Source of the DNA: Candidatus Gastranaerophilales bacterium
GTDB lineage: Bacteria > Cyanobacteriota > Vampirovibrionia > Gastranaerophilales > UBA9971
Reading direction: 5' to 3'
Length of the DNA stretch: 35,533 nt
Assembly: GCA_028278305.1 (NCBI GenBank)
Contig: JANQEP010000155.1
Location: 1 to 35,533 of the forward strand
The notes under the pieces are model-generated. The model was not told where the DNA came from and searched no databases. It saw only the letters and a program-made list of their open reading frames with translations. Positions 1 through 35,533 of this stretch are shown here, one piece after another. The translations under genes were made by a program, and so were the position numbers. The stretch's first letter is position 1. Every line of letters begins with the position of its first letter.

Positions 1-121
1 ACATCGTTCCCGGTAAAAGGATGCTTAACCATAAAATTAAATTTGTCTTACTGTCAGAGCTTCTTATTTTTATGTAAAATTATTCTGGTAATGTTTATAA
101 ATAGCAAAACTGGAGATTTTT

Positions 122-577
122 ATGCAAAGAACTTTCATAGCAATAAAACCTGATGCGGTACAGAGAGGATTAATAGGTGAAATTATACAAAGGTTTGAAA
201 AAAAAGGGTTTAAAATTGTAGGAATAAAAATTCTTGAGTTAAACAGAAAAACAGCGGAAAAACATTATGAAGAGCACGTAAATAAGCCGTTTTTTGAAAA
301 CCTTGTCAGTTTTATAACAAGCGGACCTGTGGTTGCAATAACCCTGGAAGGAATTAACGCGGTTGAAGCGGCAAGAAAATTGATCGGCGCAACTAACCCT
401 GCTAATGCAGACCCCGGTACTATAAGGGCAGATCTTGCCCATACAATGGAAAGAAATGTAATACACGGCTCGGATTCCCTGAAAAATGCTGAGAGAGAGA
501 TAGCTATTTTCTTTGATGAATCAGAATTAATTCCCGGCTGGAAGCGTGATTTAGAAGAAAGGTTTATTAAGCTTTAA
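122..577 (+). CDS. ndk: Nucleoside diphosphate kinase
   Basis: Cytosolic enzyme that moves the gamma phosphate from ATP to other (d)NDPs through a phosphohistidine. The 151-residue product is the usual family length. It begins with the family signature [13 protein letters not shown] (Lys9 contacts phosphate) and carries the active-site motif NVIHGSDS with the catalytic histidine at residue 115. The ATG is preceded by GGAG at 112-115, which supports this start. It stands alone on the plus strand, and bioA converges on it from the right with only 38 bases between the two stop codons. Nothing is unusual about the sequence. Identification is firm from motifs and length. Confidence 0.97.
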
Positions 578-615
578 GCTCATTTTCCAGAGATCAGGTA
601 AAATAAAGTTAAAAA

Positions 616-1974
616 TTAGCTGACAGAAAAAAGCGCATCCTTTGTAGAAGCTATACCAATATCAATAACCTGTTCAATTTCCTCTTCTGCTATGACATAA
701 GGCGGCATAAAGTAAATTACACTGCCTAAAGGTCGCAGAAGCGCGCCTCTTTTCAGAGCCTGTTTATAGATTTTATGCCCTATCCTCTCTTCAAACCTGT
801 ATGTCTCTTTTGTTTTCTTATTTTTTACAACCTCCACAGCGCCCACCATTCCAATCTGCCTGATATCACCAATACAGTCAAGTTCCCTGAACTTCTCCAG
901 ATTCTGCTGCAGGACCCTGATTTTCGGCTGAAGTGACTCAATAACTTTATCTTCCTCAAGAATTTTCAAATTTTCCACTGCCACACTGGCAGCAACAGGA
1001 TTTCCCGTAAAGCTGTGTCCGTGAAAAAACGTTTTTAGTTTTTCATAATCATCATAAAACGCCCGGTAAATTTCATCCGTCGCCATAGTTACAGCCAGGG
1101 GAAGATAGCCTGCTGTTATGCCTTTTGCAAGACACACAATGTCAGGGGTAATCCCGGCATGCTCAAATGCAAACATCTTTCCTGTTCTTCCAAACCCCAT
1201 AGCTACTTCGTCATCTATTAAAAGCACGTTATACTGATCACATAGCTCTCTAAGCCGTTTTAAGTACTCAGCCGGGTAAATTATCATTCCGCCTACTGCC
1301 TGTACAAGGGGTTCTACGATGATTCCGGCTATTTCCTGTTGATGCTGCCGGAAAATTTCTTCTACAGATCCAAGACACTCTATGTCACAGGTTTCTTTGT
1401 CTTTCCCTGCGGGACAGCGATAGCAGTAAGGAGATTCCGCCTGGAAAATGTCAAACAGCATAGGTCTGTAAATCTCATGATAGACACAAATCCCGCCAAC
1501 TGATGCAGCGCCTATTGTATCGCCATGGTAAGAATTCTTAAGCGCAACAAATTTTTTTTTCCCGGTCATACCTGCCTGCTGGCAATACTGATATGCCATT
1601 TTCAGCGCAACTTCCACTGCTGTTGAGCCGTTATCAGAATAAAATACCTTTGTTAATTTATCGGGAGTAATCTGAACCAGCCTCTCTGCAAGCTCAATTG
1701 CAGGAACATGGGAAAACCCGGCAAGTAAGACATGTTCAATTTTTTCAAGCTGGCGTTTTATCGCCTCATTAAGCCGGGGATGGGAATGCCCGAGAGTATT
1801 TACCCACCAGGAAGAAATAGCGTCAATGTATTGATTTCCCTCAATATCCCGGATATAAACCCCCTTGCCACTATCAATTATAAGTGGAGCTTCAGTTTCA
1901 TAGTCTTTCATCTGTGTAAAAGGATGCCAGATATAATTTATATCCTTTTTTACAAGCTCATCACTGTAGTTCAT
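616..1974 (-). CDS. bioA: Adenosylmethionine-8-amino-7-oxononanoate aminotransferase
   Basis: PLP-dependent class III aminotransferase that makes 7,8-diaminopelargonate from KAPA with SAM as amino donor, in biotin synthesis. The product has 452 residues. Visible landmarks are the BioA-type N-terminus IWHPFTQMKDY (residues 15-25), NSYHGDTIGA (148-156), the PLP-binding aspartate in LLIDDEVAMGFGRTG (251-265) and the Schiff-base lysine at about residue 284 in LAKGITAGYLPL. A four-cysteine patch at 183-200 (YCYRC...C...C) resembles that of some Bacillus-type BioA proteins. No other biotin gene lies in the window, so the gene is an orphan here. The ribosome-binding site is weak (GAAAG). A promoter overlapped by an inverted repeat lies just upstream, suggesting dedicated control. 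Confidence 0.96.
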   Translation of the reverse strand: MNYSDELVKKDINYIWHPFTQMKDYETEAPLIIDSGKGVYIRDIEGNQYIDAISSWWVNTLGHSHPRLNEAIKRQLEKIEHVLLAGFSHVPAIELAERLVQITPDKLTKVFYSDNGSTAVEVALKMAYQYCQQAGMTGKKKFVALKNSYHGDTIGAASVGGICVYHEIYRPMLFDIFQAESPYCYRCPAGKDKETCDIECLGSVEEIFRQHQQEIAGIIVEPLVQAVGGMIIYPAEYLKRLRELCDQYNVLLIDDEVAMGFGRTGKMFAFEHAGITPDIVCLAKGITAGYLPLAVTMATDEIYRAFYDDYEKLKTFFHGHSFTGNPVAASVAVENLKILEEDKVIESLQPKIRVLQQNLEKFRELDCIGDIRQIGMVGAVEVVKNKKTKETYRFEERIGHKIYKQALKRGALLRPLGSVIYFMPPYVIAEEEIEQVIDIGIASTKDALFSVS

Positions 1975-2020
1975 GGTTTCTTTCTTTTTTTACTTTTAGT
2001 CTTTGCCTTACCCTTTGAGT

Positions 2021-2073
2021 ATTATATAACTCAAGTTGCCATTTGCTAAAAATTTTATAGGTAGCGACTTGAG
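2021..2073 (-). promoter_or_regulatory. Putative bioA promoter with overlapping inverted repeat
   Basis: On the minus strand TTAGCA (2049-2044) and TATAAT (2026-2021) are separated by 17 bp, a good sigma-70 arrangement about 45 bases before the bioA ATG. The arms of an imperfect inverted repeat, CTCAAGTTGCC at 2030-2040 and GGTAGCGACTTGAG at 2060-2073, bracket the -35 and fall inside the spacer. This is where a repressor would sit. It does not match the BirA or BioR operator consensus I know, so the regulator is unknown. Confidence 0.5.
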
Positions 2074-2103
2074 ATATTATATATCCTTATTTTGATACTG
2101 TCT

Positions 2104-2138
2104 AACTTTTCAGTAATAAATTTTATTACTAAAAAGTT
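2104..2138. repeat. Near-perfect 17-bp palindrome
   Basis: AACTTTTCAGTAATAAA (2104-2120) is followed after one base by TTTATTACTAAAAAGTT (2122-2138). The arms match at 16 of 17 positions. No T-run follows on either strand and no gene ends here, so a terminator is less likely than an operator or a cruciform element. It sits between the bioA promoter and the ECF operon. Confidence 0.6.
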
Positions 2139-2284
2139 TTAGTTGCCGCAAATAATATTGCCCTATGTTTTTAGCTGTCCTGTGTCTGTATAAGTTTTAA
2201 GTATCAATTTAAAATGCTATTCAGGTCTTAAAATAAGTTCGTCTTAATAAGTAAAAAATGAAAAAACATTACTGCGGGACAAAA

Positions 2285-2378
2285 AAGCGTAATATAAATT
2301 TACCCGGCTTTCTCAGTCAATGCCGGTAAGGCATGACAATAAATCTTGCCTGCTAAATTGTAAATTTATGTAACGCTT
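2285..2378. repeat. Inverted-repeat element before the ECF operon
   Basis: The outer arms are AAGCGTAATATAAATTTAC (2285-2303) and GTAAATTTATGTAACGCTT (2360-2378), matching at 17 of 19 positions. The inside carries a small hairpin, TGCCggtaaGGCA. On the minus strand the interior contains GTCATGCC followed by TTGACTGAGAAAGCC, faintly like the interior of the element at 20724-20915. It ends 31 bases before the sigma factor start, so it is either a small palindromic repeat or part of the operon leader. Confidence 0.55.
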
Positions 2379-2409
2379 AAATTCAGGTTAGAGGGGCTTA
2401 GAGGTCTGC

Positions 2410-3042
2410 TTGAAAAAAAAACCAAGGGACATCTATAAAAATATGGAACTTGATGAGCTAATAAAAAAATCTCAGCAGGATGATCGCCTTGCACTGGAAG
2501 AGCTAATAAAAAGGAATGAAAAATCAGTGTATAGTACTCTTTACCACCTTGACCCAAACCGGACAGATATTCCTGATATTGCCCAGGAAGTTCTTTTTAG
2601 AATGGCAAAAGCAATTAAAAACCTTAAAAGACCGGCTACTTTCAAGTTCTGGTTAAACCAGATAATAACTAATCTTTTTTATGACGAACTTAGAAGAAAG
2701 ACCAGAAGGCTTAATACAATCTCCATAGATGCCCCTTTTCTTAATATGGAATCAGGAGAAGCTCCTTCAGCTATGAATATAGCTGATACAGAAAAAATTC
2801 CCGAGGAAAGAACCCTTGGAAGTGAGCTTGACAAGCACATAAAAGAGGCAATTGAAAATTTACCGGAACAGTTCCGTATTGTTATCGTCTTAAGAGAATT
2901 ACAAGGACTAAGTTATGAAGAAATAGCGGAAATAACCAAAACCAGTATGGGAACGGTTAAATCAAGACTTGCCAGAGCACGTTCCCGGCTTCAGGAAGAA
3001 ATAAAACCTTATTTGAATCATGAAAGAGGCTCCAATGAATGA
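2410..3042 (+). CDS. ECF-type RNA polymerase sigma factor
   Basis: Alternative sigma-70 family factor, probably released on an envelope signal to direct RNA polymerase to its own regulon. The 210-residue product has a region 2 at about residues 30-100 (DIAQEVLFRMAKAIKN, then FKFWLNQIITNLFYDELRR). A variable linker follows, then a region 4 helix-turn-helix at about 145-200 (LPEQFRIVIVLRELQGLSYE, then GTVKSRLARARSRL). The start is TTG with AGAGG at 2400-2404. An in-frame ATG at 2443 is the alternative and would remove 11 residues without touching region 2. Its stop overlaps the start of the anti-sigma gene, so the two are translationally coupled. The promoter class it recognises cannot be told from sequence alone. 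Confidence 0.93.
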   Translation: MKKKPRDIYKNMELDELIKKSQQDDRLALEELIKRNEKSVYSTLYHLDPNRTDIPDIAQEVLFRMAKAIKNLKRPATFKFWLNQIITNLFYDELRRKTRRLNTISIDAPFLNMESGEAPSAMNIADTEKIPEERTLGSELDKHIKEAIENLPEQFRIVIVLRELQGLSYEEIAEITKTSMGTVKSRLARARSRLQEEIKPYLNHERGSNE

Positions 3043-3748
3043 ATTTTTGACTTGTAACGAGATTAAAAATCTTCTTTCTCCATATTTTGATATGGAATTA
3101 TCCGATGAAGAAACGGAAATTGTGACAAAACATATTGAAAACTGCCCCGGGTGTAAACAGCAATTGGAAAGCATAAAACATCTTTCCGGTAATATTAAGC
3201 TCTCCTACAACCCGGATAACGACCGGGATATTCCCGGTAATCTTTCTGCTGTTAGAGGATTACTGCCGCAGGATATTGAGGAATGCTTAACAGTAAAATC
3301 TAACTTATCCGCTTTTATTGACGGTGAATTGCCCGGGGAAAAAACAATAAAAGTCCTGGAACACGTTATTAACTGCGAGTTTTGCAGAAAGCAGTATGAG
3401 AAAGTCAAGAAAACAAGTGAGTTAACCAGAAATTACCTGGAAAATTCAGTTTGTAATGAAGTTTATATTGCAAGACAAAAAACTCATATAAAAGTTATTG
3501 AGAAAATCAGGCAGATAAACAGCAAGAGAAAAATTTTGTCTTCAGCTGCCGCAGTGGTTTTTGTGGCTGTTTTAGGCTGGTTTTCGATTTTACAGCTTAA
3601 TCCTGTTAAGCCTGATGATGTGAACATCAACGAAACCAGGTATATAAGAACAGACAGACCAATGTATGTAAAATCAGAAGAATTTATCCTTACAGAACTT
3701 GATTCAGCGCCGCCAAAAGAGGTTGTTTCATTATTATATGGTGACTAA
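3035..3748 (+). CDS. Membrane anti-sigma factor with two HC2 zinc modules
   Basis: Probable single-pass membrane anti-sigma factor that sequesters the upstream ECF factor. I chose the ATG at 3035 (237 residues) because AGAGG at 3025-3029 lies 5 bases before it; an ATG at 3020 would add 5 residues. Two copies of the zinc-binding signature HX3CX2C are visible: HIENCPGC at residues 33-40 and HVINCEFC at 110-117. Each is preceded by a helix of the type seen in zf-HC2 domains, so the cytoplasmic part looks duplicated. A membrane segment rich in Ala, Val and Leu lies at about 166-187, followed by a roughly 50-residue outer tail. The gene overlaps its neighbours on both sides by about 8 and 11 bases. 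Single HC2 modules are usual, so the duplication is notable. Confidence 0.85.
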   Translation: MNEFLTCNEIKNLLSPYFDMELSDEETEIVTKHIENCPGCKQQLESIKHLSGNIKLSYNPDNDRDIPGNLSAVRGLLPQDIEECLTVKSNLSAFIDGELPGEKTIKVLEHVINCEFCRKQYEKVKKTSELTRNYLENSVCNEVYIARQKTHIKVIEKIRQINSKRKILSSAAAVVFVAVLGWFSILQLNPVKPDDVNINETRYIRTDRPMYVKSEEFILTELDSAPPKEVVSLLYGD

Positions 3749-4142
3749 GTATTATAAATCGTTAGTTATATCTTTATTTATCGCAGCGTTTTTATTTAAA
3801 AGCGCTGTAATTAGTTGTGTTATACAGGTAAGTCAAGCCCCTGCCGTAAGGTGGGAAGCCCTGAACCTTACCGAAGCCCAGCGTATTCAGATAATAGCTT
3901 TGGATACAGAATGGCAAAAAACCAGTGCTAAGTTAATGTCTAAGATAATTTGTGATAAAAAACAGCTAAAAACCTTATTAACAAACCCTTTTATTTCCGA
4001 TACAGTTATTAAGAATCTGCAAAACAGGATACTGGCAAATCAAAAGAAGCTCAGATATTACGCAATGGAGAACTTTTTGCAAAAAAGGAAGGTGCTTACT
4101 TTCTGGCAGCGTCAAAAATTACATGGAATGCTGTCAATTTAA
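3738..4142 (+). CDS. Spy/CpxP-like small envelope protein
   Basis: 134-residue product, likely a periplasmic or membrane-anchored stress chaperone or sensor of the Spy/CpxP/ZraP type. A hydrophobic N-terminal stretch (about residues 8-30) looks like a signal peptide or anchor. Two LTxxQ-like elements follow, LNLTEAQRIQI and LTFWQRQKL, separated by a long charged helical stretch, as in LTXXQ-motif proteins. I used the ATG at 3738 because it overlaps the anti-sigma stop in the tight style of the operon; an upstream ATG at 3699 would add 13 basic residues and spoil the signal peptide. Its place as third gene of an ECF operon fits an envelope-stress role. The family call is by motif and context, not by strong similarity. 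Confidence 0.68.
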   Translation: MVTKYYKSLVISLFIAAFLFKSAVISCVIQVSQAPAVRWEALNLTEAQRIQIIALDTEWQKTSAKLMSKIICDKKQLKTLLTNPFISDTVIKNLQNRILANQKKLRYYAMENFLQKRKVLTFWQRQKLHGMLSI

Positions 4143-4159
4143 AATTTTGTTAAGCGGAG

Positions 4160-5533
4160 CTAATTATTTTTAATATTTACAGCAACTTGCTGGGCTATAG
4201 CTCCAAAAGCAAAATCATAATTTTTAACTTGTTTAAACCCTGAATTTTCAAAAACTTTTACCAGCTCTTTTTGAGAAGGAAAGCTCTGCGTGGATTTCGG
4301 TAAATACCTGTAAGCCTTGAAGTTCCCGCTGAAAACCTTGCCTATTAACGGTACTATATTGAAAAAATAAAGTTTAAAAATAATTCCCAATATGCCTTCA
4401 GGTTTTCCTGTATCAAGATTAACCACAAAACCTCTATCTTTTAATACTCTTTTTATTTCATTAATACCTTTTTTCAGGTCTGTGAGGTTTCTTAATCCAA
4501 AACTTATAAATACAGCGTCAAAAGAGTCATCTTCAAAAGGCAGGTTAATAGCATTTGCAAATACAAAAGTTATATTTTTACGGTTTCCTGCTCTTTTTTC
4601 AGCGATTTTCAGCATGTTTTCCGAAAAATCCGTTGCCGTTATATTTATCCGGTTATCAAACAACTCGGAAACCAAAAAAGCAATATCCCCTGTTCCGGTA
4701 CAGATATCAAGTATTTTCATATCTTTTTGAAGCGGAACATTCTTGATAGCCTGGCATTTTATAGATTTATGCCTGCCAAAACTTATTATGTTATTGAGAA
4801 AATCATACTTATTAGCAATATTATCAAACATATCAATAATTTCAGATGTTCTTTCTGTTTCAATCATAGTTTTCTCTGCCCGTTTAAAATCTTCAGGGGT
4901 ATCAATATCAACTATTGATGGAGTTTCAAAAATTTCAACGTCGCTTCCCAGGAAATCCCTGTGTTTTTTGAACGCATCAATTTTTATAGCATACAAAGCA
5001 CCGTTTTCTGCATACATATCCTCCATCAACTCAGGCTCCTGGGTTCTTGGTCGAAAATGATAATTATAAAGTGAGACCAGCCTCCCGTCATAAGTTCTCT
5101 TCCATTTTGGCATGGTTTTTCCAAGATTGACACCGGTAAAAATAGAATCTTTATCAGAGTTAATAAGCTGTGAAATTGCACCGTCTATGACTTTTTCTCC
5201 CCTTAGCGGACAGGTTGGCTGCAAAAGAACAACGATATCTGGATAGTAACCCTGTTTTTCCAGCTCTTCTACAACATGTATGAGTACCGGCGCTGTTTTT
5301 GTCTCATCCCGGGCAAGCTCAGCCGGGCGGATAATAACTTCTGCACCGTATTCCCCGGCTGCTTTTGCAATTTCCCAGTCTTCCGTAGAGACCACCAGCT
5401 TGTTAATCAGGACAGATCTTAGCGCAGCTTCTATGGTGTGGGCTATAAGGGGTTTTCCTGCCAAAAATTTTATATTCTTTCTCGGGGTTCTCTTAGACCC
5501 ACCCCTTGCCGGGATTATACCAACTATATTCAT
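4160..5533 (-). CDS. CMP-sugar synthetase / UbiE-MenG methyltransferase fusion
   Basis: One uninterrupted frame encodes two enzymes. Residues 1 to about 222 are an acylneuraminate cytidylyltransferase (NeuA/PseF-type), which activates nonulosonic or related acid sugars as CMP-sugars: IIPARGGSKRTPRKN at 6-20, LQPTCPLRG at 104-112, DIDTPEDFKRAE at 209-220. Residues 223-457 are a full-length class I SAM methyltransferase of the UbiE/MenG family (quinone ring C-methylation): MFDNIANKYDFLNN, the SAM motif ILDICTGTGDIAF at 274-286, and LPFEDDSFDAVFISFGLRN at 331-349. There is almost no linker. An internal ATG at 4865-4867 (Met223), with a weak AGAGAA upstream, could let the methyltransferase also be made alone. 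The two domains have no obvious pathway in common, so the fusion may be accidental or a translational economy. Confidence 0.9.
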   Translation of the reverse strand: MNIVGIIPARGGSKRTPRKNIKFLAGKPLIAHTIEAALRSVLINKLVVSTEDWEIAKAAGEYGAEVIIRPAELARDETKTAPVLIHVVEELEKQGYYPDIVVLLQPTCPLRGEKVIDGAISQLINSDKDSIFTGVNLGKTMPKWKRTYDGRLVSLYNYHFRPRTQEPELMEDMYAENGALYAIKIDAFKKHRDFLGSDVEIFETPSIVDIDTPEDFKRAEKTMIETERTSEIIDMFDNIANKYDFLNNIISFGRHKSIKCQAIKNVPLQKDMKILDICTGTGDIAFLVSELFDNRINITATDFSENMLKIAEKRAGNRKNITFVFANAINLPFEDDSFDAVFISFGLRNLTDLKKGINEIKRVLKDRGFVVNLDTGKPEGILGIIFKLYFFNIVPLIGKVFSGNFKAYRYLPKSTQSFPSQKELVKVFENSGFKQVKNYDFAFGAIAQQVAVNIKNN

Positions 5534-5866
5534 TCCAGGTTCTCAAGTTTTTAATACTTTAATTCATTATTATCTTATAATTTTACGTTTTACATCTCAT
5601 TTAAAAAGGGGGGTTACCCATATACCATTTTCCAGTGAATTTAAGTAGTGGTAATTTATGAAGTGACGAAATTTATGATAAAAGGAAGTTGTCATTGCTT
5701 TAAATATCTAAGATTTTTTCAGGCTCCAGATTAAGAATATTAATTTATATTAATTTTTTCTAAAATTTTTTGTAAATTAAAGCAATTTTATATACTATAT
5801 ATTTTTTATATATATAAATTAAAAATATTACGACTTATATTATCGAATTTCAAGGAGAATTATTTT
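5534..5866. other. AT-rich intergenic region
   Basis: The 333-base gap between two divergent genes is very AT-rich and has no supported gene. The last 100 bases hold several TATAAT-like strings (around 5790-5820) that could serve the downstream gene, but no single promoter stands out. A short self-complementary GGGTTACCC occurs near 5613. I see nothing else. Confidence 0.5.
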
Positions 5867-6424
5867 ATGCTATTTGGAAATGATTACATAAATTCTAAAT
5901 ATAGCTTTTGGCAAAATCCCTATAATGAAAAAAACGATACAGGCAATAGTTCAGATAAGCAATCATTTGCCTATAACTCTCTTTCAGAGTCAATTTTACA
6001 AAATATTATACAGAATCAAATAACATTTAATCAAAATTTTGGTAATAATATAAATAATTTTTTACAAATACCTGACATATCAAATACTCTAAACTTTGAT
6101 TTATCTAATATACCTGAAATTCCGGCTATACCGGAAAGTAAAAAAGAAAATTATAAAACTATAAACGAAAAAATTAATGAAATGTTATCAAATACTTTAG
6201 GCATTAAATCTCAAAATCCTGATTTATTTTCAACTAATTTGGTTAGTACTTTAAATGGCATACCAACCATAGACCTGGATAGTGCGAAAAGCTTAACACA
6301 GACTAATGACATTAAGATTCTGGAACAATACGGCTCAAGCGCTATAAATAGAATATTATTCGACTATAAAATTCCCGGCTTAGATAAATTAATGGGTGAA
6401 ATTTTTAATACAAAACAAGCTTAG
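5867..6424 (+). CDS. Hypothetical Asn/Gln-rich protein
   Basis: 185-residue protein that I do not recognise. It starts at an ATG with a good AGGAG at 5853-5857. It is rich in Asn, Gln, Ser and Ile, and the first 80 residues are low in complexity (NNINNFLQIPDISNTLNF). A short Pro-repeat IPEIPAIPE lies near residue 90. There is no signal peptide, membrane segment or cysteine. The C-terminal 60 residues look more regularly helical. AT-rich codon use matches the very AT-rich flanks, suggesting a fast-evolving lineage-specific gene. A secreted or structural role is possible but unsupported. Confidence 0.68.
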   Translation: MLFGNDYINSKYSFWQNPYNEKNDTGNSSDKQSFAYNSLSESILQNIIQNQITFNQNFGNNINNFLQIPDISNTLNFDLSNIPEIPAIPESKKENYKTINEKINEMLSNTLGIKSQNPDLFSTNLVSTLNGIPTIDLDSAKSLTQTNDIKILEQYGSSAINRILFDYKIPGLDKLMGEIFNTKQA

Positions 6425-6450
6425 AATAAATTTACTTCAAATATAAATTT

Positions 6451-6478
6451 AAGGAGGTAACAAAAAATTCTTATGTAA
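6451..6478 (+). other. Orphan Shine-Dalgarno followed by ATG-TAA
   Basis: AAGGAGGTAA at 6451-6460 is a perfect Shine-Dalgarno sequence on the plus strand. The only ATG close behind it (6473-6475) is followed at once by TAA. No open frame starts within normal spacing. It could be a remnant of a lost gene or a ribosome-standby element, or chance. Confidence 0.35.
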
Positions 6479-6482
6479 AATT

Positions 6483-6517
6483 TTTTAAAATGTGTAAGTT
6501 TTTATGTTTATCCCTTA
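6483..6517 (+). repeat. Intergenic repeat A, copy 1
   Basis: A diverged copy of a dispersed repeat whose core is TTTTAAAATGCGTAAGTTTT followed by TATTCTTTACCCCTTA. Other copies are at 27075-27112, 27686-27722 and, inverted, 9004-9042. This one lies between two convergent genes and runs into the stop codon of the minus-strand gene. Confidence 0.55.
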
Positions 6518-6970
6518 TTTAATTATAAAATACTTATTCAGATTACCGAGTTGCTGCATTCCGGTAAAATTGCTTAAATGCGGATGCCCCGGTTTTTGGG
6601 CAGATTCCAGCGTTGCAATTAATACATTAAACTCATTTACCAGATCGTTTACTTTCTGCTTTTCTTCGTCTGTCCTCGCAGAAGCAAGCATACCCTTAAG
6701 CCTGTCAATAACTGCGCAATGATCTTTTTCTTTTGAATTTGCAGGCTTAAGCCCAAGTTTTTTCATAAAAACAGCCATTTCAGCGGGGGTTTCAGGTGGG
6801 GAACCTTTAGCAGGGCTGTTTAAAGACATTTTTTTAACCGCTTCTTTTATTGCCTTTAAATCCCCTTCAACAGAGCCCGTGGAACTTAATCCCAACTCCT
6901 GCAATTGCTTTAAAATTTCAGGATTTGACTGGTACCTGAATAAACTATGTTTAAAAGGATCTATACGCAT
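6515..6970 (-). CDS. Hypothetical helical protein
   Basis: 151-residue protein of no family I recognise. It is mostly predicted helix with heptad-like charge pattern in the middle (LKAIKEAVKKMSL; RLKGMLASARTDEEKQKVND). A Pro/Ser-rich hinge (SPAKGSPPETPAE) lies at about residues 53-65. There is no signal peptide or membrane segment. The ATG opens directly after an AT-rich region and no strong ribosome-binding site is visible. It converges with the Asn/Gln-rich gene and is divergent from the TPR gene. Codon use looks like that of the neighbouring genes, so it is probably real, but function is unknown. Confidence 0.65.
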   Translation of the reverse strand: MRIDPFKHSLFRYQSNPEILKQLQELGLSSTGSVEGDLKAIKEAVKKMSLNSPAKGSPPETPAEMAVFMKKLGLKPANSKEKDHCAVIDRLKGMLASARTDEEKQKVNDLVNEFNVLIATLESAQKPGHPHLSNFTGMQQLGNLNKYFIIK

Positions 6971-7138
6971 AAAAATATTTTGCCATCTTAATTAATATGC
7001 TATAATTATATATAATTTATATACAAAAATCAATCTTAAAACTACAAATTTTTACTTTTAAAGTAAAAAATTATACAATTAAAAATATATTGCAGGTGAA
7101 AATTTATTGTTTACAAAAGTATGAGTAAGAGGTTAATT

Positions 7139-8992
7139 ATGCGAAAGACAAATTTTTATGTTTGTATAATAACGTCTCTGTTTTTTTTAGCTAACATTGT
7201 TAATTACACTGCTTTTGCCGAATCATATTCCGGCAGGATAAGCAAAAATTACTTAAAAATAGAAAAATTAATAGAAAAAAGCAAGTTTGATGAGGCTTTA
7301 GAGAATATAAACGCCATTCTCGGCGATAACCCGGATGACCTTAACGCCAGGGCTTATCTTGGAAGTATTTATTCAGCGCAATTTAAGCTCGATGCGGCAA
7401 AAAAAGAATATCTGAAAATCCTGGAAAAAAACTCTAAAAATGCCGCTGCTCATAACGGGCTGGGAATGGTTTATTACAGAAGAACAGCTTCCTCTAATAT
7501 GGAAGTCAGGAAAAAAATCCCTCAATTGCTTAAAAATGCCCTTGGTGAGTTTTTAAAGGCAATTGAAAATGCGCCGGAGTTTTACCAGGCTTACAATAAC
7601 GCCGGAAAAATCTTTTTTGAGCAGGGGAAAATAAAAGAAGCAGAAATATATTTCAGTAAAGCGCTTGAGCTTAAGCCGGATTACTCTGAAGCTGTTGAGA
7701 ATTACGGCAGGGTGCTTTTTTCAAAAAACCGCCCTGATGCCGCTATTGAGGAATATACTAAGGCTATAAGATTTAATAGCAGGAATTCATCCGCATATTA
7801 CCACCTGGGAGAAGCCCTGATAGCTAAAGGCGAATATAATAAAGCTATAAAACACCTTCAAACCTCGCTTTACTTATTTCCAAACAGCGCACCTGTCCAT
7901 AATATGCTTGGTAAAGCTTATGAAATGCAGGAAAATGAAGCTGCTGCAATAGCAGAATATAAAAAAGCGTCCCTGATTAAACCGGAATATACTTCCCCGT
8001 ATTTAAGCCTGGCTGATATATACAAAAACCGGGGTGATGAAGAGTTTGCCATAGCAGAATTAAGAAACTCCCTAGCTGTTAACCCGGATTTTCACGAGGC
8101 AAAAGCTAAAATTGCCGAAATTTCACTGAATATAGAAAAAGTAAACCAGACAATAACCTGCTATAAAGAACTTCTTAACGTGCCTCAATACAGAAAAGAT
8201 GCGCTAAAAGGGCTTTCAAAAGCTTATTTTCTAAAAGCGCAGCAAGTTGGAAGCTATAAGCGGACGATTCTGGAAAATGACCTTATTGCAATCGAATATG
8301 ACTTAAAACAGGCTATAAAATACGACCCGGAAAACCTGGAGCTTTACCTTGCCCTTTTAAGGGTAACAAGGGCTTCCCAAAACGACGACAGGTCAAGGGT
8401 TTATTTAAGCAATATTATAAAAAAATCCCGGGACAACAGAATTGACCATGTTATAAGAGGTGAGGCTTATTTAGCATTTAAAGATTTTAATAATGCGGAA
8501 AAGGAATTTATAAAAGCGCTGAATCAAAGCCACACCACTGAGGGGCTATTAAGACTGGTAGAAATTTTTATGATTAACAGGTCTTATTCCGCCGCTAAAA
8601 TTGCCCTTAACCGGGTCCTCATCCTGGAACCCGATAATTTACGCGCAAAAAGGTTTAAACAAAGGATTAAAAAGAATGAAGAGCAGGCTATTTCCAAATT
8701 CAGGATTGCCGAAGGTTTTTATAAGGAAAAACAAAGACTGGCAGCTATTGAAGCTTATAGGGATTCCCTTTCGCTGAATCCTTACCTGCCACAGACTCAT
8801 CTGGGCATAGCAAAGGCTTTTGAAAAGGAAGATTATTACTTTAACGCTGTCGAGCACTACAAAGCTTACATAAGCCTGGTAGGCATAGGACGCAATACTG
8901 AAAAATACGCGAATAAAGCAGAAAAGCTTGAGAAAAAAATTAAAAACATGAAAAAAAATAATAAACCGGTTAAAAAATTTTCCCGAATATAA
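7139..8992 (+). CDS. Exported tetratricopeptide-repeat protein
   Basis: 617-residue protein made almost wholly of TPR units, which usually hold protein partners together. I chose the ATG at 7139 over one at 7121 because AAGAGG at 7127-7132 sits 6 bases before it, and because the product then begins with a clean signal peptide (basic start, hydrophobic core to about residue 23, then AFA before ES). The following repeats show the TPR spacing of small and aromatic residues, for example EAEIYFSKALELKPDYSEA, DAAIEEYTKAIRFNSRNSSA and KAIKHLQTSLYLFPNSAP; I count at least ten. It ends in a Lys/Asn-rich tail. It is a single gene with no enzymatic domain, probably periplasmic or surface-attached, and possibly an assembly scaffold. 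Confidence 0.88.
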   Translation: MRKTNFYVCIITSLFFLANIVNYTAFAESYSGRISKNYLKIEKLIEKSKFDEALENINAILGDNPDDLNARAYLGSIYSAQFKLDAAKKEYLKILEKNSKNAAAHNGLGMVYYRRTASSNMEVRKKIPQLLKNALGEFLKAIENAPEFYQAYNNAGKIFFEQGKIKEAEIYFSKALELKPDYSEAVENYGRVLFSKNRPDAAIEEYTKAIRFNSRNSSAYYHLGEALIAKGEYNKAIKHLQTSLYLFPNSAPVHNMLGKAYEMQENEAAAIAEYKKASLIKPEYTSPYLSLADIYKNRGDEEFAIAELRNSLAVNPDFHEAKAKIAEISLNIEKVNQTITCYKELLNVPQYRKDALKGLSKAYFLKAQQVGSYKRTILENDLIAIEYDLKQAIKYDPENLELYLALLRVTRASQNDDRSRVYLSNIIKKSRDNRIDHVIRGEAYLAFKDFNNAEKEFIKALNQSHTTEGLLRLVEIFMINRSYSAAKIALNRVLILEPDNLRAKRFKQRIKKNEEQAISKFRIAEGFYKEKQRLAAIEAYRDSLSLNPYLPQTHLGIAKAFEKEDYYFNAVEHYKAYISLVGIGRNTEKYANKAEKLEKKIKNMKKNNKPVKKFSRI

Positions 8993-9003
8993 GTAGCTAT
9001 TAG

Positions 9004-9042
9004 TAAGGGGTAAAGAATAAAAATTTACGCATTTTAAAATTT
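9004..9042 (-). repeat. Intergenic repeat A, inverted copy
   Basis: Read on the minus strand this gives AATTTTAAAATGCGTAAATT followed by TTTATTCTTTACCCCTTA, nearly identical to the copies after guaA and rsfS. It begins 11 bases after the TPR gene stop. It is fused on its right to the first half of repeat B (TTTTTTCTTTATTCCTT), which suggests the two are modules of one composite element. Confidence 0.65.
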
Positions 9043-9066
9043 TTTCTTTATTCCTTAATAGGTTTT

Positions 9067-9100
9067 GAGACCACTTCTAAGAACTTTTTGTTTCTTCCTT
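9067..9100 (-). repeat. Intergenic repeat B, copy 1
   Basis: GAGACCACTTCTAAGAAC followed by a T-rich run and TTCCTT. The same block appears at 20915-20946, and its inverse at the right end of the window (35512-35533). The core shared string on the plus strand is GACCACTTCTAAGAA. Confidence 0.6.
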
Positions 9101-9108
9101 AAATTCAT

Positions 9109-9260
9109 AAAAAAAAAAAGCTCGTTTTGCTTTTTGTGAACGAGCCGATAAACTATGTGTTATCTAGGAGGAGGGATATTAGGGTAATTCTGTTTAAACT
9201 AATACCGCCTTTTAAAGATTCTTAATAACAGTATTAGGAATGCCTCCTAAGAAGAAAATA
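9109..9260 (-). ncRNA. Candidate small RNA with C-rich CCCUCCUCCU motif
   Basis: Upstream of the minus-strand terminator the sequence can fold: CTTAGGAGG (about 9251-9243) can pair with CCTCCTAG (about 9170-9163). Inside it GGTATTAG (about 9216-9209) pairs with CTAATATCC (about 9182-9174). A C-rich CCCTCCTCCT string is complementary to Shine-Dalgarno sequences. There is no protein frame. I could not find a convincing promoter on this strand, so the 5' end is a guess. It does not match tmRNA, SRP or RNase P RNA as I know them. 6S RNA cannot be excluded. Confidence 0.35.
9110..9145 (-). terminator. Intrinsic terminator (minus strand)
   Basis: GCTCGTT at 9120-9126 pairs with AACGAGC at 9139-9145 (7 bp, mostly GC). 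On the minus strand the stem is followed by a run of about eleven T residues. This is a textbook rho-independent terminator, yet no minus-strand gene lies to its right before tyrS, so it must end a non-coding transcript or a very short gene. Confidence 0.75.
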
Positions 9261-9457
9261 TTTTTTGATTTTTTTTCAACAGCTTTTTTAACTTCCTTTT
9301 AACTTTAAATTTTCCTAACCGCTTCCTTACTTTTATAAAAAATTTTTTCTGTAAAAAATTGCCCTAAAAATATATTAAATTAAAATTTATTTACATTTAT
9401 TTAAAAAAAGCTCTGGAAAAAGCCTAAAAAACTTTATAAAAAAAAGCACAATATCAT

Positions 9458-9468
9458 TCTGGTATAAT
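9458..9468 (+). promoter_or_regulatory. Extended -10 promoter for tyrS
   Basis: TGGTATAAT at 9460-9468 is a perfect extended -10 element 37 bases before the tyrS ATG. The -35 position is only an A-run, which is tolerable with an extended -10. Transcription would begin near 9475, leaving a leader of about 30 bases. Confidence 0.55.
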
Positions 9469-9505
9469 ATTTAAGAAAAGCTTATTTTTTTGGAAAAAAG
9501 TAAGA

Positions 9506-10750
9506 ATGGAAAGCGAACAGATTGTTAAAATACCCGAAACCTTTATAAAAGAAGCGGAGTTTCTTGCCCGGGGAGCAGAAGTTTTGCCGGGCGGAGTTAT
9601 AGAACTTGCAAAGAGACTGAAAAAATCTTCTGATGAAAATAAACCTCTCAGGGTAAAGCTCGGTCTTGATCCTACAAGACCTGACCTGCATCTAGGGCAC
9701 TCGGTTGTTATGAGAAAGCTAAGACAATTTCAGAACCTCGGTCATCAGGTTGTCTTAATTATAGGCGGTGCAACCGCTATGATCGGGGATCCTTCAGGAA
9801 AATCAGAAACCCGCCCCGGTCTTACAAAAAAAGAAGTTGATGAAAACGCAAAGTCCTATCTTGAACAGATGGAAAAAATCATTGATATATCAAGAGCAGA
9901 AGTTGTTAATAATGCTGACTGGCTTCATAAAATGGATCTCACTGATTTATTAAAGCTGGCTTCCAATGTAACTGTAGCCCAGATGCTTGTTAGAGAGGAT
10001 TTTTCCAAGCGGTATAACGAAGGCAGACCAATTTCCATACACGAATTTTTTTATCCTCTGATGCAGGCTTATGATTCTGTAATAGTAAACTCTGATGTAG
10101 AACTCGGAGGCACTGACCAGCGTTTTAACGTGCTTATGGGAAGGGATATCCAACATGCTTACGGGAATGACTACCCGCAGATGGTGATGTTAACGCCTCT
10201 TCTTGAAGGCACTGACGGGATTCAAAAAATGTCAAAAACCTATCCTGAGCACTGTATTAGCTTTACAGATTCTCCACAGCAGATGTATGGAAAAATAATG
10301 TCAATACCTGATGATCTTATAATCAGGTATTTTGAACTTTTAACAGACCTTTCTTCGCAAGAAATTCAGAATCATAGTGAACAGCTGAAAATGGATTATG
10401 TAAATCCAAGAGATTATAAGATGAAGCTGGCTAAAACTATTATCATTGATTATTATTCACGTGAAGAAGCTTTCAGGGCTGAAGAGGAATTTATAAATAT
10501 TTTTAGAAAAAAAGGCTTGCCCGAGAAGATACCTGAATACAATGTGGCAGAAGGCACCTCTCTTGTTGATTTTATGATTGAAAAAGGACTTGCTGACAGT
10601 AAAAGCGAAGCTAAACGGCTTATCAAAGGAGGCGGGGTAAAACTTGATAATGAAAAAATTTTTGATATTACCCGGGTTATCCGGTTTAATGACAAAGACT
10701 CACTCATCCTACAGGCAGGTAAGAGAAAATTCGCAAAACTGTTAAAGTAG
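9506..10750 (+). CDS. tyrS: Tyrosyl-tRNA synthetase
   Basis: Class I aminoacyl-tRNA synthetase charging tRNA-Tyr in the cytosol. The 414-residue product shows the HIGH-type motif HLGH at 62-65 in PDLHLGHSVVMRKL, the ATP site GDPSGKS, and a KMSKS-type motif KMSKT at 241-245. An S4 RNA-binding domain follows at about 350-414 (LVDFMIEKGLADSKSEAKRL then IKGGGVKLDN). Sequence style (YPLMQAYDSV, GGTDQRFN) places it with the TyrZ/long-bacterial subgroup. The start is the only reasonable ATG; its ribosome-binding site is weak. It is monocistronic, with its own extended -10 promoter. Confidence 0.97.
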   Translation: MESEQIVKIPETFIKEAEFLARGAEVLPGGVIELAKRLKKSSDENKPLRVKLGLDPTRPDLHLGHSVVMRKLRQFQNLGHQVVLIIGGATAMIGDPSGKSETRPGLTKKEVDENAKSYLEQMEKIIDISRAEVVNNADWLHKMDLTDLLKLASNVTVAQMLVREDFSKRYNEGRPISIHEFFYPLMQAYDSVIVNSDVELGGTDQRFNVLMGRDIQHAYGNDYPQMVMLTPLLEGTDGIQKMSKTYPEHCISFTDSPQQMYGKIMSIPDDLIIRYFELLTDLSSQEIQNHSEQLKMDYVNPRDYKMKLAKTIIIDYYSREEAFRAEEEFINIFRKKGLPEKIPEYNVAEGTSLVDFMIEKGLADSKSEAKRLIKGGGVKLDNEKIFDITRVIRFNDKDSLILQAGKRKFAKLLK

Positions 10751-11117
10751 TTTACTTTGCAAGGATTTTTAACAGCATCAGTGCTCTTAAAAAATTAAAA
10801 TTCTTCAAAATTTATAAAAATGAGGCGGGTGGGGGATTTTGAGAAAACTTCACCTATTACAGGGCTTCATGTATTTCGTGATTCAGGTTATTTAACCAAT
10901 GCCAGAAATTTTAAAGTATTATTTTTTGCAAATGTAAAGAAATATTTCATTAACTTGTTAATTTAGTCAATTTTTTTCAAAAGAAAGTTTTTATATTATT
11001 AGAAGGTAATTTAAATTTAGTCTTATTCAGTATCTTAAAAATCTTAAAAAATTTAAAACTATTTAAAATTCAGAAATTAATTAGTTAGAGCTAAATAATT
11101 CGGGAAGGAAGTTTGGA
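10751..11117. other. Intergenic region with repeat C
   Basis: This 367-base gap contains GAGGCGGGTGGGGGATTTT (about 10822-10840) in an AT-rich setting. The same block, with two extra bases, recurs at about 27657-27680 after rsfS. A 48-codon frame opens at 10820 but has no ribosome-binding site and starts in the repeat, so I do not call it. The rest is AT-rich with no clear promoter or terminator. Confidence 0.5.
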
Positions 11118-12029
11118 ATGACTTACGATTTAGCAGAAGTGAATTTTACAGGTAGTTCTCGTTATAGAGATGCAAATATAGCGCTTAGGGGACTTGCTAA
11201 TCCTAGTTTTGAAGTTAATAATATCAGATTTGCCGACAGGTCGATTCTGGAGCAAATGGCTGAATCCATTCGTGCGCAAAGAGATCCTTTATTTGGTTTT
11301 AGAATTGCAAACGGCGACAGAATAGATCAAATACTCGAAATTAACGACCCGAAAATTGACCCCCTTAAACTTATAGCTCTCAACGATATATATTGCAAAA
11401 AATATGGTAAAGGCGATCCGTTAACTTTCATCAATGAATTAGAAGCACTGGGAGGTCATGCTGACTGGGGATATAACAGCAGAATTGAGCAAATGGTTAA
11501 AGCCGCTGTTATGGGCAGAAATCCGCAACTTGCAGCTGCATTAATTCTAGCGGCAGGCGAAGGACCCGGTGTTGATGGTAGAATAATAGGGGGTATACTT
11601 ATAAATTCAAAAGATGAAATGAATGCTCCCACTCACGCATTGTTTGTTGCACGGATAGCAGAAGCGTTCAAGCAAATTTCAGGCGGTGAAACGCTTGATG
11701 ATTTTATAATCAAAGAACACTCATCCAGTATTGCATACGGAATTACCGGCGGGCTAACAGGCGCAGCCGCAGGATTTGGAGCAGGTGTAGCGGCAGGTGC
11801 GATAGCAGGAATGGGTGCTTTTAGTATACCTGCAGCAGCAATAGGCGGATTAATAGGAGCTGTAAGCGGATTTGCAGCCGGATTTTTACCCGCTCATAAC
11901 GGCTGGTTCGGTACAGATGAAACCGGTAAGGAATATTTCCGGATACTTGATGAATCACGAAAAAACACTCATAACGTGGGTTATAATATGGGCTTTGGCG
12001 GTATGCCGTCGTTGCAGGGATTATTTTAA
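11118..12029 (+). CDS. Annexin-like repeats plus glycine-zipper protein
   Basis: 303-residue protein with no family I can assign with certainty. Two stretches resemble annexin repeats, which in annexins bind calcium and membrane lipid. Residues 47-110 run through FRIANGDRIDQIL and IALNDIYCKKYGKGDPL to FINELEALGG. Residues 137-200 run through ALILAAGEGPGVDGRIIGGI and AEAFKQISGGETL to DDFIIKE. Both show the order small-residue helix, acidic G-x-G loop, IL, aromatic, then YGK/SGG-like and Leu. Residues 204-258 are a glycine zipper (GITGGLTGAAAGFGAGVAAG), a typical membrane-inserting hairpin. FGTDETGKEYFRIL follows at about 264. The start has GGAAGGAA 7 bases upstream. Its stop overlaps the lpxA stop on the other strand. 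The annexin relation is my inference. Confidence 0.72.
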   Translation: MTYDLAEVNFTGSSRYRDANIALRGLANPSFEVNNIRFADRSILEQMAESIRAQRDPLFGFRIANGDRIDQILEINDPKIDPLKLIALNDIYCKKYGKGDPLTFINELEALGGHADWGYNSRIEQMVKAAVMGRNPQLAAALILAAGEGPGVDGRIIGGILINSKDEMNAPTHALFVARIAEAFKQISGGETLDDFIIKEHSSSIAYGITGGLTGAAAGFGAGVAAGAIAGMGAFSIPAAAIGGLIGAVSGFAAGFLPAHNGWFGTDETGKEYFRILDESRKNTHNVGYNMGFGGMPSLQGLF

Positions 12030-12832
12030 AACTCGCTCTCAGCTTTGCCTGAAAGTTTAGTTACCCCTCGCTTACTGGTGGTTAGAAATTCTATAAGATG
12101 TTTTATATACTGACTGGAAGGACAATCTTCCCTTATCCTTTCAATAGCCTGATGAGTGTTTAGCTCAGAAAACCATAAATAATTAAAGGCTTTTTTTATC
12201 AGGGTTCTCTCTTCAAGAGATAACCCTTTTCTTTTTAATCCCACTGAGTTAATGCCCACTATCCTGCCGGGTCTGCCGTCAACTTTTGCGTAAGGGGGAA
12301 GGTCCTGTCTTGTGCCCGTGAACCCGCCGACAATTGTTAATTCCCCTACCCTGACAAACTGGTGCATAACCACTGCCCCACCTATGAAAACAAAATCCTC
12401 AACAATAATATGACCCCCCAGCAGTGCGTTATTAGCAATATTTACGTTGTTTCCTATCTTACAGTTGTGGGCTATATGGGATCCTATCATTAACATACAG
12501 TTATTACCGATCTCTGTGGCTGTTCCCTCTCCTGATGCCCTGTTTACTGTAACATTTTCCCTGATTCGGCAGTTATCTCCTATAATAACCCTTGTTTTTT
12601 CTCCTTTGTATGATAAATCCTGGGGCGCTGTGCCTATTGAAGCGCCCGGCGCAATTACGCAGTTTTTTCCTATTTCACAGTACTCAAGATATGTGTGAGG
12701 AAAAACTTCTGTTCCCGAGCCTATTTTTACACCGGGACCAATTACAGCATAAGGATGAATTTTCACTCCTTCTTCTATTTCTGCTGCCGGGTCTATTGCC
12801 GCAGTTGAATGAATTTCAATTCCTGCTGTCAT
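12026..12832 (-). CDS. lpxA: UDP-N-acetylglucosamine O-acyltransferase (LpxA)
   Basis: First committed acylation of lipid A synthesis: moves a 3-hydroxyacyl chain from ACP to the 3-OH of UDP-GlcNAc. The 268-residue product is the family length. The N-terminal two thirds are left-handed beta-helix hexapeptide repeats (VKIHPYAVIGPGVKIGSG). The catalytic histidine is His122 in SHIAHNCKIG, matching His125 of the E. coli enzyme. The helical C-terminus (SLEERTLIKKAFNYLWFSEL) is also typical. AAGGAG precedes the ATG by about 7 bases. It is last in the minus-strand lipid A cluster, and its stop codon overlaps that of the convergent gene. lpxB, which often follows, is not here. Confidence 0.97.
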   Translation of the reverse strand: MTAGIEIHSTAAIDPAAEIEEGVKIHPYAVIGPGVKIGSGTEVFPHTYLEYCEIGKNCVIAPGASIGTAPQDLSYKGEKTRVIIGDNCRIRENVTVNRASGEGTATEIGNNCMLMIGSHIAHNCKIGNNVNIANNALLGGHIIVEDFVFIGGAVVMHQFVRVGELTIVGGFTGTRQDLPPYAKVDGRPGRIVGINSVGLKRKGLSLEERTLIKKAFNYLWFSELNTHQAIERIREDCPSSQYIKHLIEFLTTSKRGVTKLSGKAESEF

Positions 12833-12919
12833 AAAATCTCCTTTATTTTTGCCTGGCTTGTTATCCTGAAAGGTCTGCTCTTTAGAATTTTACAGGCTAT
12901 GCCTCAAAATGGCACGCTA

Positions 12920-13360
12920 TTACTGAATTGCGCACATTAATTCAGCTTCTACTGCCAGTTCCCCGTCAACTGAAGCTGTGCATTTTGTTTTTACAATCGG
13001 TCCTTTAAGTTTTAATATTTCAGAATAAAATTCAAGCCTGTCCCCGGGTCTTACAAGTTTTTTAAACCTTACACCGTCAATTCCGGCAAACAGGGCAAGT
13101 TTTCCTGCGTACTGAGGCATTGTCATAACCATACCTGCGCTGATCTGGGCAAGGGCTTCCACCATAAGAACCCCCGGGAAAATCGGGTTGCCCGGGAAGT
13201 GCCCGTTAAAAACATCTTCATTCATTGAAATGTTTTTATAACCTTTAACATACTTTCCCGCAACGCATTCTGTGATTCTGTCAACCAGCAAAAACGGGTA
13301 TCTGTGAGGAATAAGTTCCATTATCTGCATAATATCCATTTGCATAGGTGTTTCTGTCAT
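12920..13360 (-). CDS. fabZ: 3-hydroxyacyl-ACP dehydratase
   Basis: Dehydrates 3-hydroxyacyl-ACP in fatty acid elongation and competes with LpxA/LpxD for the same substrate, which explains its place in lipid A clusters. The 146-residue hot-dog-fold product has the signature GHFPGNPIFPGVLMVEALAQ, with catalytic His54 and Glu68. MQIMELIPHRYPFLLVDR at the N-terminus is standard. GAGGAG lies about 10 bases before the ATG. A further ATG at codon 6 is possible. The spacing to lpxA is 87 bases. A small HTH gene ends only 29 bases upstream, so fabZ-lpxA may be cotranscribed with it. Confidence 0.97.
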   Translation of the reverse strand: MTETPMQMDIMQIMELIPHRYPFLLVDRITECVAGKYVKGYKNISMNEDVFNGHFPGNPIFPGVLMVEALAQISAGMVMTMPQYAGKLALFAGIDGVRFKKLVRPGDRLEFYSEILKLKGPIVKTKCTASVDGELAVEAELMCAIQ

Positions 13361-13389
13361 TGTGTTTATTTCTCCTCGATAATAAATTT

Positions 13390-13656
13390 TTACTCATATT
13401 CCACTATAACTTTAATTTTGCCCTCTTTTGGGATTATAACCCGCACAACTTGCTCCCCTTCAATTATAGGCTCAGATAAATTAATGTTAAAATGTTTTTC
13501 AAGTATTTCAACTTTGTCAGTTGATAATTCCTTGTTATCCCTAAATAATTTACTTATATATTCCCGACTTAAATTTAAAATTTTTGCAAGCTCAGCCTGC
13601 TTTACATTGCGTTTTTCCTTATTTGAGATTATAAGATGTATTTCTTGAATTTTCAT
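13390..13656 (-). CDS. Small HTH transcriptional regulator
   Basis: 88-residue protein with a helix-turn-helix of the XRE/Cro type at residues 17-57 (VKQAELAKILNLSREYISKL followed by FRDNKELSTDKVEILEKHFN). A short C-terminal tail of two likely beta strands follows (QVVRVIIPKEGKIKVIVEYE). It lies inside the lipid A cluster, in the same direction as fabZ and lpxA and 29 bases before fabZ, where related clusters run lpxC straight into fabZ. The ribosome-binding site is poor. Upstream are tandem ACAAARTTGAAC repeats that overlap promoters in both directions, so autoregulation is likely. Alternatives are an antitoxin-type repressor; the partner would then be the divergent 63-residue ORF. Confidence 0.82.
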   Translation of the reverse strand: MKIQEIHLIISNKEKRNVKQAELAKILNLSREYISKLFRDNKELSTDKVEILEKHFNINLSEPIIEGEQVVRVIIPKEGKIKVIVEYE

Positions 13657-13667
13657 AATATTTATTT

Positions 13668-13716
13668 ACAAAATTGAACTTTTTTGTTGACAAAGTTGAA
13701 CCGGCTGAGTTATAAT
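13668..13716. promoter_or_regulatory. Divergent promoter region with tandem operator-like repeats
   Basis: On the plus strand TTGACA (13687-13692) and TATAAT (13711-13716), 18 bp apart, form an almost perfect sigma-70 promoter toward the 63-residue ORF. On the minus strand TTGTCA (13691-13686) with TGTAAA 17 bp on would fire toward the HTH gene, with almost no leader. Two direct repeats, ACAAAATTGAAC (13668-13679) and ACAAAGTTGAAC (13690-13701), lie 22 bp apart, about two helical turns. The second covers the plus-strand -35 and spacer. This is the layout of an autorepressed switch. Confidence 0.65.
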
Positions 13717-13775
13717 GATTAACAAAAGGTAATTTACATTAAAGTTATTTTACAACAAAAATTTATGTATGACTT

Positions 13776-13967
13776 ATGAAACAAAATTTGACAGATAAAA
13801 TATATCAGGAAATTGAGACGGTTCGTTTTTTATCAAAACTCTCAGCCCTTGCAATCCTTTATGAATCGGAAAGTTTACCCTGTGATAGTTTTGCGCTTAT
13901 ATTCGAAGACATAGAAAGACGCTGCCTGCAGGTATCAGAACTCGTTGAAAAACTGGAAAACCTGTAA
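13776..13967 (+). CDS. Small ORF divergent from the HTH gene
   Basis: 63-residue product, mostly helical and acidic (MKQNLTDKIYQEIETVRFLS; CDSFALIFEDIERRC), with two cysteines and no membrane segment. I do not recognise it. It is antisense to the direction of the lipid A cluster and fills the gap between the HTH gene and lpxC, ending 5 bases from the lpxC stop. A strong consensus promoter points at it (13687-13716), which is the best reason to believe it is expressed. No clear ribosome-binding site precedes the ATG, so the start, or even its being a gene, is uncertain. Confidence 0.5.
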   Translation: MKQNLTDKIYQEIETVRFLSKLSALAILYESESLPCDSFALIFEDIERRCLQVSELVEKLENL

Positions 13968-13972
13968 AGTCT

Positions 13973-14809
13973 TTACTCTACGCTTGTTAAGTTTTCACTC
14001 ATAGCAGAAGCGTATATAAGCTTTGCAAATTGAACATGAGTCTTATGTCCGGCGTTTTTTGCTATTATATGGGCTTTAAAATCAAGAGGATTAAGCCCTG
14101 TAAGGTATAAATCACCTATTAAATCAAGTATTTTGTGTTTTATCGGCTCGAATTCCGAGCGTAATTCTGTAGTATAGCCATCTTCCGTAAGACCGACCGT
14201 GTTTTCATGATTAACACCGAGAGCCATCCCTGCCTGCCGGAATTTCTCCAGGTCTTTCAGGAAACCAAATGTCCTTGCTTCAATTATACGGGCTTTATCC
14301 TGGCTAAGGTCAAAAACTGTATACCTGTTTCCCAGCTCAGGATGGTTAAAGTTCACACAGTAAGTTATCTGAAGTTCGTCCGCGGGAATAAGCGCAAGAT
14401 TTGTCTTATTATCAGCTACTGCAAGGGGCTTTTCAAAGCAAACCTGTTCTGTATCACTGCCTGAATCCGTTCCTGCATCCATAAAATGGCTGTACCATTC
14501 CATTGAACTCCCGTCAAGTATCGGCAATTCCGGGGAATCAACACAGACATCCAGGCTGTCAATTCCTGCAAAAGCGCATGCTCCCATAAAATGCTCAACC
14601 AGGGTAACACGTGTATTTTCGCTGTTGGCAAGGGTGACACAGTTATCTGTGGAAACTACATTCTTATAACCGGCAATAACAGGGGTTTTTGCGGCTGAAA
14701 CATAAAATTTTATGCCTTTTTCCCCGGAAGGAAAAATGTTAACATTACAGTCAAGACCGCTCATCAATCCTTTTCCGGATATTTTTATTTCTTTACTGAC
14801 GGTTTTCAT
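13973..14809 (-). CDS. lpxC: UDP-3-O-acyl-N-acetylglucosamine deacetylase
   Basis: Zinc hydrolase for the committed step of lipid A synthesis. The 278-residue product keeps all active-site parts: Glu72 and zinc ligand His73 in LVEHFMGACAFAGID, LPILDGSS (95-102), zinc ligands His225 and Asp229 in EPIKHKILDLIGDLYLTG, and catalytic His255 in AGHKTHVQ. It starts 2 bases after the lpxD stop, so the two are coupled. AAGG in the end of lpxD serves as the ribosome-binding site. A cysteine or two beyond the usual set are present but away from the zinc site. No fusion with FabZ occurs here, though such fusions are known in other phyla. Confidence 0.97.
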   Translation of the reverse strand: MKTVSKEIKISGKGLMSGLDCNVNIFPSGEKGIKFYVSAAKTPVIAGYKNVVSTDNCVTLANSENTRVTLVEHFMGACAFAGIDSLDVCVDSPELPILDGSSMEWYSHFMDAGTDSGSDTEQVCFEKPLAVADNKTNLALIPADELQITYCVNFNHPELGNRYTVFDLSQDKARIIEARTFGFLKDLEKFRQAGMALGVNHENTVGLTEDGYTTELRSEFEPIKHKILDLIGDLYLTGLNPLDFKAHIIAKNAGHKTHVQFAKLIYASAMSENLTSVE

Positions 14810-14811
14810 GC

Positions 14812-15924
14812 TTATTTACCTTTTTTAAGCTCTTCGATTTCCTTTTTCAGGGCTTTTATTTCATCAAAAAGCTTTGCCGCATCTTTTTGCGCTTTAAGCT
14901 GTTTTATAAAATCCTTTCTATGAACGGCAGGAGAACCTATTATGATGCTTTTTTCAGGAAAGCTCTTGCTTACACCGGCTTTAGCCATAACTATTGAGTC
15001 TGCCCCTATGCAGACATGGTCAGCAATACCGACCTGTCCTGCTAAAACAACTCTGTCACCAACGGTTACGCTTCCGGAAATCCCCACCTGTGAGACAATA
15101 AGGCAATTTTTTCCAATTTTACAGTTATGACCTATCATTGCAAGATCATCTATTTTTGTTCCTTTTCCTATGGTTGTATTTTCAACAGTTCCGCTGTCAA
15201 TACAGGCATTTGCGCCTATTTCAACATCATCTTCAATGGTTACAGAGCCGAGGGACGGTATTTTATAAATTTTTTGTCCGCTGAAATCACCTTCTACTTT
15301 GCCCTGTTGTTTTGCGGTTTCTATAGTTCCAGGATTTTCGGTTACAAAGCTGAACCCGTCAGCGCCAATGCTTGCCCCGTGGTTAATTATTACGTTATTT
15401 CCTATTTTTGCATTATCCCCGATGTTTACTCCGGGATGGATAAGACAATTTGTGCCGATTTCAGTGAATTTTCCTATATAAGTATTGGGTAAAATCTTGG
15501 TATTGTTGCCTATAGCACATCCCCTGCCGATAAAAGCATTTGGACCTACTGAAACATTTTCGCCTAATTTTGCCGTCGGATCTACAAAAGCCCTTTCATG
15601 AATACCGGGATACGCGTCAACCGGTGTATAGAAAAGATGCAGAAGCTTCATCATGGCAAGTCTGGGTCTTTCCACCTCGATCGTAGCTATATTTTCCAGC
15701 GAAACCCCAAGCGGAACAACAGCTGCTCTTGCGCGCGATTCGGCAATATTTGCTATTTCTTCTTCTGAAATAGCCAGGGCAAGGGTTTCTTCATCAGCCA
15801 GAGCAGGGGGAGCCAGCTTTTTAATTATAATATCTTCCTGAGCCGCATTAAGGATTCCGCCTATGATATGGTTAATTTCAGAAAGTCTGTAAGCTTTTGT
15901 TTCATTTAAAATCGTATTTACCAT
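14812..15924 (-). CDS. lpxD: UDP-3-O-(3-hydroxyacyl)glucosamine N-acyltransferase
   Basis: Adds the second 3-hydroxyacyl chain, to the 2-amino group, after LpxC. The 370-residue product has the LpxD three-part build. Residues 1-105 form a uridine-binding N-domain (ending [20 protein letters not shown]), and 110-330 form a hexapeptide beta-helix with the catalytic His266 in [10 protein letters not shown] charged C-terminal coiled coil follows ([18 protein letters not shown]). It is slightly longer than the E. coli enzyme because of the C-terminal coil. First gene of the minus-strand lipid A cluster; the ribosome-binding site is AAGGG-like. The order lpxD-lpxC-fabZ-lpxA matches the arrangement known in cyanobacteria. 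Confidence 0.96.
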
Positions 15925-16084
15925 ATTTTTTCTACCCTTTACTAATTCTTTTTTGTTATTTTATTAATAAAATAACTTTTAAACAAGAATGAAGTTTTTA
16001 ATTGTTACAACAAAACAGCTCTGATACCCGGAAATTCAGGAATTTTTTTTATTATTTCCTTATAAATCAGTTTTTCAGCTTTTT

Positions 16085-16435
16085 TCAGGTAATTATTTTA
16101 ACTTTTATATTATCAACTTTTTCCCCTTGAGTGAGTTTTTTACAATTTTCAAGGGTGTTTTTCACCATTACCATAAACTTTTTTTCCGTGTTTACAAAAA
16201 GAAAATAAGTTGCTTTACTCTCTATCAGTTTTGAAACATCATCTACAAGCATTTCCCCATTGTTAGAGAGCTCAAAAATAGAAAAAGAAAGGGGATCTGA
16301 TACACAGCTGTCTATAAAACAGTCATACTTTACGCTGGTTACTTTTGTAGAATCCTTTATTGCGGGTCTGCCTTTATTAGTAGAAAACCATTGCCACAGC
16401 TCATCTATAATACTGCTTAGTTTTATTTCATGCAT
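16085..16435 (-). CDS. Hypothetical protein downstream of DNA glycosylase
   Basis: 116-residue protein of unknown function. I chose the ATG at 16435 because AAGGAG lies 6-7 bases before it; a longer reading from 16504 would run into the glycosylase gene. The sequence begins with an amphipathic helix with Trp (IIDELWQWFSTNKGRPAIKD). It continues as mixed alpha/beta (TSVKYDCFIDSC; ATYFLFVNTEKKFMVMVKNT), suggesting a small globular domain. It starts 13 bases after the glycosylase stop, so they form a two-gene operon. Two close cysteines (CFIDSC) are noticeable. No signal peptide. Confidence 0.7.
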   Translation of the reverse strand: MHEIKLSSIIDELWQWFSTNKGRPAIKDSTKVTSVKYDCFIDSCVSDPLSFSIFELSNNGEMLVDDVSKLIESKATYFLFVNTEKKFMVMVKNTLENCKKLTQGEKVDNIKVKIIT

Positions 16436-16448
16436 GTCTTTCTCCTTG

Positions 16449-16991
16449 CTATTTCCTGGAAACAAACAGATTATCTTTAATATAAAACCGCCAGGGGTAA
16501 TCAACAGCTTTTTTAATTCCTATTCTTGTTGTAGTAACAATGTTTTTTAATGGTATACTTAAGTATTTTTCTGTTCGGATAGGGGATTTTTTATCTGTAA
16601 CATCAACTTCATTCAGTTCTTTTGTAATTTTCATTTCCCTGCAGAGTTTTCCGGGTCCGTTTGTGTTTTCAAGAGGAGAAACAGGTTCAAGCGCACGTAT
16701 TAAGACCGCTCCTGCAGTATCTTCCGGTTCCGTTACAAAGTTTAAGCAATGATACATTCCATAGATAAAATATACGTAAGCAATTCCCGGCTGTTTAAAA
16801 AGAGTTAAAGAGCGGGAAGTCTTACCTCTGAATGCATGGCATGCCGGGTCATTCTGCGTATAAGCCTCTGTTTCCACAATTATTCCGTTGTATATTCGCC
16901 CGTTAATTCTTCGGCTTAATTTACAGCCTAAAAGTTCCTGTGCAACAGTAACAGTATCCCTGTTAAAAAACTCTTTATCCAGAATTTCCAT
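16449..16991 (-). CDS. DNA-3-methyladenine glycosylase (AAG/Mpg family)
   Basis: Base-excision repair enzyme removing alkylated purines. Recognisable Aag-family elements are FFNRDTVTVAQELLGCKLSR, the active-site glutamate and tyrosine in IIVETEAYTQNDPACHAFRG, AYVYFIYGMYHCLNFVTEP, AGAVLIRALEP, and NGPGKLCREMKI. I used the ATG at 16991 (180 residues), where family homology begins and GGAAG stands about 10 bases upstream; the frame stays open to 17078. That length is a little below the usual 190-200. It is divergent from the CBS-domain gene, with 81 bases between starts, and is followed by a small unknown gene. Confidence 0.94.
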   Translation of the reverse strand: MEILDKEFFNRDTVTVAQELLGCKLSRRINGRIYNGIIVETEAYTQNDPACHAFRGKTSRSLTLFKQPGIAYVYFIYGMYHCLNFVTEPEDTAGAVLIRALEPVSPLENTNGPGKLCREMKITKELNEVDVTDKKSPIRTEKYLSIPLKNIVTTTRIGIKKAVDYPWRFYIKDNLFVSRK

Positions 16992-17072
16992 TATTTTAAA
17001 CTTCCGTCTGATGAAATTAACTGCCGCCTCTGCTATTTCTTTATATTGTACATTAACCTGAGGAATAAGCGG

Positions 17073-17525
17073 ATGCAATTTTATGTAAAAGATATAATGA
17101 CTATTGAGCCGGTAACAATAAAAGAAAATATTTCCATAAGAGATGTAATAAAAATTTTTTCCAGTAATGAAATTTCAGGACTGCCGGTTCTTGACCAGGA
17201 TAATAACCTCTCAGGGGTCATAAGTGCAACTGATATCATACAAAACGAAAGTTCCAATGATTTTTTTTCCGTACCTTATAAAGAAGGTATTGAATTTGAA
17301 AACCTTCAGAATTCAAAATTCCTTGATCACCCGGTTTCAACAATGATGTCAAGAGAATTGTTTACCATAGAACCGGACGCGACCATCGCGCAAATGGCAA
17401 AAGTAATGTATGAAAATAAGATTCACAGGCTTCTGGTTACTGAATACAATAAGTTAATCGGAATTGTAACAACTTTTGATGTACTAAAATTACTGGCTAC
17501 AAGTGATGAGAGCGTAGTAATCTGA
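17073..17525 (+). CDS. Two-CBS-domain protein
   Basis: 150-residue protein consisting of a tandem CBS pair, a module that usually senses adenosine nucleotides. The first CBS runs from VKDIMTIEPVTIKENISIRD to GVISATDII (residues 5-57). The second runs from VSTMMSRELFTIEPDATIA to IGIVTTFDVLKLLA (about 88-143). The ATG at 17073 is preceded by GAGGAA at 17060-17065; an upstream TTG at 17046 is less likely. There is no attached enzyme domain, so it is probably a free-standing regulator. Target unknown. It is single-gene, divergent from the glycosylase. Confidence 0.92.
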   Translation: MQFYVKDIMTIEPVTIKENISIRDVIKIFSSNEISGLPVLDQDNNLSGVISATDIIQNESSNDFFSVPYKEGIEFENLQNSKFLDHPVSTMMSRELFTIEPDATIAQMAKVMYENKIHRLLVTEYNKLIGIVTTFDVLKLLATSDESVVI

Positions 17526-17570
17526 TACGAAGGTATAAAAAATTCAGTACCCCTTAGATTTTACAAAAGC

Positions 17571-17586
17571 GTGAAAATTTTTTCAC
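17571..17586. terminator. Probable bidirectional terminator
   Basis: GTGAAAA (17571-17577), two T, then TTTTCAC (17580-17586) is a perfect short hairpin between the convergent CBS and rnhC genes. The stem is AT-rich and the T-tail is poor on the plus strand, so this is a moderate call. Confidence 0.4.
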
Positions 17587-17619
17587 TTACTTTACATTTT
17601 CGCAACACCTGTCAAAAAA

Positions 17620-18498
17620 TTAATTCTTAACTTTTTCTGTAGTCCTAAAATGCAATTTAGCTATATTGGATAATTTTTCAGGACCGTATTTATTAATAAA
17701 GATCTTCGCCTGTTTAATAACCTCTTCTGAAGCGCCTTTGGAAAATTTTATCCCGTACTCCCCGGACATTTTCTCTATTTTTCTGACAAACTCATCCCTT
17801 GCAAGCACTGATGCCGCTGCGACAGCTATATCATCTTCCGCTTTTGTTCTTTGCTCAAGATTAATTTTTTTACCCTGCTTTAAAAGAGCATTTTTTATCA
17901 GGGTTTCATTACCGAATTTATCGGATAGAGCGTTCATGCATGGTTTTTTTTCAAGGATATTCTCGATTGCCCTTGCATGCCCCCAGGCAAGAAGATTGTT
18001 TAAATTCCCGATTTTTTCGTAAAGTTCATTGTATTTTGCCGGGTTTATCGTAACTATTGAAAATACACTGATATTTTTTATTTGCGGGGAAATTTTCCTG
18101 ATCAGGGCATCGGTTAATTTTTTGCTATCCTGAACCCCGAGTGCTGATAATTCTTTTAAATTTTTCTCATCAGCCATAACCCCTGCTATTACCAGAGGTC
18201 CAAAGTAATCACCTTTACCTGACTCATCCGTTCCTATCCAGCTGGTATATCCGGAGGCTTTAAGACCGGGCTTTTGCGGGACAAAAGAGGCTTCTATAAA
18301 TTTAGCCGTAAAATCTTCAGCGTCTTTTCCCTGAACAAGAATTTTCCCGCTTTTATAAAGGGTAATAGTAATTTCGCTGTTTTGTGCCCTCCAGATAGCA
18401 TGTTCAGCGGGTTTAAAACTAAACCCATGGTTTTCAAGAGAGTTTTTTAACTTTTCTTTTTTAGAAAGGTCAAATTTTAAACTGCATGAATTAGACAT
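17620..18498 (-). CDS. rnhC: Ribonuclease HIII
   Basis: Cleaves RNA in RNA-DNA hybrids. The 292-residue product has the RNase HIII-type N-terminal TBP-like substrate-binding region (residues 1-85). The catalytic motif follows at 88-103, SWIGTDESGKGDYFGP, where DE of DESGKGD are catalytic. Then come QDSKKLTD (123-130), and AEDDIAVAAASVLARDEF with another metal-binding Asp. The DESGKGD string distinguishes HIII from RNase HII (DEAGRG). It is uncommon in LPS-bearing bacteria but known in several phyla. It follows the probable omega gene by 14 bases. Confidence 0.94.
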   Translation of the reverse strand: MSNSCSLKFDLSKKEKLKNSLENHGFSFKPAEHAIWRAQNSEITITLYKSGKILVQGKDAEDFTAKFIEASFVPQKPGLKASGYTSWIGTDESGKGDYFGPLVIAGVMADEKNLKELSALGVQDSKKLTDALIRKISPQIKNISVFSIVTINPAKYNELYEKIGNLNNLLAWGHARAIENILEKKPCMNALSDKFGNETLIKNALLKQGKKINLEQRTKAEDDIAVAAASVLARDEFVRKIEKMSGEYGIKFSKGASEEVIKQAKIFINKYGPEKLSNIAKLHFRTTEKVKN

Positions 18499-18512
18499 GA
18501 AATGTTTTTTAC

Positions 18513-18758
18513 TTACCCGACAAGTCCGCCGTCATCAGCCTCGCTGGCTTTTACCATTATGGCGTGCTGAACCGGTTTTTCTTTTTTAATGGAAGAATTA
18601 TATACTACTTCGTTTTCATATCCGAATTCATCCTGCGGGGGTCTTTGAAGTTGCTCATCAATAAGTTTTTTTGCAAGATCAGAAATCTCATATACCAGCT
18701 GGTATTTATTTTCGGTTTTTTCGTTTAAGTCCAGTGAAATCTTTATTATTTGATCCAT
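18513..18758 (-). CDS. rpoZ: Probable RNA polymerase omega subunit
   Basis: 81-residue protein whose central part, ENKYQLVYEISDLAKKLIDE (residues 16-35), reads like the conserved helix of omega (N-R-F/Y-x-L-x-x-x-A-x-x-A). KPVQHAIMVKASE near 60-73 resembles the omega stretch KPV-x-x-AI-x-E. An acidic insert QDEFGYENEVVYN sits between them. Omega assists assembly of the beta' subunit. The ATG has AGAGGT upstream. It is 14 bases before rnhC and after lepB in the same direction. Similarity is weak and the usual guanylate kinase neighbour is absent, so this is a tentative call. Confidence 0.55.
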   Translation of the reverse strand: MDQIIKISLDLNEKTENKYQLVYEISDLAKKLIDEQLQRPPQDEFGYENEVVYNSSIKKEKPVQHAIMVKASEADDGGLVG

Positions 18759-18823
18759 TATTTACCTCTTTATAAATCTTCTTAAAAACAGATAGTTTAT
18801 TATATTACGTTAAATTTTACATA

Positions 18824-19501
18824 TCAATTCTTAAAACCGGAAAATTTATCCTGTTCAAGCTCATATCTTCCGCTTTTCAGGATTCCTGCACGGTTAAGGG
18901 GCCAGAACCTGAAAAAAGCCTTTCCTACTATTCTTTCTTCCGGAAGCGCTCCCCAGTACCTGCTGTCAGTACTGTCGTTCCTATTATCGCCCATCATATA
19001 ATAGCTGTCTTCCGGCACTGTATAAGGACCGCACAACATTGTAGAGTCGCAAATACCTGAGAATACCGCTTTTTTATAAGATTCTTTAATTAAAATCCCG
19101 TTAATATAAACGCCTTTATTCGGCACAACTTCAACAGTGTCACCGGGAAGGGCAATTATTCTCTTGATATAAGCTTCATCCTTGCTGAAAAAGCCTATCA
19201 TACGGCTGAATTTCCCCAATAAAGAAGGGTCAAGCACCTGGTGCGGCGGATAAAAAACAACAATATCACCTCTTTCAGGCTCTGAAAATCTATAGGAAAT
19301 CTTTTCAATTATAAGATTATCACCTATCTGCAATGTCGGTTCCATAGAGCCGGAAGGAATCCAGCGCGGTTCTCCTATCAGGGATCTTATCAGCACTACA
19401 AGTACAAATACTATTAATAAGGTTTCTACAGTTTCTTTTATGAATGCTTTAACTTTTTCCTTATTAATTTTAATTTCGAGCAGTTTTTTATATTTATCCA
19501 T
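18824..19501 (-). CDS. lepB: Signal peptidase I
   Basis: Membrane serine protease that removes signal peptides of exported proteins. The 225-residue product has one N-terminal membrane segment (about 25-42, TLLIVFVLVVLIRSLIG). Catalytic Ser52 is in IPSGSMEPTLQIGD, Lys113 in YIKRIIALPGDTVEV, and the box GDNRNDSTDSRYWG is near the C-terminus. GAGGG lies before the ATG. It follows the polyprenyl synthase stop by 27 bases. The catalytic domain lies on the outer side of the membrane. It would process the TPR protein and the Spy-like protein of this window, among others. Confidence 0.96.
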   Translation of the reverse strand: MDKYKKLLEIKINKEKVKAFIKETVETLLIVFVLVVLIRSLIGEPRWIPSGSMEPTLQIGDNLIIEKISYRFSEPERGDIVVFYPPHQVLDPSLLGKFSRMIGFFSKDEAYIKRIIALPGDTVEVVPNKGVYINGILIKESYKKAVFSGICDSTMLCGPYTVPEDSYYMMGDNRNDSTDSRYWGALPEERIVGKAFFRFWPLNRAGILKSGRYELEQDKFSGFKN

Positions 19502-19528
19502 TATGTTTTATCCCTCTAAAAAATCGAA

Positions 19529-20545
19529 TTAAGATTTTCTTTCGGCAGTGTAGTATGCCAGGTCAATTAAAGCCTGTTTATAGGAATTATTTTCAATTAC
19601 ATCCAGGCTGCTTATAGCTTTTTGAATATAATTTTCAGCCAGGATACGGGCTTTGTTTATTCCGTCAGAGTCAAAAATAATTCTTAATGCTCTTTCAAAA
19701 TCTTTTTCGTTCCTGAATTTTCTATCTATGAGGTTTTTCAGGGTAAAATCTCCTTTTTCTTCATATTCCCGGTTTGCAAAAATTACAGGAGCTGTAATAA
19801 TTCCGTTTTTCAGGTCACTTGCAACAGGTTTGCCAATCTGTTGGAGAGTTCCGTTAAAATTAAGAATATCATCAATTATCTGAAAAGCTATTCCAAAATT
19901 CAAAGAATAACTTCTCGCCGCGTTTATTATAAGATTGTTTGCCTGCGGCGTAATCACAGCCGCGCATTCGGTTCCTGCCATAAAAAGCCTGGCTGTTTTT
20001 TTTTCCGACTTATTTATGTAGTCTTCGAGGCTAATTATTTTATAATTCTGGTTTTTCTGAAGAATTTCTCCTATACAAAGCTCGTTCAGTGTTTTTGAGA
20101 ATATTTCCGCTACCGGAGTATTTATGGATATCAATCTGGTAAGAGCTCTTGAAAGTATATAATCCCCGGTTATTACTGCTGTTTTTGCTCCCCATTTTTT
20201 ATTTAAGGTCATTACTCCCCGCCGGGTTTCAGAATTATCTATCACATCATCATGAATCAAGGATGCGGTATGTATCATTTCAATAGCCAGTGCCAGCTCA
20301 AAGTTATCAGGGAGAAGATGACCTTTATTAATGGCTTTTGAAAACAGAATTGATACAGCCGGTCTTAATCTTTTGCCGCCGGAATTGAAAAAATATCTCA
20401 CCATTTTGTCCAGATCAGAATTTCCGCTGTACAAATTCCCGGTTAAATTATCTTCCAGCAGAGAGAGATCTTTTTCTACGGGCTTAAGTATCTGGTCCAG
20501 CTTTTTTGAATATTTTGGAAATTTTTCAGTCAGTATATTGAGCAT
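19529..20545 (-). CDS. trans-Polyprenyl diphosphate synthase
   Basis: Condenses isopentenyl units to the prenyl chain of quinones or related lipids. The 338-residue product has GGKRLRPAV (56-64), the first aspartate-rich motif LIHDDVIDNSETRRG (96-110) and the second motif FQIIDDILNF (221-230). The residue four to five places before the first motif is Thr/Ala (MIHTASLIHDD), small, as in long-chain synthases, so a long prenyl product (solanesyl/octaprenyl-like) is likely. The ribosome-binding site is weak. It would supply chains that the UbiE-type domain at 4160-5533 methylates, if both serve quinone synthesis. Confidence 0.93.
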   Translation of the reverse strand: MLNILTEKFPKYSKKLDQILKPVEKDLSLLEDNLTGNLYSGNSDLDKMVRYFFNSGGKRLRPAVSILFSKAINKGHLLPDNFELALAIEMIHTASLIHDDVIDNSETRRGVMTLNKKWGAKTAVITGDYILSRALTRLISINTPVAEIFSKTLNELCIGEILQKNQNYKIISLEDYINKSEKKTARLFMAGTECAAVITPQANNLIINAARSYSLNFGIAFQIIDDILNFNGTLQQIGKPVASDLKNGIITAPVIFANREYEEKGDFTLKNLIDRKFRNEKDFERALRIIFDSDGINKARILAENYIQKAISSLDVIENNSYKQALIDLAYYTAERKS

Positions 20546-20579
20546 TTTTACTTTGAATATTTTTTAGTCTGTATAAAAT

Positions 20580-20660
20580 GGGCGAGGTGAGATTCGAACT
20601 CACACAGGGGTTTCCTACTAGTTCCTAAGACTAGCGCGTCTACCATTTCGCCACTCGCCC
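20580..20660 (-). tRNA. tRNA-Leu (anticodon UAG)
   Basis: Reads as an 81-base class II tRNA on the minus strand. The acceptor GGGCGAG pairs with CTCGCCC, and the D arm starts GCGAAATGG. The anticodon stem CTAGT/ACTAG encloses the loop CTTAGGA (anticodon TAG), the variable region is about 12 nt, and the T arm is GTGAGTTCGAATCTCAC. CCA is not encoded. UAG with this acceptor and a long variable arm fits leucine CUA/CUN codons. It lies before the polyprenyl synthase gene in the same direction. Confidence 0.95.
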
Positions 20661-20723
20661 TTAGTTTTAAACTCCAAATATATTATAAAATAAAAATTTT
20701 TTTTGTATTAGTAAGGAAGTAAT

Positions 20724-20915
20724 CCAGGGCTATTCAATTCTAAATTAGGCAAACTAAGCTTAAACTGTCACCCCGTGCTTGACACGGGGGCATCTATTCA
20801 ACCTTGATTTATCGCATATTAATGATTTTTACAGAGACCCCGTGTCAAGCACGGGGCAGGCTTCTCAAGTGCGGCATGACGTTATTAGCTTAAAATTAGA
20901 ATTGAATTACCCTGG
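20724..20915. mobile_element. MITE-like palindromic element (192 bp)
   Basis: Terminal inverted repeats: CCAGGGCTATTCAATTCTAA at 20724-20743 and its complement at 20896-20915, matching at 18 of 20 positions. Inside, CCCCGTGCTTGACACGGGG (20771-20789) is itself nearly palindromic and is repeated in exact inverse at 20838-20856. The right half also contains GTCATGCCGCACTTGAGAAG on the minus strand, the kind of string common in REP-like repeats. There is no coding capacity. This is a non-autonomous inverted-repeat element or a REP-type doublet (bacterial interspersed mosaic). Confidence 0.65.
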
Positions 20916-20946
20916 ACCACTTCTAAGAATTTTTTCTTTGTTCCTT
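20915..20946 (-). repeat. Intergenic repeat B, copy 2
   Basis: GACCACTTCTAAGAATTTTT followed by TCTTTGTTCCTT. It is nearly identical to 9067-9100 and, inverted, to the right end of the window. It abuts the MITE-like element at its left edge. Confidence 0.6.
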
Positions 20947-20995
20947 GCAAATGAATATTTGCCAGGATTTGTTTTTAATTTAAATTTTAAAAGTT

Positions 20996-21017
20996 CCCTT
21001 GTCAAAGGGGCTTTTTT
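20996..21017 (+). terminator. Attenuator-like hairpin upstream of guaB
   Basis: CCCTT (20996-21000) pairs with AAGGG (21005-21009), one further G-T pair, followed by a run of six T. It is on the same strand as guaB and 55 bases before it, while no plus-strand gene precedes it for a long way. It could be an attenuator in a guaB leader. Against this, TTGTCA at 20999-21004 could be a -35 box, in which case this is promoter rather than leader. Confidence 0.4.
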
Positions 21018-21056
21018 GGTATTAAACTATATCAAACCTTCCCGCAGGAAATTTAA

Positions 21057-22535
<1,479 letters not shown>

Positions 22536-22600
22536 GAAATTTATTATTTCTTTAAGTATATCAATCGGTTTAAATTCAATATTATTTCAGCCGGGATTTT

Positions 22601-23383
22601 TTATTTTCCTTCTAGCCAGTTTTCACCATCTCTAAATAAATACTTTATCACTCCATCTTTTTCTATTTCTTTTCTATCCCAATTCACATCACCATAATCA
22701 TTAAAGCGCCTTTCTATTATATTGTCTGGGAATGTAGCGACTGTTTGTTCTAAATAATTTCCTTGCTGGTCATAATGGTTATTTACTATTTTTCTTACTG
22801 TTCCATCTGGGTCTTCATGGACATATTCTAGAACCTTTTTTATCCCGTTAATCTCGATATACCTGTAAATATCTCTTGATCCGTCTGTTCTCTTACGGAC
22901 AGTTTTCTCCCAATGTTCATCATAATCCTCATTATAAAATTTTACTGTTCTACCGTCTGGGTGGATTACTGTTGCTCTTCCTGCAATATTATTTTTATAA
23001 TCAGTAAGCTCTTCTACTCTTCCATCCGGGAATCTATTAATGACATTTTCAATAGCTTCTTCTTCATCAAATTGCGTTATTCTGATTATTTTTTCATCGT
23101 CCACTATTCTTGTTCTTCTTCCAGGTGGTCTTTCCGGTGGTATTGGAGAATTCGCCGCCTTTGGTGCAGTTTTGTTATCGGTGCCGGAAGCTGGTGGAGC
23201 TGGAGCCGGTGCTGATGGTACAGCTGTTGATGCAGGTGTGTCAGGTTTCCTGCCAAGAATTCTTGCTATTGCATCAGATCCGTCTGAATCTGCTGCCGGT
23301 GCTGGTGTTGCTGCTGCCGGCGCTGGTGGTTTTATTGGTGGTGGGGGTTGTGTTGCCGCTGCTGCTCTCCCGCTGGAACCCAT
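22601..23383 (-). CDS. C-terminal part of a split Pro-rich repeat protein
   Basis: 260-residue frame that most likely continues the 23332-24807 gene after a frameshift. Its own ATG has no ribosome-binding site and a stop codon stands directly before it. The first 75 residues are a Pro/Ala linker (TQPPPPIKPPAPAAATPAPA), the same kind found between repeat blocks in the upstream frame. The rest is repeats of the form PDGxxxxYxDYxxxxW: FPDGRVEELTDY, HPDGRTVKFYNEDYDEHWEK, RTDGSRDIYRYIEINGI, EDPDGTVRKIVNNHYDQQG, FPDNIIERRFNDYGDVNWD. It ends FRDGENWLEGK. Function unknown; the repeats recall YD or MORN-like beta-hairpin repeats. Confidence 0.6.
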   Translation of the reverse strand: MGSSGRAAAATQPPPPIKPPAPAAATPAPAADSDGSDAIARILGRKPDTPASTAVPSAPAPAPPASGTDNKTAPKAANSPIPPERPPGRRTRIVDDEKIIRITQFDEEEAIENVINRFPDGRVEELTDYKNNIAGRATVIHPDGRTVKFYNEDYDEHWEKTVRKRTDGSRDIYRYIEINGIKKVLEYVHEDPDGTVRKIVNNHYDQQGNYLEQTVATFPDNIIERRFNDYGDVNWDRKEIEKDGVIKYLFRDGENWLEGK

Positions 23384-24807
23384 TTATCTTGATCATAAAT
23401 ATATCTTTTCCTGCTTCCATCCGGCTCTATTACAGTTTTTTCAATTCCTTCATCAGTGTAGTTTTTGACCGTTATAGATCCTCCTACTTCTTTAATTATT
23501 TCTTTATCAACACCTGTAACCAATACTTCTTTATCTAAGAAATCTATTCCAGTCCTGGGATTATTGTCAGAATTTTCTAATATTCTAGTAAAATTAGGGG
23601 ATACCATAGTAGTTCTTACTACGTTTCCATCCGGGTTTTCCTCTACAACAAGACTCCCGCCACCTGTTAAATGAAATATGTCACTTCTTTTAACAGGTAA
23701 ATCACTTAATCGTAGATCAGGTGTTATCGATACTGCTGCTGTTGGTTTTGCTGGTGGAACTGGCGGAACCTCCCTATCACTATTAGTTGCAGCTGGTGGT
23801 GAAGCTGCTGGTCTGGTTCCCTCGTCAAGTGCGGTTGCTGGTGGAACTAATGGAGTTGGTCTTGCTGTTGGTGGGGGTGCTGTTCTTTCCGGCGCTGTTG
23901 GTCTTGGTGGTGGGGGTGGTGAAGCTGCCATGGCAGGATTAGACGTTGATGTACCTGTTGGAGCAGGTTGATCTATAGATCTGCCGGTATCTGTATTATC
24001 AGAGCCGAGGGGGTTCTTTGTTATTCTCGGTTCCCATCTCCCGTTATTAAGAATGTACTCTGTTATTTTATCGTTTTGGTCTCTAATTATTTTTGAGGTC
24101 GGTTCCCATTTATTATCATTATCATAATCAAAGTACATTTCTATTGATCCATCCGGGTGTTTAATTATTTTTTTGAACAGTGCCAGGTTTTCATCATTAT
24201 TTTTGTCAATATATTCTTCTATTACTCCGTATGGAGTTGTCACAACTCTCTTTACATTTTTATTCCCGGAATCATGGTATTTTGTAATTACTGCACCATC
24301 ATCCCTGCTGGCTTCTTCAGTTTTGCTATTGTCAATAATATCCTCAATTGTGTGATAGTTAAAATTATCTCTAAATCTGGGTGTGGTTGATCTGCCGGAT
24401 CCGGTTGCTGCCGGAACCGGTGGAGTTGGTCTAGCAGGCGCTGTTGGTCTTGCCTGCGGTGGAGCTGGCGGAGTTACCGCGCCAGGTGCGGATGATGTAA
24501 CTGTTGAGGTTGATTGACTTGAATATAGCGGTGTAAATTCATCGCCGCCGGTATTATAATTTAAGCTACCTCTGCCGTCCGGATTAAATATTGATGAATA
24601 CTTTCCTGGCTTCAGCGTTCTTGCAGCCTGGTTTCCATTGCAAGAACCTTCTTTACACATTCCCATTTTTTCCATGAATTTGTTTACCAGAGCCCATAAA
24701 GGTGTATTAGAATCTACTCCAAGCTGTAGGGTTACCTCACCCCGGTGCTTTTGAATAACTTCTCCTAATGTGTCTCCTGGCTTAAGTTCAAAACTAAAAG
24801 TTGACAT
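23332..24807 (-). CDS. LysM-like, Pro-rich PDG-repeat protein (split gene, N-terminal part)
   Basis: 491-residue frame beginning with a LysM-like module (residues 5-75: FELKPGDTLGEVIQKH to LKPGKYSSIFNPDG, with Cys51 and Cys56). Pro/Ala linkers follow (about 110-145 and 280-350). Between and after them are beta-type repeats with a PDG turn: VTTPYGVIEEYIDKNND, HPDGSIEMYFDYDNDNKWEP, EPDGSRKRYIYDQDKWVP. No classical signal peptide is seen. AGAGGG lies 9 bases before the ATG. The frame ends in GEQQRQHNPHHQ, out of the family pattern. A -1 shift near the run of five C (about 23343-23347) would join it to the next frame, giving about 735 residues. It may be a surface or cell-wall-associated protein. 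Confidence 0.72.
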   Translation of the reverse strand: MSTFSFELKPGDTLGEVIQKHRGEVTLQLGVDSNTPLWALVNKFMEKMGMCKEGSCNGNQAARTLKPGKYSSIFNPDGRGSLNYNTGGDEFTPLYSSQSTSTVTSSAPGAVTPPAPPQARPTAPARPTPPVPAATGSGRSTTPRFRDNFNYHTIEDIIDNSKTEEASRDDGAVITKYHDSGNKNVKRVVTTPYGVIEEYIDKNNDENLALFKKIIKHPDGSIEMYFDYDNDNKWEPTSKIIRDQNDKITEYILNNGRWEPRITKNPLGSDNTDTGRSIDQPAPTGTSTSNPAMAASPPPPPRPTAPERTAPPPTARPTPLVPPATALDEGTRPAASPPAATNSDREVPPVPPAKPTAAVSITPDLRLSDLPVKRSDIFHLTGGGSLVVEENPDGNVVRTTMVSPNFTRILENSDNNPRTGIDFLDKEVLVTGVDKEIIKEVGGSITVKNYTDEGIEKTVIEPDGSRKRYIYDQDKWVPAGEQQRQHNPHHQ

Positions 24808-25057
24808 CCCTATAATCCCTCTTTTTCCCCTAAAATTAACTACAATACTTTTCTCTTTATAATATTTATATTAATATAAAAACAAACACAATAAAAAAAT
24901 TGCTATATTTTTATAATTTTTATTAAAATTTTTGATATGACTCTTAAAAAGGTGTAGCGGTAATTTATAAATTAATAATTGTAACAAGTTTGAAAAAAAG
25001 ATAAATTTTAACAACAAATCTAATTTTCAGGGAAGTTATGTATTCAGAGAGTAAAGT

Positions 25058-25444
25058 ATGAAAGGGCATAAAGTGAACAATTTAAGTTTCGGCAGAGTTA
25101 CGATTACTGAAAATAATCCTAAAATTCTTGGACAAATAAATCAATATGTTAATGAATATAAAAAACTTAATGAAAAAGGAAGATTTACAGTAGCTAATAC
25201 CATAGTTGTCACAGGCAAGACGCTTAATTATGAAAGATCAATGATGGAATATGTTCATTTCAGATTAAGGGAGGCAAGCAAGAAGTCCTCAAAAGTTCAG
25301 GTCAAATTGGATTATATTATACAACACCCTGATAAAGAAGTACCTGTCTCAGAGGATATAACATTAGCTAGACTGGCTGAACGTATGGCAAAAATGTCCC
25401 TACATCACAGAATTCTAGGACAAACAATAGTACCAGAAAAATAA
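25058..25444 (+). CDS. Hypothetical protein
   Basis: 128-residue protein I do not recognise. The start has only AGAGAG upstream. The N-terminus contains NNLSFGRVTI, then an amphipathic helix (PKILGQINQYVNEYKKLNEK), beta strands (RFTVANTIVVTG; KVQVKLDYIIQHP) and a helical end with Met/Ala (ARLAERMAKMSLHHRILGQ). It is basic, with no signal peptide. It sits between the divergent Pro-rich repeat gene and guaA, 75 bases before guaA on the same strand. A shared transcript with guaA is possible but the gap has room for a promoter. Confidence 0.65.
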   Translation: MKGHKVNNLSFGRVTITENNPKILGQINQYVNEYKKLNEKGRFTVANTIVVTGKTLNYERSMMEYVHFRLREASKKSSKVQVKLDYIIQHPDKEVPVSEDITLARLAERMAKMSLHHRILGQTIVPEK

Positions 25445-25519
25445 TTTTGTAAATTGTGCATAGAAACCCTATTTGTAGTATATTATTAGAATTGGATTGA
25501 TAAAAACGGGTATACTGCA

Positions 25520-27076
25520 ATGACTGTCGCAACAGCTCTGGACAAGATTTTAATACTGGATTTCGGGTCGCAATACACCCAGCTTATCGCCAGAAGAATC
25601 CGGGAGCACGGCGTTTACTGCGAAATCCATCCTTTTAACCATTCACTTGAAGAAATAAAACAGTTTAACCCCCATGGAATCATTTTATCAGGCGGACCTT
25701 CAAGTGTTTATGACCCGAATGCGCCTCTGTGCAATAAAGAACTTTTTGAGCTAAACATCCCTATCCTCGGAATATGTTATGGCATGCAGTTTATGTCACA
25801 TTGCCTCGGCGGAAAGGTTGAGTATTCCGCAAAAAGGGAATACGGCAGGGCGCATATAGAAATTGTCGAGGAAAACAACCTGTTTGCGGGCATGGAAAAT
25901 CCCGGAAAACTTCCTGTCTGGATGAGCCATGGCGATAAAGTATGCTCAATTCCTGAAGGGTTCAGGCTGTCTGCACGCACTGAAAACTGCGACTTTGCCG
26001 CTGTATACCATCCCGAAAAGAAGTTTTACGGAGTACAGTTTCATCCTGAGGTTGTGCATACTAATGAGGGCATGAAAATTCTTGGTAATTTTGTTTTCAG
26101 AATCTCAAAATGTAATCCAAACTGGAATATGAAGAGTTTTATAGAAACAAAAACCAGGGAAATAAAGGAACTGGTCGGTAATAAAAACGTAATCTGCGGA
26201 TTAAGCGGAGGTGTGGATTCTTCAGTAGCTTCCGTGCTGATTCATAATGCCATAGGCGACCGGTTAAAGTGCATTTTTGTTAATAACGGGCTTTTACGGG
26301 CTAATGAGGCTGAAAAAGTCCGGCGGGTCTTCAGGGAATATTACCGGATCGACCTGATTTATGTTGATGTCCGGGACAGGTTCTTAGCCGGATTAAAAGG
26401 AATTACAGACCCGGAGCAAAAACGTAAAATCATTGGCAGGGAATTTATAAAAGTTTTTGAAGAAGAATCATCAAAAGTGGAAAATGCAGAATTCCTGGCA
26501 CAGGGAACACTTTATCCTGACGTTATAGAAAGTGTTTCTTTTAAAGGACCGTCCGCAACCATAAAAAGCCATCATAATGTAGGCGGGCTGCCGGAAAAAA
26601 TGAACCTTAAGCTGTTAGAGCCTTTCAGGGAACTTTTTAAAGATGAAGTCAGGCTGGTCGGAAAAGAGCTTGAAATGCCTGATGAAATCATAAACAGGCA
26701 TCCGTTCCCGGGTCCCGGTCTTGGAATCAGGGTTCTTGGCGAAGTTACGGAGCAGAGGCTGGATATTCTCAGAAAAGCTGACACCATAGCCCTTGAGGAA
26801 ATCAAGAAAGCCGGGCTTTATAACGATATATGGCAGGCATTTACAGTGCTGCTGCCCGTAAAATCCGTAGGGGTTATGGGCGATGAGCGCACTTACGAGA
26901 ATACCGCCGCTCTCAGGATGGTCGAGAGTGTCGATGGAATGACCGCTGATTGGGCGAAGGTTCCTTATGAAGTTTTGGGCATAATTTCCAACAGAATTAT
27001 TAATGAAGTTAGCGGCATAAACCGGGTAGTTTATGATATTTCCTCAAAACCCCCGGGCACTATTGAATGGGAATAA
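25520..27076 (+). CDS. guaA: GMP synthase (glutamine-hydrolysing)
   Basis: Converts XMP to GMP using ATP and glutamine. The 518-residue product is the normal two-domain form. It has a class I glutaminase domain with catalytic Cys86 in GICYGMQF and His175/Glu177 in [10 protein letters not shown]. Then comes the ATP-pyrophosphatase domain with the P-loop SGGVDSS at 229-235, and the C-terminal dimer domain ending PPGTIEWE. The start ATG at 25520 has a poor ribosome-binding site. It completes the IMP-to-GMP route begun by guaB. No insertion or truncation. Confidence 0.97.
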
Positions 27077-27112
27077 TTTTAAAATGCGTAAGTTTTTATT
27101 GTTTACCCCTTA
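27075..27112 (+). repeat. Intergenic repeat A, copy 2
   Basis: AATTTTAAAATGCGTAAGTT followed by TTTATTGTTTACCCCTTA, directly after the guaA stop codon (one base overlap). One of four copies of the family in the window, three of them at the 3' ends of plus-strand genes. Confidence 0.65.
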
Positions 27113-27211
27113 AAAATAATTAAAATTTGAAAATTTATTATAAACTTTATACTATTATCTATATTCAGTCCGAAAATTTTTTAAAGTGAAATTTTAGTAT
27201 AGGAGATAACA

Positions 27212-27607
27212 TTGCAAGAACCTGGCAGTCGTGACCTTGCCTGTATTATCGCCAGAATAATGGATAACAAGCTGGCTAAAAATATAGATATATTGAATAT
27301 TGCCAATATTTCGATTATTGCAGACTATTTTGTACTCTGCAGCGCAACCTCCAACGTACAGGTCAGAACCCTTTCCGGTAATATTTCAGAAATTTTAAAA
27401 AAACTATACGGCAGGATTCCTCTAAAAGAGGAAACGGATTCAAAAAACAGGTGGCATTTACTTGATTATGGAGATGTTGTGGTACATATAATGCATTATG
27501 AAGAAAGACAATATTATGCACTGGAAAAATTCTGGAATCATGCCTGCAAAATCAGCACTGATGAGTGGATGGAAGAGACTAAGGATTTAAGTTTTGAAAA
27601 TATTTAA
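27212..27607 (+). CDS. rsfS: Ribosomal silencing factor RsfS
   Basis: Binds ribosomal protein uL14 and blocks subunit joining in poor nutrient conditions. The 131-residue product has the family hallmarks ADYFVLCSATSNVQVRTLSG, RWHLLDYGDVVVHIM and RQYYALEKFWNHA. It begins with TTG, with AGGAG at 27201-27205 at normal spacing; no in-frame ATG occurs upstream. A possible promoter TTGAAA (27127-27132) with TATACT (27148-27153) has a short 15-bp spacer. It precedes the bL25 gene, giving a small ribosome-related group. Confidence 0.94.
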   Translation: MQEPGSRDLACIIARIMDNKLAKNIDILNIANISIIADYFVLCSATSNVQVRTLSGNISEILKKLYGRIPLKEETDSKNRWHLLDYGDVVVHIMHYEERQYYALEKFWNHACKISTDEWMEETKDLSFENI

Positions 27608-27640
27608 CCTGAATGATAGGTTAGTTATTTTTAAAAATTC

Positions 27641-27722
27641 CTTAAAATTTATAGAAAAGAGGCGCGCGGGTGGGGATTTTTGAAAAATTTTAAAATGCGT
27701 AAGTTTTTATTCTTTACCCTTT
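27641..27722 (+). repeat. Composite intergenic repeat (C then A)
   Basis: AAAATTTATAGAAAAGAGGC then GCGCGGGTGGGGATTTTTGA (27643-27682) resembles repeat C at about 10807-10842. It runs straight into repeat A, with TTTTAAAATGCGTAAGTTTT followed by TATTCTTTACCCTTT (27686-27722). The fusion, like that at 9004-9057, suggests that the repeats travel as interchangeable modules. Confidence 0.55.
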
Positions 27723-27756
27723 ATTTACTGTTTGCCTGTTTCTCACTTTAAAAAGG

Positions 27757-27786
27757 TTGGCATGGTTTGTTTGTTTGAAATATAAT
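27757..27786 (+). promoter_or_regulatory. Promoter for rplY
   Basis: TTGGCA (27757-27762) and TATAAT (27781-27786) with an 18-bp spacer. Transcription would begin near 27793, giving a leader of nearly 90 bases that contains the hairpin at 27805-27825. Confidence 0.6.
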
Positions 27787-27804
27787 TTTAAACTGTCTAT
27801 CTAT

Positions 27805-27825
27805 AAACCATTTTTAATGGTTTTT
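27805..27825 (+). terminator. Hairpin with T-tail in rplY leader
   Basis: AAACCATT (27805-27812), loop TTT, AATGGTTT (27816-27823), then two more T. It stands only about 12 bases after the predicted transcription start and 56 before the ATG. It could attenuate rplY, or terminate rsfS transcripts. Confidence 0.35.
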
Positions 27826-27880
27826 AAATTCTCTCAGGTAAGAGTCAATAATATTTAAAAAACACATAAAGGAGAAGACA

Positions 27881-28486
27881 ATGGCAAAAAACACTTTTAT
27901 TGCTCAGGAAAGAAATGATTCGCTAAATCCAAGACAACTTAGAAGCTCAGGCAAACTTCCTGCAACTCTCTACGGGAAAGATTCTGAATCTCTTTCTCTT
28001 GAGCTTGATACCAGGGAATTTATAAATGCCTATAAAAAGGATAAAAACGCAATTTTTACTATAAAAGTAGGTAAAGAATCCTTTGATTCAGTCATTAAAA
28101 AAGTTCAGATCAAAACTGTCAAAGATGATATTTTAAATGTGGAATTTCAAAAGATCAGAAGCGACGCTAAAATTAAAATGATTATTCCGGTGGAAGTAAC
28201 AGGTGAATCCCCTGCGGTAAAAGCAGGAGGAAACCTTATAACAAACTTAACTGAAATAGAAGTCGAATGTCTTCCTGCTAATATTCCTTCTGTAATTCAG
28301 ATTGATATTTCCCACATAGAAAATATGGATGAAGCAATCAGCTTAAGTGATGTAAAATTCCCTGAAGGCGTAGAACCCACGGGAAGTCCGGATACAGCGG
28401 TATTAAGAGTAAGCTCACCGGCGGAAGTTGAAACAACCCAAGAAGAGGCTGCAGAAACAAATCCGGAGGAAACTGCCCGGGAATAA
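27881..28486 (+). CDS. rplY: 50S ribosomal protein bL25 (CTC form)
   Basis: Binds 5S rRNA in the large subunit. The 201-residue product is the longer general-stress (CTC) version. It has an N-terminal 5S-binding domain (residues 1-92; NPRQLRSSGKLPATLYGKDS, FDSVIKKVQIKTVKDDILNV then EFQKI) and a C-terminal beta domain (about 98-185; IIPVEVTGESPAVKAGGNL). An acidic tail (ETTQEEAAETNPEETARE) closes it. AAAGGAG lies before the ATG. It follows rsfS on the same strand with its own promoter. Confidence 0.96.
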   Translation: MAKNTFIAQERNDSLNPRQLRSSGKLPATLYGKDSESLSLELDTREFINAYKKDKNAIFTIKVGKESFDSVIKKVQIKTVKDDILNVEFQKIRSDAKIKMIIPVEVTGESPAVKAGGNLITNLTEIEVECLPANIPSVIQIDISHIENMDEAISLSDVKFPEGVEPTGSPDTAVLRVSSPAEVETTQEEAAETNPEETARE

Positions 28487-28609
28487 TTTTTTTAAGGGAA
28501 GCGACAGTAAAATACTGCCAAGATCGCTCATAGCTTGGATCATTCCTGGAAATGCCATAATGTAAATGTTTCAACAGTAAATATAAAAATTTTTGTAAAG
28601 GAAACATAA

Positions 28610-31600
28610 ATGATATGTCCTCGATGTAAGGAAAAAAATTCAGCGCAAGCCAGAGTCTGTCAAAGCTGCGGGCTTAAGCTAAAAACAATATGTCCGAGAT
28701 GCCGGGCGCCTAATAAACTGGGACAGCCGAAATGTACAAAATGTAATTTGACCCTTATAAGGTACTGTCCGCAATGTAAAGCTCCTAATTTTCCTAATGC
28801 AAAAAACTGCCGTAAATGTAGCGCTCAAATGCGGCAAAAAGCTTCTGCACAAGAGAAACTAAAAGTAACTGAACCGCAAAAAACAGTAACAGTGGAGCAA
28901 GTCGAATCAAATAAGCCCGCAAAAGAAACAGATGTTGAAAAAATTCCCAAAAAAACGGAACAGGTTGAAGAAATTTCGGAAATAGAGGTTATACAGGAAG
29001 CTACAGGACAGGAAATTCCGCCTCAAGAAGAACCTGCCCCCGTTGATTCCGCAACCGAGCCCTGCATTGAAAGCGCTAATCCTGATGAGGAAATACAGCC
29101 TGCTGACAATCATTTTAAAAAAGAACTCTCACGGGGTGAAGCAGCGGCATTTTTGCAGGAAATCATCTCCGGTTCTGATAAAGGCTGTTTAATAGGATTG
29201 TGCGCCCCGAACGGAATAGGAAAATCCACTATCACTTCTTCTTTAACCAGAAATGTAAAAGACAAACAGATTATCTGGGTAGTCGGACATTGCGAACCTG
29301 CTAAAAATAATATTCCCTACAGTTTTTTCAAGAACCTGATGTGCATACTTTTTGGAATTTCTGCTTTGAGTTCGGATAAAGAGGAAATTAAAAAATCAAT
29401 TAAAAAGACATTTGAAACTAATCTGGAAATAAGTGACGAAAAAGTCTTAAATATAGCCAATAGAATTCTTCTGAATGAGTATAAAGATTGTGAAGATAAT
29501 ATTGAAGCAAGTCATAATGCGGTTCAGCAGGCATTACAAAAGATCTTCCTGGCTCTGGAAAAGAAAGCTCCTATTGTATTGATTGTTGAAGATTTTGAGT
29601 TTATTGATAAAGCTTCTTTTGATTGTATAAAATACCTGCTGAAAAACGGTTTTCTGGGAAATAAAAATTTCCTGATAATAAATCATACTAACAATACGAA
29701 CCTGGCAGAATTTTTCCCTGAAGAAATTTCATCAAAACAATTCCTGCTCGTATTGCTTAAATATCTTAATAATGAAGAATTGAACAAAATTACTCTTAGC
29801 ATGCTGAATAATGAGAATATTTTACCTGATGAGCTGAAATATAAAATTTTCAGACAGTCAAAAGGATTGCCAATCTACGTTGAGCAGGCGTTGTGGTATC
29901 TTTTCCAGGTTGGCGCAATATATACCGACGCCCATGGACTAAGATTTAATCCCCGGTTCAAGGACATTGAAATTCCCTCTGATTTATTAGACCTCTTTGG
30001 TCACAGACTTGAAATGATTGACAGGGCTTCATTTGAAGCAGAAAAAATCATTTTTGCGTCTGCTGTATTCGGGTTTAAATTTATTCCCGGGTTTATCCAG
30101 GCAGTAACAGAAATTGAAAACCAGAAAATGAAAGAAGCCCTGGATCTTTTGGTAAATAACGGTATCTTTTCGGTTCTGGACCAGCAGGAATTCGCTTTCA
30201 AACATATTAACCTGTGGCAAATTGTTTTTGAAAAAGTAATGAGAGAGGGAAAAACCGGGGAAATAAGCTCAAAAATACTGTCAGTCCTGGAAAATAATAA
30301 AGTAGAACCCGACAGTGGTTTTCTTGCCAGGCTGGCAGAAAATACAGGCGATATCGAGAATATGACTTATTACTATAGCAAAGCCGCGCAGGAATCTTTT
30401 TTTCTCGGTGACAGCCTTACATATACAGAGAATCAGATTAAATTATATGAAAGAATTTCCTCCTCAAAACTGACTGAAGAGGAAAAAGAAGCGGCAAAAC
30501 TAAATATAAGCGAGCAGATAGGTAAGGTTAATTACGAACTAAACCCCCCAACAGCTGTTAAATATCTTTCTGAAACAATGAAAAGATACGAAGATGAAGG
30601 TAATAATGTAAAACTCATTGAATTATCCGGGTATTTATCAAAAAGTTACGAATTAATGGGTAATTTTATCGGGGTTCTGGAATGTGCGGAAAAAGCCGTA
30701 TCCCTGACAAAAAAACCGGAATCTTCCCTTGAAGTTATGCTTTTGGGGTTTCCCAAAATAGATGCAATTTTTAACCTGGGCAGACTACAGGAAGCAATAG
30801 TAACTTTGCAGGATGAAATTTTACCGTCTTTAAACAGGGCAGTTTCAAAAAACCAGGCTTTTCCCGGATTGAGTATAGGTGATCTTGAGATAATTGAGTA
30901 TGAAGCGGAGTATATCCTGGCAAAGGCGCTGACTTTCCAGGGGAACAAACAGGCAATTGAAGTTTTAGGCAGAATAGCAGCAAAAGCGGAAAAAGAAAAC
31001 CAACAGGAATACGAGCTTAAAGCGTTATTGTGCCGGGCTTTATTTTCGTTAATACAGGGAAATCTCAATGTTTGTGAAAACATTCTGGGAAATATTGAAG
31101 AAAAAGGATTTTCTGTTAATCAATCAAATGAAACAATGCTGCAATGGTTTCTCATATCCGTTCTGTCAGATATGATGACGGCAAACTTTGAGCAGGCAAG
31201 AAATCTTTGCTATTCAGCGTTATCATTAGCTGTAGAAAGCAGGGATTATAATCTTTTTTCCATTTTAAAACTTTTGAGCGGTTATTTTTGTCAACATTTT
31301 CAATATTATAAAAATGCTGTAACTATTTATGAGGAAACAGCAAACTATTGCTCAGAAACCAAAATGGCAACAGGTGCGCTTTATGCCTGGTATTTTGCCG
31401 CAGAAGCAGAATTAAGGACAGGAAACCCTGATAAAGCGGAGGAAATAGCCGACAGGGCGCTGGATGTATCCCAAAAACCTAATATAAATAATTTTATAAT
31501 AACTATAATTTTATCAAGGTTACTTGCTGAAATAAAAATAATAAAAGGTGATCTCGAGGGAGCACAGATTAATATTGAAAATGTATTAAACCTTGCTGAA

Positions 31601-31843
31601 GACAACGAGCTATATTATCCGCTGATAGAACTTTATATTACGCTTGGAAAAATTTACCAGGAAAGTGCTTCTGTGAAAAAAGAAAAAAGTGATTACGCAT
31701 GCAACTGTGCTTATAAAGCTTATTCAAAAGCTTATAATCTGGCTGAAAAGATTGAAAATGAATTTATTCTTCAAAAAGTTGTAAAAACACTTTCTAATCT
31801 GAACACTTTCTGCAAACTCTCAGGAATAACACTGGAAAAATAA
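28610..31843 (+). CDS. Triple zinc-ribbon P-loop ATPase with helical repeats (STAND-like)
   Basis: 1077-residue protein, probably a large signalling or scaffold ATPase. Three evenly spaced zinc ribbons open it, each CX2C-X10-CX2C: Cys 3, 6, 17, 20; 28, 31, 42, 45; 53, 56, 67, 70. A low-complexity acidic/Pro linker follows (about 80-170). The P-loop NTPase domain has Walker A-like APNGIGKST at 199-207 and a Walker B-like IVLIVEDFEFID at 322-333; CEPAKNNIPYSFFKNLM recalls the AAA/STAND domains of large transcription regulators and cyclases. From about residue 560 on, TPR-like helical repeats fill the rest. I see no cyclase, kinase or DNA-binding output domain, so the zinc ribbons may be the output or partner-binding part. 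AAAGGAA precedes the ATG. Confidence 0.85.
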   Translation: MICPRCKEKNSAQARVCQSCGLKLKTICPRCRAPNKLGQPKCTKCNLTLIRYCPQCKAPNFPNAKNCRKCSAQMRQKASAQEKLKVTEPQKTVTVEQVESNKPAKETDVEKIPKKTEQVEEISEIEVIQEATGQEIPPQEEPAPVDSATEPCIESANPDEEIQPADNHFKKELSRGEAAAFLQEIISGSDKGCLIGLCAPNGIGKSTITSSLTRNVKDKQIIWVVGHCEPAKNNIPYSFFKNLMCILFGISALSSDKEEIKKSIKKTFETNLEISDEKVLNIANRILLNEYKDCEDNIEASHNAVQQALQKIFLALEKKAPIVLIVEDFEFIDKASFDCIKYLLKNGFLGNKNFLIINHTNNTNLAEFFPEEISSKQFLLVLLKYLNNEELNKITLSMLNNENILPDELKYKIFRQSKGLPIYVEQALWYLFQVGAIYTDAHGLRFNPRFKDIEIPSDLLDLFGHRLEMIDRASFEAEKIIFASAVFGFKFIPGFIQAVTEIENQKMKEALDLLVNNGIFSVLDQQEFAFKHINLWQIVFEKVMREGKTGEISSKILSVLENNKVEPDSGFLARLAENTGDIENMTYYYSKAAQESFFLGDSLTYTENQIKLYERISSSKLTEEEKEAAKLNISEQIGKVNYELNPPTAVKYLSETMKRYEDEGNNVKLIELSGYLSKSYELMGNFIGVLECAEKAVSLTKKPESSLEVMLLGFPKIDAIFNLGRLQEAIVTLQDEILPSLNRAVSKNQAFPGLSIGDLEIIEYEAEYILAKALTFQGNKQAIEVLGRIAAKAEKENQQEYELKALLCRALFSLIQGNLNVCENILGNIEEKGFSVNQSNETMLQWFLISVLSDMMTANFEQARNLCYSALSLAVESRDYNLFSILKLLSGYFCQHFQYYKNAVTIYEETANYCSETKMATGALYAWYFAAEAELRTGNPDKAEEIADRALDVSQKPNINNFIITIILSRLLAEIKIIKGDLEGAQINIENVLNLAEDNELYYPLIELYITLGKIYQESASVKKEKSDYACNCAYKAYSKAYNLAEKIENEFILQKVVKTLSNLNTFCKLSGITLEK

Positions 31844-31898
31844 ACTTTTATACCGGTTTATGAATATTATTTTCATTTACAGTTATAACCCGCCGAGG

Positions 31899-31931
31899 AG
31901 TTTGGCAAAACGAGTCACCAAGTTTGGCAAA
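31899..31931 (+). repeat. Two direct copies of AGTTTGGCAAA
   Basis: AGTTTGGCAAA at 31899-31909 and 31921-31931, 22 bp apart, in the gap between the big ATPase gene and rplL. No nearby promoter explains them. They may be the trace of an old repeat. Confidence 0.35.
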
Positions 31932-31998
31932 TTCTGATTTTAAAAAATTCATATCTTTATTAATAAACGATACCTCTTAAAAATTTTGAATAAACAAT

Positions 31999-32034
31999 CT
32001 CAGCTCATCCCGGTTTTAAATGGGATGAGCTGAG
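31999..32034. terminator. Strong hairpin after rplL
   Basis: CTCAGCTCATCCC (31999-32011) and GGGATGAGCTGAG (32022-32034) form a perfect 13-bp stem with a 10-base loop. It starts 15 bases after the rplL stop on the minus strand, where the following sequence is only moderately T-rich. It also faces the end of the convergent ATPase gene and could serve both. Confidence 0.75.
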
Positions 32035-32049
32035 AAAAAGAAATATTTT

Positions 32050-32424
32050 TTATTTGATTGAAATCTGAGCTCCGGCTGCTTCAAGCTTAGATTTAATTTC
32101 TTCTGCCTCTTCTTTTTTAATACCTTCTTTAACCGCTTTTGGTGCATTATCAACAAGTTCTTTAGCTTCTTTAAGCCCGAGTCCTGTAATTGCACGAACT
32201 TCTTTAAGAACGTTGATTTTATTTGCTCCGACGTTATCAAGAATTACGCTTACTTCAGATACTTCTTCCTCTTCTGCAGCGCCTGCTACGGCGGGTGCTG
32301 CTGCTATAGCCACAGGTGCTGCCGCTGATACGCCAAATTTTTCTTCCATTTTTTTCACGAGATCAGAAGCTTCTAATAATGTTAATCCTTCTATCTTTTC
32401 TAAAATTTCTTCTACTACTGCCAT
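32050..32424 (-). CDS. rplL: 50S ribosomal protein bL12
   Basis: Stalk protein that recruits translation factors. The 124-residue product has the N-terminal dimer domain ([20 protein letters not shown]), an Ala/Val-rich hinge ([20 protein letters not shown]) and the globular C-domain ([20 protein letters not shown] to ISIK). AAGGAG is before the ATG. It is 28 bases behind rplJ. rpoB, which commonly follows, is absent: a strong hairpin closes the unit. Confidence 0.98.
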
Positions 32425-32451
32425 TTGTTTTCTCCTTTTATCTTTACTAAC

Positions 32452-32976
32452 TTATCCTTGTGCTTTTTGTTTTCTCACTGCATCTATAGCTGTTACAAGA
32501 GCTCTTGCAACTCCGTTAACAGTATTAACAATACCCTGAGCCGGTGAATTTATGCTGCCGAGCATTTGGGCATAAAGTTCTTCCCTGCCTGGAAGGTTTG
32601 AGAGTTCTTTAACTTCATCTGCTGTTAAAATTTTGCCGTCAAGGATACCGCCTTTGATTTCTGTTTTTTTCTTTTCCTTAATAAATTTTGCAAGTACTTT
32701 TGCAGGTGAAACCTGGTCTTCAAATCCTATTGCGATAGCCGAAGGACCTGTCAGGAATTCTTTGAGACCTTCATATTCTGTTCCTTTAATTGCAATTTTA
32801 GCAAGTGTATTTTTAATTACTGCAAAATCGCCTTTTTCTTCCTGAAGCCTTCTTCTTAAATCCGTAATTTCAGCTACGGTTAAGCCTTTGTAATCGCTTA
32901 CTATCGCAACTTTAGCTTTTGAAACGACTTCATTTATCGTTTTTACTTTATCTTCCTTAAAAGCTTTTGTTGCCAA
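32452..32976 (-). CDS. rplJ: 50S ribosomal protein uL10
   Basis: Stalk base protein that binds 23S rRNA and holds the bL12 dimers. The 174-residue product shows VVSKAKVAIVSDYKGLTVAE, FAVIKNTLAKIAIKGTEYEG and GPSAIAIGFED in order, with the bL12-binding helix near the C-terminus. The start codon is TTG, with GGAGG about 9 bases upstream; no better ATG is in frame. Known biology: L10 represses its own operon by binding the leader. The matching leader is at 33088-33160. Confidence 0.97.
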   Translation of the reverse strand: MATKAFKEDKVKTINEVVSKAKVAIVSDYKGLTVAEITDLRRRLQEEKGDFAVIKNTLAKIAIKGTEYEGLKEFLTGPSAIAIGFEDQVSPAKVLAKFIKEKKKTEIKGGILDGKILTADEVKELSNLPGREELYAQMLGSINSPAQGIVNTVNGVARALVTAIDAVRKQKAQG

Positions 32977-33010
32977 CTTATCTATCCTCCATTCGGAATT
33001 TCATATATAC

Positions 33011-33038
33011 AAAAATATTCTGCTTTTAACCGCAGAAT
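33011..33038 (-). promoter_or_regulatory. Putative attenuator hairpin before rplJ
   Basis: On the minus strand ATTCTGC (33038-33032) pairs with GCAGAAT (33023-33017), followed by ATTTTTG. The upstream arm with its flank, TCTGCGG (33036-33030), is fully complementary to CCGCAGA at the 5' end of the L10 leader (33157-33151). The two pairings exclude each other, so the leader could switch between them. Confidence 0.5.
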
Positions 33039-33087
33039 AACTTATCAGCAATATATACAACAAATAAATTGAGTATTTTACCCTGTT

Positions 33088-33160
33088 TAACCTCGGCTGG
33101 CTGTATTATTTTACATTTACAACTTCAGGTTTCCCTTCGGCTACCAGCTGTCTGCGGTAT
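33088..33160 (-). promoter_or_regulatory. L10 leader (rplJ-rplL autoregulation)
   Basis: On the minus strand the region reads CCGCAGACAGCTGGTAGCC (33157 on), then GAAGGGAAACCTGAAG, TAAAATAATACAGCC and AGCCGAGGTT near 33090. The AGACAGC(T/A)GG...CAGCC..GCCGAGG pattern is the hallmark of ribosomal-protein L10 leaders, in which L10(L12)4 binds the mRNA to repress the operon. It sits right after the predicted transcription start and about 110 bases upstream of rplJ. Confidence 0.8.
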
Positions 33161-33166
33161 AAAAAA

Positions 33167-33194
33167 AATATAGCATGAAGATTTTTCAAGTCAA
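33167..33194 (-). promoter_or_regulatory. Promoter of rplJ-rplL
   Basis: TTGACT (33194-33189) and TATATT (33172-33167) with a 16-bp spacer on the minus strand. The start point would be near 33160, exactly the 5' end of the L10 leader. Confidence 0.65.
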
Positions 33195-33485
33195 ACTTCT
33201 TTTAATAAAAAATAAAAAATTCAGTTTTTAAGCTTAAAAGCCGCTTTATTCCATTACTTCAGCTTATATTGTAAAAATTTCAAGTAATTTTAATTAAAAA
33301 ATTTAAATTCTAAATTAATGTTTTTTCCGGGGGCTGCACCATCACTCCTTTCTTGTATTATAAAAAATTATATTTGCTGTTTTTTTTATTACAAGAAAAA
33401 TTTTATAGGTGTTTTTTTATTAATATATTCTTTTATTGTGGTTTCAGAAAAAATATGTTTATATAAAACTTAACTTATTTTTAGT
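33195..33485. other. AT-rich gap with an inverted repeat
   Basis: 291 bases with no supported gene. TTTCTTGTA (about 33350-33358) and TACAAGAAA (about 33390-33398) form an inverted repeat that continues inward as A/T-rich pairing. It does not look like a terminator on the minus strand. A 9-11 codon frame with AAGGAG near 33345 on the minus strand is too short to call. Confidence 0.4.
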
Positions 33486-34154
33486 TTAGCAAACATTTGT
33501 CTCTTCTGTATAAAAATCAAGTAAGTTAGTGCTCAATGCCCTGTTTATAAGAGCATTAAAAGTTTTGGAACTCAGTGGTTTTCTTAAAAATTTCACTTCA
33601 GAGCTGTAATTATTTTCAATTTTTCTTAAACTATCCCTGCTTTCCATGATTACAAAAGCATGGGTATGCCTGAGCAAGCTGTATTTATTTATACATTTTA
33701 TACATTTTTCATATAAGGGAAGTCCAATAAAAATAAAATTTATTTTTTTAACCCTGAAATACTGATTAATAAAGTTATAATCACCGGTAATTAATATATT
33801 ACCCTCACTAAACCCGATATCTATAAGATTTCTGACAAACCAGGCAGTATTTAAAATATTTTTTTCAACTATAAGTACGTTCTGGTTTTTGATAAATTCA
33901 TTTACAACAAATTCCTGCTCTTTTACATCTTCATTTTTTTCTACAAAATTTACATTAATATTTTTAATGCCAAAATTTAAAAGTTTATTTATCAGGTCTT
34001 CGTTTAAGTATCTGCCGCTTCTGAGAAGAAGTGTGTCTTCACCCCAGATATCATCATTCAGAACCACGTTTAAATTTTTGTTTTGAAAAATTTTATCTGC
34101 TTTTAGCTTTAAAAGATTCACATAATTTCCCTGTGATTTGTTACTAATAGTCAT
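33486..34154 (-). CDS. Receiver-like protein lacking the phosphoacceptor aspartate
   Basis: 222-residue protein. Residues 38-70 (EDTLLLRSGRYLNEDLINKL followed by LNFGIKNINVNF) match the N-terminal segment often found ahead of HD-GYP domains (G-LLL-G-x-L...L..GI..V.V). Residues 91-207 look like a response-regulator receiver fold: first strand NVLIVEKN, third strand INFIFIGLPL, fourth strand AFVIMESRD, and the conserved Lys-Pro in KFLRKPLS (192-193). The acidic pocket is reduced to one Glu and the phosphoacceptor position is Gly (about 144), so it probably cannot be phosphorylated in the usual way. The start is certain: AAGGAGG stands before the ATG. There is no HD-GYP or output domain; a protein-binding pseudo-receiver is my inference. 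Confidence 0.72.
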   Translation of the reverse strand: MTISNKSQGNYVNLLKLKADKIFQNKNLNVVLNDDIWGEDTLLLRSGRYLNEDLINKLLNFGIKNINVNFVEKNEDVKEQEFVVNEFIKNQNVLIVEKNILNTAWFVRNLIDIGFSEGNILITGDYNFINQYFRVKKINFIFIGLPLYEKCIKCINKYSLLRHTHAFVIMESRDSLRKIENNYSSEVKFLRKPLSSKTFNALINRALSTNLLDFYTEETNVC

Positions 34155-34354
34155 CCCTTACCTCCTTAAATAATTTTGTTTTTATATGTATATAACATAT
34201 CGTCATAAAACTTAAAAAACTTTAATATTTCTTAATAAAAATTTGAATATAAATGATAAAATTATTTAAAGAACAAACAAAAAATTTCTACACATTTTAT
34301 CTCATTTTTACGCGGATTTTTTTGTTTCATTCTTAAAAAAAGGGAAAATAAGTC

Positions 34355-35497
34355 TTGAAAAAAGTTAAAGTTCTCTCAATTTTCGGCACAAGACCTGAAG
34401 CTATAAAAATGGCTCCGGTGGTTATGGAATTGAAAAAATATCCTCTGATATTTGACAGCAAAGTCTGTATCACTGCCCAGCATAAAGAAATGCTCTATCA
34501 GGCGCTGGATTTGTTCAACATAAAATCTGATTATGATCTTAATTTAATGAAACCAGACCAGGATCTCTGGAATTTAACTTCATCCGTGCTTTTTGGTGTA
34601 AAAAAAGTAGTGGACGATTTTTTACCGGATGTTGTACTCGTACATGGAGATACCACAACAACTCTTGCTGCGAGCCTTTCAGCTTTTTATTCAAAGATTC
34701 CGGTAGGGCATGTTGAAGCCGGTTTAAGAACTTTTAATAAATACTATCCTTTTCCGGAGGAAATAAATAGGGTTGTCGCGGATTTAATATCTTCTTTTCA
34801 TTTTGCTCCTACTCAACGCTCGGTTGATAACCTTATAAACTCCGGTATAGATAAAAAAAGTATTTATTTTACAGGAAATACTATAATTGACGCTCTTTTA
34901 TATACTGTAGAAAATCATAAATTCAATCCTGATGAATTAGGTATTGACAAAAATCTAAAAACAATTCTTCTTACCTCGCATAGAAGAGAAAATTTTGGCA
35001 AACCCCTGGAAAAAATCTGTGAGGCAATAAAAATTATTGTACAAAACAATCCTGATATAGAAGTTGTCTTTCCTGTACATCTTAATCCTAATGTAAGAGA
35101 GACAGTTTATAGGCTTTTAAGTAATATTGACAGGATAAAACTCATTGAACCGCTGGAATATGCTCAGTTTGCAGCTTTAATGAAAGAATCATATATTATC
35201 CTTACGGATTCCGGGGGAATTCAGGAAGAAGCGCCTTCGTTAGGAAAACCTGTTCTTGTGCTGAGAGATGAAACAGAACGCCCTGAAGCTGTGGAATATG
35301 GTTCTGTTAAGCTTGTGGGTCCCCATACTGAAAGTATAGTTGATTCTGTTCAGGAATTGCTAAATTTTAAGGAAAAATATCAAAATATGGCTTCAGCCGC
35401 AAATCCTTATGGTGATGGCAGAGCATCTGAAAGGATAATCAGGACTTTGATGTGTTACTTTGAAATCCATCAGCAGGATCATTTTGATATTTGTTAA
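34355..35497 (+). CDS. wecB: UDP-N-acetylglucosamine 2-epimerase (non-hydrolysing)
   Basis: Interconverts UDP-GlcNAc and UDP-ManNAc for surface polysaccharide synthesis. The 380-residue product has FGTRPEAIKMAPV at the start, VHGDTTTTLAASLSAFY, HVEAGLRTFNKYYPFPEEIN, TGNTIIDAL, TSHRRENFG, and DSGGIQEEAPSLGKPVLVLR near the end, the full WecB set. The start is TTG with AAGGG about 11 bases upstream. No sugar operon is attached in the window. The end of the gene is followed by a repeat B copy. Confidence 0.95.
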   Translation: MKKVKVLSIFGTRPEAIKMAPVVMELKKYPLIFDSKVCITAQHKEMLYQALDLFNIKSDYDLNLMKPDQDLWNLTSSVLFGVKKVVDDFLPDVVLVHGDTTTTLAASLSAFYSKIPVGHVEAGLRTFNKYYPFPEEINRVVADLISSFHFAPTQRSVDNLINSGIDKKSIYFTGNTIIDALLYTVENHKFNPDELGIDKNLKTILLTSHRRENFGKPLEKICEAIKIIVQNNPDIEVVFPVHLNPNVRETVYRLLSNIDRIKLIEPLEYAQFAALMKESYIILTDSGGIQEEAPSLGKPVLVLRDETERPEAVEYGSVKLVGPHTESIVDSVQELLNFKEKYQNMASAANPYGDGRASERIIRTLMCYFEIHQQDHFDIC

Positions 35498-35511
35498 GCA
35501 AATAAGGATAT

Positions 35512-35533
35512 AAGGAATAAAGAAAAAATTCTT
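35512..35533 (+). repeat. Intergenic repeat B, copy 3 (cut by window end)
   Basis: AAGGAATAAAGAAAAAATTC then TT is the inverse of the repeat at 20915-20946 and of the stretch at 9041-9057. The window stops in the middle; AGAAGTGGTC would be expected next. Confidence 0.5.

What the first reader, a model, noticed from the sequence alone, without database searches (positions are those of the whole stretch)
11118..12029. Possible bacterial annexin-like protein with glycine zipper
Two stretches of about 64 residues (47-110 and 137-200) share the annexin-repeat order: helix, glycine-rich acidic loop, Ile-Leu, then an aromatic followed by a YGK- or SGG-type turn and an acidic helix. A glycine-zipper membrane hairpin follows, then FGTDE. 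Annexins are rare in bacteria, and a combination with a glycine zipper would suggest a membrane-binding protein or effector.
Basis: inference. Interest (0 to 1): 0.62.

Follow-up and report, generated by a model that had tools for sequence, protein, structure and literature searches.

The report
Divergent bacterial annexin with membrane hairpin
A gut-type bacterium related to cyanobacteria carries a distant relative of annexins, the membrane-binding proteins best known from animals and plants, with a glycine-rich greasy hairpin apparently set into the loop that would face the membrane; it is one of many annexins in this bacterial order, a group in which I found no published report of them.

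Summary
The ORF at 11118-12029 (+, 303 aa) is a real gene: homologs lie in all 10 genomes of its family, most of them beside lpxA-fabZ as here. Pfam finds nothing in the protein itself. Its relatives link it firmly to annexins. A profile of only the window genus finds P0002, a homolog from another family of the order (E 1.7e-6), and P0002 is an annexin by Pfam (35.2 bits, cut-off 25) and by PDB sequence (annexin VI, 2e-21). The family profile without P0002 matches annexin repeats over 64 columns (score 47; best of 100 shuffles 21). Repeat 2 is clear. Repeat 1 is weak but in register.

The glycine zipper sits between helices D and E of repeat 2. Relatives without it run D straight into E, so 'FGTDE' leads into helix E and is not a third repeat. 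By the annexin fold that loop faces the membrane, so I read the protein as a two-repeat annexin turned into a membrane-anchored one. Ca2+ ligands are only partly kept. Membrane binding, topology and an effector role are untested.

Wider: 19 of 286 sampled genomes of the order (Gastranaerophilales) carry annexins over Pfam's cut-off, including four-repeat proteins.

The parts
11118..12029 (+). Whole gene: divergent two-repeat annexin with inserted Gly-zipper hairpin (303 aa, P0001)
   Evidence: homologs in all 10 genomes of the family; synteny with lpxA-fabZ
11229..11513 (+). Annexin repeat 1 (residues 38-132, predicted helices A-E); no GxGTD loop; weak but in-register match
   Evidence: prob 6%, helices B-D in register; helices 38-53, 59-73, 81-96, 101-110, 117-132; L014, L049, L050, L057 show the same register
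11523..11723 (+). Annexin repeat 2, helices A-D (residues 136-202)
   Evidence: hhalign 95%, 64 columns; relative P0004 20.9 bits to PF00191, P0002 35.2 bits; model helices 136-146, 154-167, 170-188, 193-202
11556..11576 (+). A-B loop GEGPGVD (residues 147-153), the counterpart of the annexin type II Ca2+ loop MKGxGTD; T replaced by V; E200 lies at the place of the acidic cap
   Evidence: alignments
11724..11900 (+). Glycine-zipper hydrophobic hairpin (residues 203-261) inserted in the D-E loop of repeat 2
   Evidence: absent from P0004, P0005, P0010 and P0002, in which D runs almost directly into E; no charged residue in 201-266
11907..11966 (+). Lead-in FGTDE plus helix E of repeat 2 (residues 264-283)
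   Evidence: with the hairpin removed the annexin alignment runs on to 80 columns, score 44.3 to 49.4; P0004 aligned through helix E
10987..11005 (+). Promoter-like element GTTTTTATATTATTAGAAG, conserved upstream of the homologs
11103..11111 (+). GGAAGGAAG, ribosome-binding-like stretch conserved in the homologs

Best explanation
The gene encodes a divergent two-repeat annexin of the Gastranaerophilales, in which a roughly 60-residue glycine-zipper hairpin has been inserted into the D-E loop of the second repeat. In the annexin fold the A-B and D-E loops lie on the convex, membrane-facing side, so the hairpin would point straight into the bilayer. Most likely the two repeats dock on an anionic membrane, with Ca2+ help weakened or dispensable because only part of one type II site is left. 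The paired glycine-zipper helices then insert and anchor the protein, and neighbouring molecules could pack through the zippers. I favour the cell's own inner membrane, cytoplasmic face (membrane organisation or repair-like), because no targeting signal, toxin domain or secretion gene cluster accompanies the gene. Shown: annexin homology; position and variability of the hairpin; stable synteny; shared upstream element. Inferred: fold in detail, membrane side, anchoring, Ca2+ dependence, cellular role. Rough odds: annexin homolog 0.93; hairpin inserted in the D-E loop 0.8; hairpin spans or dips into a membrane 0.65; acts on the cell's own membrane rather than being exported 0.55.
For: Genus-only profile A2 finds P0002 (L014) at E 1.7e-6 over both repeats, and A3 (without P0002) at 1.9e-5. 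P0002 passes Pfam Annexin (35.2 bits, E 1.3e-8) and P0004 scores 20.9 bits, E 4e-4. P0002 hits annexin VI at 2.2e-21, and the 60 PDB sequences listed are all annexins or annexin A2 fusions. PDB hits of the family profile are all annexins. hhalign gives 93%, score 47 vs decoy best 21. The two-repeat model (pLDDT 73, pTM 0.73) shows helix order A-B-C-D-E-A-B-C-D, with annexins filling most of the top ranks over about 157 columns. The hairpin is an exact insertion relative to P0002, P0004, P0005 and P0010, and removing it extends the annexin alignment through helix E. The stretch is uncharged and hydrophobic. The convex membrane face with loop Ca2+ sites is described in PMC10882027.
Against: P0001 alone has no Pfam or NCBIfam hit and its PDB hits are noise. 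The genus-only profile does not reach solved annexins. Foldseek E-values are all above 0.3, and the full-length model is poor in the hairpin region (pLDDT under 35). Repeat 1 is barely detectable. The helix E extension is modest: at least 6 of 200 tail-shuffled decoys scored as high. The hairpin is missing from three family members, so it cannot be essential to the family's role. Its hydropathy is moderate.
Confidence: 0.6

Rival explanations
1. It is an exported, leaderless membrane-active protein (effector). The annexin part binds a target cell's membrane and the zipper hairpin inserts there, exported by a type III-like or other machine.
For: No signal peptide is evident in the sequence. The genome holds, besides flagellar FlhA with FlhB, a second full-length FHIPEP export gate below both the FlhA and HrcV cut-offs, next to a FliH/SctL-like gene. 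Other annexins of the order join a repeat to a Gly/Ala hydrophobic stretch and a further C-terminal domain (L027, L033, L037). Annexin domains are known in PVC-delivered polymorphic toxins (PMC3482391).
Against: No enzymatic domain follows the repeats. No export gene lies in the window or nearby. No contractile sheath is found in the genome. Synteny with the housekeeping genes lpxA-fabZ is stable. Annexins in PVC toxins are always followed by a toxin domain (PMC3482391).
Confidence: 0.25
2. It is a soluble or peripheral annexin-fold scaffold. The glycine-rich stretch is an oligomerisation or flexible segment and never enters a bilayer.
For: Hydropathy peaks only near 1.8. Relatives without the stretch keep the same synteny. 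Glycine-rich stretches can pack soluble helices (general knowledge).
Against: 66 residues without D, E, K or R, with two stretches of membrane-spanning length and G-x3-G chains. Relatives reach hydropathy 2.0-2.3.
Confidence: 0.2
3. Not an annexin: an unrelated helical membrane protein whose motif order imitates one repeat.
For: No direct profile hit; non-significant Foldseek E-values; repeat 1 weak.
Against: Two-way profile links through P0002 and P0004, decoy-controlled scores, and in-register alignment of both repeats.
Confidence: 0.06

Closest known systems
Annexin family (Pfam PF00191; human annexins A1-A13)
   Same: Repeat of about 70 residues with helix order A-E, G-x-G loop between A and B, acidic position at the end of helix D; matched through relatives
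   Different: Two repeats instead of four; repeat 1 without Ca2+ loop; T replaced by V in the loop of repeat 2; about 8 extra residues between helices B and C; hydrophobic hairpin in the D-E loop; below Pfam's cut-off
Bacterial annexins of Kodavali et al. 2014 (PMC3894181)
   Same: Bacterial annexins with one to several repeats, divergent loops, some with transmembrane regions
   Different: That survey lists Bacteroidetes/Chlorobi, Gemmatimonadetes, beta- and delta-Proteobacteria and Actinobacteria; the text held never mentions cyanobacteria. No hairpin within a repeat is described in the sections read
Annexin domains in PVC-delivered polymorphic toxins (PMC3482391)
   Same: An annexin domain proposed to help cross or bind membranes
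   Different: Those carry a C-terminal enzymatic toxin domain and a PVC metallopeptidase; this protein has neither
Glycine-zipper membrane motifs (Pfam Gly-zipper_Omp PF13488, Gly-zipper_YMGG PF13441, Rick_17kDa_Anti PF05433)
   Same: Tandem G-x3-G-x3-G in a hydrophobic hairpin; sub-threshold hits in relatives P0006-P0008
   Different: No hit in P0001; here the motif is an insertion inside another fold, not a lipoprotein or outer-membrane domain

Membership tests
Annexin (PF00191) | Match to the annexin repeat profile over Pfam's cut-off | tested here: not met
   P0001 has no hit. Met by homolog P0002, 35.2 bits, and near-miss in P0004, 20.9 bits
Annexin (PF00191) | Homology of the repeat demonstrable by profile-profile or intermediate-sequence search | tested here: met
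   PDB sequence searches
Annexin (PF00191) | Five-helix bundle per repeat, tandem repeats in a curved disc | tested here: inconclusive
   Helix order as expected in the model, pLDDT 73, pTM 0.73. Annexins top by Foldseek probability 0.47-0.89, but E at least 0.38
Annexin (PF00191) | Four (or eight) repeats in the core | tested here: not met
   Two repeats only; other annexins of the order have four
Annexin (PF00191) | Type II Ca2+ site: GxGT(D) in the A-B loop plus acidic cap about 40 residues on | tested here: inconclusive
   Repeat 2 keeps G149, G151, D153 and E200 but has V152 for T; repeat 1 lacks the loop
Annexin (PF00191) | Ca2+-dependent binding to acidic phospholipid | not testable with these tools
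   needs liposome binding
Glycine-zipper Pfam families (PF13488, PF13441, PF05433) | Profile match over cut-off | tested here: not met
   none in P0001; only sub-threshold in relatives
PVC / polymorphic toxin with annexin domain | C-terminal toxin domain and delivery system next to the gene | tested here: not met
   Protein ends soon after helix E. Neighbours are tyrS and lpxA-fabZ. No contractile sheath in the genome

The most novel reading that the evidence does not exclude
An annexin repeat has been turned into an integral membrane module by insertion of a glycine-zipper hairpin into its membrane-facing D-E loop, making a Ca2+-independent, membrane-anchored annexin. It belongs to a so far undescribed, order-wide annexin repertoire in non-photosynthetic relatives of cyanobacteria that share one promoter-like element and may be exported.
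Probability: 0.4. Interest if true: 0.68.

Novelty: new variant of a known kind. Interest (0 to 1): 0.52.

Why it matters
Annexins were long held to be eukaryotic, and a 2014 survey found only about thirty in bacteria with a patchy distribution. Here one bacterial order carries many, from canonical four-repeat proteins to forms below Pfam's detection. That gives a dense sample for asking where eukaryotic annexins came from. A natural graft of a membrane hairpin onto the membrane face of an annexin repeat would be an unusual, testable case of a peripheral membrane binder becoming an anchored one. The result also shows that counts of bacterial annexins based on the Pfam cut-off are too low.

Tried and rejected
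Direct Pfam, NCBIfam and PDB searches with P0001 alone gave nothing usable. The genus-only profile against the PDB gave only noise, with acyl carrier protein fragments on top, so the case rests on intermediate sequences. Full-length AlphaFold with three sequences was poor and its Foldseek hits non-significant; trimming to the two repeats helped. A viral-contig scan found nothing. Family alignments A1 and A3 were too diverse for the degenerate-pattern scan. I rejected FGTDE as the start of a third repeat: relatives without the hairpin show it leads into helix E. Weak hits L010, L011, L012, L015 and L016 from the first searches were discarded: they are glycine-rich stretches or unrelated enzymes. 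One column-shuffle decoy gave an anomalous score of 129; it did not recur in 100 fresh decoys run with stale output removed and gappy columns dropped, so I treat it as an artefact of that run. I considered a lipid A link, because lpxA is next door and H. pylori lipid A binds annexin A5 (PMC10882027). The genes converge and are not one operon, so this stays speculation.

Full report
The gene. The ORF at 11118-12029 (+) encodes 303 aa behind a GGAAGGAAG ribosome-binding-like stretch. It stands between tyrS and the convergent lpxA-fabZ-lpxC-lpxD genes. The genome is a 2.17 Mb draft. Named relatives in GTDB contigs are 'Candidatus Gastranaerophilales bacterium' MAGs, that is, the non-photosynthetic sister lineage of cyanobacteria.

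Homologs. A search with the protein, and then with the family alignment A1, finds one homolog in each of the ten genomes of its family and a few elsewhere in the order. Within the family the gene lies beside lpxA and fabZ in the window, L057, L038, L039, L040, L044, L046 and L047 (L038 to L040, L044, L046 and L047 are wider cuts around the same genes as L006 to L008, L005, L004 and L013). L056 has other neighbours and L041 ends at a contig edge. Stable synteny at 23-47% identity shows a real, old gene.

Is it an annexin? P0001 itself hits nothing in Pfam or NCBIfam. The link comes through relatives. P0002, from another family of the order, scores 35.2 bits against PF00191 (cut-off 25), and P0004, a syntenic relative, 20.9 bits. 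P0002 matches solved annexins, best annexin VI at 2.2e-21. To avoid circularity I built profiles without P0002. The genus-only profile A2 finds P0002 at E 1.7e-6, and A3 finds it at 1.9e-5 and also finds canonical annexins L023 (3e-4) and L019 (0.0017), at Z = 240,000 with reversed decoys in the set. The best reversed decoy for A3 was 0.006, and it falls in the glycine-rich stretch. In the other direction, a profile of canonical annexin repeats from the order finds P0004 at 3.4e-6, aligned through helix E. By hhalign A3 scores 47 (93%) against a best of 21 in 100 column-shuffled decoys; repeat 2 alone gives 95% over 64 columns; repeat 1 gives only 6% but in register with helices B to D. The family profile with P0002 hits 34 PDB sequences, all annexins; without it annexin XII is still the best, at 0.001.

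Structure. The full-length model is poor (pLDDT 47). A model of residues 34-204 with three sequences reaches pLDDT 73 and pTM 0.73, with helices in the order expected for A-B-C-D-E-A-B-C-D. In Foldseek against the PDB, annexins A4, A11, A1 and A2 and an annexin A2 fusion fill most of the top ranks over about 157 columns, but E-values are 0.38 or worse. This is consistent with the sequence result and not proof on its own.

The hairpin. The hydrophobic stretch is present in seven of eleven family members and absent in P0002, P0004, P0005 and P0010, in which helix D runs almost directly into helix E. Removing it from the alignment lengthens the annexin match from 64 to 80 columns, through helix E (score 44.3 to 49.4); at least 6 of 200 decoys with a shuffled tail score as high, so this test alone is modest. 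Residues 201-266 hold no charged residue, with chained G-x3-G motifs and Kyte-Doolittle means up to about 1.8.

Calcium. The A-B loop of repeat 2 reads GEGPGVD where canonical repeats read MKGxGTD; E200 lies at the acidic cap. Repeat 1 has no such loop. At most one weakened type II site remains. Reviews place these loops on the convex membrane face (PMC10882027). That the D-E loop also lies on that face is established annexin structure, cited from my own knowledge. It follows, by inference, that the hairpin would point into the membrane.

How it works. I favour a membrane-anchored annexin on the cell's own inner membrane. Two repeats dock on anionic lipid and the zipper hairpin inserts and packs with its neighbours. 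The rival is an exported membrane-active protein. For it speak the lack of an evident signal peptide, a second, unclassified FHIPEP export gate in the genome, relatives with an annexin repeat, hydrophobic stretch and extra domain, and the known use of annexin domains in PVC toxins (PMC3482391). Against it speak the missing toxin domain, the absence of delivery genes nearby, the absence of a contractile sheath, and the housekeeping neighbourhood.

Wider setting. PF00191 passes its cut-off in 19 of 286 sampled genomes of the order and in none of 14 control genomes. Several proteins have four repeats (L019, L020, L026). In another family of the class, with 5-9 Mb genomes, annexin repeats sit mostly in proteins of 800-3500 aa. 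The 2014 survey of bacterial annexins does not list this lineage and its text does not mention cyanobacteria (PMC3894181). Searches of the held open-access papers found no report of annexins in Melainabacteria or Gastranaerophilales. That library is incomplete, so this is not proof of novelty.

Regulation. An element GTTTTTATATTATTnGAAG stands 60-140 bases before the start codon in the homologs and, in degenerate form, before several other annexin genes of the order. In the window's genome it occurs within one mismatch at only three places, each before an ORF, with none in the reversed-pattern control.

Verdict. The protein is a divergent annexin with an inserted glycine-zipper hairpin: a new variant of a known kind, of moderate interest because of the architecture and of the unreported annexin richness of the order.

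Noticed in passing
window 10987-11005 (+) and 24865-24883 (-); G000 C41:179-197 (L054), C143:17655-17673 (L055): Promoter-like element GTTTTTATATTATTnGAAG shared by annexin genes of the order and a few other genes of unknown function: the 491-aa ORF at 23332-24807 (core 1 mismatch), a 308-aa protein with a hydrophobic Gly-rich end, and a 156-aa protein. It may mark a small regulon.
   Followed up: partly
L019 (G314), L020 (G246), L026 (G020): Canonical four-repeat annexins with GTDE loops in Gastranaerophilales genomes; G314 carries a second annexin gene with two repeats next to the first.
   Followed up: partly
L027, L033, L037: Proteins with one N-terminal annexin repeat, a Gly/Ala-rich hydrophobic stretch and a C-terminal domain unknown to Pfam; possible effectors.
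   Followed up: partly
L058-L066 (same class, family f42): Annexin repeats inside very long proteins, mostly 800-3500 aa, in 5-9 Mb genomes of another family of the class.
   Followed up: no
G000 C53 (L069, L072) and C115 (L070, L073): Besides flagellar FlhA with FlhB (C9), the genome has a second full-length FHIPEP export gate that fails both the FlhA and HrcV cut-offs, next to a FliH/SctL-like gene, and a short protein with only the cytosolic FHIPEP domain.
   Followed up: partly
window 22601-24807 (-): Two overlapping ORFs (491 and 260 aa) rich in Pro/Ala/Thr linkers, with acidic repeats like YFDYDNDNKWEPTSK, and no clear family.
   Followed up: no
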